From assembly GCF_026625885.1 (NCBI RefSeq), contig NZ_CP113068.1, forward strand, positions 3,162,001 through 3,226,000: a stretch of 64,000 nt of DNA. Reading direction: 5' to 3'. How positions within the stretch are numbered: position 1 is the stretch's first letter; every line of letters starts with the position of its first letter. The position numbers were made by a program, and so were the translations under genes. The stretch comes from Roseateles sp. SL47 (GTDB lineage Bacteria > Pseudomonadota > Gammaproteobacteria > Burkholderiales > Burkholderiaceae_C). Shown here one piece after another: positions 1 through 64,000 of the stretch. The notes under the pieces are model-generated. The model saw only the letters and a list, made by a program, of their open reading frames with translations, did no database searches and was not told the DNA's origin.

Positions 1-1413
1 CTCCGCGAAGCTTTTCAGGGGATTGTGTTCAATGCCGATCCCCACCTGAGCCTGCCGACGACGATCAACTTCTCGGTTCCTGGCGTTAGTTCCAAGGTCT
101 TGCTGGACCTGTTCGACGCGGCGTCGATCCGCGTCAGCGGTGGCTCTGCATGTGGCGCGTCGGCGGCTCAGCCGAGCTACGTGCTGCAGGCGATGGGGCT
201 GGAGCACTGGCGCTGTGGTTCAGCGGTGCGCATGTCGTTTGGTCCGACAACGTCCGAGTCTCTGATCGGTGAGGCCTGCCAGCGAATCCTCCAGTGTGGC
301 CAGGCTCTGCGCGACAGCGGCATCACCGTGGACGGTCAGCGGCATTCATTGCCGCCTGACGGCATCATCCGCCATGTCGTGGACGGCGCCGTCTGCTACG
401 TGGTCGCCGACTCAGCCTCAAAGCGTTGCTTGGTCATCGACCCGCTGCCGGAACTGACGGATCGACTGGCGCAGTGGGTGCGCTGCCGCGGATTTATGCT
501 GGTCGCCGTGCTGGATACGCATTCCCATGGGGACCATGCCTCCTCTGCGCAAGACCTGTGGCGAGCGCTTCCGGCCGAGCTGGCGGAGCCGGTCGCCAGG
601 TCGCCGTTGGGCTGGCCCCTGCATTGCGAAGCCATCCAGTTGGGAGCGCGCCGCATCACCAAGTTGGCGATACCGGGGCACACGAAGGATTCCTGCGCCT
701 ACCTGCTGGTGGAAGGGGATCGGCTGCTGGCCGCCTTCGTCGGCGACACCGTAATGCCGGGGGCGCTTGGCCGCAGCGACTTCAGCGTCAGCGCGCCGTT
801 GGTGTTTGCCTCTTCATTGAGGCTGCTTGACCGGGTCGCGGGGCGAGAGACTCTGTTGTTTCCCGGGCATGACTATGACGATCGGATCGCCAGCACGCTG
901 AGCGTCGAGGCCGCTCGCCTTCCGCTGCTGGACGCCGTTCTGAACGGTCACATGGATGCTCAGGCCTTTGCTACCGCCAAGGCTGCATTGGAGCGGGACA
1001 TCGGCCCGACGCAGTACCAGACCTTGGCTTGTGGCGCACGCACAGATGTTTGCGAGGCTGTCGCCGTCGAGATTCGCCCGGAGGCACTGCTGCAGCAACT
1101 GCAGGACGGGCTGAAGGTGGTGTTGATTGATGTTCGCGAGCGGTACGAGTACTGCTTGAGTCCATCGCTGTCTCTTGGCGCTGGCTGTGACCGGCAGCCC
1201 GTGCCTCTGTCCTCGCTGCCTGGCGTGCTTTCTGACTGGTTGGCGGCCGGCCCCGGTGTCAGCCGAATTTTGGTGTGTCGAAGCGGTGCGCGCAGTGCGA
1301 AAGCAGCGCAGGCGCTGCGCCGCCTCGGTCTAGGGCGTACTTGGAGCGTGGCTGGCGGTCTGGCGCTCTGGCCCGAGCTGGCCATTTTGGCCGATGCTGA
1401 ATTTACAGCTTGA
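1..1413 (+). CDS. Cysteine desulfurase / persulfide dioxygenase-like / rhodanese fusion protein (5' end outside window)
   Basis: The reading frame is open from base 1, so the N-terminus lies outside the window. Visible residues 1-105 are the C-terminal part of a PLP-dependent cysteine desulfurase (NifS/IscS class), with the mobile-loop motif GGSACGAS and its catalytic-type Cys near residue 51. Residues about 115-330 form a metallo-beta-lactamase domain of the ETHE1/sulfur dioxygenase kind: HSHGDH starting at residue 174, then PGHTKDS, FVGDTV and LFPGHDYDD. Residues about 350-455 are a rhodanese domain with the active-site loop CRSGARS (Cys near 426). The family knowledge suggests that one polypeptide could make a persulfide from cysteine, oxidise it, and relay sulfane sulfur. 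The fusion is read directly; the coupled chemistry is inference. A secreted thioredoxin-fold gene and a DsbD-like gene follow on the same strand. Confidence 0.85.
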   Translation, partial: LREAFQGIVFNADPHLSLPTTINFSVPGVSSKVLLDLFDAASIRVSGGSACGASAAQPSYVLQAMGLEHWRCGSAVRMSFGPTTSESLIGEACQRILQCGQALRDSGITVDGQRHSLPPDGIIRHVVDGAVCYVVADSASKRCLVIDPLPELTDRLAQWVRCRGFMLVAVLDTHSHGDHASSAQDLWRALPAELAEPVARSPLGWPLHCEAIQLGARRITKLAIPGHTKDSCAYLLVEGDRLLAAFVGDTVMPGALGRSDFSVSAPLVFASSLRLLDRVAGRETLLFPGHDYDDRIASTLSVEAARLPLLDAVLNGHMDAQAFATAKAALERDIGPTQYQTLACGARTDVCEAVAVEIRPEALLQQLQDGLKVVLIDVRERYEYCLSPSLSLGAGCDRQPVPLSSLPGVLSDWLAAGPGVSRILVCRSGARSAKAAQALRRLGLGRTWSVAGGLALWPELAILADAEFTA

Positions 1414-1454
1414 CCTGCCCTCCCTACCACTCAACCTTTTTTGCATCTACACGC

Positions 1455-3017
1455 ATGAAGCTCATCAAACCTGCGCCCGTCATTGCCGCCTGGGCTGCGG
1501 CGATCGTTCTGCTGGCCTGCCCCGCCGCCCACGCCGTGGCTGGGGCAGGTGTCGCTTGGCAAGCACCGGCGGGTGACGGCGACATCGACCGATTCTTCGC
1601 GCAGGCAAAGGCGGAAAAGAAGCCGGTGCTGCTGTATTGGGGCGCCAAGTGGTGCCCGCCGTGCAACCAGCTCAAAGCCACGCTTTTCAACCGGGCGGAC
1701 TTCATCGAGCAAAGCAAGGCCTACATTGCCGTGGGCATCGATGGGGATGCACCGGGCGCACAGAGGCTCGGCACCCGATTCAAGGTCAGTGGGTATCCGA
1801 CGCTGATTCTGTTCAATCCAGGCGGTGGCGAGATCACCCGTTTGCCAGGGGAGATGGATGCGGTTCAGGTGATGAGCGTCCTGCAGCTTGGCATTTCGGG
1901 TGGTCGCACGGTCGGTGCCATTATTGCGGACGCACTGGCGGGCAAAAAGTTGTCGGCCAACGAGTGGCGCCTCTTGAGCTTTCATGAATGGCAGTCCAAC
2001 GAGCAACTGGTGCCGAGCACCGAGCGGGCGGCGGTGCTCGCTCGGCTTGCGAAAGCCAGCGAAGGCGGTGATGCGCAAACCACAACCCGCCTCTGGTTGA
2101 AGTCCATCAGTGCCATGGCACCGGGAAGTACAGCGGCTCCAGACCAACTGCCTCGGCTGCAGGCTATCTTGAAAGACCCGGTGCAAACGCTCGCGCAGAT
2201 GGGCGTGCTGGTGGAGCGCGTGCCCACGTTTGTCCAGGCGTTTGCACCGCAGAAGGGTGAGCGTCGCGCGTCTCTCATTGCCGATTTCGAGGTCGCGCTG
2301 ACCAGGCTCAACAAGGATGAGACCTTGTCACGGGCTGATCGGCTGAATGCTCTGCTGAGTCGGGTCGAGCTTGCGCGCATCGACGCTGCGCGGGATGAAA
2401 TGCGGCCCGCGATCCCCGCCCCGCTGCTTGCCGAAGTGCGTGAGCAGGTCGGCAGGATCGATCGCGAAGTCACGAACGCCTATGAGCGTCAATCGATTAT
2501 CTCTGGCGCGGCCCAGGTGCTGGCGCGTGCAGGTCTGTGGACCGAGAGTGATGATTTGCTCAAAGCGGGTCTCGCTCGCAGCCACTCTGCCTACTACCTG
2601 ATGAGCCATTTGGCCGGTAACGCCATGAAGCAGGGCAAGAAGGCGGAAGCGTTGCGGTGGTATGGAGAGGCGTTCAGCAAGAGTGAAGGAACTGCCACCC
2701 GATTGCAATGGGGCTCGGCCTACCTTCGCGCACTTATGAGTGTCAGTCCGGATGACGCCGCGCGCATAGAGAGCACGGCATCCCAGTTGCTCAGCGACGC
2801 AGCGAAGGACCCGGGCGGGTTTTACGGCCGCAGCGGAGCCTCACTCAAGCGCGTCGCCGGTGATCTTGCAAAATGGAACCAGGGGCCAAAGCAAGCGGCC
2901 GTCGTGGACCGTCTCAAGAGGCAGCTCGACAGCGTGTGCGTGAAGCTAAGCGGCGACGAAAGGGCCAAAGCCGCTTGCGAGGACCTGATGACACAGCAGG
3001 CTATCGACAAGATCTGA
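1455..3017 (+). CDS. Secreted thioredoxin-family protein
   Basis: The protein has 520 residues. It starts at ATG 1455, which gives a Lys-led hydrophobic signal peptide ending at AAHA; in-frame starts further upstream would add a non-signal extension overlapping the previous gene. A thioredoxin fold with the redox motif WCPPC at residue 66 and the cis-Pro segment GYPTLILF occupies about residues 35-150. The remaining 370 residues are helix-rich with no catalytic motif I recognise and may be a protein-interaction domain. It is probably a periplasmic thiol oxidoreductase. It lies 42 bases after the sulfurtransferase fusion and just before a DsbD-like membrane reductase, which would be a natural electron donor. 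The partner assignment is inference. Confidence 0.8.
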   Translation: MKLIKPAPVIAAWAAAIVLLACPAAHAVAGAGVAWQAPAGDGDIDRFFAQAKAEKKPVLLYWGAKWCPPCNQLKATLFNRADFIEQSKAYIAVGIDGDAPGAQRLGTRFKVSGYPTLILFNPGGGEITRLPGEMDAVQVMSVLQLGISGGRTVGAIIADALAGKKLSANEWRLLSFHEWQSNEQLVPSTERAAVLARLAKASEGGDAQTTTRLWLKSISAMAPGSTAAPDQLPRLQAILKDPVQTLAQMGVLVERVPTFVQAFAPQKGERRASLIADFEVALTRLNKDETLSRADRLNALLSRVELARIDAARDEMRPAIPAPLLAEVREQVGRIDREVTNAYERQSIISGAAQVLARAGLWTESDDLLKAGLARSHSAYYLMSHLAGNAMKQGKKAEALRWYGEAFSKSEGTATRLQWGSAYLRALMSVSPDDAARIESTASQLLSDAAKDPGGFYGRSGASLKRVAGDLAKWNQGPKQAAVVDRLKRQLDSVCVKLSGDERAKAACEDLMTQQAIDKI

Positions 3018-3146
3018 TAACCCCCCGCGTGGTCGCTGTTCACTGCCGCAGCGCGGCCCGGCGCTAGATTGATGGGCATGGTTCAGAACGCCCTGGATTC
3101 ACGTCGGCCCCGGTCCGGCGCTTTACCTATCTGAGATCGTTTGAGT

Positions 3147-5306
3147 ATGCGAATTTCTAGTCTTGTAACGCTCGCCTCCGTAACCGCCGCGTTGATCTTC
3201 CTCGCCCCGGTCTGCGTCCAAGCGCAGGTCAAGGCCTCGCTGGTGGCGGCCGCGGAGTCGGTGCAGCCGAGCCGTGCCATCACGGTGGCCCTTCGGCTTG
3301 AGCATGAGCCACATTGGCACAGTTACTGGCTCAACCCTGGAACCGGCTATCCCACCACGCTTCAGTGGAACTTGCCTGACGGCTGGAAGGCCACAGGTTT
3401 CAATTGGCCGACGCCCAGCTTGATCAAGGACAAGAAGGGGGACATCACCGGTTACGGTTACGACGGTGTGATCTACCTGCCGCTCACCGTCAGCGCACCG
3501 GCGATGGCTAAGGTTGGCGAGCAGGTTACCCTGCGTGCCAAGGCGAACTGGCTGATGTGCAACGATGTGTGCGTGCCCGGGTCGGACGAAGTGTCCGTCA
3601 CGCTTCCGGTGGTCGCCACCGAGCCGATCGTGAACGCTGCAGTGCAATCGGAGCTCGCCAAGCTGGAGATGCCTCGCAAACCCGAGGGTTGGAGCTTAGT
3701 CGCGTCGCGCGGCAAAGGCACTGTCGAGCTGACGATCGCAGGTCAGCAGGTTGCGGGCATCACGTCCCCTCACTTCATCAGTGCTGACGGCTACATTAAG
3801 TACGATAAGGCGCAAGAGACCTCAAATGGCGACACGCTGCGTATGCTGTTGCCCATCGATGACGAAGCCCCATTGTCCGCAGCGAAGCTGGTCGGAGTCT
3901 TGACATACACCGATGAAAAGGGGCGATACCGAGGAGTGTCGGTCGGCGTGCCGTTTGGTCCGCCGGGTGTTACCGTGCCGTCCGGCGCCGTACAGGCGGA
4001 TGCCGCGCTTGCGAGCGAGCCGGATGATCGGCCTTCCGCAACCTTCGCGCAAACGTCCGCCTCAGAAGGCGCGAGCGCCGCGCAAGCGAAATCGTCCGAA
4101 GCGCCTGCGGCTGCGGGCGCGCTGATCTTTGTGCTGGCGTTCGCCGGTGGCTTGATCCTGAACCTAATGCCGTGTGTGTTCCCTGTGCTTGGTATCAAGA
4201 TCCTGGGGTTCGTCAATGAGGCGGGCAACGATCGGCGTAAAGTGACGATGCACGGCGTGATGTTCACACTCGGTGTGCTGTTGTCCTTTTGGGTGCTGGC
4301 GAGTGCGCTCGCACTGTTGCGCGCAAGCGGGCAGCAGCTTGGCTGGGGTTTCCAATTGCAGTCGGCTCCGTTTGTGTTCGGCCTCACCGTTGTGATGCTT
4401 ATCTTCGGAATGAGCCTAAGCGGCGTGTTCGAGTTCGGGCTTAGCGCCACTGGTGTCGGTTCAGGCCTGCAGCAGCGCAGCGGAGTTCATGGCTCGTTTT
4501 TCGCCGGGATCCTGGCGACGGTTGTCGCGACCCCTTGTAGCGCGCCGTTCCTCGCGCCCGCGCTTGGTGCAGCACTCACGCTACCGATTGTCCAGTCATT
4601 TGGCGTCTTCACCGTGATCGGCTTGGGGCTCTCGGCGCCCTACTTGCTGCTTGCCCTGTTCCCTAAAACTGTGCAGAGGCTTCCGCGCCCTGGTGCATGG
4701 ATGAACACCTTCAAGCAGGCGATGGCCTTCCCCTTGTATGCAACGGTCGCGTACCTAGTGTGGGTACTAGCGGGTCAGACAACCGAGAGCGGGTTGCTTA
4801 CCGTGCTGCTCGGTTTGACCGTTGTGGCGCTGGCAGTCTGGCTCTACGGGCACTACCAGCATCCTGGCACCTCACCGGGCCGAGCTCGCGCGTTCACCGC
4901 AATGTCTGTTGCCTTGCTTGCGCTGGGGTGGGGGATGGGCTGGCCTCGCCCGCAGTCTCCGAACGAACTTGTGTGGGAAAATTGGAGCCCTGAACGTGTC
5001 GCCCAGCTTCGCATGGAGGGGCGTCCGGTCTACCTCGACTTCACGGCACGCTGGTGCGCTACTTGCCAGGCCAACAAAAAGCTGGTCTTCTCATCCAGCG
5101 AAATGAAGGACTACGTTCGGGACCACAAGGTAGCCCTGCTCAGGGCTGACTGGACAAATGCAGACCCGCGCATCACTGCGGAGCTCGCCAAGTGGAAGCG
5201 TGGTGCCGTGCCCTTCAATCTCGTATATGGATCAAAGCACGCTGAGCCCGTGATCTTGCCGGAAGTGCTCACGCCTGAAATTGTTCTTCGCGCATTCAAG
5301 AATTGA
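3147..5306 (+). CDS. DsbD/ScsB-like protein-disulfide reductase
   Basis: The protein has 719 residues from ATG 3147; an in-frame TTG two codons earlier is less likely. A signal peptide ends near VQA. The N-terminal periplasmic domain (about 30-280) is of the DsbD/DsbC-corrector type and contains the Cys pair CNDVC. The central domain (about 325-600) is the multi-span DsbD/CcdA electron conduit, with membrane cysteines in LMPCVFP (near 342) and ATPCSAP (near 464). The C-terminus is a periplasmic thioredoxin domain with WCATC at residue 636. The domain order matches DsbD and ScsB proteins, which pass electrons from cytoplasmic thioredoxin to periplasmic partners. The neighbouring secreted WCPPC protein is a plausible client. 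Length and layout are normal; the choice between DsbD and ScsB is open. Confidence 0.88.
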   Translation: MRISSLVTLASVTAALIFLAPVCVQAQVKASLVAAAESVQPSRAITVALRLEHEPHWHSYWLNPGTGYPTTLQWNLPDGWKATGFNWPTPSLIKDKKGDITGYGYDGVIYLPLTVSAPAMAKVGEQVTLRAKANWLMCNDVCVPGSDEVSVTLPVVATEPIVNAAVQSELAKLEMPRKPEGWSLVASRGKGTVELTIAGQQVAGITSPHFISADGYIKYDKAQETSNGDTLRMLLPIDDEAPLSAAKLVGVLTYTDEKGRYRGVSVGVPFGPPGVTVPSGAVQADAALASEPDDRPSATFAQTSASEGASAAQAKSSEAPAAAGALIFVLAFAGGLILNLMPCVFPVLGIKILGFVNEAGNDRRKVTMHGVMFTLGVLLSFWVLASALALLRASGQQLGWGFQLQSAPFVFGLTVVMLIFGMSLSGVFEFGLSATGVGSGLQQRSGVHGSFFAGILATVVATPCSAPFLAPALGAALTLPIVQSFGVFTVIGLGLSAPYLLLALFPKTVQRLPRPGAWMNTFKQAMAFPLYATVAYLVWVLAGQTTESGLLTVLLGLTVVALAVWLYGHYQHPGTSPGRARAFTAMSVALLALGWGMGWPRPQSPNELVWENWSPERVAQLRMEGRPVYLDFTARWCATCQANKKLVFSSSEMKDYVRDHKVALLRADWTNADPRITAELAKWKRGAVPFNLVYGSKHAEPVILPEVLTPEIVLRAFKN

Positions 5307-5409
5307 CGTGTTCAATGGGATGGACGCCCCCACCCGTAGACGGCATCGAAGTGCCACAGTGGATGTGTCAGCAACCACTTGATCGGAAGGAGCGTCCGCC
5401 ATCGAGATT

Positions 5410-5449
5410 ATGATGATCGGCCTCGATCTGGCCAAGAACGTGTTTCAGG
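5410..5449 (+). pseudogene. IS110-family transposase stub (first 13 codons)
   Basis: ATG ATG followed by codons for IGLDLAKNVFQ reproduces the typical start of an IS110/IS1111 transposase, where the first Asp belongs to the catalytic DEDD set. The frame then runs straight into an IS66-type terminal repeat (gtatgcgtccgcc) at 5450, so only the first 13 codons remain. The stretch 5307-5409 just upstream holds no gene and probably includes the IS110 leader. Confidence 0.55.
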
Positions 5450-5711
5450 GTATGCGTCCGCCCAAGTCAGCTTGAAGTGCTGCAGCCCAGCTTGGATGCT
5501 TGTCTCCACGACAAACATTCGAGGACTGAGGTTGCCCCTGGAAATCAGTCGATAGCCACCGCGCCATCTTCGAGGTGGCGGGTGAGGGCCATCCAGTGTC
5601 CGAGCGTGTTGTCGATCGCTTTGGCCGTGGCGCCGCCATCGGCAACGAGGCGTCGCTCCAGACTCAGCCATTGATGTAGCTCCTCCCACAGCGGCTTGGC
5701 CAGTCGTTGCT
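5450..5711. mobile_element. IS66 remnant: terminal repeat joined to an inverted tnpC fragment
   Basis: Bases 5450-5525 resemble the left end of the complete IS66 at 9596, sharing gtatgcgtccgcc and several following blocks. Bases about 5553-5711 match the minus-strand tnpC segment at 15836-15996 almost base for base. In an intact element these two parts are far apart and not in this relative orientation, so this is a deletion/inversion product. No functional protein can be made from it. Confidence 0.7.
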
Positions 5712-5801
5712 GACGAGCTTGAGCAGATCATTGGGGAAGAGGCCGAAGTGTTGATTGACGAGTTCTTGGCTGGCGACACTAAGAAGTTCGTGTACGTCTA
5801 G
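5712..5801 (+). pseudogene. Unidentified C-terminal coding scrap
   Basis: Directly after the IS66 scrap an open frame reads DELEQIIGEEAEVLIDEF and ends with AGDTKKFVYV and a TAG stop. The acidic, helical composition looks like a genuine protein C-terminus, but I do not recognise the family. No start codon is present, and it lies between an IS66 remnant and an IS5 element, so it is probably what is left of a disrupted gene. Confidence 0.3.
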
Positions 5802-5863
5802 GCTTGAACCGTCCCATTTCGGCCCGGAACGCCGCTATCGGGGTCAGTTTCCATGGAAATGAC

Positions 5864-7388
5864 CAGTCGACCCTGAAAAACTCCGCCAACCCGCATGAAT
5901 GCTGGGGTTTTGGGGTGAATGCCGATGGTGTGATTTGCAGGATTGAGGTCGAATCGATATCAATTCCTTGCAAACTGCACTGAGGTATTCATGGGTCCCA
6001 AGCCTGCCGACGAACGCGCCGATCAGGACTTGTTCCGCACTGAGTTGCTGAACCTGATCAACCAGCGTCACGAACTGGTTCGTTTGGCGGCGCTGATTGA
6101 CTGGCAGGCGTTTGAAGCCGAGTGGAGTCCCCAATTTGTCTCCACCACTGGCCGCCCTGCGTTGCCCACACGGCTGATGGCCGCCCTGCTGTACCTCAAG
6201 CACATGTACGCGCTGAGCGACGAGGACGTGTGTGAGGGCTGGCGTGAGAACCCGTACTGGCAGCATTTCAGCGGTGAGCGTTATTTCCAGCACGAGTTGC
6301 CTTGCGATCCCTCCAGCCTGGTGCGCTGGCGCCAGCGCATCGGCGAGGCCGGCTGCGAATGGCTACTGGCCCACTCCATTGAAGCTGCACGCAAGGGCGG
6401 CGTGATCAAGCGCCAGAGCCTGGACCACGTGGTGCTGGACACCACGGTGCAACCCAAGGCGATTGCGCACCCGACCGATAGCCGACTGCTCAACCGCGCG
6501 CGTGAGCAACTCGTCGAGGCTGCGCAAGACGCCAGGATCGAGTTGCGCCAGAGCTACGCCCGGGTCGGCAAAGCAGCCGAGCACCAGGCCGGGCGTTACG
6601 CCCATGCCAAGCAATACCGGCGCATGCAGCGCGAGATCAGGAAGCTGAGAACTTGGCTGGGCCGTGTCATCCGCGACGTGCAACGCAAGGCTGGTGAGAT
6701 CGGGCCCGAACTGAAGGCCAAACTCGACATTGCGACTCGACTGCACGCCCAAAAGCGTGGCGACAAGAACAAGCTGTATGCGCTGCACGCGCCCGAGGCG
6801 GAATGCATCGCCAAGGGCAAGGCCAGAACGCCCTACGAGTTCGGCGTGAAAGTGTCCATCGCAGTGACGGCCCAAGAAGGGCTCGTCGTGGGAATGCGAT
6901 CGATGCCGGGCAATCCGTATGACGGACACACGGTGGGCAGCCAGTTGGAGCAGGTGGGCATCCTCACGGGGCAAGCACCCAAGATCGTGTTGGCGGATCG
7001 GGGCTACCGCGGCGTGGAGCCGCCCGAGGGCACGCGGCTGCTGATCAGCCACACGCGCAGACTGCCCAAGCGTTTGAAGAAGTTGCTCAAGCGCAGACAA
7101 GTCGTGGAGCCCATGATCGGGCACATGAAGTCCGACGGGCTGCTGGCCAAGAACTGGCTCAAGGGCGCGAGTGGCGATGCGCTGCACGCGATCCTGTGTG
7201 GCGCTGGGCACAACCTGAGGATGATCCTGGCGCACCTGCGGGTGCTTTATTGCGCCCTGTTGGGGCTGATCGCGACGGCGGCCACGCTGGCCCTGCGTAA
7301 GGCCGCCCCAATATCAGCACCCAAAGCCTTCATCGCACGGCGCGCCGTGCTGGCTCAGGGCTGAAAACGAGTTGTTCAGGGCCGACTG
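5864..7388 (+). mobile_element. Complete IS5-family insertion sequence
   Basis: Imperfect 20-bp terminal inverted repeats (18/20 identical) lie at 5864-5883 and 7369-7388, core cagtcgRccctgaAMaactc. They enclose one intact transposase gene. No clear target-site duplication is seen in the flanking bases, so the element may have rearranged after insertion or the true tips may lie a few bases further out. Confidence 0.75.
5991..7364 (+). CDS. IS5-family transposase
   Basis: The protein has 457 residues from ATG 5991; an upstream TTG in frame is not preferred. The N-terminal third is a DUF772-type domain with the strings LPTRLMAALLYLKHMY and SLVRWRQRIG. A DDE catalytic domain follows, with the first Asp in VVLDTTVQPKA, a central insertion rich in Arg/Lys (about 175-270), the second Asp in IVLADRGYRG, and the Glu region in VVEPMIGHMKSDG. 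Length and motifs match full-length IS5-family transposases, so it could be active. It is bracketed by the inverted repeats of its own element. Confidence 0.88.
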   Translation: MGPKPADERADQDLFRTELLNLINQRHELVRLAALIDWQAFEAEWSPQFVSTTGRPALPTRLMAALLYLKHMYALSDEDVCEGWRENPYWQHFSGERYFQHELPCDPSSLVRWRQRIGEAGCEWLLAHSIEAARKGGVIKRQSLDHVVLDTTVQPKAIAHPTDSRLLNRAREQLVEAAQDARIELRQSYARVGKAAEHQAGRYAHAKQYRRMQREIRKLRTWLGRVIRDVQRKAGEIGPELKAKLDIATRLHAQKRGDKNKLYALHAPEAECIAKGKARTPYEFGVKVSIAVTAQEGLVVGMRSMPGNPYDGHTVGSQLEQVGILTGQAPKIVLADRGYRGVEPPEGTRLLISHTRRLPKRLKKLLKRRQVVEPMIGHMKSDGLLAKNWLKGASGDALHAILCGAGHNLRMILAHLRVLYCALLGLIATAATLALRKAAPISAPKAFIARRAVLAQG

Positions 7389-7450
7389 ACCAGGGTCAAA
7401 CACGGCCTGAGCGCAAGCAACATGCACCTTACCGGCCGCCATCATTGCTC

Positions 7451-9059
7451 CTAGCCCGGATATTTCATGAGCATCAGGTCGGCAGCCTCGTGCCGAGGCG
7501 CGTTTTCATAGGTATCTCACCCCCTATGGAAACCGAGGACTGCCGATGCCAAAGTGTACCGATGCGACCGTTGAATTCGGACGGGTTGGAAGGCGTGTAG
7601 TCCAGGCCGCCTTCGATGGTGGTGACATCGTCAGTGACGGCGGCGTGCTGTTGCTCAAGCGGGTCGATGAGCGCCTTGGTCTGACCCGCGCGGCTGCCCT
7701 GGCGCTGGGCGACGGGCGTCGCCTCGCCAGTGTCCAGCACGACCTGCGCAGCCTGCTGGCGCAGCGCATCTACGGTCTGTGTCTGGGCTGGTCGGACGTG
7801 TGCGACCACAACGTGTTGCGCAGCGATCTGTTGATGCAAACGGCCGTGGGTCGTGCCGAGCCGCTGGCCAGCGCGCCCACGCTCAGCCGCCTGGAGACGG
7901 CGGCCACGGCCGAACATGCGGCGGTGCTGCACGACGTGCTGATGCAGCAGTTCATCGCCAGCCACGCCAAGGCGCCCAAGGAGCTGGTGCTCGATGTCGA
8001 TGCCACCCATGTGCCGCTGCACGGCCAGCAAGAGCGCGGCCACTTCCACGCCTACTACGACAACTACTGCTACTTGCCGCTGTACGTCTTCGCCGGGCAG
8101 GACCTGCTGGCCTGCGTGCTGCGCCCCAGCGACCGGGACCCGGCCAGCGTTGTCAGTGCGCTGATCAAGCGCTTGCTGGTGCCGCTGCGCCGCGCGTGGC
8201 CGAAGACCAAGATCATCGTGCGGGCGGACTCGGGGTTTTGCCGCCCGCGCGTGCTGCAGCGCCTGGAGCGCTGGCGCGTGAGCTACATCATCGGGCTGCA
8301 GAAGAACTCGCGTCTGAACGATCAGGTAGCACTGGCAGAACTGGCGCTGGCCGAGCAGTTCTCTGCCAGGCGCAGCAAGCAACGGATGTTCGGCGAGTTC
8401 CAGTACGCGGCCCACACCTGGGACAAGGAGCGTCGCGTCATCGCGCGGCTGGAGCATGGCGAGCAAGGTGTCAACCCACGCTTCATCGTCACCGACCTGC
8501 CGGGATCGCCCAAGGCTCTGTACGAGCGCCGGTACTGCGCCCGTGGCGAAGCCGAGAACCGCATCAAGGAAGCGCAACTCGATCTGTTTGGCCGGCGTGC
8601 GAGTTGCCACCGCTTCCGGGCCAACCAGCTGCGGCTGCTGCTGGCGGCGCTGGCGTACACCTTGATGATCAACCTGCGCCGACTGGCGCTGCAAGGCACC
8701 GAGCTGGCCCAGGCCTGCACCGCCACCATCCGCACCAGGCTGCTGAAGATTGGCGCGGCCGTGCTGCGCAACACCCGCCGCGTGCGGGTCCTGCTGGCAT
8801 CGGCTCACCCGATGAAGCATGTCTTCCTGGCCGCTGCTGGCGCCCTCAGCCCCTAGCAACTCATCCAGTGCCTGGCCCGCGCGTTGACACCAAACCGGCC
8901 CGCAACCCAAGCCGGGGAAGGGGTAATCGCGCCTGGGTGTGTGTCATCAACCAAGCTCAACGCAGCAAACGGCCACGACGCGCCTCAAATCGTCGTTCGG
9001 ACAAGCAAATCAGCGCCGCGAACCCATCCAGTACGCTACTCGTGAAAGATCCGGGCTAG
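7451..9059 (+). mobile_element. IS1380-family insertion sequence
   Basis: Terminal inverted repeats of 23 bp (20/23 identical) lie at 7451-7473 (ctagcccggatatttcatga..) and 9037-9059. They enclose one full-length transposase gene. The outermost ctag of the right repeat also supplies the TA at which the neighbouring IS630 piece begins, so the right tip was probably the target of that later insertion. No target duplication was found. Confidence 0.75.
7546..8856 (+). CDS. IS1380-family transposase
   Basis: The protein has 436 residues. The N-terminal part contains GGVLLLKRVDERLGLT and the region around LRSLLAQRIYGLCLGW that marks IS1380 transposases. The catalytic core has LVLDVDATHVPLHGQQE (first Asp), IIVRADSGFCRP (second Asp) and RGEAENRIKEAQLDLFGRR (Glu region). 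The C-terminus FRANQLRLLLAALAYTLMI is also typical. Start ATG 7546 follows a purine-rich stretch (gaaaccgagga). The gene appears intact. Confidence 0.9.
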   Translation: MPKCTDATVEFGRVGRRVVQAAFDGGDIVSDGGVLLLKRVDERLGLTRAAALALGDGRRLASVQHDLRSLLAQRIYGLCLGWSDVCDHNVLRSDLLMQTAVGRAEPLASAPTLSRLETAATAEHAAVLHDVLMQQFIASHAKAPKELVLDVDATHVPLHGQQERGHFHAYYDNYCYLPLYVFAGQDLLACVLRPSDRDPASVVSALIKRLLVPLRRAWPKTKIIVRADSGFCRPRVLQRLERWRVSYIIGLQKNSRLNDQVALAELALAEQFSARRSKQRMFGEFQYAAHTWDKERRVIARLEHGEQGVNPRFIVTDLPGSPKALYERRYCARGEAENRIKEAQLDLFGRRASCHRFRANQLRLLLAALAYTLMINLRRLALQGTELAQACTATIRTRLLKIGAAVLRNTRRVRVLLASAHPMKHVFLAAAGALSP

Positions 9060-9595
9060 TGCAGTGCGCCTCACTGTTCTGTACTTATTCGGCCGAATTC
9101 AAAAGGGCTGCCTTGGCCCGCGTGACCTTGGCGAGGATGTCGGAAGCGCGAGCCGTCCAGATGAACGGTTTGGGATCGATGTTGTGATGAGCAACATAGA
9201 GATCGATGGCCAGCTCGAGTTCGGCCACGCTGGTGAAGCTGTCACGTCGAATGCGCTTGTCGGTGATATCGCGGAAGAAGCGCTCGACCATGTTCAACCA
9301 GGAGGCGCTGGTGGGCGTGAAGTGCATGACAAACCGCGGATGTCGAGCCAGCCATCTCTGGACATCGGGATGGCTGTGAGTGGCGTAGTTATCCAGGATC
9401 AGATGCAGACCCAAGTCCTTGGGCGTGCAGCGATCGATGTGCCGCAGGAATTTGAGCCACTCGCTGTGACGGTGTCGCGGCTGGCACATCGAGATCACGC
9501 GGCCGTCCAAGGTGTTGAGCGCAGCGAACAGCGTCGTGGTGCCGTGGCGCTTGTAGTCGTGGGTGACAGTGCCGGCGCGCCCGCGCTTCATGGGC
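9059..9595 (-). pseudogene. IS630 half-element A (C-terminal 168 codons of transposase)
   Basis: Bases 9059-9595 match, nearly base for base, the first 537 bp of the intact IS630 at 24771. The piece includes the terminal repeat gtgcagtgcgcc next to a TA dinucleotide at 9057-9058. It encodes the last 168 residues of the transposase, with the DDE-domain strings [15 protein letters not shown] and [12 protein letters not shown], and a stop at 9085. The 5' part is missing because the sequence switches to an IS66 end at 9596. Relative to the intact copy it has Cys instead of Arg in HIDRRTPKD. It cannot act without its N-terminal DNA-binding part. Confidence 0.88.
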
Positions 9596-9673
9596 GTATG
9601 CGTCCGCCGAAGTCACCTTGAAGTCCGGTGACCGGAGTTGGATGCTTGTGTCCACGACCAAATTCGTGGACAT

Positions 9674-10081
9674 ATGGGCACTTCAGACTTGAGCACAGAG
9701 GAACCGAGGACACCGACTGGGCGTAGCTGGCGCCGGCATTCGGAAGAGTTCAAGACGCGAGTCATCGAGCTGGCGCGCCAGCCCGGCGTCTCGACGGCGG
9801 CGGTGGCTCTGGCCAACGGCCTCAACGCCAACATGCTGCGCCGCTGGGTTCGAGAGGCCGATGAGTGCGCCCCGAGCAGTGGACACAACGACACTGTGGC
9901 GGTGGTGCCGGCGTTTGTGCAGCTACCCATGCCGCAGGAGACGCCGCCCACCTTGCCACTAGCGTCGACGCAAGCGCCGAGCACCGTTGCGGTGGAGATC
10001 CGCCGTGGCGACACCACTGTTCAGGCCGAGCTGCAGATGGACGCGCGCAGCGCTGCCTGGCTGCGCGAGGTCCTGGGTTGA
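9674..10081 (+). CDS. tnpA: IS66 accessory protein TnpA
   Basis: The protein has 135 residues, of the IS3/IS911-like helix-turn-helix type found as the first gene of IS66 elements. The HTH lies in RRHSEEFKTRVIELARQPGV and ANGLNANMLRRWVREAD, followed by a Pro-rich, poorly conserved linker and a C-terminal segment AELQMDARSAAWLREVLG. ATG 9674 was chosen; an in-frame TTG at 9638 would add 12 residues. The stop TGA overlaps the TTG start of tnpB (TTGA), which suggests translational coupling. It probably binds the ends of the element. Confidence 0.82.
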   Translation: MGTSDLSTEEPRTPTGRSWRRHSEEFKTRVIELARQPGVSTAAVALANGLNANMLRRWVREADECAPSSGHNDTVAVVPAFVQLPMPQETPPTLPLASTQAPSTVAVEIRRGDTTVQAELQMDARSAAWLREVLG

Positions 10082-10410
10082 TCCGCGTCGATGCCGTCTG
10101 GTTGGCGGTGCAGCCCTTGGACATGCGGCTGGGCACCGAGGCCGCACTGGCCCGCGTGGTCGGCATCTTCGGTGCCGCGCATCCTCACCACGCCTACCTG
10201 TTTGCCAACCGTCGCGCCAACCGCATGAAGGTCCTCGTGCACGACGGTATCGGCGTGTGGCTCGCGGCCAGGCGGCTCAACGCCGGCAGGTTCGTGTGGC
10301 CACTGGACGGTGCGAGCACGCTGAGCCTGACGCGCGTGCAGCTCGACGCGCTGGTGCTGGGCCTGCCCTGGCAACGCCTGGGCGAGGCCGGCATCATCCG
10401 CACGATATGA
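10078..10410 (+). CDS. tnpB: IS66 accessory protein TnpB (Orf2 family)
   Basis: The protein has 110 residues, starting at TTG 10078 and overlapping the tnpA stop. It carries the IS66 Orf2 signature: AVQPLDMRLGTEAAL, ANRRANRMKVLVHDGIGVWL and FVWPLDGA, ending in WQRLGEAGIIRTI. This protein is needed for IS66 transposition, though its biochemical role is not settled. Length matches the family, usually 110-120 residues. The longer open frame upstream of the TTG lies inside tnpA and is not real. Confidence 0.85.
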   Translation: MIRVDAVWLAVQPLDMRLGTEAALARVVGIFGAAHPHHAYLFANRRANRMKVLVHDGIGVWLAARRLNAGRFVWPLDGASTLSLTRVQLDALVLGLPWQRLGEAGIIRTI

Positions 10411-10486
10411 GCGTAGCTGCCCGAGGTCGGGCAATTGCGGGATATGCCGATGCGCTGAGTCGCTGCCTTCGGCACCATGACTCTCC

Positions 10487-12043
10487 ATGATCAGCGCGCA
10501 GCAACTGGAAGCCTTGGACCCGCAGACGCGGCAGGCCGTGCAGTCGCTGCTCGCCCAGGTCCAGCAGCGTGACCACGAGCTCGCCTTCAAGCAGGCGCTC
10601 ATCGACAAGCTCACGCACGAGATGGCGATCCTCAAGCGGATGAAGTTCGCCGCCACGAGCGAGCGCTTCGCCAGCACCCTCTCGCCCGAGCAGAGAAGCC
10701 TGCTGGAGGAGACGCTGGACACCGACATCCATGAGCTCGACGTCGAGCTGCAGCGTCATCGTAAGAAGGCCGACAAGAAGGACGAGGACGAGAAGAAGGC
10801 GCCCAAGCGCGCCCAGCTTCCCGCCCACCTGCCGCGCCGCGACGTGCCGCACGAGCCGGCGGATACGGCCTGTGGTTGCGGCCAGGCCATGCAGCGCATC
10901 GGCGAGGACGTGGCCGAGAAGCTGGACTACCAGCCCGGCGTGTTCACCGTTGAGCGCCACGTGCGTGGCAAGTGGGTCTGCAAGTGCTGCGAGCGCATCG
11001 TGCAGGCACCGGTGCCGGCCCACGTGATCGACAAGGGCATCCCGACCACCGGCCTGCTGGCCCACGTGCTGGTGGCCAAGTTCATGGACCACTTGCCCCT
11101 GTACCGGCAGGAAGCTGTGTTCGCGCGGGCCGGCCACGTGATCGCCCGCTCGACGCTGGCGGAGTGGGTGGGCGCCTGTGGCGCGCAGCTGCAGCCGCTG
11201 GTGCAGGCCCTGGCCGACGAACTGCGGCGCCACCTGGTGCTGCATGCGGACGAGACGCCGGTGGCCATGCTCAAGCCGGGCAACGGCAAGACTCACAAGG
11301 CCTACATCTGGTCGTACTGCACGCCGAGCACTAACCCCGTCAAGGCGGTGGTGTTCGAGTTCAGCGAGACCCGCAGCGGCGAGAACGTGCGCGACTTTCT
11401 GCAGCTTGAGACGCCCAACGCCTGGAAGGGCACGCTGGTCACCGATGGGTTCAGCGGCTACTCGGCCTGCGTCGACAAGGGCGTGACGTCGGCACAGTGC
11501 ATGGCGCACAGCCGGCGCAAGTTCCATGAGCTGTGGGCCAACCATGGCAGCAAGGTCGGCGAGCAAGCGCTGCGCTTCTACCAAGCCCTGTTCCGCATCG
11601 AGCGCCAGGCCGAGAGCCTCACCAGCGAGGAGCGGCAGAGGATCCGGCAGCGCAAGTCACGACGGATCCTCGCCGTGTTCCACCGATGGTTGCTCGCACA
11701 GCGGCAGCTGGTGCCGCCCGGCTCCGCGACCATCAAGGCCATCGACTACAGCCTGAAGCGCTGGAAGGAACTCACGCACTTCGTGGGCGACGGCGACGTG
11801 CCGATCTCCAACAATTGGGTCGAGAACCAGATCCGCCCGATCGCGATCGGCAGATCGAATTGGCTCTTCGCCGGCAGCCTGCGAGCGGGCAAGCGCGCGG
11901 CGGCCATCATGAGCCTGCTGCACTCGGCCCGCATCAACGGGCACGACCCGTACGCCTATTTCAAGGACGTGCTGGATCGCTTGCCGACGCACCCGGCAAG
12001 CCGGATCGACGAGCTGCTGCCGCACCGCTGGTCACCGAGCTGA
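10487..12043 (+). CDS. tnpC: IS66-family transposase TnpC
   Basis: The protein has 518 residues and appears full length. It starts with a leucine-rich coiled-coil region ([10 protein letters not shown].. to about 85) and an acidic/Lys-rich linker. A zinc-finger-like segment follows, with [14 protein letters not shown] and [12 protein letters not shown]. The DDE core contains [23 protein letters not shown] and the C-terminal Glu region [20 protein letters not shown]. The end [10 protein letters not shown] is the usual IS66 terminus. It lies 76 bases after tnpB in the same element and is the catalytic subunit. Confidence 0.92.
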
Positions 12044-12149
12044 AGCCTCTTCGCCGCTGGACGCTGATTCCCACCCACGGTTTCAGGGGCGGGGCATGCG
12101 CGCCATATTCCGAACCGCAGCCGTCAAGGTGTGTTCGGCGGACGCATAC

Positions 12150-12686
12150 GCCCATGAAGCGCGGGCGCGCCGGCACTCTCACCCACGACTACAAGCGCCA
12201 CGGCACCACGACGCTGTTCGCTGCGCTCAACACCTTGGATGGCCGCGTGATCTCGATGTGCCAGCCGCGACACCGTCACAGCGAGTGGCTCAAATTCCTG
12301 CGGCACATCGATCGCCGCACGCCCAAGGACTTGGGTCTGCATCTGATCGTGGATAACTACGCCACTCACAGCCATCCCGATGTCCAGAGATGGCTGGCTC
12401 GACATCCGCGGTTTGTCATGCACTTCACGCCCACCAGCGCCTCCTGGTTGAACATGGTCGAGCGCTTCTTCCGCGACATCACCGACAAGCGCATTCGACG
12501 TGACAGCTTCACCAGCGTGGCCGAACTCGAGCTGGCCATCGATCTCTATGTTGCTCATCACAACATCGATCCCAAACCGTTCATCTGGACGGCTCGCGCT
12601 TCCGACATCCTCGCCAAGGTCACGCGGGCCAAGGCAGCCCTTTTGAATTCGGCCGAATAAGTACAGAACAGTGAGGCGCACTGCAC
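12150..12686 (+). pseudogene. IS630 half-element B (mirror image of half A)
   Basis: This is the same 537-bp C-terminal half of the IS630 at 24771, now on the plus strand. The coding part 12154-12660 begins at [13 protein letters not shown] and ends ALLNSAE. The terminal repeat gcgcactgcac ends at 12686, next to TA at 12687-12688. It is broken at exactly the same IS630 base as half A, and together they form a large inverted repeat around the IS66 element. Being headless, it is not expected to be active. Confidence 0.88.
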
Positions 12687-12872
12687 TAGGCAGGACCGCA
12701 GTTGGGAGGTCCACTGGCCCCGTCAGGAGAGGTTCATGTTCCCCAGCTCGTTCTACATTTGTAAGCGGTCAATTACCTGCATCTTGAGACGAGGCGACTG
12801 AACTGACAGTCTTCGTCCCCACTTAACCGTGAGCGTCTGGTCCGACCATCTTGACGCGCCGGACGTCATTGG

Positions 12873-12986
12873 TCAGAGGTCGTAGACCTCGTCGATGATT
12901 TGACCGCTTTCGAAGTATTTCCCCACGGCACGATCAAGCCGTCGCAGTAACGCCGTCAGCGTCTCACCTTCGCGACGGACGAGCAT
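12873..12986 (-). CDS. Small ORF at the distal end of the second IS66
   Basis: This 37-codon frame starts at ATG 12986 and reads MLVRREGETLTALLRRLDRA and then VGKYFESGQIIDEVYDL. The same frame is open further upstream (..FVAIATDEDVVAML), but without a good start, so the gene may be N-truncated or use an unusual start. I do not recognise a named family. Its acidic, regular helix pattern looks protein-like. It lies downstream of the passenger gene on the same strand, inside the element boundary. Low certainty. Confidence 0.35.
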   Translation of the reverse strand: MLVRREGETLTALLRRLDRAVGKYFESGQIIDEVYDL

Positions 12987-13071
12987 GGCGACGACGTCCT
13001 CGTCAGTCGCTATAGCGACGAAGGGGTGTGAGCGTCTGGAGACGCCACCTTGACCTGGCCCGAAGGCGGGG

Positions 13072-13575
13072 CTATCTCGCCGCAGCGGTCGATCCGACGA
13101 AGGCGATGCACTCCACGAGGTTGAGCGTGGCAAGCACCAGGTACTTCTCAGCCTCGGTACGCACAGCCCAGAGGTCGTGGTCGCCGAGATAGCCGTAGAC
13201 GAACGCAAGCAGGAAGCGCTCGGAATGCTCGTCACAGAACTGCTGCACGATCTGGGCAACCAACGCGGGCGGCAGCCCCTCGTTGAAGCGCATACGGGCC
13301 GTCAGGCGCTGCAGGCATCCTTCCTGGATCGCCTCCGTGACGGCGGGCCACTTATGGTCGCTGCGCTTCATCGCCTGGAACGTGACCAGCAGTACGTGTA
13401 TCGCCACATCCAACTGCTCCATGGCCACGCCCATGCGTGGCAACACCAGGATCGAGGCCAGCAAGGTGGGCTGCTCCTTGAAGATCTCGTCGGTCAGCGC
13501 CACCTTCTGCGCCAAGCTCATCCGCTGGACACCGACGTGGGCCTGCGCGATCACAGGGGCCGTGATCCTTCCCAT
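13072..13575 (-). CDS. Hypothetical passenger protein of the second IS66
   Basis: The protein has 167 residues, starting at ATG 13575, two bases after the tnpC stop (13578-13580), so it is probably translated from the same message. It is mostly helical with well-formed hydrophobic blocks, for example LTDEIFKEQPTLLASILVLP, QLDVAIHVLLVTFQAM and LLAFVYGYLGDHDLWAVRTE. No catalytic or DNA-binding motif, signal peptide or membrane span is evident. The family is unknown to me. Standard IS66 elements stop after tnpC, so this is an added cargo gene. It has no frameshift. Confidence 0.6.
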   Translation of the reverse strand: MGRITAPVIAQAHVGVQRMSLAQKVALTDEIFKEQPTLLASILVLPRMGVAMEQLDVAIHVLLVTFQAMKRSDHKWPAVTEAIQEGCLQRLTARMRFNEGLPPALVAQIVQQFCDEHSERFLLAFVYGYLGDHDLWAVRTEAEKYLVLATLNLVECIAFVGSTAAAR

Positions 13576-14262
13576 CGTCACGCGGGCCGCCAGCGGTGCG
13601 GCAGCAGTTCTTCCAGGAGGTGGTTCGGGTGCGTGTGGATGCGCGCCAGCACGTCGCGCAGGTAGGCCCACGGATCCAGACCGTTGAGCTTGGCCGACTG
13701 CACCAGGCTCATCACCACGGCCGCGCGCTGGCCCGCCAACGCGCTGCCGGCGAACAGCCAGTTCTTCGCCCCGAGTTTCCAGGGCTTGATCTGCCGCTCG
13801 ATGAGGTTGTTGTGTGTGCCTTGCTAAGGCACGGTTGATCCGTCGGTGACGGGAGAGGTCCTTGGCCGAACCCGAAGTCCGACCCGGCGAACTCGCGCTC
13901 CAGCCGGAAGCACAGGGAGCGGTTCAGGAGGTAACGAATGGACTGAAGCACTGCCTGAAAACGCCTCGTTTGGAGGCAAGCAGGTCATGCGGGCCGCAAC
14001 GTGAGTGAACACTGAGCAGGCCTCGAAAATTCGTCGTGGATGCCGACTCGCCATAACAACGAGGAAGGCCGACGGCGGTGCCCAAGCGAGCGTGAAATGC
14101 AGGCACCGCGTCCACCGGGGTAGTGGTGGCAGCACGCATGACAACCGATCGACCGTGCAACAAGGGAAGTCCGTGGTGGTGCTCGGCTGGCTGCTGGGCA
14201 ACGACGATCTCGTGAGGGATGGAAGTCGGCCGTTGCGGATGGCGGATGGGGGTGTAGTAGTG

Positions 14263-15675
14263 ATGAAGCTGGGTAACGCTGGTGGAGCGAAGGCCCCCTG
14301 TTCCGATGCGAAGGTGCAAAGCGGGAAGAGCCCGGGGATTGGCGCAAGCCTAGCAACCCCGCTCGATTCGGTTCGAACCCTGCAGAGCACGTTACAGGCG
14401 AAAGCCAAGAGCGAAGCAGCTGCAAAGTTCTACAGCCTGTGGGACAAGGTGTGCCGGGAAGATGTCTTGCACGAGGCGTACCGGAGGTGCCGCGCCAATC
14501 GCGGTGCGCCGGGCGTGGATGGCGAGAGCTTCTCGATCATCGAAGACCGAGGGCTGAAAGACTGGCTGCAAAGACTGAGGCAGGAGCTGCGCACCAAGCA
14601 GTACCGGTGCGCGCCCCTGCTGCGTGTATGGATCCCCAAGGCAAATGGTGGGCAACGCCCCCTGGGCATTCCAACCATCCGCGACCGGGTCGCGCAAATG
14701 GCGGTGCTGTTGGTTCTTGGACCGATCTTCAACGAAGATTTGTTCCCCTGGCAGTACGGCTTCCGCGAAGGCCTGGATGCCAAGATGGCGCTTCGCCGCA
14801 TTCACTTCGGCATTGCCGATCGTGGGGCGCGCGAGGTGGTAGACGCCGATCTGGCTGACTACTTCAACACAATTCCGCATGGAGACCTGCTGCGCTGCGC
14901 CGCACGTCGGGTCTCAGATGGGACGGTGCTGGCGACGATACGCCAGTGGCTTGACGCGCCGGTGGTTGAGCGCGTGGCCGGCGGCGGCGAAATCCGCACG
15001 ACGGTCGCGCGCGACACAAACCGTGGCACGCCCCAAGGGGGAGTGATCTCGCCGTTGCTGGCCAACCTGTACTTCCGTCGCTTCATGCTGGCGTGGTATC
15101 ACGGTGGGTACGCGCGGCGGCTGCAAGCCGAGGTGGTCAACTATGCCGACGACTTCGTCATCCTGTGTCGTGACGGCATGGGGGAGGAGGCGATGGCAAC
15201 GATGCGGCGACTGATGTCCAAGCTCGGCCTGACGGTCAACGAAACGAAGACTCGACTGGTCAAGCTGCCCGACGAGCGATTCGACTTCCTGGGCTACACC
15301 GTGGGCAAGTTCTACGGGTTCCGGGGCCGACCCTACTGGGGCACGGCGCCGTCGAAGAAATCGATCAAGCGCCTGCGGGGACGCATACACGACGAGACGA
15401 CCAACCGGTGGAACGCCACGACGCCGGCGGACCGGGTTGAAGAACTCAACCCCATCTTGCGCGGCTGGGCGAACTACTTCGATCAAGGGCCTGTTAAAGA
15501 TATTTACAAGTCCGTTGACGACTACACCGCGAGGCGTCTGAGGATCTGGCTGCGAAGACGAAGCGGCAAGCGGGGGACGGGGTACCGCCAATACTCCGAC
15601 CAGTACCTCTACCAAAAGTTGGGGCTGATATGCCTGCTGCCGATTAAGCGCGGCCGCTCGAACGCGAAGGCTTGA
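14263..15675 (+). CDS. ltrA: Group II intron-encoded reverse transcriptase/maturase
   Basis: The protein has 470 residues from ATG 14263. The same frame is open from 14005, but that part is intron RNA and starts poorly. The RT palm has the strings [63 protein letters not shown] and the catalytic YADD in [12 protein letters not shown]. It continues with a thumb/maturase domain X ([20 protein letters not shown]). No HNH endonuclease domain is visible after domain X. It would serve splicing and retrohoming of its own intron. Lack of an En domain is common in intron classes that target replication forks or terminators; the class here is not determined. Confidence 0.92.
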
Positions 15676-15687
15676 TGCGTCGGAAGA

Positions 15688-15720
<33 letters not shown>

Positions 15721-16974
15721 GACGAGGGGGATGTGGAGACGGAGTTACGGTCGGGCTCATAGGGCACCGCCAACCGAAAGGGGCGGAAACAGCGATGCCT
15801 TGACCTACTGCCACCGCGCCACATCTCTACTCTACCGATGGCCACCGCGCCATCTTCGAGGTGGCGTGTGAGCGCCACCCAGTGCCCGAGCGTGTAGTCG
15901 ATCGCCTTGGCCGTGGCGCCGCCATCGGCAACGAGGCGCCGCTCCAGACTCAGCCAATGATGTAGCTCCTCCCACAGCGGCTTGGCCAGTCGTTGCCGCT
16001 GAGCTCTTCGTTGTTCGTCATCGAGGCCCTTGAGTTCACCCTCGACTTCGTAGATGCGAGCGAAGCGCCGCAGCGCATCCAGCCCGACGGGACTGGTGCC
16101 GACCTTGGTCAGTTCTTCGAAGTTGCGGCGTGCATGCGCCGCGCAGGCAGCGCTGATGCGACCGGGGTAACGCTGCGGGTCGACCACGGTGTCGTAGGCA
16201 CCGTAGCGGTCGGTGAGCAGTGTCCCGGTCCATCGTCGCAAGCCGAGCCTGTCGTCGCCGCCCAGGAATGCCACGGGGTACTGCGCCCCGCGGCCTCGGC
16301 AGAATTCGTAGACGACACCCGGCATCGCGTCGTGCCAACTTCGCGCGTAGGCCCACATGTAGGCCTTGCGGGTCTTGCCCGCTCCGGGGTCCAGCAGGGC
16401 CACCGACGTCTCGTCCGCATGCAGCACCGGGCAGTCCAGGACGAAGTGCTTGTGCAGCTCGTACAACGGTTCCAGCGCTGCGCCGACCTGGCCCGCGCCG
16501 GCCGCCAAGGTCGAGCGCGGGGTGTGCACGCGTGAACGGGCGTTGATGCTCTCCTGCCGGTAGTACGGCAGGTGGTCCACGAAGCGGCTGATGGCGGTGT
16601 GCGCGAGGAACCCGCTGGCGGCGATGCCGCCCTCGACGATCTCCGGCACGCTGGGCGCCTGCTTGAGCACCTGGCAGTGCCGGCATGCCCACTTGCCGTA
16701 GATGTGGCGATGCACGAAGAACTCCGCCGGCACGATGTCCAGCCGCTCGGTGACGTCTTCGCCGATGCGCTTCATGGCGCGTCCGCAGCCGGGCTCCTGG
16801 CAGTCGGTGCTGTCGGGTCAGCAACTTGAAAGACCGCCCCCGCTGTTTCGGCCGCCGCTGCAGCACGTCGCGCAGGTGGGCTGAAATACGCACAGAGGGG
16901 GCTTTCCGAATTTCGGTGTGCAAGGCCAGGTAAGCCTTCACTGAATTCGTGAAGTGCCCCCACCAGTTCTGCGA

Positions 16975-17841
16975 TCAAACGCCCAGCGCCGTACAGATCG
17001 CCTCAGCGTTGTGCGCAAAAAGCTGGAGGAAGGTCGCCGCTGGGCCCGAAGGTCCGGACAGCGCATCTGAATACAGCCGGCCGCCAACACGCACACCGCC
17101 TTCGCGGGCGATACGTTCGATGAGTCGAGGGTCGCTGATGTTCTCAACGAACACCGCCCGCACCTGCTGCCGACGGATCTGCTGGATGAGGCGGGCCACG
17201 GCGGATGCAGACGGCTCGCTGTTGGTGCTCATGCCCTGTGCGCTGAGGAAGTCCACTCCGTAGGCATCACCGAAGTATCCGAAGGCGTCATGCGAGGTCA
17301 CCACCCGGCGCTGTTCGCGGCTCAGGCGGTCGAGACGTTTGCGCAGCGCGGCATCCATGGACTGGAGCTGGCCAAGGTAGGCGTCAGCGCGTGCCCGTAG
17401 GGCTTGCTGGTCGTCGAGGCGCATGTCGATCAATGCAGCGGTCAGCGTCTTGACGTAGCGCTGGACCATGCCCAGATCCTGCCAGGCGTGCGGATCGGGC
17501 TCACGACCCAGGCGCCGCGGTTGAATGCCGACACTGGCCGTCAGCAACGTGCCGCGAAAGCCGCTGGCCTGCACCAGCCGGTCCAGCCATCCCTCGAAGC
17601 CCAGGCCGTTGACGACCATCAACTGCGCGTCGGCCAGACGACGGGCGTCGGCCGGGCTGGGCTGATAGACATGGGCATCGGCATCAGGCCCGACCAGGCT
17701 GCTGACCGCCACAACCGGGCCGCCAATGGCCCGGATCAAATCAGCCAGGATGGAGAAGCTCGCCACCACCCGCAGCGGCGGCGGTGCGGCCAAAGCCAGT
17801 GCCGGCAGAGCGGCGGAAAGAATCAGACCACGACGCCGCAT
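16975..17841 (-). CDS. Zinc/manganese ABC transporter substrate-binding protein (ZnuA/AztC type)
   Basis: The protein has 288 residues with a twin-Arg-containing signal region (MRRRGLILSAALPALALA) and a cluster A-I metal-receptor fold. Candidate metal ligands sit in DAHVYQPSPADARRL, DPHAWQDLGMV and VTSHDAFGYFG; AVFVENISDPRLIERIA is the conserved second-lobe segment. There is no long His-rich loop. It is the last gene of the operon: its ATG overlaps the stop of the permease gene (ATGA). It would capture Zn(II), or less likely Mn(II), in the periplasm. The metal is inferred from family and the possible Zur-like operator upstream. Confidence 0.85.
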   Translation of the reverse strand: MRRRGLILSAALPALALAAPPPLRVVASFSILADLIRAIGGPVVAVSSLVGPDADAHVYQPSPADARRLADAQLMVVNGLGFEGWLDRLVQASGFRGTLLTASVGIQPRRLGREPDPHAWQDLGMVQRYVKTLTAALIDMRLDDQQALRARADAYLGQLQSMDAALRKRLDRLSREQRRVVTSHDAFGYFGDAYGVDFLSAQGMSTNSEPSASAVARLIQQIRRQQVRAVFVENISDPRLIERIAREGGVRVGGRLYSDALSGPSGPAATFLQLFAHNAEAICTALGV

Positions 17842-18725
17842 CAGGCCTCCTGGTTGCGTTGATGACGCAGGGCTTGCCAGACGAGGCCTTCCCGGCTGCC
17901 GCAAATGAGTGAGAGTGCATAGAGTCCGCCCGCGACCAGCACGATGGCCGGTCCGCTGGGTTGCTGGGTGTGGAAAGAGATCAGCAATCCCAGCACGCCG
18001 GAGAGCATGGCGATGACGCCCGCAGCAAGCATCTGCGGGCCCACGCGGGCCACCCAGAACCGCGCTGCGGTGGCCGGCAGCATCATCAGGCCCACGGCCA
18101 TCAGGGTGCCGAGCGCAGCAAAGCCGGCGACCAGGTTCGCTACCGCCAGCACCAGCAGCAGCGCATGGGCACGTGCACCCGGGCCACGCGGCCCGCCCAC
18201 ATGGCGCAGAAAGCCGGGGTCCACACATTCCGCCAGGATCGGCCGGTAGGCATAAGCGAGCACCAGCAGGCTGACCGAGGCCACCGTGGCGACCATCAGC
18301 AGGGCTGGGTCATCCACCGCCAGGATGCTGCCGAACAGCACATGCATCAGGTCGACGCTGCTGCCCTGGGTGGAGACCAGCATCACGCCGGAGGCCAGTG
18401 CGATGAGATACAGGGCCGAGAAGCTCGCGTCCTCGCGCTGCGCGGTGCGCCGGGTCAGCCAACCAGCGCCCAGGGCCACAGCCAGGGCCGCCAGAAAGCC
18501 GCCCAGGCTCATGGCCAACAGCGAGAAGCCTGCCATCACAAAGCCCAGCGCCGCGCCGGGCAACAGCGCATGCGCCATGGCGTCTCCCACCAGGCTCATC
18601 CGCCGCAACACCAGCAGGACGCCCACCGGAGCGCTGCCCACGGAGATTGCGGCACAGGCCACGAGGGCACGTCGCATGAAGCCGTAGTCCACAAACGGAG
18701 CGGCCAGCCATTCATAAGGCGTCAT
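17841..18725 (-). CDS. Metal ABC transporter permease (ZnuB/AztB type)
   Basis: The protein has 294 residues with about eight hydrophobic spans, of the ABC-3 family. Typical strings are LRRMSLVGDAMAHALLPGAA near the N-terminus and ALGTLMAVGLMMLPATAARF in the later half. It forms the membrane channel with the ATPase encoded just upstream. The start overlaps the ATPase stop by four bases, and its stop overlaps the binding-protein start, so the three are likely translationally coupled. No irregularity was seen. Confidence 0.88.
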   Translation of the reverse strand: MTPYEWLAAPFVDYGFMRRALVACAAISVGSAPVGVLLVLRRMSLVGDAMAHALLPGAALGFVMAGFSLLAMSLGGFLAALAVALGAGWLTRRTAQREDASFSALYLIALASGVMLVSTQGSSVDLMHVLFGSILAVDDPALLMVATVASVSLLVLAYAYRPILAECVDPGFLRHVGGPRGPGARAHALLLVLAVANLVAGFAALGTLMAVGLMMLPATAARFWVARVGPQMLAAGVIAMLSGVLGLLISFHTQQPSGPAIVLVAGGLYALSLICGSREGLVWQALRHQRNQEA

Positions 18726-19459
18726 GCGGCCTCCTTGCGCAGGGGCGCGTCATCATCCCAGGCTTCTGCCACCAGGCGGGCTTGCATCAGGTGTTCCGGG
18801 GTCAACACCGCGTCGGTGGGGCCCCAGGCCATGCATCGGCGGGCCAGCAGCAGGGTGCGATGAAAGTGGACGCGGACTTGTTCGAGGTCATGCAGCACCG
18901 CAATGACGGTGCGAGACTGGGCGTGCCAGTCCGCAACCAGGGCCAGCAGGTCGGCTGTTGTGCGGGCATCGATGGCGTTGAACGGCTCGTCCAGCAGGAT
19001 GACCGGCGCGTCCTGCAGCAGGACACGGGCAAACAGCGCCCGCTGCATCTGCCCCGCAGACAGCTCGCCAATGAGCCGATGCTGAAAGCCCCCCAGCCCC
19101 ACCGCCTCCAAGGCCGCATCCACACCGCGCTGCAGGGCTTGGCTCACCGCACGCGTGCTGCCGATCTCTGCCCAGGCGCCCATCGCCACCAGGTCGCCCA
19201 CCTCCAGCGGCACGCTGCGATCCACGTGGGCCTGCTGGGGCAGCCAGGCCATACGAGGCCGAAGTTCGGGCGGCACCAGCACCTCGCCTGTCACCGCTTT
19301 GAGCTGGCCGGCAATGGCGCTCAGCAGGCTGCTCTTGCCGGCGCCGTTCGGGCCGACGATCGCAGTGAGCGACCCCGGCTCGAAAACGCCGGACACGTCC
19401 TGCACGGCCGGATGCCCCCGGTAGGCCACGGTGAGGTGGCGAAGTTCGATCCGGCTCAT
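18722..19459 (-). CDS. Metal ABC transporter ATP-binding protein (ZnuC/AztA type)
   Basis: The protein has 245 residues from ATG 19459 (MSRIELRHLTVAYRGH). The frame is open further upstream, but ABC proteins of this family start here and the ATG overlaps the stop of a small upstream ORF. Walker A is GPNGAGKSS, the signature is LSAGQMQR, Walker B is VILLDEPFNAID and the switch His lies in IAVLHDLEQV. It drives uptake through the permease encoded next in the operon. Confidence 0.9.
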   Translation of the reverse strand: MSRIELRHLTVAYRGHPAVQDVSGVFEPGSLTAIVGPNGAGKSSLLSAIAGQLKAVTGEVLVPPELRPRMAWLPQQAHVDRSVPLEVGDLVAMGAWAEIGSTRAVSQALQRGVDAALEAVGLGGFQHRLIGELSAGQMQRALFARVLLQDAPVILLDEPFNAIDARTTADLLALVADWHAQSRTVIAVLHDLEQVRVHFHRTLLLARRCMAWGPTDAVLTPEHLMQARLVAEAWDDDAPLRKEAA

Positions 19460-19608
19460 GTCGCGCTCATCGCCCAGGCCACCGCCAGCCAGAGCAGGAT
19501 CACCGGAACAACGGCGCTGGTGACGCGCCGCGCTGCGCTTTGGTTCATGAGGGAGGCGCCGGGGTAGCGCCGTGACGCGCCGGGCGGTTGGATATTCATC
19601 ATCTTCAT
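19456..19608 (-). CDS. Small single-span membrane protein ahead of the zinc importer
   Basis: This 50-codon ORF starts at ATG 19608 (an ATG at 19599 is an alternative). It has a polar, Arg-bearing N-half and one hydrophobic span near the C-terminus (VTSAVVPVILLWLAVAWAM). Its stop overlaps the ATPase start as ATGA, the same coupling used between the other operon genes. That overlap and the position between operator and ATPase are the main support. I do not recognise a family. It could be a small regulatory subunit or simply a leader peptide. Confidence 0.5.
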   Translation of the reverse strand: MKMMNIQPPGASRRYPGASLMNQSAARRVTSAVVPVILLWLAVAWAMSAT

Positions 19609-19695
19609 GCAATCACGCGGTGTGCGGTTCAGCCGGCCGCTCGTCAGAGGGCGCTCAGCCGTTGTTCCAAGCGGTCCGCGATTCATCTATCTTTT

Positions 19696-19724
19696 TAATG
19701 ATAATGCATTTGCAATAATGATGC
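19696..19724 (-). promoter_or_regulatory. Possible Zur/Fur-type operator upstream of the zinc importer
   Basis: An unusually AT-rich island in a GC-rich region reads taatgataatgcattt and continues gcaataatgatg. It contains an imperfect inverted repeat (ataatgc / gcaataat) like Zur and Fur boxes, about 90 bases before the first ATG of the leftward operon. The assignment to Zur rests on the operon function and is inference. Confidence 0.45.
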
Positions 19725-19863
19725 GGTTTAATCGCCCCCATGGAACGGCACACACGCGGGAGCGCTGGCACCCGGCGGGCCATTGCGGAGGCTCGGCGGT
19801 GGGCGCAGGCACCCCGTGCGTCGGGACATTGAGGGATCAGACCGATCGAGTAGGAATGCGAAG

Positions 19864-21528
19864 ATGGACAGCTTGCCAACCACAGACAATGAAGAGATCG
19901 ACCAGGAACGCAGGCGGCTGCTCGCCGGCCTGGCCATGGCGGGGGCAGGCTTGCCCCTGTTGGTCGAGCCCGCCGAAGCCGCGCAGTCGGTTGATGACGA
20001 ATGGTTGCGTGCTGCGATTCGATGCGTGGTGGTGATCTACGCTGAGAACCGCAGTTTCAACAATCTCTTCCACGACTTTCCCGGGCTGCAACGCCCGCTG
20101 TCCGCGCTCAAGCCGGCGGACTATCTGCAACTCGACCGTGACGGCCAAACGCCGCTCAAGACCTTGCCTCCGATCTGGGGTGGCATGGTGCCGCAGAGCC
20201 AGACGCTGCAAGGCCAGCGCTACTACCTGGACGAGAAAGCCATCACCGGCCTGCCCAACCAACCCTTTGCCCTGAAGGGGGCGGACGGCAAGCCGCTGCC
20301 TCTGGGCCTGGTGACGCGAGACCTGACGCATCGCTTTTACGGTAATCAGATGCAGATCGCTGCGGGGCGATGCAATCAGTTTGTCGCCTGGGGTGATAGC
20401 GGTGCGCTGGTCATGGGGCACTACGGGCAGGCGGCGCAGTCATTGAAGCTGCGGCGCATTGCCTCGCGCTACACGCTTTGCGACAACTTCTTCATGGCGG
20501 CCTTCGGGGGATCCTTCCTCAACCACATCTTCCTGGTCGCGGCGGAGCCTCCGGTCTATCCGGACGCGGCCAACAGCCCAGCGCGACACAAGATCAGCCT
20601 TCTGGAGGGCGACGACCCGACCGGCACCCGCTTGAAACTGTCCGACAAGAGTCCGGCTTCCTGCCTGGAAGGCCCACCGGTCTACGAGCACGACAGCATG
20701 CTGACGCCGGACGGTTATGCGGTGAACAGTGCCGCACCGCCGTATCAGCCTAGTTATGCCAAACCCGCGCCGGGCGGAGACCCGCGCCTTGCCAACCCGC
20801 AGGATCCCAACGTGCTGCCGCCGCAGCGTGGGCCCACCATCGGCGACCGCCTGTCCGACAAGGGGGTGACCTGGGCCTGGTACGCGGGCGCGTGGCAGGC
20901 GGCGCTCGACGGTGCCCAAGGCAAGGGCTTCCCGCCGGTCCCGAATTTCCAGGCGCATCATCAGCCCTTCAACTTCTTTGCGAACTTCGCGCCCGGCACG
21001 GAGGCCCGAACCCAGCATCTGCGTGATGGCGGTGTGGGCAACACGCCGGAGACCAACCGCTTCCTGGCGGATGTGGATGCAGGCCGCCTGCCGGCAGTCA
21101 CCTTCTACAAACCGCAGGGCAATCTCAACCTGCATGCCGGCTATGCCGACGTGGCCGCAGGCGACGAGCATCTGGCGACGGTCATTGAACATCTGGAGCG
21201 CAGCCCTCAGTGGCCCAATATGCTGGTGGTGGTGACTTTCGACGAGAACGGCGGCTGGTGGGACCATGTCAGCCCGCCGGTGGGGGACCGCTGGGGGCCT
21301 GGCACGCGCATCCCTGCGCTGCTCATCTCGCCGCACGCCCGACGGCGCCATGTGGATCACACGGTCTACGACACCAACTCCATCCTTCGTTTCATCACAC
21401 GGCTGCACCGGTTGGAGCCGCTGCCCGGCGTGCAGCGACGCGACGCCGCGATGGCCGCGCGCGGCCAGCCGGTGTTGGGAGATTTGACTCACGCACTCGC
21501 TCGCCGCCGCTCGGGGGAGGCGACCTAG
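19864..21528 (+). CDS. Phosphoesterase of the phospholipase C / acid phosphatase AcpA family
   Basis: The protein has 554 residues from ATG 19864. The N-terminus carries a Tat-like signal (RRRLLAGLAMAGAGLP) with cleavage probably after AEA. The phosphoesterase-family start motif YAENRSFNNLF follows at about residue 60, and the metal-site motif TFDENGGWWDHVSPP lies near 460. FGGSFLNHIFL is also typical. It should hydrolyse phosphate esters outside the cytoplasm; the choice between lipid and soluble substrates is open. It is the first of two rightward phosphoesterase genes and may relate to phosphate scavenging. Confidence 0.82.
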   Translation: MDSLPTTDNEEIDQERRRLLAGLAMAGAGLPLLVEPAEAAQSVDDEWLRAAIRCVVVIYAENRSFNNLFHDFPGLQRPLSALKPADYLQLDRDGQTPLKTLPPIWGGMVPQSQTLQGQRYYLDEKAITGLPNQPFALKGADGKPLPLGLVTRDLTHRFYGNQMQIAAGRCNQFVAWGDSGALVMGHYGQAAQSLKLRRIASRYTLCDNFFMAAFGGSFLNHIFLVAAEPPVYPDAANSPARHKISLLEGDDPTGTRLKLSDKSPASCLEGPPVYEHDSMLTPDGYAVNSAAPPYQPSYAKPAPGGDPRLANPQDPNVLPPQRGPTIGDRLSDKGVTWAWYAGAWQAALDGAQGKGFPPVPNFQAHHQPFNFFANFAPGTEARTQHLRDGGVGNTPETNRFLADVDAGRLPAVTFYKPQGNLNLHAGYADVAAGDEHLATVIEHLERSPQWPNMLVVVTFDENGGWWDHVSPPVGDRWGPGTRIPALLISPHARRRHVDHTVYDTNSILRFITRLHRLEPLPGVQRRDAAMAARGQPVLGDLTHALARRRSGEAT

Positions 21529-21624
21529 TCCAGACACCGCACGCTCATCGAGATCGCTCGTCTGCGCGGGACGCGTTGGTGTCCGGCCGGTCGAGCAGCC
21601 CATCGCCCCCACATCCACGCCACC

Positions 21625-22878
21625 ATGTCCACAATTGTTTTCCGCGCTGTTTTCGGCCTGCTGCTGGTCACCACGCTCAGCCTGCAACCGGCGCGGGCGG
21701 ATTTCTCCGTGCCCGGCTTCGAACTCGTTCACACCTCGCCTGTGGAGACGACGCTCGCCAATCCCGACCTGCGCGAGCCCGCTACCGTCTGGGTCGAGAT
21801 GATCGACTCTGCCAAGCGCCAGATTGACTTCGGCGAGTTCTATGCCAGCGGCGGAGGGGCACTGGACCCCGTGCTCTCGGCGATGGAGGCGGCCGGTGCT
21901 CGCGGCGTCAAGATTCGTTTTCTGCTCGAGGCGAAGGGCGTGAGGATGTCCAGCCCGCAGACGCTGGAGCGCCTGCAGAAGATTCCGGGCCTGGAGTTCC
22001 GCACACTGGACTATTCGAAGGTCACGGGCAACGGGATCATCCACGCCAAGTACTTCGTGGTCGACCAGCGCGAGGCGTTTGTGGGCAGCCAGAATTTCGA
22101 CTGGCGCTCGCTGGAGCACATCCACGAAACCGGCCTGCGCATCACCGATGCCACGGTGGCGGCGGGGGTGCAGGCCATCTTTGAGCAGGACTGGAAGGCC
22201 CAGGCGATGGTGGCGGCCGGCCAGCCGGTGCCGCCCTTGCCGCAGCCCTCGACGGAGTTTGATGTCCAGCGGCCGGTCCTCTTGCTGTCCAGCCCACGGG
22301 CCTACAACCCACCCGGTGTTGGCGATTCGGAAACCGTGCTTCCGCGCCTGCTGGCCCAGGCCCGACACGAGGTGCGCATCCAGTTGCTCGACTACGCACC
22401 GTTGAGTTACGCGGCGGGCAAGCGCCCGTATTACGGGGTGATCGACGAAGCGATCCGTGCCGCACTGGCGCGCGGCGTCAAGGTGAAGCTGATGGTGTCC
22501 GACTGGAACACGGAGGCGGCCCAACTGCCTTGGTTGAAGAGCCTGGCCGTTCTCCCCAACATGGCGCTGAAAGTCGTCACGCTGCCGCAGCCCAGTACCG
22601 GCTTCGTGCCATTCGCCCGTGTGATCCACACAAAGGCCATGGTGATCGACGACCAGGTCGCCTGGATCGGCAGCAGCAACTGGAGCGGTGGCTACATGGA
22701 CAAGTCGAGGAACATTGAGGTGGTGCTGCGCGATGCGGCTTTGGCTGCGCGGCTGGCTGTGTTGCACGAACAGACCTGGCGCTCACCTTATGCGGCCGAC
22801 TTGGACATCAACAAGGCCTATCCTCCGCCGGCCAAGGCCGCACCGGCGGCCGCGCCCAAAGGAAACGGCACCCCCTGA
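21625..22878 (+). CDS. Secreted phospholipase D-like protein
   Basis: The protein has 417 residues with a signal peptide ending PARA. Two HKD-type motifs are present: HAKYFVVDQ at about residue 140 with GSQNFDWRS after it, and HTKAMVIDD at about residue 335 with GSSNWSGGY. This is the layout of bacterial PLD/cardiolipin-synthase-like enzymes. The C-terminal tail is Ala/Pro-rich. It lies 96 bases after the phospholipase C-type gene on the same strand. Export suggests action on external phospholipids or nucleic acids rather than cardiolipin synthesis. Confidence 0.85.
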   Translation: MSTIVFRAVFGLLLVTTLSLQPARADFSVPGFELVHTSPVETTLANPDLREPATVWVEMIDSAKRQIDFGEFYASGGGALDPVLSAMEAAGARGVKIRFLLEAKGVRMSSPQTLERLQKIPGLEFRTLDYSKVTGNGIIHAKYFVVDQREAFVGSQNFDWRSLEHIHETGLRITDATVAAGVQAIFEQDWKAQAMVAAGQPVPPLPQPSTEFDVQRPVLLLSSPRAYNPPGVGDSETVLPRLLAQARHEVRIQLLDYAPLSYAAGKRPYYGVIDEAIRAALARGVKVKLMVSDWNTEAAQLPWLKSLAVLPNMALKVVTLPQPSTGFVPFARVIHTKAMVIDDQVAWIGSSNWSGGYMDKSRNIEVVLRDAALAARLAVLHEQTWRSPYAADLDINKAYPPPAKAAPAAAPKGNGTP

Positions 22879-22956
22879 CCCCGGTGTGAGGGGCTCCTGA
22901 CCGGCCACTGTTCGATTGGCGCCTGGGGCTGGTAAAGCGGCCAAGTGCCGCACCGT

Positions 22957-23355
22957 TCAGCGGGAAGGCGAAGGGCGAGGTGGTGGCTGTTGGAAGGCTG
23001 TTGGAAGGCTGTTGTTGTTGCCGACGGTCTTGGTCGTGGTCCAGGGGGTGTTGTCCTCGGGCCTCTGCAGCAGATACGTTGTCGCGTGGGCGTTTTCCCA
23101 GTTGATGCGCACCCGTGAGATGTTGACGCTGCTGCGGTAGTCCAGCGTCAGCCATTCGTTGTCGGTGAAGGCGGAGCCCCAGCGGCTGGTGTCTTGCTTG
23201 TTGATGGCCTGGGCGCCGTTCAGGTCGCCGCGCTCCATCGAGCTGCCGGTGGCGGAGACGGGCGTGAGCGCCGTTGCAGTGCCGCCCTCGCCGGACAAGC
23301 GTTTGGCGCGGGCCGCGCTGTCGGCGATGTCGCTCCCGCCTGCTGTCTGCCGGAT
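22957..23355 (-). pseudogene. Discoidin (F5/8 type C)-like domain fragment
   Basis: On the minus strand a frame reads LTPVSATGSSMERGDLNGAQ, then WGSAFTDNEWLTLDYRSS, RVRINWENAHATTYLLQ and TTKTVGNNN before a low-complexity Pro/Ser tail and a stop at 22957. This pattern resembles the carbohydrate-binding F5/8 type C fold, cut short. It begins around the stop of the nucleotide phosphodiesterase gene in another frame, with no start codon of its own. It may be a frameshifted C-terminal extension of that protein or a separate relic. Confidence 0.5.
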
Positions 23356-24629
23356 CAGCGCAGGGCCGGCAGCAGTGGCTCCAGATGACCATCGGAGGGG
23401 AGCGGCTTCAGACCCACCAATTGCATCAGCAGCGGGTAGACATCCACGTTGTCGAAGGGCGGCAGCACCACCCCGTTCCTGAAGGCGGGGCCTGCGGCAA
23501 TGAAGGTCGCGCGCATGTCCGGGGCGCGGTGATCGTAACCGTGGGCACCGCCCTTGGTCTTCTGCGCCGACTTGTCGTTGGTGGCCAAGGTCCAGCCCGG
23601 TTCGGCCAGGCAAAAGTAGGTCGGCACCCGGGCGTTCTTCCCAAACTCGAAGCGCGCTGGAATCTCAGCCTTGCGCCAGCATTCCACGTGCTCACGCGGT
23701 TGCAGCAGGGCCTGTTCCAGCACGGCCGCCTGGCCCTCTACCGGTTCCAGGCCGGCGAAGGTGCCGCTGCTGATCACGCGGTAACTGCCGGCTGGCGCCA
23801 TCTGGTCAATCCGGATCACGCGCGTGTTGCTGACCGAAGCCATGCCGTGATCGGACACCACGATGATGTTGGCCTCCAGCTTGCGCGCCGCCAGGCCGTC
23901 CAGCAGTCGCCCCAGGGCCTGGTCGACCTTGGCCAATGCGTCATTCACCATCGGGCTGTCCGGCCCCTGCTCATGGCCGGCATGGTCCACGTCATCAAAG
24001 TACAGCGTGAGGAAGCCCAAGCCCTGCGCCTTGCCGCCGTCGAGCCAGCCCAGCAGCGTGTCCGTGCGCGCATTGGCCGAGACCTTGCCGTCGAAGGTCG
24101 CGTAGCGGGTGGGCCGCACGCCGTGGATGGCCGCTTCGGACCCCGGCCAGAACATCGTGGCCGTGCGGACCTTGTGCTTTTCAGCGGTCACCCAGACAGG
24201 TTCTGCTCCATCCCACCAGCGGCGGTCGCCGACGGCCGTGGTGTTGCTCAGCGTGAAGCGTTCCCCAGGGATGCGCGGATCTTCCATCGTGTTGTCCACC
24301 ACGCCGTGATGGTCCGGGCGAAGGCCGGTGACCAGGGTGTAGTGGTTGGGGAAGGTCTTGGACGGGAATGACGGAATCATCGCTTCCGCGCGCACGCCGT
24401 TCGCCGCCAGTCGGCTCAAATTCGGCGTGATGCTCCGGTTGAGGTAATCCGGGCGCATGCCGTCGATGGAGACCAGAATCACCGGGGGGCGTGTGGCCGC
24501 AGCCGGCCCGGTAGAAGGTGGCTGCAGGGGCGCGCAACCGGCGGCCATCAGCAGCAGGCTCAGGGCCGCCAGTCTGTTACGCCAAGGGGCGAGCCGCAGA
24601 GGGCTCAGGCCGAGATCGGAAATGTGCAT
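23355..24629 (-). CDS. Lipoprotein ectonucleotide pyrophosphatase/phosphodiesterase
   Basis: The protein has 424 residues. The N-terminus has a signal with lipobox LMAAGC (Cys near residue 32), so it should be membrane-anchored outside the cytoplasm. The alkaline-phosphatase superfamily core shows ILVSIDGMRPDYL (first metal Asp), FPSKTFPNHYTLVTG (Thr nucleophile), FDDVDHAGH, VVSDHGMASV and GAHGYDH. This is the NPP subfamily, which cleaves nucleotide and other phosphodiesters. It runs leftward, towards the phospholipase D-like gene. Confidence 0.88.
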   Translation of the reverse strand: MHISDLGLSPLRLAPWRNRLAALSLLLMAAGCAPLQPPSTGPAAATRPPVILVSIDGMRPDYLNRSITPNLSRLAANGVRAEAMIPSFPSKTFPNHYTLVTGLRPDHHGVVDNTMEDPRIPGERFTLSNTTAVGDRRWWDGAEPVWVTAEKHKVRTATMFWPGSEAAIHGVRPTRYATFDGKVSANARTDTLLGWLDGGKAQGLGFLTLYFDDVDHAGHEQGPDSPMVNDALAKVDQALGRLLDGLAARKLEANIIVVSDHGMASVSNTRVIRIDQMAPAGSYRVISSGTFAGLEPVEGQAAVLEQALLQPREHVECWRKAEIPARFEFGKNARVPTYFCLAEPGWTLATNDKSAQKTKGGAHGYDHRAPDMRATFIAAGPAFRNGVVLPPFDNVDVYPLLMQLVGLKPLPSDGHLEPLLPALR

Positions 24630-24633
24630 GGGA

Positions 24634-24661
24634 CGTCAATCGTCAATCGTCAATCGTCAAT
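24634..24661. repeat. Four tandem copies of gtcaatc
   Basis: The heptamer gtcaatc is repeated four times without change just upstream of the phosphodiesterase start (24629, minus strand). It may vary in copy number by slippage. No promoter role can be shown. Confidence 0.8.
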
Positions 24662-24796
24662 CGCTTGGGACGATTCTCGCTGGCTGATTTGACAGTGCCA
24701 TGGCACCCATCCAAGCCCACCGGTGCTCATGGCGCAGTTGGACAGGCTTGCCCGCCCGACGAATCGGCTAGTGCAGTGCGCCTCACTGTTCTGTAC

Positions 24797-25879
24797 TTAT
24801 TCGGTCGAATTCAAAAGGGCTGCCTTGGCCCGCGTGACCTTGGCGAGGATGTTGGAAGCGCGAGCCGTCCAGATGAACGGTTTGGGATCGATGTTGTGAT
24901 GAGCAACATAGAGATCGATGGCCAGCTCGAGTTCGGCCACGCTGGTGAAGCTGTCACGTCGAATGCGCTTGTCGGTGATGTCGCGGAAGAAGCGCTCGAC
25001 CATGTTCAACCAGGAGGCGCTGGTGGGCGTGAAGTGCATGACAAACCGCGGATGTCGAGCCAGCCATCTCTGGACATCGGGATGGCTGTGAGTGGCGTAG
25101 TTATCCACGATCAGATGCAGACCCAAGTCCTTGGGCGTGCGGCGATCGATGTGCCGCAGGAATTTGAGCCACTCGCTGTGACGGTGTCGCGGCTGGCACA
25201 TCGAGATCACGCGGCCGTCCAAGGTGTTGAGCGCAGCGAACAGCGTCGTGGTGCCGTGGCGCTTGTAGTCGTGGGTGACAGTGCCGGCGCGCCCGCGCTT
25301 CATGGGCAGCCCCGGCTGCGTGCGGTTGAGCGCCTGGATCTGGCTCTTCTCGTCGCAACTCAGAACGAGGGCTTGCTCGGGAGGATTCAGATAGAGCCCG
25401 ACGACATCCAGCAGCTTGTCCTCAAAGCGCGGATCGCTTGACAGCTTGAAGGATCGACTCAGATGAGGCTTGAGCCCGTTGCTGTGCCAGACGCGGCGGA
25501 TCGTCGTGGCGCCGACGCCCAAATGGCTCGCCAGGGTACGAGTGCTCCAGTGTGTCGCGTCCACCGGCCTCTCATGCAGCGTGGCGTGCACGATGCGTGA
25601 TTCCACTTCCGCAGTGACTGTGGCCGGCCGTCCCGAGCGTGGTGCATCCTTGAGAAGCGCCGGGACGCCACCGTCGAGGAAGCGCTGGCGCCACAGCGCG
25701 ACCTGGCGCCGGTCCAACTCGACCTTGTCGGCAATGTCCTTGTTCTGGAGGCTTTGCGCTGCCAGCAGGATGATTTGCGCCCGCTGCTGAACCCGAGCTT
25801 CGACCCTGCGGCCCTTGGCCAGCGCGCGAAGCGCGCGCTCGGTGTCTTCGTCCAGTCCAATGGTCTGTGCAACTCGCAT
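24797..25879 (-). CDS. IS630-family transposase
   Basis: The protein has 360 residues. The N-terminal part is a homeodomain-like HTH pair (QSLQNKDIADKVELDRRQVA and ASHLGVGATTIRRVWHSNGL). The DDE domain has [28 protein letters not shown] and [18 protein letters not shown]. The start ATG 25879 is preceded by an AGGAGG ribosome-binding site seven bases away, and that site is itself duplicated. Full length and without frameshift, so it may supply transposase for the defective copies. Confidence 0.92.
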   Translation of the reverse strand: MRVAQTIGLDEDTERALRALAKGRRVEARVQQRAQIILLAAQSLQNKDIADKVELDRRQVALWRQRFLDGGVPALLKDAPRSGRPATVTAEVESRIVHATLHERPVDATHWSTRTLASHLGVGATTIRRVWHSNGLKPHLSRSFKLSSDPRFEDKLLDVVGLYLNPPEQALVLSCDEKSQIQALNRTQPGLPMKRGRAGTVTHDYKRHGTTTLFAALNTLDGRVISMCQPRHRHSEWLKFLRHIDRRTPKDLGLHLIVDNYATHSHPDVQRWLARHPRFVMHFTPTSASWLNMVERFFRDITDKRIRRDSFTSVAELELAIDLYVAHHNIDPKPFIWTARASNILAKVTRAKAALLNSTE

Positions 25880-25882
25880 CGC

Positions 25883-25922
25883 TCGGCCTCCTGAGCGATT
25901 AATCGGCCTCCTGAGCGATTAA
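25883..25922 (-). repeat. 20-bp tandem duplication carrying the transposase ribosome-binding site
   Basis: The unit tcggcctcctgagcgattaa occurs twice in direct succession just upstream of the IS630 transposase start. On the coding strand each unit contains AGGAGG, so the message has two possible ribosome-binding sites, and only the nearer one has good spacing. Confidence 0.85.
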
Positions 25923-25969
25923 AACACGCAAGCCATATTAGGTTCCAATACTTTACGCGCACCGCACTA

Positions 25970-26380
25970 GCGCGTAAGCGGCCAGACCTGCCGGGTCATG
26001 CACTACCCGAGGAGCCCGGCCTCTGGCAGCCTGATCTGGCATACCACTTGTGGCGTGGCATGCCGCTGATCAACGAGACGGTCTGGTTTCACGCACGCAG
26101 TGGCACGCTGATCCTCACGGACGTGTGTCAGTGGTGGAGGGGGGATGCGTTGCCCTGGAAGGCAGCACTTTGGGCGCGGCTGACACATGTGCGGGGCCGC
26201 ATGGGTGTGCCACTGCATGTCCGTGCCATGGTGCGTGACGCCGAGGCCGCCGCCGCCAGCGCTAGGCAAATCCTGAACTGGCCGATTCGGCGCATCAGCT
26301 TGGCGCACGACGCGCTTGTCGACGTGCAGGCCCAGGAACAACTGGCGCTGGCACTGGGCCCCCTGCTTCGGCGAGGGTGA
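25970..26380 (+). pseudogene. DUF4336 protein, C-terminal part, cut by IS630
   Basis: Starting right at the edge of the IS630 element, the frame reads ARKRPDLPGHALPEEPGLWQ, then LWRGMPLINETVWFHARSGT and LILTDVCQWW, and ends LALALGPLLRRG. This looks like the second half of a DUF4336 (metallo-beta-lactamase-like, function unknown) protein. No start codon precedes it; ATG/GTG codons within are internal. On the other side of the IS, a short frame (HPSPPVLMAQLDRLARPTNR) could be part of the missing N-half, but about 30 residues would be lost between them. Confidence 0.6.
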
Positions 26381-26780
26381 TGAGTTTTGCCGTCCGCCTC
26401 CAGCTTCATTCGGCAAGCCCTTACTGCCCACGAAGAGTGATCGATCACACGTCACTGCTAAAGCGTTCTCCCGACAGTATCGCGAGACGCACTTCAATCG
26501 CTCAGGTGCGATTGCTTCATTACTCGTAATGAATTGGAAGTCGGGGCGGGTAGCTGCGAAGGGGCAGGGCCTTGACCTGCAGGTAGTACACGCTGCGCCG
26601 CGGCACGTGGAACGTTTTCCATCCCCTTGCGACCGTCTTCTACCCAGCTCTCAATCTCATGGCGTGTTCCTCTCAACGGCAACACCTGAGCAGGTTTTCA
26701 CTGGGTCAATACATAACCGCGGCCGGAGCGCAGCGGAAGGAACCAAATGCATGGCATGTTGCGTCCCGTTGACGGACGGG
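26381..26780. other. Intergenic stretch without a clear gene
   Basis: No start-bearing ORF here looks real. A minus-strand frame ending at 26520 (WKTVARGWKTFHVPRRSVYY..) has protein-like character but no start or known family. Bases 26700-26780 contain short inverted blocks (ttgcgtcccgttgacgg; ttccgctgcgctcc on the other strand) that could be a worn attC site behind the adjacent cassette gene; this is uncertain. Confidence 0.4.
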
Positions 26781-27269
26781 TCAGCGAGCGGCTTCGGTAA
26801 GCTGGATGACATTGCCGTCGCCCCAGCCGTCGTGAACCGCTAGCGTTGTGGGAAATGAGTATGTCCACCCGCCAGCCTTCCACCAGCATTCGGCCAGCCA
26901 CCCTTTGATAGTGTTGCCAGCCAAGAAATGCCCCGGAAATTCAACCTCATCATCCTCCAGCGAAACGAAATACCTCTCGTCGAATTCTGACAATCCAGAT
27001 AGCGGTAGTTGCAATGCGAGGGAACGGCCTGGGAATAGGGATTGGTCCGTTTGATCTACCTTGTTATTCTGGCCGCAATAGTAGATCCATACAGTCGGCG
27101 CACCACCATCTTCGTCTAGAAAGACCTCAACTTGCGCGTTCTTCACTTCACCATTGACGGCACGACCTAGCAGCGAGCGGAAGGTTTCGATGGCCGCAGA
27201 AGAAACTCGGTCGAGCTCTCGCCTGTAGCGAGATACAAACTGGGACTCAGAAAGGCCAAACGGAATCAT
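26781..27269 (-). CDS. Integron cassette gene, unknown protein
   Basis: The protein has 162 residues from ATG 27269, which lies a few bases after the attC core of the preceding cassette (gttagcgagcaaa, minus strand), the usual spacing for a cassette gene. The sequence is acidic, with AVNGEVKNAQVEVFLDEDGG, FPGHFLAGNTIKGWLAECWW and a Trp-rich end. There is no signal peptide or membrane span. Base composition is visibly less GC-rich than the flanking chromosome. I do not recognise the family. It resembles in style small proteins found in cassettes or as immunity proteins, but no function can be claimed. Confidence 0.65.
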   Translation of the reverse strand: MIPFGLSESQFVSRYRRELDRVSSAAIETFRSLLGRAVNGEVKNAQVEVFLDEDGGAPTVWIYYCGQNNKVDQTDQSLFPGRSLALQLPLSGLSEFDERYFVSLEDDEVEFPGHFLAGNTIKGWLAECWWKAGGWTYSFPTTLAVHDGWGDGNVIQLTEAAR

Positions 27270-27276
27270 TTTGCTC

Positions 27277-27344
27277 GCTAACGTTGAAATTGAGCCGTGA
27301 GCGCCGGCTTGGCGACGCCAGTCGGCTTGAGCGCCTGGTTAGGC
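27277..27344 (-). other. attC recombination site 1
   Basis: On the minus strand the site opens with GCCTAAC (R'' core) and closes with GTTAGC (R' core), 68 bp in all. Imperfect inner arms (CAAGCCGAC / CGGCTCAAT) are complementary. The stop codon of the RDD gene lies in the first core and the next gene starts just after the second core, exactly as in an integron cassette array. Confidence 0.75.
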
Positions 27345-27932
27345 ATTCTGGCTCGGAGGAGATGACTTGACTACGACGGTGCTGGCAATCATGTCGCCAA
27401 GCCGCATGCGTCTATTGCTGAGAAGGAAGACCGCATCGACTATGAAGAAGAAGTGCGTCAGGTTGCGCCAGAAGGATTGGAACCACGAGCATTTCTGCCC
27501 GGTCTCGACGCCAACGACCCGCAGATTCAGAACCTTCTTCCCGAAGCCTTGTCCAGTTGGTGCAGCACGGAACAGCATGTACAGCCACCAAGCAAGCACG
27601 ACAGCGAACTGATGTGCCTCTTCGGAAATCGATCGTAACGGGAAGAACAGGACGAAAGCCAAAATGCTGCAGCCGACAGTGTCGATCAGAAAGGCCACCA
27701 GTCGCGCGGAAGGCTCGCCAAGTAGCTTGTTGAGTTGACGTTCATGTGCATGCCGCTGTGGGACGCGCTCCTGAACCTTCTCGACAGCGGCTGGAGCCAC
27801 ACCGCGGGATTTCAGCACTTGAGCAAGGACGACCTGAGCCTCTTCGGTGAGACCCCGCGCAGACAGTTCTAGCAGTTCCTCGGTGTCTTGACGCTCGTAG
27901 TACTCACGCAAATGATTCATTTGTTCTGACAT
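27339..27932 (-). CDS. RDD-family membrane protein in an integron cassette
   Basis: The protein has 197 residues from ATG 27932; the frame is open further upstream, but that part belongs to an attC site. The N-terminal 80 residues are soluble and helical (MNHLREYYERQDTEELLEL). An RDD membrane domain follows with LVAFLIDTVGCSILAFVLFF, a second span VVLAWWLYMLFRAA, the conserved GQGFGKKVLNLRVV, and a final span before RMRLGDMIASTVVVK. RDD proteins are small membrane proteins of mostly unknown, partly transport-related role. Its stop TAA is part of attC site 1. Confidence 0.82.
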   Translation of the reverse strand: MSEQMNHLREYYERQDTEELLELSARGLTEEAQVVLAQVLKSRGVAPAAVEKVQERVPQRHAHERQLNKLLGEPSARLVAFLIDTVGCSILAFVLFFPLRSISEEAHQFAVVLAWWLYMLFRAAPTGQGFGKKVLNLRVVGVETGQKCSWFQSFWRNLTHFFFIVDAVFLLSNRRMRLGDMIASTVVVKSSPPSQNA

Positions 27933-27939
27933 GTCGAAT

Positions 27940-28050
27940 GCATAACGTTGAAGCTGAGGGCCTAGATTCAACTGGCCGCGCGGAGCTGAAAATATCCATG
28001 CAGCGTAGCGCGGCAAGCTGGCGTACGTCCATTCAAGCGACATGTTAGGG
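27940..28050 (-). other. attC recombination site 2
   Basis: On the minus strand it runs from CCCTAAC at 28050 to CGTTATGC at 27940. The inner arms ATGTCGCTTGAAT and CAGCTTCAAC share a complementary TTGAA core. It is 111 bp long, within the range of long attC sites. The RDD cassette starts immediately after it (TTATGC.. then ATG at 27932). The upstream cassette that should own this site is missing, because an IS5-type end begins at about 28049. Confidence 0.6.
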
Positions 28051-28195
28051 AAGGCCTGCACAAAGCACAGGCATCTGTGCCGGCCACGACCTGAAGTCGA
28101 ATATTGAAGACATGCGCGTCATCGAGGACTGGTTTTCCCGCATTTCGCTGCGCATTTGTCGCCTCCGCGGCGGATCTCGCGCTTTGCAGGCGCAC

Positions 28196-28800
28196 TCATG
28201 CCTGCACCCCGCCCAATTGGCGGCGCAGCATCCACAGGTTGGACAGCGCGAACAAGGTGTGCAACTGCGTCGTGTTCTTCGCCAGCCCACGGTAGCGCAC
28301 CTTCACATGGCCGAACTGGCGCTTGATCACCCGGAACGGGTTCTGCACCTTGGCCCGGATGCTGGCCTTGAGCCACTCCAGCTCATCGATCAGGCGATGG
28401 GACTCCAGGCTCTTGTCCAGTGCTCGGCGCTTTCCGGCTCGCATGGCGATGTTCCAACGGACATCCGGTTTCGCGTCGGCTCGCTTGTCCGCGCCCTGGT
28501 AGCCCGCATCACCGAAGTATTCGGTCTCTTCGCCGTGCAGCAGCGCATTGGCATCGGGCACATCATTGACGCTGCCCGTCGTGCCGCGCACCGTGTGCAC
28601 CAGGCCCGAGTCGGCGTCTACGCCGATGTGGGCCTTCATGCCGAAGTACCACTGCTCTCCATTCTTGCTCTGCTTCATCTCCGGGGCGTGCTCGCCCTGG
28701 GCGTTCTTGGTCGAACTCGGCGCGGCGATCAGCGCGGCGTCCACCACCGTGCCCGCACGCAGCATCAAACCCTCGCTGCGCAGCAAATCGTTCATTGTGG
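28196..28800 (-). pseudogene. IS5-family transposase remnant, N-truncated
   Basis: About 200 C-terminal residues remain: MNDLLRSEGLMLRAGTVVDA, SKNGEQWYFGMKAHIGVDAD, YFGDAGYQGADKR and AKVQNPFRVIKRQFGHVKVR. The DDE Asp and Glu regions are present but the N-terminal domain is lost at about 28800. The element's 3' end runs to about 28049, where ggaaggcctgc directly abuts the attC core ttag. The coding frame upstream of MNDLL does not match the family. It is of another IS5 subgroup than the element at 5.9 kb. Confidence 0.8.
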
Positions 28801-29107
28801 GGCACGACGCGGCGGCAGTGGTCGGCAACATGTCGACAGAAATGGCTTTTGAGGGGCAGATAAGTGTTTTTTCCGAAGCTGTAGAGCGGGGCATAACGCA
28901 GGCGGTGATCCCGAGAAACATGACTTTCGGCCTGTACCGACAGCGGGTACTGCTGCTACCTTCCGGGAAGTAACAACTGCGCCAAAGCGGTCACCCTTCG
29001 AGGGTCTGCCGTTCCTTCCCCATGCTTCGCACGTCACATTCGCAAGACGCTCGACTCTTCAGCCTCAGCACGGGCGGTTCGATCTACGTGAACTGAGTCC
29101 GCGCCGA
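28801..29107. other. Interval between IS5 remnant and T6SS cargo operon
   Basis: On the plus strand a frame ending at 28973 reads MAFEGQISVFSEAVERGITQ and closes VLLLPSGK; another segment of the same frame ends SLSTGGSIYVN at 29096. Neither has a complete domain I recognise. They may be the tails of genes that once preceded the DUF2169 gene and were removed with the IS5 event. Confidence 0.35.
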
Positions 29108-30232
29108 ATGCAGTTGCACATTGGCTCCAAGCACTTTAACGCCCAGGTGATCGTGGCTCTGGACGTGGCAGGCGCAGAGCACTTGGTCATCATGGCCAAG
29201 GCCAGTTGGCGCATCCCGGAGCCGGGTCAGCGCCCGCGCCCCTTGCTGCCACCGGCCTTCGTCCTCAGCGACGCGTATCGGGGCGAGCCCGGGCAAAGCG
29301 CCCTGCGCTACGGCGACGACCTGGCGCGGTTCAAGCCCCGCTGCGATGTGATCCTGGACGCTCACGCGCACAGCCCCGGCGGTGAGCCAGTGACCAGCCT
29401 CATCGCAGGCATCGAGGTGGATGGCTGGCGCAAGCATGTCCGTGTTCACGGGCCCCGGCAGTGGCGCAGGAAAGGGGGAGGTTGGGGCCTGACACCCGCA
29501 CAAAGCTTCTCCAGCATGCCACTGCACCACGGTCTGGCTCTGGGCGGTACCCGTGAGTACCAGCAACAGAGCCAGACCCTGACCGAAGCCCATCTGCACA
29601 ACCCCGTCGGCCAAGGCTGGGCGACGCCACACACGTTGGACCAGTTCGACGGACAAGCGGCTCCGCAGCTTGAGCATCCGGACCAGCCCATCCAGCGGCC
29701 CGATGCGGCACTGCTCCCCCACGCCCTCAGTCCCATCGGCCGGCACTGGATGCCTCGGCGCCAACTTTCCGGCACCTACGACGAGGCTTGGCAGCGCGAC
29801 GTGTTTCCGCTGCTGCCCCTGGACTTTGATGAGCAGTTCAACCAATGCGCGCCGCTGGATCAGCAGTTGCCGTACCTCAGGGGCGGCGAGTCGGTTCGGC
29901 TCATTCACCTGATAGCCGGCCGGCCTCACGTGAGCTTCACGTTGCCAAAGTTTCAGCTACCCGTGCGCATCCTGCGCACCGACTACACCCGAGAAACGCC
30001 TGACCCTGTCGTGGATACCTTGTTTTTTGAGCCTGACGAAGGGCGCTTCAGCGTCGTGTGGCGAACCAGCGTCCCCATTCGGCGGAGGCTCCAGGAATTC
30101 TCTGCAGTGGCTGTTGGTCCAGTGAATCAGGCATGGTGGGAGGCCAAGTCCCTCGGGCTGGATGAGGCCGGGTGTCCAAGCTGCCGGTCTGAGACGGTGC
30201 AGTCCCCGATGTCGTTGCAGGAGGCGACATGA
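29108..30232 (+). CDS. DUF2169 protein, T6SS effector adaptor
   Basis: The protein has 374 residues from ATG 29108. It opens with the family's beta-rich start (AQVIVALDVAGAEHLVIMAK) and contains RYGDDLARFKPRCDVILDAH and CAPLDQQLPYLRGGESVRLI; the C-terminal half has LFFEPDEGRFSVVWR. DUF2169 proteins accompany PAAR-like proteins and type VI effectors and are thought to help load or stabilise them. No signal peptide is present, which fits a cytoplasmic chaperone. It overlaps the next gene by ATGA and heads the operon. Confidence 0.85.
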   Translation: MQLHIGSKHFNAQVIVALDVAGAEHLVIMAKASWRIPEPGQRPRPLLPPAFVLSDAYRGEPGQSALRYGDDLARFKPRCDVILDAHAHSPGGEPVTSLIAGIEVDGWRKHVRVHGPRQWRRKGGGWGLTPAQSFSSMPLHHGLALGGTREYQQQSQTLTEAHLHNPVGQGWATPHTLDQFDGQAAPQLEHPDQPIQRPDAALLPHALSPIGRHWMPRRQLSGTYDEAWQRDVFPLLPLDFDEQFNQCAPLDQQLPYLRGGESVRLIHLIAGRPHVSFTLPKFQLPVRILRTDYTRETPDPVVDTLFFEPDEGRFSVVWRTSVPIRRRLQEFSAVAVGPVNQAWWEAKSLGLDEAGCPSCRSETVQSPMSLQEAT

Positions 30233-31482
30233 TCCTGTGGCGCCATCTGCTCCCACAGGATCAGCAAGCTGCGCCCGCGCAGTTCCCCACACCGTCCACA
30301 CCACAACCGTTTGCAGCAGTGGAGGTGATCGCGGCGGGTCTCTGCTGTGCGGTCGGGCATCAACTGGCAGCGGCCAGTTGTGCATTGCGCGCCAACATGG
30401 ATCACTTTCAGGCCGGCAAGTTCATGACGCCCAAAGGGGATCCACTGCTTCTGGCGCGTTTACCTGACGACAAGCTGTGGGGGCGGCCGCGAATTGTGAA
30501 GTGGCTGATCGAAGCGGCGCGGGACTGTCTTGGAATCACCGCGCATGACGCGTCTGAGGGGGCGGACGCGGTGGTGGCCGAGAAGCAAGGCCCATGGCAC
30601 TCTGATGACACGACTTGCGCGTTGTTGGTTCTTGCGCCACGCCCGGATCCTCACGCCCCACAGGCCGGTCCACCAGGTTCGGCCGAAGCGCAGGCCGCCA
30701 ACATGGCGTTGCAGGTGGCGCAGGCGCTCAACTTGAACCCGCATCCTGCCTCCGGTGTTCTATTCACAGGACGCGCGGGCTTGGCGCAGGCGCTCGAACT
30801 GGCGTCTTCGTGGCTGGCAGCCGGTGAGCTACGCGGCCAGCCTTTGAATCGTGTGCTGGTCCTCGCGGCCGACAGCCTGTTGGATGTCGACCTCATTGAC
30901 CGGTTTCTGGCGGAGCAGCGGCTACTTTGCCCAGGCAACAGTGATGGCTTCATTCCGGGCGAAGCGGCTGCGGCCCTGTTGCTGAGGGCTGCCCGTGTCC
31001 CACCCGCCATGGGTCACGCACAGCCTACCGACACGGATCAGCGGCGGCTACGCATCGTGGGAGTGGCAGAAGGCCAGGAGCCCGCTCGCTGGGGCGGAGG
31101 AATTCCCAACCGAAGCAAAGGCTTGACCGAGGCGGTGCGCAGTGCCTGCGAGCGTTCCGGCGGTGTGCTCCCTCAGGCGCTGAGTTTTCGGGTCAGCGAC
31201 CAGAATGGCGAGAGCTTCTATTCACGCGAGGCCGCAACCGCATTTGCGCGCCTGCGTGTAGGGGCATCTCCGCAGGCCTCGTTCCCTCACGTCACGCTGG
31301 CCGACAAGATCGGCGAGGTCGGCGTCGCCACGGGTGTGGCTGCACTGGCCTGGCTGAGTCATTTGTGGGAGCGACAGCAGCGTCTTCCCGGAGCCCGCCG
31401 GCTGGGCGAATGGGGCATGGGGGTCGTTCATCTGTCCCAAGACGACGGGCGGCGCGCCGCTGTGATCGTGGAACCGAGATAG
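30229..31482 (+). CDS. Ketosynthase/thiolase-fold protein of a T6SS cargo operon
   Basis: The protein has 417 residues. The start region AVEVIAAGLCCAVGHQLAAA and the C-terminal segment LADKIGEVGVATGVAALAWL have the shape of beta-ketoacyl synthase N- and C-lobes. At the usual nucleophile position the sequence VLVLAADSLLDVDL has no Cys, and no clear catalytic His pair is seen, so it is probably not an active condensing enzyme. Relatives occur between DUF2169 and DUF4150 genes in T6SS clusters, with unproven function. It is coupled to the DUF2169 gene by a four-base overlap and followed after three bases by the DUF4150 gene. Confidence 0.72.
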   Translation: MILWRHLLPQDQQAAPAQFPTPSTPQPFAAVEVIAAGLCCAVGHQLAAASCALRANMDHFQAGKFMTPKGDPLLLARLPDDKLWGRPRIVKWLIEAARDCLGITAHDASEGADAVVAEKQGPWHSDDTTCALLVLAPRPDPHAPQAGPPGSAEAQAANMALQVAQALNLNPHPASGVLFTGRAGLAQALELASSWLAAGELRGQPLNRVLVLAADSLLDVDLIDRFLAEQRLLCPGNSDGFIPGEAAAALLLRAARVPPAMGHAQPTDTDQRRLRIVGVAEGQEPARWGGGIPNRSKGLTEAVRSACERSGGVLPQALSFRVSDQNGESFYSREAATAFARLRVGASPQASFPHVTLADKIGEVGVATGVAALAWLSHLWERQQRLPGARRLGEWGMGVVHLSQDDGRRAAVIVEPR

Positions 31483-31485
31483 CAC

Positions 31486-31872
31486 ATGGAAACACACGTC
31501 TACGCCAACGGCGCCGAGATCTGTTCCAAGGCAGCGGACGGCAAAGCCATCTGTGGGCCCGACTCCTGCTGGAGTCCACCAGCACCAGCGGCCGGGCCTG
31601 TGGTGCTGCCGTATGTCAACACTGCCAAGGCTGCCGACCTGCGGGAGGGGAGCCAGACCGTTTTCATCTGCGGCACCGCCATGGCGCTGCGCGACCAGTC
31701 GTATCTGGCTAACAGCACGGGTAATGAGCCGGCGACGCGTAGTTTTCCCATGGGCGTGGCCAGCCACGTCATTCAAGGTAAAGCTTACTTTGTGGGCTGG
31801 TCGACGAACGTCAAGGTCGAAGGGCTGAACGTGGATCGACACGGGGACCCAACCACTCACAACCACGCATGA
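31486..31872 (+). CDS. PAAR-like DUF4150 protein (T6SS spike tip)
   Basis: The protein has 128 residues and is of the DUF4150 family, a PAAR relative that caps the VgrG spike. Typical strings are METHVYANGAEICSKAADGK, LPYVNTAKAADLREGSQTVF and MGVASHVIQGKAYFVGWS; Cys and His residues (CGPDSC, DRHGDPTTHNH) may bind metal. It is a stand-alone tip with no toxin domain fused, so the following gene is its likely cargo. The short C-terminal tail ends THNHA. Confidence 0.85.
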   Translation: METHVYANGAEICSKAADGKAICGPDSCWSPPAPAAGPVVLPYVNTAKAADLREGSQTVFICGTAMALRDQSYLANSTGNEPATRSFPMGVASHVIQGKAYFVGWSTNVKVEGLNVDRHGDPTTHNHA

Positions 31873-31914
31873 AAATGCCCAATCCCGCCTGAGTCTCCGA
31901 CCCTGTATTGCTCC

Positions 31915-33120
31915 ATGGCCACTACTCCCAATACCGGCACCAGCTACTACCTTGACACACCGGCCGTGCGCTCGGCGTGCAAGGATGACTTTGCAAAGAT
32001 CGACAAGGCTTGTGCCCCGGAGACCGAGCGATCCGACAAGAACAAGCATCCCGTGCTGCGCAAGATGCTCGGTGCCGATCGGGTCAAGAAGCTCGACGCC
32101 ATGGCTGACAAGATCAAGGGCAAACACGGCTTCAAGGGCAGCACGGACAACGCCTGGATGTCGCACTGCGACGGGCTGTGGATCAAGCCGGGGACGGACG
32201 CGGAAGAACTCAAGAACTTCAACGACCAGATTCAGCACTTGTCCGACGACCTCGGCGGCGCCATTCAGAGTCAGCTCAAGCCGCTGATGGACAAGGTGGG
32301 ACAGGAGATCAAGGAAAAAGCCATTGCCGAGGCCAAAGAGAAAGCCCTTAAGGCGGGTGGCAGGGCGGCGGCAAGGTGGGGTGTGGCTGCGGCAGGCGTT
32401 GCGGCTGGGGGTGTCGGTGGGGTTGTCACTGAAGCGGTAGCCACTGCTTGGAACATCTGCGACTGGGCGATGACCGGCTACGACGCGGTCAAGACTACCT
32501 CCGCAGCCTGGGGCGCGATCAGCGAAATGAAGACCCTGCTGGGCGTGGCTCAAACTGCGCAGAGCGAGCTGCAATCGCTGGCGGGCAACATGGCCAACAA
32601 GACGCCCACGGAGTTGATGGCCGATGGCATGGGGGTGCTCTCACGCCTGAACGCCTGTACCCGTGCACGACGCTGCCTGTTGGTGCCCTATGGCAAGACG
32701 GATACCAAAGACAGCCTGGGTGGCAAGGGATGCTGCCCCGGGCAGACGGGTCACCACGTGCTGCCGGATGAGATGACCAAGGACGATAACTGTCCAGGGT
32801 ACACCAAGGACGGTGCGCCTACGATCTGCGCCGAAGGAGCCAACAATAGCAATGGTACGCACGGTAGCATCCATCGTCACTTGGAAGTCAATATAAATAG
32901 GCATCGCACCAGCTTGTTTGGTGGTCCTACGCTGAGCTACGGCAAGGCCCGCGATATGGGCATCAAAAGCATCCATCAGACGTTTCCTGAATCGAAATGT
33001 GATGCCGCTTGCCTTCGTGCTCAGCTGGATGCGTACTACAAGGACAAATGCAAGTCGACGTTGCCTGCAGTGGCGGGAGTGCCGAGAGCGGGTGATCGCG
33101 CTGATTCGAGAGCACGATAG
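31915..33120 (+). CDS. Probable T6SS effector with a GHH-type nuclease C-terminus
   Basis: The protein has 401 residues. The N-half is soluble and Lys/Asp-rich (DKNKHPVLRKMLGADRVKKL). A helical stretch at about 120-150 is Lys/Ala-rich, then comes a glycine-rich hydrophobic segment (RWGVAAAGVAAGGVGGVV). The C-terminal third carries GQTGHHVLPDEMTKDDNC with GHH near residue 279, and later THGSIHRHLEVNINRH, which resembles the Tox-GHH2/HNH-like nuclease toxins. Activity on DNA is inferred from that family. It lies after the PAAR-like gene and is followed, 7 bases later, by a probable immunity gene. Confidence 0.75.
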   Translation: MATTPNTGTSYYLDTPAVRSACKDDFAKIDKACAPETERSDKNKHPVLRKMLGADRVKKLDAMADKIKGKHGFKGSTDNAWMSHCDGLWIKPGTDAEELKNFNDQIQHLSDDLGGAIQSQLKPLMDKVGQEIKEKAIAEAKEKALKAGGRAAARWGVAAAGVAAGGVGGVVTEAVATAWNICDWAMTGYDAVKTTSAAWGAISEMKTLLGVAQTAQSELQSLAGNMANKTPTELMADGMGVLSRLNACTRARRCLLVPYGKTDTKDSLGGKGCCPGQTGHHVLPDEMTKDDNCPGYTKDGAPTICAEGANNSNGTHGSIHRHLEVNINRHRTSLFGGPTLSYGKARDMGIKSIHQTFPESKCDAACLRAQLDAYYKDKCKSTLPAVAGVPRAGDRADSRAR

Positions 33121-33127
33121 GAAGAAG

Positions 33128-34138
33128 ATGATTACAACCACTGAGTACAAACAGCACCTGACGGGCTACAGCATCGTCGACTGTGCGGTCAGAGCCAGAG
33201 ATTTGTATTACTTCGTTGCGCGGAATGATGAGCAAGCAGCAGCCGCTAGCGCCATCTCGCAGGCTCGGGTGATAAAGCGCATCGTTTCTTGCTTCTTGGA
33301 TGAACCGCTCGGAAAGGCACTCAGCGATGCTGAGTTGACAGGGTTTACAACCATCTGCGCGGGAGCCACGCAGAAGCCCCTGTCACAGTTCGTCGGTGCG
33401 GACAGTAGTGGCAAGGTGTATGCAATCGGCAGTGGCGTCAGCGAGATGCAGGCCGACATTCCCAGAGCCCTGGAGGGCCCATTGCGCGGCGGTGTTCGCC
33501 GCCTGCGCACCATTGATGGCTGGCTTTTTGTGGCCGGAGACTTTCATTCCGTCGCCAAGCGTTTAGGCAAGGATCAATGGCAAAACCTCTGCTTGAACCT
33601 GCCGCAGCCCACCCAGGCCGACTCGGACGATGTGGACCGCTCCGACAACATGTCCTTCTGCGACATCGACGGATTCTCTGGCGATGAGCTGTACGCCATT
33701 GCAGGCCAGGGGCGCGTGTGGAGGCTCAAGGACGGTGCCTGGGCACGAATGCCATTCCCGTCCAACATGTACCTGGAGTCCGTGTGCTGCGCGGGCGATG
33801 GCTTCGTCTATATCGGTGCACAGTCGGGCGCGCTCTACAAGGGCCGCGATGAACAGTGGGAACTCATCCACCCAGGGGCGATGACATTGCCGTTCCAGGA
33901 CATCGTCTGGCACGCGGGCCGTCTGTGGTGTACCTCCAGCTATGGACTGTGGACACTGGAGGGGGGGCGTCTGGTGGAAGCCGATGTCCCTCCCAAGGTG
34001 AAGGTGTGCGCAGGTCACCTCTCCGTGGCGGATGGTGTGATGCTCATGGCTGGCACACACGGTGCCGCTTTGCACGATGGTCAGCAATGGCAAGTGATCT
34101 TCAATCGCCTGGAAATGGAACAGGCCATCAAGGGGTGA
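33128..34138 (+). CDS. Probable immunity protein with beta-propeller-like repeats
   Basis: The protein has 336 residues from ATG 33128; the longer open frame upstream overlaps the effector and lacks a good start. After an N-terminal helical part, the sequence shows repeated short beta motifs ending in G-x-W or similar: RLRTIDGWLFVAGDFHSVAK, ELYAIAGQGRVWRLKDGAW, FVYIGAQSGALYKGRDEQW and RLWCTSSYGLWTLEGGRL. This is a beta-propeller or WD-like layout. It has no signal peptide. Its place directly after the toxin gene suggests that it neutralises the effector in the cytoplasm; this is inference. Confidence 0.6.
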   Translation: MITTTEYKQHLTGYSIVDCAVRARDLYYFVARNDEQAAAASAISQARVIKRIVSCFLDEPLGKALSDAELTGFTTICAGATQKPLSQFVGADSSGKVYAIGSGVSEMQADIPRALEGPLRGGVRRLRTIDGWLFVAGDFHSVAKRLGKDQWQNLCLNLPQPTQADSDDVDRSDNMSFCDIDGFSGDELYAIAGQGRVWRLKDGAWARMPFPSNMYLESVCCAGDGFVYIGAQSGALYKGRDEQWELIHPGAMTLPFQDIVWHAGRLWCTSSYGLWTLEGGRLVEADVPPKVKVCAGHLSVADGVMLMAGTHGAALHDGQQWQVIFNRLEMEQAIKG

Positions 34139-34141
34139 GTC

Positions 34142-35491
34142 GTGCAAGCTGTCGCACCTGAGCGCTTGGGGCCTATTCAACCGCTGGTGTTTCGTCACGC
34201 GGAAGACGCCGCCTTCTATTGGCAGCAGTTGGACACGGGAATGACCAGCTATTCGCTGCGCGCATTCCGCGTCCAGCAATTCGGCGAACTGCTGAAAGCC
34301 CACCTGGACGGGTTGCGAGAAGCGAAGGCTGTGGGCGCAAGCAAGACTCTGGAGGCATTGGTCCGCTGGCGCAAGCCTGGCGAAGCTTTCGCAGCCATGT
34401 ACGCCTCTCTCCTCCTGCCCAGCGGCAGCGAGGTTCAGGCGGAAGCGAGAACTGCAGCCATCGAGCGCGTGCTACAAGTGGTGCGGAAATTCCCCGAACT
34501 GTTGCTGCGGGGCGTCATCTCTGCCCTGGCGTGGGCGCCATGGCCTCCGGTGGAATCTTGGCTGCTCAATGCATTGGTGGGCAGCGACGCTGTGGACCGC
34601 GTAGCGGCCCTGCGTGCTTACGCTTTGATTGGCGAGCCAGTGCCGCAATGGCTTGTGCACGCGCGGCATGCCAACCCCCACGTTCGTGCTGCAGCCTGCC
34701 GTGCCGCCAGCCTTGAACACCTGGAGGCACTCGAGTTACTCGCGGCAGACCCCGACCTCGCTGTCCGCGCTGAAGCGGCTCTGGCGTGGGCGCGCCTCGT
34801 GCCTAGCGCGGATCGTGGCATTCCTGCTACCACCCAAGCTGCAAGCCGGCTTTGGCAGTGCGTGAACACGCAGCTCAAACATCTCGACACCACGACTGGT
34901 TGGGATCGAGTCCAGGCACAGCGTCGCCTCGACCGATGGCTACGCCACCTGGCCTGGCTCGCCCCGCTGGGTCATCCAGGTATTCCTCAGTTGGTAGCGC
35001 TTTTACCCACTCGGCTCGCGCTCAATCTTCTCCTGCATCATGGCGACGCCGCCTTGATGCCGAGCGTATTGACCGCCATGGGCTCGGCCGAGGAGGCCCG
35101 TCTGGCGGGCTGGGTCTGGCAGTGCATGACCGGCGTGGACTTGGCCGGCAGCGGCTTGACCTTGCCCAGTCCTGCAGTGGACCTGAACGCCGCGCTCAGC
35201 CCGGCTCAGCAAGACGCGGACCACGGTCTGCCGCTTCCCAATCTTGACGCCATTGCGGCACATCCGGCGACCCACCGTCGGCTCCAGCCCGGCGAGCGGA
35301 TGCTGCAAGGTCAGGCGCTGCATCCGCATCGTCTGCGGGAACTGCTTGACCCAGCGTCGAACAAACCCCAGGCACTGCGCGCATTGGCGGCACAAGCCCT
35401 GGCCCAGTTGTATCCTGACTACGCCTTGAACCTGCGGGCGAGCCCCGAAGCGCAGTCCGTCATGCTGGCTCGCATGGGCGTGAGTGTTTAA
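34142..35491 (+). CDS. TIGR02270-like HEAT-repeat protein of a T6SS locus
   Basis: The protein has 449 residues from GTG 34142, three bases after the previous stop. It is helical with HEAT-like pairs (DAVDRVAALRAYALIGEPVP; HVRAAACRAASLEHLEALEL; AVRAEAALAWARLVPSADRG) and matches the TIGR02270-type proteins seen beside DUF2169/PAAR genes. The stop TAA is formed by the TTAA target site of the adjacent IS701. Without that insertion the frame would run on (GTG AGT GTT AAC ACT), so the native C-terminus may have been changed. Confidence 0.75.
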   Translation: MQAVAPERLGPIQPLVFRHAEDAAFYWQQLDTGMTSYSLRAFRVQQFGELLKAHLDGLREAKAVGASKTLEALVRWRKPGEAFAAMYASLLLPSGSEVQAEARTAAIERVLQVVRKFPELLLRGVISALAWAPWPPVESWLLNALVGSDAVDRVAALRAYALIGEPVPQWLVHARHANPHVRAAACRAASLEHLEALELLAADPDLAVRAEAALAWARLVPSADRGIPATTQAASRLWQCVNTQLKHLDTTTGWDRVQAQRRLDRWLRHLAWLAPLGHPGIPQLVALLPTRLALNLLLHHGDAALMPSVLTAMGSAEEARLAGWVWQCMTGVDLAGSGLTLPSPAVDLNAALSPAQQDADHGLPLPNLDAIAAHPATHRRLQPGERMLQGQALHPHRLRELLDPASNKPQALRALAAQALAQLYPDYALNLRASPEAQSVMLARMGVSV

Positions 35492-36962
35492 TCTTACTGT
35501 GTGACAAGAATAGCGACGTCCGGCCGCAGCACGTGCATGGGCCCAATCGAAGGTTCAACTCATAGCTCAGCAGGTGCCGCAAGGACGTGATTGACGTCGA
35601 CACGTGGCGCTGAGCGCGCTGGGCTACTGCCCCTCGGGACGTAATCTTTGGGAAGGTCAGGCAACGCGCGGATTGCGAAGTTTTTTTTGCCGCCGATTGG
35701 CTTCTCGGCAGTCAGTCGTTCGGCCATCAGAAACCCATATGCCGCGATGCACAGGGCGGCGTGATGGTGAAAGCCGCGCCAGCCGCGACCTTCGTAGTGA
35801 TCAAGACCGAAGTCCTGCTTCAGGTCTTGATAGTCGCGTTCAATGCGCCAGCGCTGGTGGGCGGCGCTGACAAGCTCGTTGAGCGACGTCGTTGCTGGCA
35901 GCGTAGACAGGAAATACTTGGTCGGCTCGGCTTGCCCATGCGGCCACTCGATCAGCAACCACTGTTGCGCACGAAGCCGTGCTTTGCCGGAGTTCCCGCC
36001 AGCGTGACGCACGCGCACCGCCGCGAAGCGATCGCTGAGCGTGTGATTCGTGCCCTCGCGCCAGCTGATCGTTTGAAAGGCCGAGGCGGGCAGAGACATC
36101 GCCAACGATTTGACGCTCAGGGGCTGCAACTCTGGCGTGCGTCGAGGCATCACAGGCGGGCGGCCGTTACCGCTGTAGGGTGCGGGCGGCAACGGCTCAA
36201 CGCCGGGTGGCCACACCACGACTGCGGAGGTCACGCCGACTACGTACTCAAGCCCCATCTCGGTCAACGCTCGGCGGAATTCGGTGTCCACGCCATATCC
36301 GGCATCGGCCAGAACGCAGTGCTTCGGCGCGCCCTCAGCAAGCAAGCGCCGCAACTGTTGCAGCGCGATCTCGGTCTTGGTTGCGAAACGCATGGCCTCA
36401 GGAACCCCTGCCTTGCGCCGGCGCTCATCGTCGGCAATCCAGTCCTTGGGCAAATAGAGCTGCCATGCCACCGGCAGGCTGCCCTGACTGCACGACAGCG
36501 AGACGCTGACCGCCACTTGGCAGTTGTCTTGCTTGCCCAGGACCCCGCAATACTGGCGAGCGACGCCTACCGAATGGCGCCCCTTCTTCGGAAATCCTGT
36601 GTCGTCGATGATCCACCAGCCACCTTCGCTGAAGTCCATCTTGGGCACGACCCACTGGCAGACGCGACGAAGCATTTGCTCGTCGGACCACTCAGCCTTC
36701 GCCACGAAGTGATGCAGCGACTGATGTCGCGCACTGGCATGAACCGGGTCCACACGAGCGGCCATGGGCTCAACGCTCTTGCGCGTCAGCGGCAACATCA
36801 GCCCCGTGCAATAGCCACGAAGCCCCTCGTGGCGGTCGGTGTGTCCCAGGCCGGAAGCCAAATGCTCCAGGTATTCCTCAAAGCGGTCTGCGGTGTTCAT
36901 CGATCCTCAACCAAAGAACCAAGAAGTCCTCATAATGCCTTGATTTTATTGACACAGTAAGA
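35492..36962 (-). mobile_element. IS701-family insertion sequence
   Basis: The tips tcttactgtgt (35492) and acacagtaaga (ending 36962) are inverted repeats. TTAA lies directly outside on both sides (35488-35491 and 36963-36966), fitting the YTAR target duplication of the IS701 family. One intact transposase is inside. The element sits at the very end of the T6SS cargo operon. Confidence 0.88.
35560..36900 (-). CDS. IS701-family transposase
   Basis: The protein has 446 residues. It shows the family's FSEGGWWIIDDTGFPKKG with the first catalytic Asp, HCVLADAGYGVDTEF with the second, and WRIERDYQDLKQDFGLDHYE with the Glu; HHHAALCIAAYGFLMAERL is the usual C-terminal helix. Length and motifs are those of an intact enzyme. 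It is transcribed against the neighbouring T6SS operon. Confidence 0.9.
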   Translation of the reverse strand: MNTADRFEEYLEHLASGLGHTDRHEGLRGYCTGLMLPLTRKSVEPMAARVDPVHASARHQSLHHFVAKAEWSDEQMLRRVCQWVVPKMDFSEGGWWIIDDTGFPKKGRHSVGVARQYCGVLGKQDNCQVAVSVSLSCSQGSLPVAWQLYLPKDWIADDERRRKAGVPEAMRFATKTEIALQQLRRLLAEGAPKHCVLADAGYGVDTEFRRALTEMGLEYVVGVTSAVVVWPPGVEPLPPAPYSGNGRPPVMPRRTPELQPLSVKSLAMSLPASAFQTISWREGTNHTLSDRFAAVRVRHAGGNSGKARLRAQQWLLIEWPHGQAEPTKYFLSTLPATTSLNELVSAAHQRWRIERDYQDLKQDFGLDHYEGRGWRGFHHHAALCIAAYGFLMAERLTAEKPIGGKKNFAIRALPDLPKDYVPRGSSPARSAPRVDVNHVLAAPAEL

Positions 36963-37126
36963 TTAACACTGCTGCGGAGCATCTGCGATCAGCCCCGGTG
37001 CCGTCCGGATGCACCTTCACGCTGGCGCTGCCCAGAATGAAAGCTACTGCCACGACGGAGGAACTTCGCACCACCACGTGCATTCACGCGGCGCCTGCAT
37101 ACGCAGACTGTTGCGTGGGCCCGCCT

Positions 37127-37813
37127 TCATGGCTCGCTCCACATCCGCAGCAGGTTGTGATACTGCGCCGTCAGGGCGAGCGTCTCCCGGCATTCGCCGT
37201 GGCGCTGACGCAATGAATCGATGGCGAGGTCCATCTCATAGAGCATTGCGCGCTGTCCGTTGTCTCGTATCAGGCTCTGGGTCCAGAAGAAGGAGCACAC
37301 CCTCTCGCCGCAGGTGACGGGCGCCACGCGGTGAAGGCTGGTGGAGGCATAGAGGATCAGATCGCCTGCAGGCAACTTCACCTCGTGCGCACCATAGGTG
37401 TCCTCCACGATCAACTCGCCGCCCTCATACTCGTCCGGGTCACTGAGAAAGAGCGTGCTGGAGACATCGGTCCGCAGCCATACCGGGGAATTCGGTACAC
37501 CGCGCAATGAGCCGTCCACATGCAGTCCATACCCCTCCTGGTCGTCGCCCGCATAGCGGTTGAACAGCGGCGGCATGTAGCGGGCCGGCAGCGCTGCCCG
37601 GAAGAAGGTGGCGTGGGCCTGCAATGCCTGCAGGACCCGCCGACCTTGCTCAAGTGCCACCGGACTCTGTTCCGGCAATTGCCGATTGCGCTTGACCTGC
37701 GCGCCCTGACTGCCGACCGTCGCCCGGCCGTCAATCCACTCGGCTTGATCAAGGGCCAGCCGCATGTCGGCCACCTGCGCGCTCGTCAGCACGCCGGGAA
37801 TGTGCAGCATCAT
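37127..37813 (-). CDS. Fe(II)/2-oxoglutarate PKHD-type hydroxylase (PiuC/YbiX)
   Basis: The protein has 228 residues with a double-stranded beta-helix dioxygenase fold. The iron ligands are visible as HVDGS (His-x-Asp) and HRVAPVT (distal His), and the 2-oxoglutarate-binding Arg in [29 protein letters not shown] is typical of the family. Members sit next to catecholate-siderophore receptors such as PiuA and Fiu. Here it follows such a receptor gene by 85 bases on the same strand, so it is probably iron-regulated with it. The physiological substrate is not known. Confidence 0.88.
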
Positions 37814-37898
37814 GAGGGTGCTCCTGAGATGAAAACGCCCCCGCCGCGTCTGGCGCGGCAGGAGGACGTCAAAGGGATGACGCGACGATCAACGACGA

Positions 37899-40133
37899 TC
37901 AGAAGTGGTAGTTCAGATTCACACGGGCCGAGCGTTCCAGCCCTGGTGTGTACCGATAGCCCAGGTAATTGATGGCGGTGATGTAGCGCTTGTCAAACAG
38001 GTTGAAGACGTTGAGCTGCGCATCCCAATTCTTGTTGATCTCGTAAGTGGCCACGGCGTCGAACACCCAGTAGGAGGGGATGTGGTCGGGTGTAGTCGCC
38101 AGCTTGGTCTGGCGCTTGACGATGCCGGTATAACGAGCACCTCCGCCCAGCGTGAGGCCTTGCGGCAGCCGATACGTGGTCCACAGGGAGAGCGCATTGT
38201 CCGGGGCATAGGGCAAGGTGGACGTGCCGTCCTGCGCCGTGGCGGCGCCGGTGACGATCTTCGTCTTCTGATGGGTGTAGGCCGCCACCACGTTCCAGTC
38301 CTTGGTGATCTGGCCGGTGGCAGACAGCTCAATGCCCTGCACCCGCTTCTTGCCGATCTGCGAATAGGTGCCGTCGTCTTCGGCGTAGACCTCGTTTTCC
38401 ACATCGGTGCGGAACAGGGCGCCGGTGATCAGCAGGCGCTTGTCAAAGAACTCCCACTTGGTGCCGAGCTCGTAGGTCTTGGACTTCTGCGGATCCATGT
38501 CCGGGTTGCTGGCGCTGCTGGCCGTGGAGGACAAGGAGTAGGCGCCGAAACTGCTGGTGCTGCCGGGGGGCTGTTGGGACAGCGCATAGTTGGCGTAGAC
38601 GTTGCCTGTAGGCGCGACCTTGTAGAGTGCCCCCACCTTGTAGGTGACCAGATTCCCGTCGGCCTCCAGTTCGGTATTGCCAGTGGTGGCTTCCGACAGG
38701 TAGGACGTCTTGTAGTGATCCACTCGCAGAGCGCCATTGACCTGCCAGTCACGGTTGAGCTTGACGGTGTCAAACACATAAGCGGCCGCCGTATCGGTCT
38801 GCCAGAAGGCGTCCAGGCCGGACCGTGTGATGGTCAGACCGCTGGCGGTCAGGGTCGGGTTGTACAGGTTCACCGAGCTGAGGCTGCCGGTGCGGGTCAG
38901 GCCGTAGTTGGTCTGTTTCTCACGGGTCCATTCCACGCCGGTGCTCAGGCTGTGTTCGAAGGTGCCGGTATTGAATTTGGTGGTGAGGCTGGTCTGATTG
39001 GTGAGTACCTCATTCTTGAGCTGCTTGGCGGCGCCCAGCCGTGTGGTGGTCCACGTGCTGGTGTCGCTGCCGGAGAGAGAGGCAACACCAGCGGTCACCG
39101 CGAGGTAGTCGGACTCGTTTTTGCCCCAGCGGGTGAGATTGCGCAGCGTGGTGGTCGGCGACAGGTCATGCTCGACGCGTAGGGTCGCCATGGTGGCGGT
39201 GGCGTCGTCGTGTGAGTCGGTGGAGCCGTAGTAGTTGCTGGTGTCGACCTTGCTGGCGCTGCTGAAGGTGGTGTCCGAGAAGCCGGAGAGACCCACCGTG
39301 GGCAGTCCGCTGTCCGGCGTGTTGGTCTGCTTCACATGCAGGAGGTTCACATACACGCGGGTGTCGGTCTTCAGCCCGAAAGCGATGGAGGGCGCCACGC
39401 CCCAGCTTTTGTTCTTGACCTGATCACGGCCCGCGACACCAGCGTCCTGGCCCATCACATTCAAACGGACGGCTGCTCCATTGTCGAAGCCGCTGAGCTT
39501 CTGGTTCCAATCGAGCGTTGAGCGCTTGTAGGAACCGCTGCCCAGCCCCAGCGCCGCGTTGAGGTGGTCATCCAAGTTGGGCTGCTTGCTCACCAGGTTG
39601 ATCTGGCCGGACGGGGCGCTGCGGCCCGTGTCGGTGCCTGCGGCGCCCTTGGTGATTTCCACCTGCTCGATATTGAAGACGTCCCGCGTGATGGAGCCGA
39701 GGTCCCGCACGCCGTCCACGAAGATGCTGTTCGAAGCGTCGAAGCCGCGCATGTACAGCGCATCGCCCATGTTGGGCCCGCCATTGCCTTCCCCGGCATT
39801 GAAGGTGCCGACACCCGGCACATTGCGCATGGCTTCGGTGAGGGTGGTGGCGCCCTGCGTCTTGAGCAACTGGCTGTCGATCACCTGAATGGTCTGCGTC
39901 GTTTCCGCCAGCGGTGCGGTGTACTTGGGCGAAGCCAGCGTCTTGGCCTTGCTGGTTTCCACATTCACTCGCGGCAAGGTCGTTGGGTCTTCGGTGGTGT
40001 CGGCGGCGCTGCCAGAAGCTGCCTGTGCAACGGACATCGACAGCGTCACGGCCAGTCCTGCCAGCACGGCAGCGTTGCCTCGGTTCATGGACATCTCAGC
40101 CACGGGATGCTTGCGGCTTTTTACGTAGGTCAT
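37899..40133 (-). CDS. TonB-dependent siderophore receptor (Fiu/PiuA type)
   Basis: The protein has 744 residues from ATG 40133. A longer open frame exists upstream, but this start leads quickly into the signal peptide (VLAGLAVTLSMSVAQA). The TonB-box/plug region has TLPRVNVETSK, TLTEAMRNVPGVGTFNAGEG and GMRGFDASN-like YMRGFDASNSIFVDGVRDLG. The 22-strand barrel ends RSARVNLNYHF with the terminal Phe needed for outer-membrane insertion. It would import ferric catecholate siderophores using TonB energy. A Fur-like box lies upstream and the PiuC-type hydroxylase gene follows. Confidence 0.9.
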   Translation of the reverse strand: MTYVKSRKHPVAEMSMNRGNAAVLAGLAVTLSMSVAQAASGSAADTTEDPTTLPRVNVETSKAKTLASPKYTAPLAETTQTIQVIDSQLLKTQGATTLTEAMRNVPGVGTFNAGEGNGGPNMGDALYMRGFDASNSIFVDGVRDLGSITRDVFNIEQVEITKGAAGTDTGRSAPSGQINLVSKQPNLDDHLNAALGLGSGSYKRSTLDWNQKLSGFDNGAAVRLNVMGQDAGVAGRDQVKNKSWGVAPSIAFGLKTDTRVYVNLLHVKQTNTPDSGLPTVGLSGFSDTTFSSASKVDTSNYYGSTDSHDDATATMATLRVEHDLSPTTTLRNLTRWGKNESDYLAVTAGVASLSGSDTSTWTTTRLGAAKQLKNEVLTNQTSLTTKFNTGTFEHSLSTGVEWTREKQTNYGLTRTGSLSSVNLYNPTLTASGLTITRSGLDAFWQTDTAAAYVFDTVKLNRDWQVNGALRVDHYKTSYLSEATTGNTELEADGNLVTYKVGALYKVAPTGNVYANYALSQQPPGSTSSFGAYSLSSTASSASNPDMDPQKSKTYELGTKWEFFDKRLLITGALFRTDVENEVYAEDDGTYSQIGKKRVQGIELSATGQITKDWNVVAAYTHQKTKIVTGAATAQDGTSTLPYAPDNALSLWTTYRLPQGLTLGGGARYTGIVKRQTKLATTPDHIPSYWVFDAVATYEINKNWDAQLNVFNLFDKRYITAINYLGYRYTPGLERSARVNLNYHF

Positions 40134-40367
40134 CGGAGGGCGTTCTTCTTCAAGTGAATGAAAGGGCCTTGGGGCCCCTGGGGCGTCAGGGGACGATGCC
40201 GATGGCTGCCTACGTATCGGGGTGGCTGGTGGCGACTCGAACTCTGGGAACGTATGCACTCGCGACTGCTGGCTGCAAAGGCTGGCGGGAATGCGCGGCG
40301 TCATTCGCGAATGGATGCGAATGAGCCGTTAATGAATTGGGAGCTCTTCGGCTCGATGTGAACTTTA

Positions 40368-40388
40368 AATGAAAGTAATTCTCATCGT
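40368..40388 (-). promoter_or_regulatory. Fur box upstream of the siderophore receptor
   Basis: The segment aatgaaagtaattctcatcg, read on the receptor's strand as cgatgagaattactttcatt, matches the Fur consensus well, with both gAtgAgAAT and ATTttCATT-like halves. It lies about 235 bases upstream of the receptor start. This supports iron-dependent repression. Confidence 0.6.
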
Positions 40389-40459
40389 CGTATGGAAATG
40401 GCCGATTGTTCGGCTTTCGCTCTGTATCAGCAGTATTACTGCCGCGCGGTGTCGTCGCC

Positions 40460-41227
40460 TCACGTACGCGACGGCGTTGGAGGCTGGCCCCCGGGCTGAA
40501 CGCTCTGTTCAAAGCCGCTGTAGCGGAAGCCTCCAAAACGCGCACCGATGTCCTGCTCGCTGCCGTTGAGCGTGAGATAGAGCAGGTAGAGCTGATCTTG
40601 CGATTCGCTCCTGGCTGCGCGGTCAAGGTCATCCCGCAACAGGCGGTACGACCCGTCACTGTTGCGATGGATCCGGCCGACCAGCACGCATTCTTTGTAG
40701 TCCGCTTCGATCAGATCGACGTGGTCGTCGGCATCGGTGTCATAAAGACGCACTTCCTGGCCGGGGACGATCCCGGTGGCGACCGCGAGCGCCGCAGCCG
40801 CATATGTCGCGGCTGGCTTCTGGGCCTTGTACCCGCCTTTCCCTGTGCCGTTGGCAGCGTCGCGCAGCAACCAGGGTGTCTGGTTCACCAAATAGCCGTT
40901 GGGCGCGCGCACGGCGTAATTCCCTTGATTGGCTGGCAGGGCCCAGCCATTGATGAAGAACCGCCCCTTGGCAATGACGGTGGAGACGCCCGTTGCGGCG
41001 CGGTTCTCGGTGAAGTGTCGGTCGTAACGCGCGTCCACGACGGATGTGGAGTCCCGGCCCATGCCCCGCATGACGGTGGTGAGCGGCTGTCTTTCTCTGG
41101 GAAGCGTTGATGCATCGACGGCGGCGATGCCGAGCACGGACCACGCACCCAGCAACAGGGCGAGTGGTCGTGCGAGGCGGTGGGCAAACGGGAGGGAAGG
41201 GCGTTGGACATGCATGGTGATCGACAT
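40460..41227 (-). CDS. Secreted hypothetical protein with an EF-hand-like loop
   Basis: The protein has 255 residues from ATG 41227 (ATG 41215 possible), with a hydrophobic signal region (LALLLGAWSVLGIAAVDA). Mid-protein strings include RYDRHFTENRAATGVSTVIA and RAPNGYLVNQTPWLLRDAAN. Near residue 180 the loop DTDADDHVDLIE has Asp at positions 1, 3, 5 and 9 and Glu at 12, as in a calcium-binding EF-hand. I do not know the family. It lies 28 bases after the alcohol dehydrogenase gene on the same strand and may be in that operon. Confidence 0.6.
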   Translation of the reverse strand: MSITMHVQRPSLPFAHRLARPLALLLGAWSVLGIAAVDASTLPRERQPLTTVMRGMGRDSTSVVDARYDRHFTENRAATGVSTVIAKGRFFINGWALPANQGNYAVRAPNGYLVNQTPWLLRDAANGTGKGGYKAQKPAATYAAAALAVATGIVPGQEVRLYDTDADDHVDLIEADYKECVLVGRIHRNSDGSYRLLRDDLDRAARSESQDQLYLLYLTLNGSEQDIGARFGGFRYSGFEQSVQPGGQPPTPSRT

Positions 41228-41255
41228 CAGAAAGCTGGGTGTGCCGTCAAAGCCG

Positions 41256-42287
41256 TCAGCCCAGTTGCACCACCGGTTTGCCCGCGAAGCGCCGATGGCG
41301 AAGATCGTCCAGGAACTGCGGCAACGCATCGAACGCACGGACTTCGCGCGCAGGGACCAGCAAGCGGCCTTGTTGCACTTGCGACAGCAGGGACTCGCCC
41401 GCCTCGGTCAAGTGCCGCCAAGCCAGATCGTCCCCATGCACATGCAGCGCGCCCAGGGCCACTTCATGCATCGACAAGGTCAACCCAAATGCCGCGCAGG
41501 GCCAAGTGGTCACGCGGTCCTGAATACAGACGAGGTGGCCGTTGGCCTTCAACGCAGCCGCCATCCGTTCGGCGTGATCCCCACTGACGGTGTCGATCAC
41601 CGCATTAAAGCAGCGGCGATCCGTCCACGATTGCCTCTCCGGCAAAGGCCCGACCTTCCATTCATCGGCGCCGATGGCCTTCAACGCTTCCTGGTGTCGA
41701 GCGTTGGCCATCGCGGTCACAACAAACGCCCGGCACTTGGCCAGTTGCACCAGATAGTGACCGACCGATCCACCGGCGCCTGTGACCAGCAGCGACTGCC
41801 CGGGCCGAGTGGGGAGCTTCTCCAGCGCGATCCATGCCGTGAGCGCAGGGCAGGGCACCGCAGCCGCCGTTTCAAAGCCCAGTCCATCAGGCATGACCAG
41901 CAGCGCGCGGGCCGACACAGGCGCATATTCCGAGAAGCTGCCGTGGCCGTGCAGGCTGGTGTGATAAGCAACGCGGCGCCCCAGCCAGGACTCGGAGACT
42001 TGCGGCCCGATAGCCACCACTTCTCCGGCTCCATCGACGCCAGGAATGTGTCCAGCCTGCCACGTGGTGAGTCCGCCCCCGAGCACCTTCCAGTCCACCG
42101 GATTCAAGCCAATGGCGGCATTGCGCACGAGCACCTCACCGGCGGCCAGGAGCGGCATGGGTACGGACTGCAAGGTCAGCGCCAGCGGCTCGGCGCTGCC
42201 TTGCCAGGTCCAGGCCTGGTAGTGGCTGGGTAGTGGGGTGGACCCGGGATTGGGTGATTTGTGCTGCATCGGACGGGCCTCAGTCAA
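41256..42287 (-). CDS. Zinc-binding-type alcohol dehydrogenase / quinone oxidoreductase (MDR family)
   Basis: The protein has 343 residues. ATG 42287 was chosen because it overlaps the stop of the VOC gene (ATGA). The GroES-like N-domain has GEVLVRNAAIGLNPVDWKVL and GHIPGVDGAGEVVAIG; the Rossmann domain has LLVTGAGGSVGHYLVQLAK. The structural-zinc cysteines are absent, so it is closer to quinone-reductase-like MDR enzymes and probably NADPH-dependent. The substrate is unknown. A divergent LysR gene upstream of the VOC gene may control both. Confidence 0.82.
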   Translation of the reverse strand: MTEARPMQHKSPNPGSTPLPSHYQAWTWQGSAEPLALTLQSVPMPLLAAGEVLVRNAAIGLNPVDWKVLGGGLTTWQAGHIPGVDGAGEVVAIGPQVSESWLGRRVAYHTSLHGHGSFSEYAPVSARALLVMPDGLGFETAAAVPCPALTAWIALEKLPTRPGQSLLVTGAGGSVGHYLVQLAKCRAFVVTAMANARHQEALKAIGADEWKVGPLPERQSWTDRRCFNAVIDTVSGDHAERMAAALKANGHLVCIQDRVTTWPCAAFGLTLSMHEVALGALHVHGDDLAWRHLTEAGESLLSQVQQGRLLVPAREVRAFDALPQFLDDLRHRRFAGKPVVQLG

Positions 42288-42823
42288 GACGATGGATACG
42301 CGCCCGCCGCGTAGGTCAGTTCGTAGCTATGGCTGTAGATTTCCAGAATGTTGCCGAACGGGTCTTCCATGTAGACCATGCGGTACGGCTTCTCGCCGGG
42401 GAAGTACTCGCGCACCGGCATGCGCTGCTTGCCACCGGCCGCGACGATCTTGGCGGCAAGCCCTTCCACATCCGGGTCCTGGACGCAAAAGTGGAAGACG
42501 CCGGTTTTCCAGTACTCGAAGTTGTTGGCTGGCTTCTGGGCATTCGGGAACTGGAAGATTTCGACACCAATGCGGTCGCCGGTGGAGAGATGAGCGATGC
42601 GGAAAGCGCCCCACCCCGCCCCAAACACGTCGGTACACATCACGCCAATGGCGCTGCTGTCTTCGTGAATGGTGGTGGGCGGCATGATGAGGTACCAGCC
42701 CATGATCTCGGTGTAGAACCGGACTGCGGCGTCGAGGTCGGTCACGGAAAGACCGATGTGGGAGAAGCTCCTCGGATAAGGCTGGGGAAGCTTGGACATG
42801 AACATCTGCGTGGCTGTTGACAT
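42284..42823 (-). CDS. VOC-family (glyoxalase/dioxygenase fold) protein
   Basis: The protein has 179 residues. The paired beta-alpha-beta modules include FSHIGLSVTDLDAAVRFYTE with a metal-ligand His and VFHFCVQDPDVEGLAAKIVA with the second; YMEDPFGNILEIYSHSYE supplies the Glu. This is typical of lactoylglutathione-lyase-like proteins. It starts the leftward operon with the alcohol dehydrogenase and lies opposite a LysR regulator, 109 bases apart. Its exact reaction cannot be told. Confidence 0.85.
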   Translation of the reverse strand: MSTATQMFMSKLPQPYPRSFSHIGLSVTDLDAAVRFYTEIMGWYLIMPPTTIHEDSSAIGVMCTDVFGAGWGAFRIAHLSTGDRIGVEIFQFPNAQKPANNFEYWKTGVFHFCVQDPDVEGLAAKIVAAGGKQRMPVREYFPGEKPYRMVYMEDPFGNILEIYSHSYELTYAAGAYPSS

Positions 42824-42932
42824 GCCCAGGGCACGAGGGACCCTGGACGAAACGAGGGAATATCCATCAGCGTAGGCGCATCCAACTCATGCTTGCTCTA
42901 ATGGAGCCTTATATATTCAATAAGAATCTGTG

Positions 42933-43832
42933 ATGGTCAACCCACAATGGGCACGTTCCTTCGTCACGCTGGTGGAGACCGGTGGCTTCACGCGCGCTGC
43001 GGACCGGCTGGGCCTGACGCAAGCAGCCGTGAGCCAGCATGTGCGCCATCTGGAGGATGAGTTCGGGCCGCTGCTGATCCGTCGGCCTCGCCAGATCGAG
43101 TTGACCCCGGCCGGACAGGCGTTGCTCGAGTACTGCCACGAGGTGGCTAGTGCCGCCAAGCGGATGCAGCTGCGGCTCAGTGATGCCGGCGATGCCAGCG
43201 CCCGCTGTGGCGAGGTGAGCTTCATCACACCGGGCAGTGTGGGTTTGGCGCTGTACCCGCTACTGCTGCGCTTGCAGCTCGCACACCGTGGCCTCGTCAT
43301 TCGCCACCGGTTCGCGCCGGACGTTGAAGCACGGCAGGCGGTGTTGAGTCAGCAGTACGAACTGGGCTTGGTCACACTCAGGCCAAGCGACCGTCAACTC
43401 AGCGCCACGCCGTTTCTGGAGGAGACGCTGGAACTGGTGGTGCCCGCAGGTGAAACCGTGACCGGCTGGGAGGACCTGGCGCGAATCGGTTTCATCGACC
43501 ATCCGGACGGCCAGGCCATGGCCACCCGACTGCTGATGCGCCATCTGCCGGGCAATCCCGGCATTCGCAATATTCCTTGTCATGGCTTCAGCAATCAGAT
43601 TGCGCTGATCCTGGAACCGGTGGCACGAGGTCTCGGATTCACGGTGATCCCAAGGCATGCGCGACAGGCTTTTGCGCGGCCCGATGCGTTGCAGGTGATT
43701 GAACTGGGGCCGCCGATGGTGGACACGCTGTGGCTGATTCACCGCGCCGAGTGGCCGCTGTCGGCCCGTTCGGTCTGGGTGCTGAATCAGATTCGGGAGG
43801 CTTGGCCGGCGACCGGCACCTTGCCCCGCTAA
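42933..43832 (+). CDS. LysR-family transcriptional regulator
   Basis: The protein has 299 residues from ATG 42933 (a GTG one codon earlier is possible). The N-terminal winged HTH reads FTRAADRLGLTQAAVSQHVR and is followed by the linker helix and a periplasmic-binding-like effector domain (FITPGSVGLALYPLLLRLQL; GFSNQIALILEPVARGLGFT). It is divergent from the VOC/alcohol dehydrogenase operon, the usual position of a LysR regulator relative to its target. Confidence 0.88.
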   Translation: MVNPQWARSFVTLVETGGFTRAADRLGLTQAAVSQHVRHLEDEFGPLLIRRPRQIELTPAGQALLEYCHEVASAAKRMQLRLSDAGDASARCGEVSFITPGSVGLALYPLLLRLQLAHRGLVIRHRFAPDVEARQAVLSQQYELGLVTLRPSDRQLSATPFLEETLELVVPAGETVTGWEDLARIGFIDHPDGQAMATRLLMRHLPGNPGIRNIPCHGFSNQIALILEPVARGLGFTVIPRHARQAFARPDALQVIELGPPMVDTLWLIHRAEWPLSARSVWVLNQIREAWPATGTLPR

Positions 43833-44086
43833 GTGCGAACGACCACGGGCCGCGTCATAGCCAATCATGGCCCGTCATGGCCCGTCATGGCGCATCAACC
43901 GGGTGCGGCCGAAGGCTGCCCGCTGCCTGCGCTCCCCGCATCCCCGGTGGTCACACCAGAATCTCCACCCGGACCGTCGTCTCCCGGGGGTGTGCTGTCC
44001 ACCGCGATGCGCAACGAGTCCAGCGAATCAATGAAATCGCTGGACCCGCAGAGGCATTGCCTGCGTGCAAGGAGTGTTGGCAGTCC
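43833..44086. other. Short intergenic stretch with a small tandem repeat
   Basis: No gene is seen. The block catggcccgt is repeated around 43866-43890. The interval separates the LysR gene from the convergent deacetylase gene. Confidence 0.5.
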
Positions 44087-45142
44087 CTAGATGGTTTCTG
44101 GCTCGCGCAGGATGTCCGGCCGATTGAGCGCAAAGCGGACGATGTCATCCTTGCGCATGAAGGCGATGCCGGGCTTGCGCCGGACGTAGGTGAGGAACTC
44201 GTCCCACGCGCTCACCATCTGGGGAGAGCCGCTGATACGGTCATGGGCGCTGATCGACATCATGCGGCGCCTGAACCCCGCCTCCTCATACATCGCATCA
44301 AACTCTCGTTTGATCTGCGAAAGGAATTGATCCGGCGAATAGTACCGTCCCTCCACCAACAGAATGTCGTTGTTTCGCAAGGTGTAGGGCACCACCACGA
44401 AGTCCTTGCCATTGACCAGTTCGATGAACGGTTCGTCGCGGCTCAGGTCATCGATGTGATAGAGATAGCCCATTTCCTGCAGCAGAGACAGCGTATTCGG
44501 GCTACGGCGCATCCAGTTGCAGTTGTAGCCGGACGGCCGCTTCCCCGTCACCTCCTCGACCATGCGGGTGCCCTCCGCAATGAATCGCCGTTCGTCGTCT
44601 TTGCTCAGTGCATATTGGGAGCTCCAGCGAGGCCCGTGGGCGGCCGCCTCATGCCCTCTGGCGACGATCTCTCGAGCCAGCGCCGGATGCTTCATGGCCG
44701 CCTCTCCGATCATGTGGGAGGTCACTTTCACACCATGCTTGTCCCACAAGTCCAGCATGCGAGGAATGCCCTCGCGGTATCCATACGCAAACCACGTATT
44801 GGCGCCCGGGTCCGACATGACATGGGCGGGGAAGTCCACTTTCGGGAACGGGCTGTCCGTGCCCTTCAGGGGCTGGCCTCCGGCCTCAAACTGCATCGAA
44901 ATGGAAATCACCAGCCGAATGTCGTCGGGCCAGAAGTTGCGCTTGGCATCGCGTGGGGCAGGGGAGGGGGTCATGGGGGTCTCGGTTTGAGCTTGGGCGC
45001 TGGACAGCATCGACGTGGCCACCATGCCACTGGCGACGCTACCGGCTTGCTGAAGGAAGTGGCGTCGCTGCCGGTTGGGCGCGACAGCAGGCGTGTGGGC
45101 AACGGAAGGGGGCGGGACGTTTGGAGCGTCTGGATCAATCAA
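44087..45142 (-). CDS. Tat-exported polysaccharide deacetylase-like protein
   Basis: The protein has 351 residues. The N-terminus has a Tat-type signal (RQRRHFLQQAGSVASGMVAT). The NodB-fold domain has RLVISISMQFEAGGQP, then the conserved block VTSHMIGEAAMKHPALA, GHEAAAHGPRW with two His ligands, and late motifs MSISAHDRISGSP. It belongs to the PuuE-like/peptidoglycan-deacetylase branch; the substrate could be a polysaccharide or a small amide such as allantoin-related compounds. Length is normal and no partner gene is evident next to it. Confidence 0.8.
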   Translation of the reverse strand: MIDPDAPNVPPPSVAHTPAVAPNRQRRHFLQQAGSVASGMVATSMLSSAQAQTETPMTPSPAPRDAKRNFWPDDIRLVISISMQFEAGGQPLKGTDSPFPKVDFPAHVMSDPGANTWFAYGYREGIPRMLDLWDKHGVKVTSHMIGEAAMKHPALAREIVARGHEAAAHGPRWSSQYALSKDDERRFIAEGTRMVEEVTGKRPSGYNCNWMRRSPNTLSLLQEMGYLYHIDDLSRDEPFIELVNGKDFVVVPYTLRNNDILLVEGRYYSPDQFLSQIKREFDAMYEEAGFRRRMMSISAHDRISGSPQMVSAWDEFLTYVRRKPGIAFMRKDDIVRFALNRPDILREPETI

Positions 45143-45277
45143 TTGGATGTCCTTTCAGAAGGGGTGTCCGGGTGGGCCCTGTGGACCGGACGCCAGCCAT
45201 GTTCACCGGGGAGCGCTCCAAGACATACTGGCGGGCACTTAAGGCATTTTTTCCAATCCTTCAAGAACCAAACGGAG

Positions 45278-45640
45278 GCTGGTTCAGTCGGCGACATGAG
45301 TTCGGTCCATCGGCTCATCCCTTGGGCGGGGCATACCAATTTCGCGGCATCCAAGGGCGGGGTGGACCTGTTCATGCGCAGTCTCGTGCGGGCGGTGTCA
45401 GGCGAGGGGATTCGCGTCAACGCGATTGCGCCTGCCGCCATTGCCACGGCCATCCATCAGGCGTTCGTGGATGACCCGGAAGCGCGGGACCCACTTCTCA
45501 CCATGATTCCCTACGGCCGCATCGGGGACGTGAGCGACGTCGCACAGGCGGTTGTGTGGCTCGCCAGCGATGCGGCGGACTTTGTCGTGGGCACGACGCT
45601 GTTGGTGGATGGCGGGATGTCTGGGTCCAAACAGGAATGA
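45278..45640 (+). pseudogene. Short-chain dehydrogenase/reductase, C-terminal relic
   Basis: The frame reads GDMSSVHRLIPWAGHTNFAA, SKGGVDLFMRSLVRA (the catalytic Tyr-x-x-x-Lys is here as Phe-x-x-x-Lys), IRVNAIAPAAIATAIHQAF and FVVGTTLLVDGGMSGSKQE. This is the second half of an SDR of the glucose-1-dehydrogenase-like kind. The N-terminal cofactor-binding part is missing, with no start before the conserved region. The active-site Tyr is replaced by Phe (TNFAASK). It is therefore probably inactive. Confidence 0.75.
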
Positions 45641-45660
45641 TGGTTCCTGCGGTCAGGCGT

Positions 45661-45833
45661 CCGGCAGGCCCTGCAGCAGTTTGGCGTTTTCCTTGCGGAT
45701 CAGCTCGCCATAGTCCTTCAGTCCCAGCACGCGTTCGGAAAACAGGCCGAAGATCGGCGGTTCGATGCGTGGCGTGGCGTGGCGTGGCGCTTGAGTGCAT
45801 CAACGAAGTCATCCGCCACCATCCGCCACCAGA
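45661..45833 (-). pseudogene. Fragment of the peptide-binding-protein gene, inverted
   Basis: Read on the minus strand, this segment repeats bases about 50613-50783 of the peptide ABC binding-protein gene with only a few changes (VADDFVDALKRHATPR.. versus VADDFVYALKRHATPR..). An expanded gcgtg repeat at 45767-45790 shifts the frame. It ends with a stop after LLQGLPDA. It cannot make a useful protein and is a displaced gene piece. Confidence 0.8.
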
Positions 45834-45924
45834 CGAGCCGGTTGGACGCGTTCACTTCCTCAACCGCCGCAGGACAACTACCGTCAATGATTGAATGCAC
45901 CCTTTGCCATTGTTCAGAAGCCCG

Positions 45925-46838
45925 ATGATCAACAACCTGCCAAGCCTGCGCACCTTTGTACGGGTGGTGGCCACCGGAAGCCTGTCTGCGGCGGCGCGGG
46001 ACATGGACCTCTCGGTGGCCATGGTCAGCAAGCGGCTGACTCAACTGGAGGAGGAACTGGGCATCCGTCTGCTGCAACGCACCACACGCAAGCAGGTGCT
46101 GACGGAGGAGGGTGCCCTGTTCCATGCCGAGGCGCTGCGCATTCTGGCCGCCATTGAACAGGCGGAGGCGGTGATCTCCGGCCGCACCCATGCGGTGGAG
46201 GGCACGATCCGGCTGAGTGCGCCCGTTGAGTTCGGTCGGCAGTGGGTGGCGCCGGCCCTGGCGGCGTTTCAGAAGAAGCACCCCAAATTGCGGGTGCAAC
46301 TGGAGCTGTCAGACGTGCTGGTGGATCTGCTGGACGCCAATGTTGATCTGGCCATCCGGTTTGGAACGCTGGCGGATTCGTCGCTGATCGCCAGTCCACT
46401 CGCCCCCAACTTTCGGGTGTTGTGCGCCTCTGCGGCCTATCTGAAGCGTTGCGGCACCCCGCAGCACCCACAGGAGCTGGCCCACCATGCCTGCATCCTG
46501 ATCGGCCATCACGCCCGCGCGGCCTGGGTGTTCGACGGAGATGAGCCCCTGTCGGTCGAGGTGGTGGGGACCTTCGTCACCAACGACGGCAGCGCCGCCC
46601 ACGCGTTGGCACTGGAGGGCGTTGGCATTGTCCGCAAGTCCATCTGGGATGTCGGGGACGATCTCGCCGAAGGCCGGTTGAAGCAAGTGCTTCCCGCGTT
46701 TGTGATGCCTGCGACGCCGTTGAATGCGCTCTATCCGTCAGGCCGACTGCTGGCTCCGCGCGTACGGGCGCTGATTGATTTTCTCGGTGCCCGCCTGCGC
46801 AAGGCCTGGCGGTGGGATGCGATGCAGAGTGCCGCAGG

Positions 46839-46848
<10 letters not shown>
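45925..46848 (+). CDS. LysR-family transcriptional regulator
   Basis: The protein has 307 residues from ATG 45925 (MINNLPSLRTFVRVVATGSL); an ATG ten codons earlier is possible. The HTH is SLSAAARDMDLSVAMVSKRL, followed by the effector domain (IRLSAPVEFGRQWVAPALAA; DLAIRFGTLADSSLIASPLA). It is of the CrgA/AaeR-like branch. Its target is not obvious, because the neighbouring upstream sequence is made of relics. It overlaps the convergent DUF72 gene at the 3' end by ten bases. Confidence 0.86.
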
Positions 46849-49785
<2,937 letters not shown>

Positions 49786-50070
49786 GTCACGGCCCGCACA
49801 TCGCTGCGGCGGCTGATCCACAGATCGCCCCGCAGGCGCCGCTGCACAGCACGCATGCCGGCGAAGCTGTCTGAAAGCTGTAGGGAAGCTGTTGGAACGC
49901 GGTTGGAGACACATCTCCAGACGGCGAGCGACCAGGGCTCACGTATGATTTGAGAAGGGCGCCTTCGCGGGAGTTCCACCATGCTTGGTGGTGTTCCATG
50001 CGGGCGGCCCGGCAACCATTTGGCAATGCCGCGTCCAGAGGATGCGGCTTTGTGTTTTGAGGGGTGACGA
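49786..50070. other. Intergenic stretch before the peptide importer
   Basis: No supported gene. A minus-strand frame (MRAVQRRLRGDLWISRRSDV..) is open but has no family. The short words gaagctgt/ggaagctgttgg near 49862-49900 resemble those near 22980-23010, in the discoidin relic. A promoter for the importer is expected here but no clear hexamers stand out. Confidence 0.4.
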
Positions 50071-52347
50071 ATGTCGTCGGGACGGTGGAGTGAGGGATTC
50101 GGCGGGCTGTTGGGCCTGGCCCGGCGGATGTTGGCCCTGGGCACGGCCGTCCTGCTGATCGGGCTGCTGGGCGCCTGCAATAACAGCCCGTACTGGGCCG
50201 GTGCCGGCAAGGAAAACACGCTGTTCATCTCCTTTGATGAACGCTCCCCGCGCTACCTGGACCCGACCGCCTCTTACACGGCGCCGGAAGGCGTCTACGT
50301 CTACCAGATCACCGAGCCGCTCTACGGCTACCACTACCTCAAGCGCCCGTATCAGCTGATTCCACGCGCGGCCGCCGAGGTGGTGCATCCCTATTACCTG
50401 GACCACAAGGGCGAACGCCTGCCAGACAACGCGCCGGCAGACCAGATCGCCCAGAGCGTGTATGAAGTGCCCATCCGCCCTGGTGTGATGTATGCGCCCA
50501 GCCCCGCCTTTGCCAAGGACGCGCAGGGGCAGTATCTCTATCACCACCTGACCCCTGCACAACTGGGCAGCAAGCGCTCGCCGTGGGAGTTCGAGCACCA
50601 GGGCACTCGCGAGCTGGTGGCGGATGACTTCGTTTATGCACTCAAGCGCCATGCCACGCCGCGCATCGAAGCACCGATCTTCGGCCTGTTTTCCGAACGC
50701 GTGCTGGGCCTGAAGGACTATGGCGAGCTGATCCGCAAGGAAAACGCCAAGCTGCTGCAGGGCCTGCCGGAAAGCACCAAGGACAAACCCTTCCTCGACT
50801 TCCGCAAGTGGCCGCTGGCCGGAGCGGAAGCCGTCAATCCGCATCTGCTGCGGATCCGCATCAAGGGTAAATATCCGCAGTGGTCGTACTGGATGGCGAC
50901 CAGCTTCCTGTCCCCGATCCCCTGGGAGGTTGATGCCTTCTATGCCCAGCCGGGCATGGCCGAGCATGGCCTCTCCTGGAATCAGTGGCCGGTGGGCACC
51001 GGGCCTTTCATGATGACGGAGTACCAGCAGGACCGTCGGCATGTGATGTCCCGCAACCCCAACTATCACCTCGACACCTACCCCTGCGAGGGCAGCGAAG
51101 CCGACCGCGCAGCAGGCCTGCTGGCGGACTGCGGCAAGCGTGTGCCCTTTGTGGACAAGGTGGTGGCGACGCTGGTGAAGGAACGGGTGCCGCGCAAGGA
51201 GCTTTTTAAGCAAGGCTATCTGGACGTCCCTGACCTGGAGCGTGGCGACTGGGGCGTGGAGTTCACCGCCGACCAGAGCGACTCCGATGAGGTGGCCGCC
51301 TTTTTCCAGCAGCGCGGCTTCAAGTTCCCGCGTGATACCGACCCCAACAGTTGGTATCTCGGGTTCAACTGGTTGGACCCGGTCGTCGGCAAGGGCCATA
51401 CGCCGCAGCAGCAGGAGCGCAACCGCAAGCTCCGCCAGGCGCTGTCGATTGCCATCGACTGGGAAGAAGGCTACGGGAAGATCTTCAAGAACCGCGGGGG
51501 CGTGGCCGGCTATGGGCCTGTACCGCCCGGCGTGTTCGGCTCACGCGAGGCCAAGCCGGGTTACTTCAACCCGGTCACGCACAAGCTGGTGGATGGCAAG
51601 GTGGTGCGCCGCTCCCTGGAAGAGGCTCGCCAGCTGATGGTGGAAGCCGGTTATCCCGATGGGCGCGACGCCACCACCGGCCAGCCGCTGGTGCTGAACT
51701 ACGACTTCATGCGCACGGTCACGCCCGAGGTGAAGGCGGAAAACGACTGGATGGTCAAGCAGTTCGCCAAGCTGGGCATCCAGCTGGATGTGCGGGCGAC
51801 CGACTACAACCAGTTCCAGGAAAAGGTGCGTCAAGGCAAGCATCAGATCTTCTGGTGGGGTTGGTTTGCCGACTATCCGGATGCGGAGAACTTCCTCTTC
51901 CTGCTGTACGGACCCAACAGCAAGTCGCTGCATGAAGGCGAAAACTCCGCCAACTACCAGAACGACGAATACGACAAGCTCTTCAGGACCATGCAGACGC
52001 TGGAGGATGGGCCCGAGAAGCAGCAGGTGATCGACCGCATGCTCGAGATCGTGCAGAAAGACGCGCCCTGGGCCTGGGGCTACTGGCCTTACACCGGCCA
52101 GGCCTTCCAGCACTGGGTCTACAACGGCAAGCCCAGCATCGTGGTGCGGGACCCGGTGCGCTTCTACCGGCTGGATGCCGCCGAGCGGGCGCGCCAGCAG
52201 GCCGCCTGGAACAGCCCCGTGTGGTGGCCGCTGGTGGTGCTGGTGCTGGGGGCGCTGGCCATTGTCTGGGCCACTCGTCGCAGTTTCATGGCCCGGGAGA
52301 CCGCCACCGCGCGCGGCACGGCCGCTGCCCCCGGAGGGGCTGACTGA
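50071..52347 (+). CDS. Peptide/oligopeptide ABC transporter substrate-binding lipoprotein
   Basis: The protein has 758 residues. The signal ends in the lipobox LLGAC (Cys near residue 36), so the protein is anchored in the membrane. The extracytoplasmic solute-binding family 5 fold has SPRYLDPTASYTAPEGVYVY, RNPNYHLDTYPCEG, NRKLRQALSIAIDWEEGYGK and IFWWGWFADYPDAENFLFLL. Unusually, a C-terminal hydrophobic span (WWPLVVLVLGALAIVWATRR) follows the binding domain. It heads a four-gene operon in the YejABEF-like order; the substrate (peptide) is inferred from family. Confidence 0.85.
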   Translation: MSSGRWSEGFGGLLGLARRMLALGTAVLLIGLLGACNNSPYWAGAGKENTLFISFDERSPRYLDPTASYTAPEGVYVYQITEPLYGYHYLKRPYQLIPRAAAEVVHPYYLDHKGERLPDNAPADQIAQSVYEVPIRPGVMYAPSPAFAKDAQGQYLYHHLTPAQLGSKRSPWEFEHQGTRELVADDFVYALKRHATPRIEAPIFGLFSERVLGLKDYGELIRKENAKLLQGLPESTKDKPFLDFRKWPLAGAEAVNPHLLRIRIKGKYPQWSYWMATSFLSPIPWEVDAFYAQPGMAEHGLSWNQWPVGTGPFMMTEYQQDRRHVMSRNPNYHLDTYPCEGSEADRAAGLLADCGKRVPFVDKVVATLVKERVPRKELFKQGYLDVPDLERGDWGVEFTADQSDSDEVAAFFQQRGFKFPRDTDPNSWYLGFNWLDPVVGKGHTPQQQERNRKLRQALSIAIDWEEGYGKIFKNRGGVAGYGPVPPGVFGSREAKPGYFNPVTHKLVDGKVVRRSLEEARQLMVEAGYPDGRDATTGQPLVLNYDFMRTVTPEVKAENDWMVKQFAKLGIQLDVRATDYNQFQEKVRQGKHQIFWWGWFADYPDAENFLFLLYGPNSKSLHEGENSANYQNDEYDKLFRTMQTLEDGPEKQQVIDRMLEIVQKDAPWAWGYWPYTGQAFQHWVYNGKPSIVVRDPVRFYRLDAAERARQQAAWNSPVWWPLVVLVLGALAIVWATRRSFMARETATARGTAAAPGGAD

Positions 52348-53330
52348 TGTTCAAGATCATTGCAAGGCGGCTGGGGTATGGCCTGGCCATTCTGATCGGG
52401 GTCAACCTGCTGACCTTCTTCTTGTTCTTCACCGTCAACACGCCGGACGACATGGCCCGGCTGAACATCGGTGGCAAGCGCGTCACGCAGGAACAGATCG
52501 ACAAGTGGAAGGCCGAGCGCGGCTACGACAAGCCGCTGTACTGGGACGACAGCCAGCAGGGCAGCGCACGCCTGACCCACACGGTGTTCTGGGAGCGCTC
52601 GGTCTCCCTCATGCTGATGGACTTTGGCCGCTCGGACGCGCGCCAGGCGGTGGACATCGGCCACGAGATCAAGCAGCGCATGGGGGTGAGCCTGCAGTTG
52701 GCGGTGCCGCTGTTTGCGCTGCAGTTGATCATCAGCGTGGCGTTTGCGCTGTTGCTGACCTTCTTCCGCAACTCCCGCATCGACTTCTGGGGCGTGGTGC
52801 TGTGTGTGCTGATGCTGTCGATCTCCAGCCTGTTCTACATCATCGTGGGCCAGTTCTTCTTCTCCCGCATCCTGCGCCTGGTGCCGATCAACGGCTATGC
52901 GCCTGGGTTGGATGCCATCCGCTTCCTGGCTTTGCCGATTGCGCTGTCGCTGCTGTCCCGCCTGGGCGGTGAAGCGCGGCTGTACCGCGCCATGCTGCTG
53001 GAAGAGGTGGGCAAGGACTATGTCCGGACGGCCCGCGCCAAGGGCTTGTCCGAGCCGGTGGTGCTGCGCCGCCATGTGCTGCGCAATGCGCTGATCCCCA
53101 TCATCACCAGCGCAGGGGCCTATCTGCCTTATGTCTTCCTGGGCAGCCTGGTGTTTGAAAGCTTCTTCGGCATTCCTGGCCTGGGCGCGTTTGTCATCGA
53201 CGCCATCACCGGCCAGGACTTCGCCATCGTGCGCACCATGGTGTTTTTGGGAGCGCTGTTGTACATCGCCAGCAATGCGCTGATCGACGTGGTCTACACC
53301 TGGGTCGATCCGCGGGTGCGGCTGAGCTGA
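52347..53330 (+). CDS. Peptide ABC transporter permease 1 (YejB/DppB type)
   Basis: The protein has 327 residues. Its ATG overlaps the binding-protein stop. An N-terminal span (LGYGLAILIGVNLLTFFLFF) is followed by a periplasmic stretch and five further spans. The permease coupling loop reads EEVGKDYVRTARAKGLSEPV and VFLGSLVFESFFGIPGLGAF ends the pattern. It forms half of the channel with the next gene. Confidence 0.88.
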   Translation: MFKIIARRLGYGLAILIGVNLLTFFLFFTVNTPDDMARLNIGGKRVTQEQIDKWKAERGYDKPLYWDDSQQGSARLTHTVFWERSVSLMLMDFGRSDARQAVDIGHEIKQRMGVSLQLAVPLFALQLIISVAFALLLTFFRNSRIDFWGVVLCVLMLSISSLFYIIVGQFFFSRILRLVPINGYAPGLDAIRFLALPIALSLLSRLGGEARLYRAMLLEEVGKDYVRTARAKGLSEPVVLRRHVLRNALIPIITSAGAYLPYVFLGSLVFESFFGIPGLGAFVIDAITGQDFAIVRTMVFLGALLYIASNALIDVVYTWVDPRVRLS

Positions 53331-53345
53331 GGTCCGGAGGACGTC

Positions 53346-54830
53346 ATGGGATTCAAGTTCGTCGTCCTGTGGACCGATGCAGCGCTGTGGGCGCTGATGG
53401 CGGTGCTGCTGGCCTATGTGCTGCGACTGGTGCGCCGGCCGCATCTGCGGACCCACTGGCAGCGGGTGCTGCGCGACCCGGCGGCCCTGAGCGCCGGTGT
53501 GGTGTTGCTGCTGTTCATTGGCGTCACGGCGCTGGACAGCGTGCATTTCCGGCGCGCACTGCCGGACAGCCCGTCCGGTCAGCGCTTTTACGAGACCCGC
53601 ACCGAGTCGCTGCTGGACGTGGTGCTGGCGCGGCAACTGGAGATGCGTGAGACCAGCTACTCCGCACCGCTGGCCTATACCGGCTTCAACAAGGACAGCG
53701 TGGTGCACGGCAGCGAAGTGGTGCGGGAATTCCCCCGCCTTGCCTATGGCGGCGCTCATCTGAAAGACCCGGCCACCGAATGGGTCGGTGATGTGACCCG
53801 CCGCGCCGCGACCGGCCTGGCCGGTGGGCTGCTGGTCTGCCTGCTGCTGGCCGCCGCCATGGCCGCGCTGCTGGCGCGCCACCATGGCGGCTGGCGCCAA
53901 GGACTGGCCGACCTGCTGGCCGACCGCACCCACTACCCGTGGCGGGCCGCATGGGCCACGCTCGGTGTGGTGGCCCTGCTGGGCGGGCCGGTGGTGGCGC
54001 TGATGGGGCACTATCACGTGTTCGGCACCGACCAGACCGGCAACGATGTGCTTTACCAGGCGCTCAAGAGCGTGCGCACCGCCTTTGTGATTGGCGCGTT
54101 GTCGACGCTGGCCACGCTGCCGTTTGCGCTGGTGCTGGGCATTCTGGCCGGCTACTTCAAGGGCTGGGTCGATGAGGTGATCCAGTACTTCTACACCGTG
54201 CTCACCTCCGTGCCCAATGTGCTGCTGATCGCCGCCTGTGTGCTGATGGTGCAGGTGTTCCTGGACAAGCATCCCGAGGTGTTCCAGACCGGTGCGGAGC
54301 GCTCCGACCTCAAGATCTTCCTGTTGTGCGTGATCCTGGGCGTGACCGGCTGGGCCACCTTGTGCCGGCTGGTGCGCGGGGAGACGCTCAAGCTGCGCGA
54401 ATCCGATTTCGTGCAGGCCGCCACCGCCTTCGGCGTGTCCGACACCCGCATCATGGTGCGTCACATCGTGCCCAACGTGATGCACCTGGTGCTGATCAGC
54501 CTGGTGCTGAACTTCTCCGACCTGATCCTTTATGAGGCGGTGCTGACCTACGTGGGCGTGGGCGTGGACCCCACCATGAACAGCTTCGGCGGCATGATCA
54601 ACCTGGCGCGCTCGGAGATGAGCCGTGATCCGGTGGTGTGGTGGAGCTTTGCCGCCGCCTTCGGTTTCATGGTGAGCCTGGTGCTGGCGGCCAACCTGTT
54701 TGCCGACGGCGTGCGGGACGCCTTCGACCCGCGCTCCCGCAAGCTGCGGCCGCAGGTGATGGCCCTGAAAGCGCGCAAGGCGCTGGCCGAGCAGGCGCAG
54801 CGCGCCGGCAACCCCCATCAGCAAGCCTGA
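53346..54830 (+). CDS. Peptide ABC transporter permease 2 (YejE/DppC type), long form
   Basis: The protein has 494 residues, longer than typical DppC or YejE proteins (about 300-340). The extra length comes from an N-terminal half with spans (LWALMAVLLAYVLRLVRR; AGVVLLLFIGVTALDSVHF) and a periplasmic segment. The core has YHVFGTDQTGNDVLYQALKS, FVQAATAFGVSDTRIMVRHI and LTYVGVGVDPTMNSFGGMIN. It begins 15 bases after permease 1. Confidence 0.86.
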   Translation: MGFKFVVLWTDAALWALMAVLLAYVLRLVRRPHLRTHWQRVLRDPAALSAGVVLLLFIGVTALDSVHFRRALPDSPSGQRFYETRTESLLDVVLARQLEMRETSYSAPLAYTGFNKDSVVHGSEVVREFPRLAYGGAHLKDPATEWVGDVTRRAATGLAGGLLVCLLLAAAMAALLARHHGGWRQGLADLLADRTHYPWRAAWATLGVVALLGGPVVALMGHYHVFGTDQTGNDVLYQALKSVRTAFVIGALSTLATLPFALVLGILAGYFKGWVDEVIQYFYTVLTSVPNVLLIAACVLMVQVFLDKHPEVFQTGAERSDLKIFLLCVILGVTGWATLCRLVRGETLKLRESDFVQAATAFGVSDTRIMVRHIVPNVMHLVLISLVLNFSDLILYEAVLTYVGVGVDPTMNSFGGMINLARSEMSRDPVVWWSFAAAFGFMVSLVLAANLFADGVRDAFDPRSRKLRPQVMALKARKALAEQAQRAGNPHQQA

Positions 54831-54837
54831 GGCCGAC

Positions 54838-56700
54838 ATGCTGAAGATTGAAGACATCAAGGTGCATCTGGATGCGGAGGCCGGCCTGGTCCGGGCCATC
54901 GACGGCATGCGCCTGACCCTGGCCCGCGGCCAGACCTTTGCCCTGGTGGGTGAGTCCGGCTGCGGCAAGAGCATGACAGCGCTGGCATTGATGCGCCTGT
55001 TGCCGGACAACGGCCGCATCGCCGGTGGGCGGCTGGACCTGGACGGGCAGGACCTGTTCGATCTGAGCGAAGCCCGCATGCGCGCGGTGCGGGGTGGCCG
55101 CATCGGCATGATCTTCCAGGAACCCGGCACCAGCCTGAATCCGGTGATGAAGGTCGGTGACCAGATCGTTGAGGCCATTGAGGCGCATACGCCGCTGCGC
55201 GCTGCGGCGGCCCGCGCCAAGGCGGTGGACTGGCTGCGCCGCGTTGGCATCCCCGAGCCGGAGCGGCGCATCGACGACTATCCGTTCCGGATGTCCGGCG
55301 GCCAGAAGCAGCGGGTGATGATCGCCATGACGCTGGCGGCCGAGCCGGACTACCTGATTGCCGACGAGCCCACCACCGCACTGGATGTCACCATCCAGGC
55401 GCAGATCCTGGACCTGCTGAAGGATCTGCAGCGGGAGCGGGGCCTCGGGCTGCTGCTGATCACCCACGACCTGGGCGTGGTGTCGGGCATGGCCCATCAG
55501 GTGGCGCTGATGTATGCCGGGCAGATCGTTGAGGTGGCGCCAGCCGCCGACTTCTTTGAAGCGCCCAAGCACCCGTATGCGCGGCTGCTGCTCAAGGCTC
55601 TGCCGGATGCGCAGCGCCGCGGCGAGCCGCTGGCCGCGATTCCCGGCACGGTGCCGCCCCTGTGGCAGGACTTCGACGGCTGCCGCTTCGCGCCCCGTTG
55701 TGATCGGGCGATGGTGCATTGCGGCCAGACCGCGCCGGCACTGGCCAATCCGCCGGACCGTCCGGCGGGCCACGAGGTGCGGTGCCTGCTGTACACCGAT
55801 GTGCGCGAGTCCCTGGGCCGCCCGCCGGCCGTGCCTGCGGCGGTGGAAAGCCATGCAAGCCCGGCCGGGCAGCGGCTGCTGGAGGTCAAGGATCTGCGGG
55901 TGCGTTATGCCCTGAAGCGCGGTTTCCTGGGCGGGGCCAAGCGCTACTTCAATGCGGTGGACGGTGTGTCCTACAGCATCGACGCAGGGCGGACGCTGGC
56001 GCTGGTGGGCGAGTCCGGTTGCGGCAAGACCACGTCGGGCAAGGCCATCGTCCAGTTGCTGCGTCGTCAGGCGCTGATCGAGGGCCAGGCCCTGCTGCAT
56101 GGCCCCACAGGCCAGGTGCAGGACCTGTTCCATCTGGAAGGCACCGCCCTGCGCGAGGCCCGTCGCCAGGTGCAGATCATTTTCCAGGACCCCTTTGCCT
56201 CGCTGAATCCGCGCCTGCGGGTGCAGGAGCTGCTGGAGGAGGGGTTGCAGGCGCTCCGGCCCGAGTTGGATGCCGGTGCCCGTCTGACGGTGCTGCATGA
56301 GCTGGTGGATCAGGTGGGTCTGCGGCGGGATGCCTTGAACCGGTTCCCGCATGAATTCTCTGGCGGACAGCGGCAGCGGATCGCCATTGCCCGCGCGCTG
56401 GCGGTGGAGCCGCGGCTGATCGTCTGCGACGAACCGACGTCGGCGCTGGACGTGTCGGTGCAGGCGCAGATCCTCAACCTCCTGCGGGACCTGCAGCGGC
56501 AGCGGGGGCTCTCCTACCTCTTCATCACCCACAACATCGGCGTGGTGGAGTACATCGCCGACCAGGTGGCGGTGATGCAGTCCGGACGCATCGTCGAGGC
56601 CGGTCGTTGTGACCAGGTGTTGGGCCAGCCTGAGCAGGCGTACACCCGAACGCTGCTGGCGGCGGTGCCTCGCGTGGAGCGAAAACCGGCGGCCGCCTGA
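54838..56700 (+). CDS. Peptide ABC transporter dual ATPase (YejF type)
   Basis: The protein has 620 residues with two ABC domains. The first has Walker [11 protein letters not shown], signature [10 protein letters not shown] and Walker [12 protein letters not shown]. The second has [21 protein letters not shown] and [12 protein letters not shown]. Each is followed by the oligopeptide-type C-terminal extension ([15 protein letters not shown] in the first), which in this family may bind an iron-sulfur cluster. It powers the importer. An intrinsic terminator follows 53 bases after the stop. Confidence 0.92.
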
Positions 56701-56752
56701 GCGCAGAGCGGCAAGGCCTGACCCCGCCAAGACCGGGGTGACGGCGTCAACC

Positions 56753-56800
56753 ACAAACAAAAAGGCCTCGCGGTATCCACCGCGAGGCCTTTTTGTTTGT
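56753..56800 (+). terminator. Strong intrinsic terminator after the peptide importer operon
   Basis: A near-perfect stem of about 21 bp (acaaacaaaaaggcctcgcgg with its complement) has a four- to six-base loop and a T-run in ttttt. It should work in both directions. Confidence 0.92.
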
Positions 56801-56816
56801 AGGGTGGCGCGCCGTT

Positions 56817-56927
56817 GATATGTCGGTGAGTGTCTGGCGCGACATATTAAATACCCCATCCAAACGTGCGACTGCCGCGCGACATATTCAATTCTGCAAT
56901 ATTTGAAATTGGAAATATGTCGGCGCG
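56817..56927. promoter_or_regulatory. Four half-sites of a cgcgacatatt motif, possible operator
   Basis: Half-sites: gatatgtcgg (56817), gcgcgacatatt (56837), gcgcgacatatt (56877) and aatatgtcggcgcg (56914). The first and second, and the third and fourth, form two inverted pairs. They lie 460-570 bases upstream of the TonB-dependent receptor. The pattern looks like a binding site for a dimeric regulator or a mobile-element scar; the protein is unknown. Confidence 0.5.
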
Positions 56928-57390
56928 CCCACGCCCGGTGCTGATGAATGACGCACCGCCACCGCCGTGATGCCGCCGTGATGCCGCCGTTTCAGCACAA
57001 GGAGTGTGCGGAGCGCCCAAACTCGGGGCGATCGACCGCATCCTTTTGGTGAATACGTGGGCGATATGCGCGCCGCGCATCCTCAAAATCGCGTCAATCG
57101 AAAACAAACGCACGATTCAAAGTGGCTAGTCGCCCGTTCGTGCGATGTGTGTCGTCGCTTCAACGCAACGGAAACCATCCCTCGCACACACGTACTTACC
57201 CGCATAAAACCATGACTTCGGCCACTTCCGCCGGCCTCTCTAGGGGTTCACCTGAGGAGTCTTCACTAGCCAGAAAAGACACTGCAACAACCTAAATCTG
57301 AGACGGATGCTCAGGCACAGGTCTGACCTTTACCGAGGTCTGCCGCGTGTTCACAACACGTCACGAGTGTTTCTGGAAAAGGAGTTTCCA
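56928..57390. other. Long leader region of the TonB-dependent receptor
   Basis: No gene is supported over these 460 bases. A direct duplicate of cgccgtgatgc occurs near 56965-56988. The ribosome-binding site aaaaggagttt at 57377-57387 precedes ATG 57391. Confidence 0.5.
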
Positions 57391-60075
57391 ATGTTCAAAC
57401 GCAAGAGCGTCAACCTTGCCGCTTTGCTGGCCCTGGGCGTGGCGCTGCCCGCCGTGGCCCAGCAGCAACTCGACAAAGTCGAAATCACGGGTTCCTCGAT
57501 CAAGCGCATTGATGCTGAAACGGCCCTGCCGGTCAGCGTGATTTCGCGCGACAACATCGACAAGAGCGGTGTGTCCAACGTCCAGGAGCTGGTGGACCGC
57601 CTGAGCTACAACAACGGTGGCGGCATTTCGCTGGGCCAGTCGATCGGTGACTCGTCGGCCACCGGCCAGACCGGTGCTTCGCTGCGTGGCCTGGGTCGCG
57701 CCCGCACTCTGGTGCTGTTGAACGGCCGTCGTCTGCCGGTTTACCCGTTCAGCGGACAGGGGGTGGACTTGAACTCGGTGCCTCTGGCGGCGATCGAGCG
57801 CATCGAAGTGCTGCGTGACGGCGCTTCGGCCACCTACGGTTCCGACGCCATCGGCGGCGTGATCAACTTCATCACCCGCAAGGACTGGCAAGGCGGCGAA
57901 ATCAGCGCCAGCCTCGAAGTGCCACACAGCGTGGGTGATGTGGCCTCGCTGGCGGGCGGCTTCGGCGTGGGCGACCTGTCCAAGCAGAAGTTCAACGTCC
58001 TGGGGACCTTCAACTATCAGAAGTACGACCCGATCCGCGCCAAGGACCGTGGTTTTGCCTCCACCGGCAACCGTCCTGACCTGGGCATCGTCAAGGATTC
58101 CGGCAACACCTTCCCGGCCAACGCCTCCATCGTGCAGGCCGACGGCACCCTGAAGTACGTGCCGGGCGCCGCGAACTATCCGCTGTGCAATGCACCGGAC
58201 AGCTTCAAGGGCTCCGCCAACTGCCGCTACGACTACACGCACTACATCGACCTGGTCCCTGAGCAAGAGCGTTATGGCGCACTGCTGAAGGGCACGCTGG
58301 CTGCCGACGAGAACAACACGCTGTTTGCCGAGTTGATGTACAGCCGCAACGAGATCACGCTGGGTTCGTCGCAGACCCCGTCGACCACCACCGGCAAGTC
58401 TTCCTACGTGTACCCGGGTGGCGGCAAGTGGTACCCCACCGCTGCCGTGGACGCGGTGCAACCGGGCTACCGGGGTGACCTGGTCATCAACTGGCGTATC
58501 GTGGACGGCGGTCAGCGCCGGGACAAGGTCACCAATGAGGTGACCCGCACCGTGCTGGGTGCCGATGGCACGCTGGCCGGCTTTGACTACAAGGCCGCCT
58601 TCACCTATGCGGAAGGCAAGGCGCGTGACGACTTTGTCAGCGGCATCTACTCGGACACCCGTCTGCGTACGGCACTGGCCACCGGCCTGATCAACCCGTT
58701 CGGCCCGAACGACGCAGCCGGCCTGGCCGCGCTGAAGTCGGCGGAACTGTCCGGCAACAACCGCAAGTCCAAGACCAGCAACACCGGCGTGGACTTCACG
58801 CTGTCGCGTGAGCTGTTCAATGTGGGCGCCGGCAACCTGGGTGCGGCCCTCGGTGGCGAATTCCGCAAGGAAAAGTACAACGACGGCTACTCCGACATCG
58901 CCGGTTCTGGCGACATCGTGGGCGGTTCCGGCAACGCCGGCAAGGTGACCGGCCAGCGCGACATCTCCGGTGTCTTCACCGAGTTGAACTTCCCGGTGCT
59001 GAAGTCCCTGGAACTGAACGCTGCCGTTCGTTATGACCGCTACAGCGGCACCAAGGGCGAGTCGCGCGACGGGTCCTTCAGCTCGCCGGCCGTCTCGGCC
59101 ACCAGCCCGAAGATTGCGCTGCGCTTCACACCGATGACCGGTCTGCTGCTCCGCGCGTCCTACGGCAAGGGCTTCCGTGCCCCGGCCCTGGACAACATGT
59201 ATGCACCGTCGGCCGCCACGAACACCGGCAGCAACTACACCGATCCGTTCTATGACGCGATCGTGGGCTGCACGAACTCGCCCAACACCGACCACTGCAA
59301 CACGCAGCTGACCGCCGTCAACAACAGCAACCCTGACCTGAAGCCCGAGAAATCGAAGTCCTTCAACCTGGGTCTGGTGTTCGAGATGATCAAAGACACC
59401 ACGATGGAGGTGAACTACTTTGACATCAAGATCACGAACGGCATCCGCTCGCTGACCGGCGACGACATCCTGAAGGACTGGTTTGCCAAGCGGACCGGCC
59501 CGACGACCAGCAGCTCGGTCTACGCCAGCCGCCTGGTCATCGACCCGACCACCGGCTACCTGAACTACGTGAATGCCTCGCAGGAAAACGTGGGCCAGGC
59601 CCGCGTGGCCGGCTTCGACCTGAATGCGAAGACCCGCCTGCGTAGCGACTACGGCACCTTCACGCCGGGCTGGGAAGGCACCATCCTGACCAAGAGCACC
59701 GAAACCAACATCGTCACTGGCGATGAGGTGGACAACCTGGGCAAGTATGCCGTGGGTGGGCCGGTGATCAAGTTCAAGCAGACCTTCACGCTGGACTGGG
59801 ACAAGGGCCCTTGGGGCGTTGGCCTGCGCTACTACCGTCAGAACTCCTACAAGGACTACGACGAAACCCGCACCGTCAAGGCCTACGACCTGTGGGACCT
59901 GCAAGGTCTGTACCGCGGGATCAAGAACATGACGTTCACCGTGGGCTTCCGTAACCTGTTTGACAAGAAGCCCCCCGTCACCGTGCAGGAAGACTACTTC
60001 CAGGTCGGTTTCGACCCGACCTACGCCGATGTGAAGGGCCGCACCTTCTATCTGCGTGGCAAGTACGCGTTCTGA
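57391..60075 (+). CDS. Large TonB-dependent receptor
   Basis: The protein has 894 residues from ATG 57391, supported by a good ribosome-binding site (aaaaggag). The signal peptide ends LPAVAQ, then the TonB box-like LDKVEITGSSIKRI. The plug has GQGVDLNSVPLAAIERIEVL and DGASATYGSDAIGGVINFIT. The barrel ends FYLRGKYAF with terminal Phe. This type (with the R-x-L-x-L-L-N-G-R-R-like region TLVLLNGRRLPVYP) is common in Caulobacter, Xanthomonas and Roseateles relatives and imports varied organic ligands; the ligand is unknown. A 2OG oxygenase gene follows. Confidence 0.88.
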   Translation: MFKRKSVNLAALLALGVALPAVAQQQLDKVEITGSSIKRIDAETALPVSVISRDNIDKSGVSNVQELVDRLSYNNGGGISLGQSIGDSSATGQTGASLRGLGRARTLVLLNGRRLPVYPFSGQGVDLNSVPLAAIERIEVLRDGASATYGSDAIGGVINFITRKDWQGGEISASLEVPHSVGDVASLAGGFGVGDLSKQKFNVLGTFNYQKYDPIRAKDRGFASTGNRPDLGIVKDSGNTFPANASIVQADGTLKYVPGAANYPLCNAPDSFKGSANCRYDYTHYIDLVPEQERYGALLKGTLAADENNTLFAELMYSRNEITLGSSQTPSTTTGKSSYVYPGGGKWYPTAAVDAVQPGYRGDLVINWRIVDGGQRRDKVTNEVTRTVLGADGTLAGFDYKAAFTYAEGKARDDFVSGIYSDTRLRTALATGLINPFGPNDAAGLAALKSAELSGNNRKSKTSNTGVDFTLSRELFNVGAGNLGAALGGEFRKEKYNDGYSDIAGSGDIVGGSGNAGKVTGQRDISGVFTELNFPVLKSLELNAAVRYDRYSGTKGESRDGSFSSPAVSATSPKIALRFTPMTGLLLRASYGKGFRAPALDNMYAPSAATNTGSNYTDPFYDAIVGCTNSPNTDHCNTQLTAVNNSNPDLKPEKSKSFNLGLVFEMIKDTTMEVNYFDIKITNGIRSLTGDDILKDWFAKRTGPTTSSSVYASRLVIDPTTGYLNYVNASQENVGQARVAGFDLNAKTRLRSDYGTFTPGWEGTILTKSTETNIVTGDEVDNLGKYAVGGPVIKFKQTFTLDWDKGPWGVGLRYYRQNSYKDYDETRTVKAYDLWDLQGLYRGIKNMTFTVGFRNLFDKKPPVTVQEDYFQVGFDPTYADVKGRTFYLRGKYAF

Positions 60076-60133
60076 TCGCTGAACCGTTCTTGGACCGCTT
60101 CCCCCTGAAAGGCGGGGTGTGGGTCTGAACTCA

Positions 60134-60164
60134 GGGCAGGTCCTCCGGGGCCTGCCCTTCTTTT
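60134..60164 (+). terminator. Intrinsic terminator after the TonB-dependent receptor
   Basis: The stem gggcaggtcc / gggcctgccc with a short tccg loop is followed by ttctttt. It lies 59 bases after the receptor stop, so the next gene may need its own promoter or readthrough. Confidence 0.8.
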
Positions 60165-60223
60165 ATGCGTATGCTTATCCAGGTGGCCATCGCGATGGAT
60201 GGCGACCGACTGCAACCGGTGTC

Positions 60224-60946
60224 ATGAACTATCTCAACCCCGATCTGGACTTCGATGCGCTGGGCCACACGCTGCGCACCACCGGCCGTGTGCTGATCCG
60301 CAACTTCTTTTCAATGGAAGTGGCGAATGCACTGGACCAGGCCCTGCAGCGCATTGACTGGCAATTGGCCTATCGCGACTTGAACGGCGATCGCCGATTG
60401 ACCGGTGAGCAGTTGCGCAGCCTGACGCCCGAGCAGCGCTGGCAATTGACCGAAGGCATTCATTCGGTGGCTCGCGAGGGCTTTCAGTTCTCGTTCTTTT
60501 CGGATTCATTGGTGGAGGCTCTGCAGCAAGGGCGGACCGACCTGCTGGCGCGCTTCATGCGCTACATGGCGGAGGACGATTTCCTCTCCCGCATGCGCAC
60601 CCTCAGCGGGGATGCATCCATCAATGGGGTGTATGCACAGGCCACCATGTATTCACGTGGCAATTTCCTGACGGCCCATGACGACCATGTGGAGCGTGAG
60701 GACCGTCGTCTGGCGTACGTCATCAACCTGACGCGGCAGTGGAGCCCGGATTGGGGAGGGCTGCTGCACTTCACGGGTGAGGATGGTTCGGTGCTGGACA
60801 CCTTCTACCCCCACTTCAATTCACTGTCCTTGTTCACGGTGCCGCAGCCTCATTTCGTGTCGTATGTGCCGCCCTTTGCGATGGGCGAGCGTCAGGCCAT
60901 CACAGGCTGGTTGATTGCAGCGGAACGTGGGGCAACAACAGCCTGA
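60224..60946 (+). CDS. 2OG-Fe(II) oxygenase (prolyl 4-hydroxylase-like)
   Basis: The protein has 240 residues from ATG 60224; frames starting upstream overlap the terminator. It has the double-stranded beta-helix: ligand pair in LTAHDDHVEREDRRLAYVIN (His-x-Asp), and the distal His in TVPQPHFVSYVPPF. NLTRQWSPDWGGLLHFTGED is the usual connecting segment. It resembles prolyl-4-hydroxylase/Tpa1-like enzymes found next to TonB-dependent receptors and tryptophan halogenases. The substrate is unknown. No signal peptide is seen. Confidence 0.82.
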   Translation: MNYLNPDLDFDALGHTLRTTGRVLIRNFFSMEVANALDQALQRIDWQLAYRDLNGDRRLTGEQLRSLTPEQRWQLTEGIHSVAREGFQFSFFSDSLVEALQQGRTDLLARFMRYMAEDDFLSRMRTLSGDASINGVYAQATMYSRGNFLTAHDDHVEREDRRLAYVINLTRQWSPDWGGLLHFTGEDGSVLDTFYPHFNSLSLFTVPQPHFVSYVPPFAMGERQAITGWLIAAERGATTA

Positions 60947-61736
60947 CCGGGGCTTTGTGCTTGTTGAACCCGTCCCTGCACCCCCCGATCCCGGGAGCGT
61001 GTTTTGCCCCTACGCGAATGGCTGTGCAGGGCAGGGCGCCTATCCGGAGAAACCTGATGGTGCCGTCAAAGATTTTTCGCTAAATTGACTCCGTTGCTGA
61101 CTTGAGCGACATCCGCACGCATCATGGCCGCAACCGTTTTCCAGGTGCGAAAATTGCGTTCGTGTTGGACATGGTGGGGTGGCGGCCTGGCTGAAAAGCC
61201 GGGCGCATGGGGAAAGCACTCATTCGGTGCAATCACCCCGTCGCCACCATACCAGTAAGATACCAGGTGATCCGGCAGAGGCGGGGTCCAGGGGCCTAAA
61301 AGCCCCTATCCATCCTCTCTGAAGGGGCTTGGGCGCAGTGTGAAATCCTTCGGGCAAACCCCAGGGAAGAGCGCAAGTCCAAGTCGTTTATGATCAGCGT
61401 CGCGCAAGGTGGTCAGCGATGTAGTTTCACTACAGAACTGGATCGGTCCTTGAGACGCCCGCGGCCACAAGCCGACGGGCATTTTTGTTGAGTCGGGTTC
61501 GTATCGTGCCCAGGGTTTCGGTTCTTCGTGTTGTGTCCATCCTGCATTCGGCGGGGCGGCGATCTTCGGCACTGACGGCCGTTGCACCACCGTTCCCTGC
61601 CGTCCGCACAGCCGGCAAGGCAGGCGCTGCTGACCCCCTTGGTTGCGGCGCGAACGCCTGATCAGCCTGGCTGTGTTGAGTCGAACTCCCCTTTAGTCTC
61701 GATGAAAGATATTCGCAGTTTGATGAAGGAGCGCGC
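60947..61736. other. 790-base intergenic region before tonB
   Basis: No protein gene is supported. It contains a hairpin ggggcctaaaagcccc near 61290, a tatgat hexamer near 61389, a hairpin gtagtttcactac near 61425 and an intrinsic terminator at 61457-61487. The last features together suggest a small RNA; see the findings. Confidence 0.5.
61457..61487 (+). terminator. Intrinsic terminator in the tonB upstream region
   Basis: A stem gcccgcggc / gccgacgggc with loop cacaa and one bulged base is followed by attttt. No coding gene ends just before it, so it may end a non-coding transcript. Confidence 0.7.
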
Positions 61737-62381
61737 ATGAACTTTGCGCAGGATAAAGGCGGGTCGTCGCGCCTGACGGGCTTTGGCCTCGTCGTACTGG
61801 TGCACGTCCTGATCATCGGCGCCCTGGCGAGCGGTCTGGCGACCAAAGTCAAGGAAGCCATCAAGGGCCCCATCGATGTGAAGGTCGTCGAGGAAAAGGT
61901 CAAACCGCCGCCTCCTCCCGAGAAGGTGGTGCCGCCTCCGCCCGATATCAAGGCCCCACCGCCGCCGTTCGTGCCGCCGCCCGAAGTGGTGGTGACCGCG
62001 CCGCCGCCGATCAACACGCCTGCGCCGACGGTCTCCACGACGCCGCCGCCGGTCACGGACTTCAAGCCCACGCCGCCGCCGGCTGCTCCTGCACCCCCGG
62101 CACCGCCGCGCACGGGCCCGATGAAGGCCGTGGGTAACTGCACCAAGATGGGCAAGCCTGAAATGCCGGCCCTGAACTGGTCGGGTCAGGCTTCTTACAA
62201 GGCTACCTTCACCGTGAAGGGCGGCCGCGTGACGGAAGTGCAATTCACGACCATCCGTGGCGCGAACGACCGCAAGGCAGAACGCGCCATGAAGAATGCC
62301 ATCCAGTCCGCGCTGACGGAAACCTACGAATGCCCGGGGGATCTGCTCCTCGAGCAGGAGTTCGTTTTCAGCATGGATTGA
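61737..62381 (+). CDS. tonB: Energy transducer TonB
   Basis: The protein has 214 residues. It has an N-terminal membrane anchor (GFGLVVLVHVLIIGALASGL), a Pro-rich periplasmic spacer with Glu/Lys (residues about 50-125, e.g. KPPPPPEKVVPPPPDIKAPP) and a C-terminal TonB domain (YKATFTVKGGRVTEVQFTTI). Cys at the start and end of the C-domain (GNCTKM and YECPGD) could form a disulfide. It couples the inner-membrane proton force to outer-membrane receptors. exbB follows 100 bases later. Confidence 0.92.
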   Translation: MNFAQDKGGSSRLTGFGLVVLVHVLIIGALASGLATKVKEAIKGPIDVKVVEEKVKPPPPPEKVVPPPPDIKAPPPPFVPPPEVVVTAPPPINTPAPTVSTTPPPVTDFKPTPPPAAPAPPAPPRTGPMKAVGNCTKMGKPEMPALNWSGQASYKATFTVKGGRVTEVQFTTIRGANDRKAERAMKNAIQSALTETYECPGDLLLEQEFVFSMD

Positions 62382-62481
62382 TACGCCGGCCCCCCACCGG
62401 CCCCAGATCGATCACGGGGCGCCTGACGCGCCCCGCCCCTCTCAACCTGAGTTCAAGACTTTTTGCGTAGGAGCTAACTCC

Positions 62482-63348
62482 ATGATCTCTCGTCTGTCTG
62501 CCTTGTTTGCGGCCGTTGCGTGCGCCGCGACCCTGGCCGTGTCCCCCCTGGCCGCTCAAGCACAGGACGCCGCATCCGCTGCTGCTTCCGGCGCTGAAGT
62601 GACCGCAGCTCCCGCCGCTGACACTGCTGCTCCTGCCGCTGCTCCCGAAGCTGCTGCTCCCGCTCCTCACACCGAGAAGGTGGACAACCCCTACAGCCTG
62701 GGCAACATCGTCGCCCACGGCAACATCGTGGACCAGATCGTTCTGGCGATCCTGTTCATCATGTCGCTGGGTTCGTGGTACATCCTGTTCACGAAGCTGT
62801 GGGACACCTCCAAGATTGCTCGTGAAGCCAAGGACGTCCGCGCCACCTTCTTCAAGAAGGCTTCGCTGGCTGAAGGCATCAAGGGCCTGAGCGAAACCGG
62901 TGCCTTCCGCTTCATCGCCCAGACCGGCGTGGAAGCTTCGGATCATCACGAAGGTGCGCTGACCGAAAACATCGACCACAACACCTGGGTGACGATGAAC
63001 ATCGACCGCGCTGTCGGCGAAGTGAACTCGCGCCTGCAAGGCGGCCTGGGCTTCCTGGCCACCGTCGGTTCGACCTCTCCCTTCATCGGCCTGTTCGGTA
63101 CCGTGTGGGGCATTCTGCAAGCGCTGACCCAGATCGGTGTGGCTGGCCAGGCTTCGATCGACAAGGTCGCCGGCCCCGTGGGCGCCGCGCTGATCATGAC
63201 CGCCATCGGTCTGGGCGTGGCTGTGCCGGCCGTGCTGGGCTACAACTGGCTGGTCAACCGCAACAAGTCGGTGATGGGTCAAGTGCGTGCCTTTGCTGCT
63301 GACCTGCACGGCGTGCTGATGGGCAGCCGCAAGGTCGCCAGCCGTTAA
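62482..63348 (+). CDS. exbB: ExbB proton channel protein with signal-like N-terminus
   Basis: The protein has 288 residues. The N-terminus is a signal peptide-like segment (FAAVACAATLAVSPLAAQAQ) followed by an Ala/Pro-rich linker to about residue 65, an extension seen in a subset of ExbB proteins. The MotA/TolQ/ExbB domain then has three spans: VLAILFIMSLGSWYILFTKL, GSTSPFIGLFGTVWGILQAL and ALIMTAIGLGVAVPAVLGYN. It works with ExbD and TonB. A ribosome-binding site aggagct precedes the start. Confidence 0.92.
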   Translation: MISRLSALFAAVACAATLAVSPLAAQAQDAASAAASGAEVTAAPAADTAAPAAAPEAAAPAPHTEKVDNPYSLGNIVAHGNIVDQIVLAILFIMSLGSWYILFTKLWDTSKIAREAKDVRATFFKKASLAEGIKGLSETGAFRFIAQTGVEASDHHEGALTENIDHNTWVTMNIDRAVGEVNSRLQGGLGFLATVGSTSPFIGLFGTVWGILQALTQIGVAGQASIDKVAGPVGAALIMTAIGLGVAVPAVLGYNWLVNRNKSVMGQVRAFAADLHGVLMGSRKVASR

Positions 63349-63372
63349 TACTCGAAGTCCCGGAGACTCAAT

Positions 63373-63801
63373 ATGGGGATGAACGTAGGTTCGTCCGGTG
63401 GCGATGACGAGGTGGTCTCCACCATCAACACCACGCCCCTCGTGGACGTGATGTTGGTGTTGTTGATCATCTTCCTGATCACCGTTCCCGTGGTGACGCA
63501 ATCGGTAGGGGTGACCCTGCCGAAAGAGACGAATGCCGTCCGCGTCACGAAGCCGGAGAACATCGAAATTGCGGTGACCAAGGAAGGCGACATCTACTGG
63601 GGCGTGCAACTAGTGCCGGATACCGAGACACTGGTCAATCGTCTGAAGAAGGTGGCGGTTCTGAATCCTCAACCGGAAGTCCACATCCGTGGCGACGAGA
63701 AATCGCGCTATGAGAATGTGGGCAAGGTGATGTTTGCGTGCCAGCGCGCAGGCATCATGTCCATCAAGTTTGTCACTGAGCCCCCGGCTCGTGGCGGTTG
63801 A
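63373..63801 (+). CDS. exbD: ExbD-family protein, first copy
   Basis: The protein has 142 residues. One N-terminal span begins with the conserved Asp-containing motif INTTPLVDVMLVLLIIFLIT, where Asp is needed for proton coupling. The periplasmic domain ends RAGIMSIKFVTEPPARGG. It is followed after 12 bases by a second exbD. Confidence 0.92.
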   Translation: MGMNVGSSGGDDEVVSTINTTPLVDVMLVLLIIFLITVPVVTQSVGVTLPKETNAVRVTKPENIEIAVTKEGDIYWGVQLVPDTETLVNRLKKVAVLNPQPEVHIRGDEKSRYENVGKVMFACQRAGIMSIKFVTEPPARGG

Positions 63802-63813
63802 AGGAGCTGAACA

Positions 63814-64000
63814 ATGGGTATGAATGTTGGAAGCTCCAGCGGCAGTGACGAGCCAGAAACCATGCTGGACGTCAACACCACGCCGCTGATCGACGTGATG
63901 CTGGTGCTGCTGGTGATGCTGATCATCACCATCCCGATCCAGCTGCACTCGGTCAACCTGGACATGCCGCCGCCCAGCAAGAACACTCCGCCGGAGCCCC
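63814..64000 (+). CDS. ExbD-family protein, second copy (3' end outside window)
   Basis: The first 62 codons are visible. MGMNVGSSSGSDEPETMLDV leads into VNTTPLIDVMLVLLVMLIIT with the same conserved Asp, then SVNLDMPPPSK. It repeats the start of the first ExbD almost exactly (MGMNVGSS), so the two are a tandem pair. It is cut by the window edge. A good ribosome-binding site (gaaggagc) precedes the ATG. Confidence 0.9.
   Translation, partial: MGMNVGSSSGSDEPETMLDVNTTPLIDVMLVLLVMLIITIPIQLHSVNLDMPPPSKNTPPEP

Follow-up and report, generated by a model that had tools for sequence, protein, structure and literature searches.

Clusters of attC sites lacking an integron-integrase (CALINs) are recorded in RefSeq, and IntegronFinder 2.0 calls them at a threshold of two or more attC sites (PMC9024848). 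In Xanthomonas, about half of the genomes are described as holding CALINs away from the integron platform (ilvD), and intI is often inactivated (PMC12444791). Models of attC sites have been made for 11 taxa, none of those listed in that work being a Betaproteobacterial order (PMC8352920).

In this study, a 64-kb window (the whole stretch of DNA analysed, i.e., G000:C1:3162001-3226000 of a source genome of 6,388,479 bases in one contig) was examined. Relatives of this genome, Ideonella and Aquabacterium among them, suggest that it is Betaproteobacterial. We consider it very probable (about 0.93) that two cassettes and the attC end of a third one, arranged in tandem on the minus strand of this window, represent a CALIN, which was joined by an integrase and later stranded by IS elements. 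The layout of the locus fits the published descriptions and it is an ordinary relic, for which no new mechanism is called for; in comparison with the published CALINs, it has only two whole cassette genes, ends cut by IS elements, and a truncated third attC site.

Organization of the cassette array

Read on the minus strand from 28100 to 26700, the locus comprises an IS5-family remnant, a possible gene tail, attC-2, an RDD gene, attC-1, a 162-codon gene, a truncated attC-3, and a putative IS end, beyond which, at the attC-3 side of the array, stands an IS630 transposase gene (25879-24797). The features distinguished are as follows (window coordinates):

27276-27344, minus strand: attC-1, 69 bp, recombination site of the RDD cassette (model R1, 38.0 bits, E 1e-6)
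27940-28050, minus strand: attC-2, 111 bp, belonging to the interrupted upstream cassette (model R1, 31.3 bits, E 3.9e-5)
26713-26793, minus strand: attC-3, truncated, R'' apparently decayed, cut within L', R' missing (similarity to the fosI and dfrA12 attC sites)
27339-27932, minus strand: cassette gene 1, RDD-family membrane protein, 197 aa from MSEQMNHL (PF06271, E 1e-15)
26781-27269, minus strand: cassette gene 2, 162 aa, weakly DUF6389-like (PF19926, E 0.0017, under Pfam's cut-off)
28045-28165, minus strand: possible 3' tail of an interrupted third cassette gene (open frame, TAA stop inside the attC-2 R'' box)
28166-28921, minus strand: IS5-family remnant (transposase frame 28196-28921, NF033581, E 1.3e-53, profile positions 102-285 of 285)
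26656-26713, minus strand: putative terminal piece of the IS element cutting attC-3 (86% over 59 nt to a Comamonas plasmid sequence beside intI1)
24797-25879, minus strand: IS630-family transposase near the array (NF033545, E 1.9e-76)
24707-46911, strand not applicable: variable region enclosing the array (blastn of the window against L077 of G015 and L078 of G009)

Both whole attC sites lie on the minus strand, 595 bp apart, with the RDD gene in between, at the positions given in the original prediction; the length of 111 bp proposed for attC-2 was also right, while attC-1, counted with 7-nt R boxes, has 69 bp and not 68. Start codons were found a few bases past each R' box (ATG at 27269 for gene 2 and at 27932 for the RDD gene), and the TAA stop codon of the RDD gene sits inside the attC-1 R'' box GCCTAAC, both as had been noticed before. 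The lower GC content pointed out for the genes was also observed, i.e., 0.56 and 0.547 for the cassettes versus 0.636 for the window, in which only 2.1% and 0.6%, respectively, of 600-bp stretches are as GC-poor. The attC-gene-attC order supports the integron cassette layout proposed originally, to which the truncated attC-3 (26713-26793) and the IS remnants at both array ends are now added.

The IS5-family transposase frame (28196-28921) is devoid of the N-terminal third of profile NF033581, and the DNA similarity to ISPre1-like elements begins at 28166. IS end repeats were sought at the array and none were resolved. The promoter scan of the 26400-29200 region gave no promoter on the cassette strand, the sole promoter-like site being located on the plus strand. 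The cassette genes, with neither attI nor a Pc promoter beside them, are probably silent or read from outside.

Recognition of the attC sites

Since scanning of the window at Rfam gathering scores gave no attC match (two group II introns alone were matched), a covariance model, R1, was built from 29 attC seeds of 57-90 bp, with no window site included. The seeds were taken from arrays that relatives carry close to intI-like genes, from the integron of the source genome itself, and from two class 1 integron plasmids. Within the 64-kb window (E up to 10, default filters), attC-1 and attC-2 were the only R1 matches, and thus the covariance search put forward as a check of the original prediction was positive for both sites. 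Applied to 299 kb of 16 other loci, the model gave matches above 21 bits exclusively in L010, L045, and L049, all of which carry or adjoin intI (six of these matches are seeds).

The R and L helices covary in the 29 seeds, with 90.4% of the cells paired (24-43% in slid versions) and a covariation score of 0.431 (0.127 when shuffled and at most 0.104 when slid); since the seeds were chosen by a scan demanding pairing, this covariation, like their good folding, is partly built in. The number of seed pairs changed on both sides was nine, a value reached by 81 of 500 shuffles, which makes this one of the five measures unexceptional. Furthermore, seeds L010:11041 and L049:1123 resemble attC-1 and surfaced partly through that resemblance, so the attC-1 test is not fully independent. 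In the case of attC-2, the last 19 nt are identical to one seed site (E 0.003), and BLAST at E 1e-3 gave no match besides its own copies. The window sites are set apart by the covariance model only, and not by pattern scans: a simple R''/R' pattern scan found more than 100 pairs in the window, and the window sites were absent among the matches listed at the cut-off of the first R+L scan. The truncated attC-3 is missed by R1.

The truncated third attC site was recognised in the search of 72,556 plasmid records with the 26400-28110 region used as a query, in which 1,781 records matched at 80-90% identity. Among the matches listed (20, spread down the ranking), 18 were on dfrA12, one was on fosI and one beside intI1, the latter falling on a different part of the query from the dfrA12/fosI matches. 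The attC-3 site shows 81.7% identity over 82 nt to the fosI attC and 84.8% over 66 nt to the dfrA12 attC. The attC type, 85% and 82% identical to that of the class 1 dfrA12 and fosI cassettes (NZ_CP030132 and NZ_KT070138), is the only thing in common with them, as neither gene of the window was identified as a resistance gene with the families searched.

The attC resemblance, running from 26793 to 26713, overlaps the 3' end of the 162-codon gene and breaks off within L', at a sequence that begins with TGTATTGACCC (the junction is ambiguous by a few nt). From TGTATTGACCC, 86% identity over 59 nt was found to a stretch beside intI1 in a Comamonas plasmid. On the basis of this similarity, we read the sequence cutting attC-3 as a putative IS end, which is presumably IS3-like. 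Another candidate for the third site, ACGCAAC..GTTATGT (26711-26764), was rejected, because the dfrA12/fosI alignment shows that its GTTA is the L' box, R' having apparently been lost to the IS end.

Folding of the attC sites

Folding of the bottom strand, another check put forward earlier, lent no support: in free folding of three stretches, on either strand, z-scores ranged from -1.10 to 0.15 and the canonical attC hairpin was not favoured. When the R core was forced, the bottom-strand pfold of attC-1 was 0.015, below all 29 seeds (0.022-0.97, median 0.66), that of attC-2 was 0.26, above 7 of the 29, and the arm pairing of the two sites (1.5 and 2.2) was under that of every seed (3.1-18.3), in a comparison favouring the seeds, which were themselves picked for pairing. 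We take this poor folding as a sign of decay, and not as a refutation. The R1 scores of the window sites, lower than those of most sites in the arrays of the family, also suggest decay, and both sites are probably decaying.

The integron of the source genome

The PF00589 search of the source genome gave eight matches, none of them inside the window, in line with the absence of an integrase noticed originally; the match nearest to the array is 58 kb away, at 3248162, within a 423-aa frame. IntI-like pieces were present only at 738.1-738.7 and 743.5-744.1 kb. The suggested search for intI elsewhere in the genome revealed, in this way, two broken copies at 738-744 kb, within the sole integron platform found (G000:C1:738069-746534; L010 3066-11534). 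In copy 1, the gene is split over two frames, which separates the N-terminal SAM-like domain from the catalytic domain, and copy 2 matches as three pieces, two of which contain an in-frame stop. The copies show 96% identity over 1,092 aligned positions and both end at attI-like CACGTT. Past approximately 100 extra bases in copy 1, they agree at 115 of 116 positions, and the identity ends at CTACAACACGTT, which we take as the attI crossover, with different cassettes beyond it in each copy. It seems probable that the integrase of this genome can no longer move cassettes.

The cassettes of this integron (738-747 kb) carry DUF1877, DUF2199, and unknown genes. Its likeness to the window array consists in one attC sharing 82% identity with attC-1 along 68 nt, and it differs by the two broken intI genes, the attI-like boundaries, and the other cassettes.

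Across the whole genome, R1 (E up to 10) recognised nine places. Six of these fall within 739.8-746.5 kb, and four of the six are seeds; the others are the two window sites and a single one at 1505839-1505895. Weaker sites may be missed, as 150 of 5,122 first-look candidates were scored. According to this map, the window array lies 2.4 Mb from the only platform found. Thus, of the two origins proposed previously, the cassette group without an integrase stands, and the "cut-off end" of a chromosomal integron is not literally right. The locus is neither a complete integron (intI and attI beside the array), as there is no integrase-family match in the window, nor a mobile (class 1-5) integron, as it is chromosomal and has no intI in the window. 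When a CALIN is understood as at least two attC sites that share their orientation, lie up to about 4 kb apart with genes between them, and have no integrase nearby, the number of sites, their orientation and spacing, and the absence of an integrase are all as expected, the sites being called by R1 and by similarity.

The lone attC-like site at 1505839-1505895 (L101 9839-9895; 33.7 bits) folds poorly (pfold 0.0002). It is located directly behind a 152-codon frame without a Pfam match, far from both the integron and the window array.

Distribution of the attC type among relatives

Besides resembling a site in the genome's own integron (82% over 68 nt), attC-1 is 87% identical over 67 nt to a site near intI in G028. 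With attC-1 as a query, 35 of 399 genomes of the family, the source genome among them, gave a match at E 0.001 or better. Matches of at least 60 nt were present in at least 19 of the 398 other family genomes, which is a lower bound because two candidates were scored per genome and the known G028 site was missed. R1 matches at E 0.01 or better were held by 21 of the 24 non-own loci fetched, and two or more by 18. Altogether, the 24 loci gave 73 R1 matches (62 above 38.0 bits, 69 above 31.3 bits, best 71), and this clustering at attC-1-like loci indicates that the 69-bp type belongs to the cassette arrays of the family. Dense attC arrays were seen in G026 (L084; 23 sites by pattern scan in 15.0 kb) and G057 (L091; 31 sites by pattern scan in 14.3 kb).

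Within the genus, attC sites at E 0.01 or better were found in 6 of 16 genomes, own included (150 candidates scored each), and genus members carry attC on several contigs. In G009, G011, and G014, which have attC, the best IntI match (E 3e-19 to 5e-19) spans about 67 C-terminal residues, true IntI relatives matching over 200 residues; as these assemblies consist of about 40, 260, and 40 contigs, respectively, the absence of a full IntI is not proven. The single locus analysed here is ordinary and adds to the examples of cassettes that have survived the loss of their integrase; in this family, the 69-bp attC type is found in numerous arrays. The sampled genus, with a broken integrase, stranded arrays, and, in some members, attC sites without a full IntI match, could be used to test post-integrase dispersal and decay of cassettes.

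The cassette genes and their relatives

For the RDD protein, 17 other proteins covering 87-99% of its length were found, one of them from Ideonella sp. MAG2. Among genomes of the class, 49 of 369 gave a match (own included); in the others, the best E was 2.1e-9 and the similarity mostly concerned the RDD domain. The gene 2 protein has 88 relatives besides itself among 5.8 billion proteins searched, many of them on contigs of 1-3 kb, and the named sources include Vreelandella, Microbulbifer, Aquabacterium, Pokkaliibacter, and Pseudomonas. Its distribution is patchy, with two positive genomes among 199 relatives and one among 369 of the class (own included in both), and no match at E 1e-5 was found for it in the 72,556 plasmid records. 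Neither window gene is a resistance gene by the families searched. In the defence library, gene 2 had no match and the RDD gene had one weak match (E 0.0011).

It had also been suggested that the same cassettes should be looked for in other integrons. No close copy of either window cassette was present in the fetched loci, and a distant RDD cassette was found in G018, a member of the same family as the source genome. There (L082), a 123-codon RDD gene (11369-11740, minus strand) is located between R1 sites 11776-11860 and 11266-11352, in an array leading away from intI. The array resembles that of the window in having an RDD-family gene between attC sites and differs by the presence of intI and by the shorter RDD protein (123 aa), distantly related to that of the window (30% identity over 130 aa). 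Around the homologues of gene 2 in G114, Stenotrophomonas, and Cellulomonas no R1 match reached E 1, and gene 2 was thus not encountered as a cassette in the other loci examined. The literature search on RDD gene cassettes in integrons gave, judged by title, no paper about them, and that on DUF6389 gave none.

Chromosomal setting and origin of the array

About 22 kb around the array (24707-46911) are absent from two close relatives, G015 and G009, in which the left flank (up to 24.7 kb) and the right flank (from 46.9 kb on) are joined via 1.2 and 1.0 kb, respectively. In a third relative, G003, the left flank alone falls inside the 20 kb fetched. The 22-kb region contains the array, transposase genes, and a group of DUF2169, PAAR-like, and Tox-GHH2 genes.

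In the proposed scenario, an integron integrase would once have joined the cassettes in tandem by attC recombination. The array would later have been stranded by IS elements, one of the IS5 family interrupting the 5' cassette and the end of another truncating the last attC. Of this, the attC sites, the layout of the cassettes, and the IS edges are observed directly; in addition, the window shows no IntI-like gene, and the two intI copies 2.4 Mb away are broken. The array may have arrived as a fragment of a chromosomal array, may have been carried in with the 22-kb region, or may have been inserted by IntI at a secondary (attG) site.

The possibility that the inverted repeats flank two ordinary chromosomal genes by chance would agree with the poor free folding, yet it is extremely improbable given that the model, at E up to 10, picks out these two sites alone in the 64 kb, with cassette spacing, and that the third site was recognised by its similarity to sites of known cassettes. 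A different question is whether the cassettes are a relic of the genome's own integron or came from another lineage within horizontally acquired DNA. The latter is conceivable, although on the unlikely side: two relatives lack the 24.7-46.9 kb region, the cassettes are low in GC, attC-3 resembles sites of mobile resistance cassettes, and the own integron stretch fetched holds no relative of either gene, but the attC-1 type is shared with one own integron site and many arrays of the family, the sites look decayed and not fresh, and the 22 kb may be several events.

Cassette insertion at secondary chromosomal sites has reportedly been described by Loot et al. in 2024. Experiments on attG are also mentioned in the Xanthomonas study (PMC12444791). 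Direct insertion of the cassettes by the former integrase at such a site, with the IS elements coming later, is in agreement with this known type of event, with the lone attC behind a gene at 1505839-1505895, and with attC sites occurring on several contigs of genus members. We nevertheless find it doubtful, as both array ends, where the junction would show, are cut by IS remnants, and as an attC precedes the first whole gene, so that one single-cassette insertion would not give the array. Still more speculative, and rather improbable, is an extended version, in which the former integrase of this genus scattered cassettes over the chromosome at secondary sites before its loss, and the array and the lone attC at 1505.8 kb would be attG fossils and not fragments of one array. 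The reading as a CALIN, joined by an integrase and later stranded by IS elements, is the one that we prefer.

Several other elements were recognised in the window. Close to the array, at 29108-33120, there are DUF2169, Tox-PAAR-like, and Tox-GHH2 genes, which we take to be a type VI secretion effector group, and the variable region contains another transposase gene at 35560-36900 (DDE_5, E 1.5e-93). The group II intron family matches are located on the plus strand, at 13869-14004 and 15686-15814.
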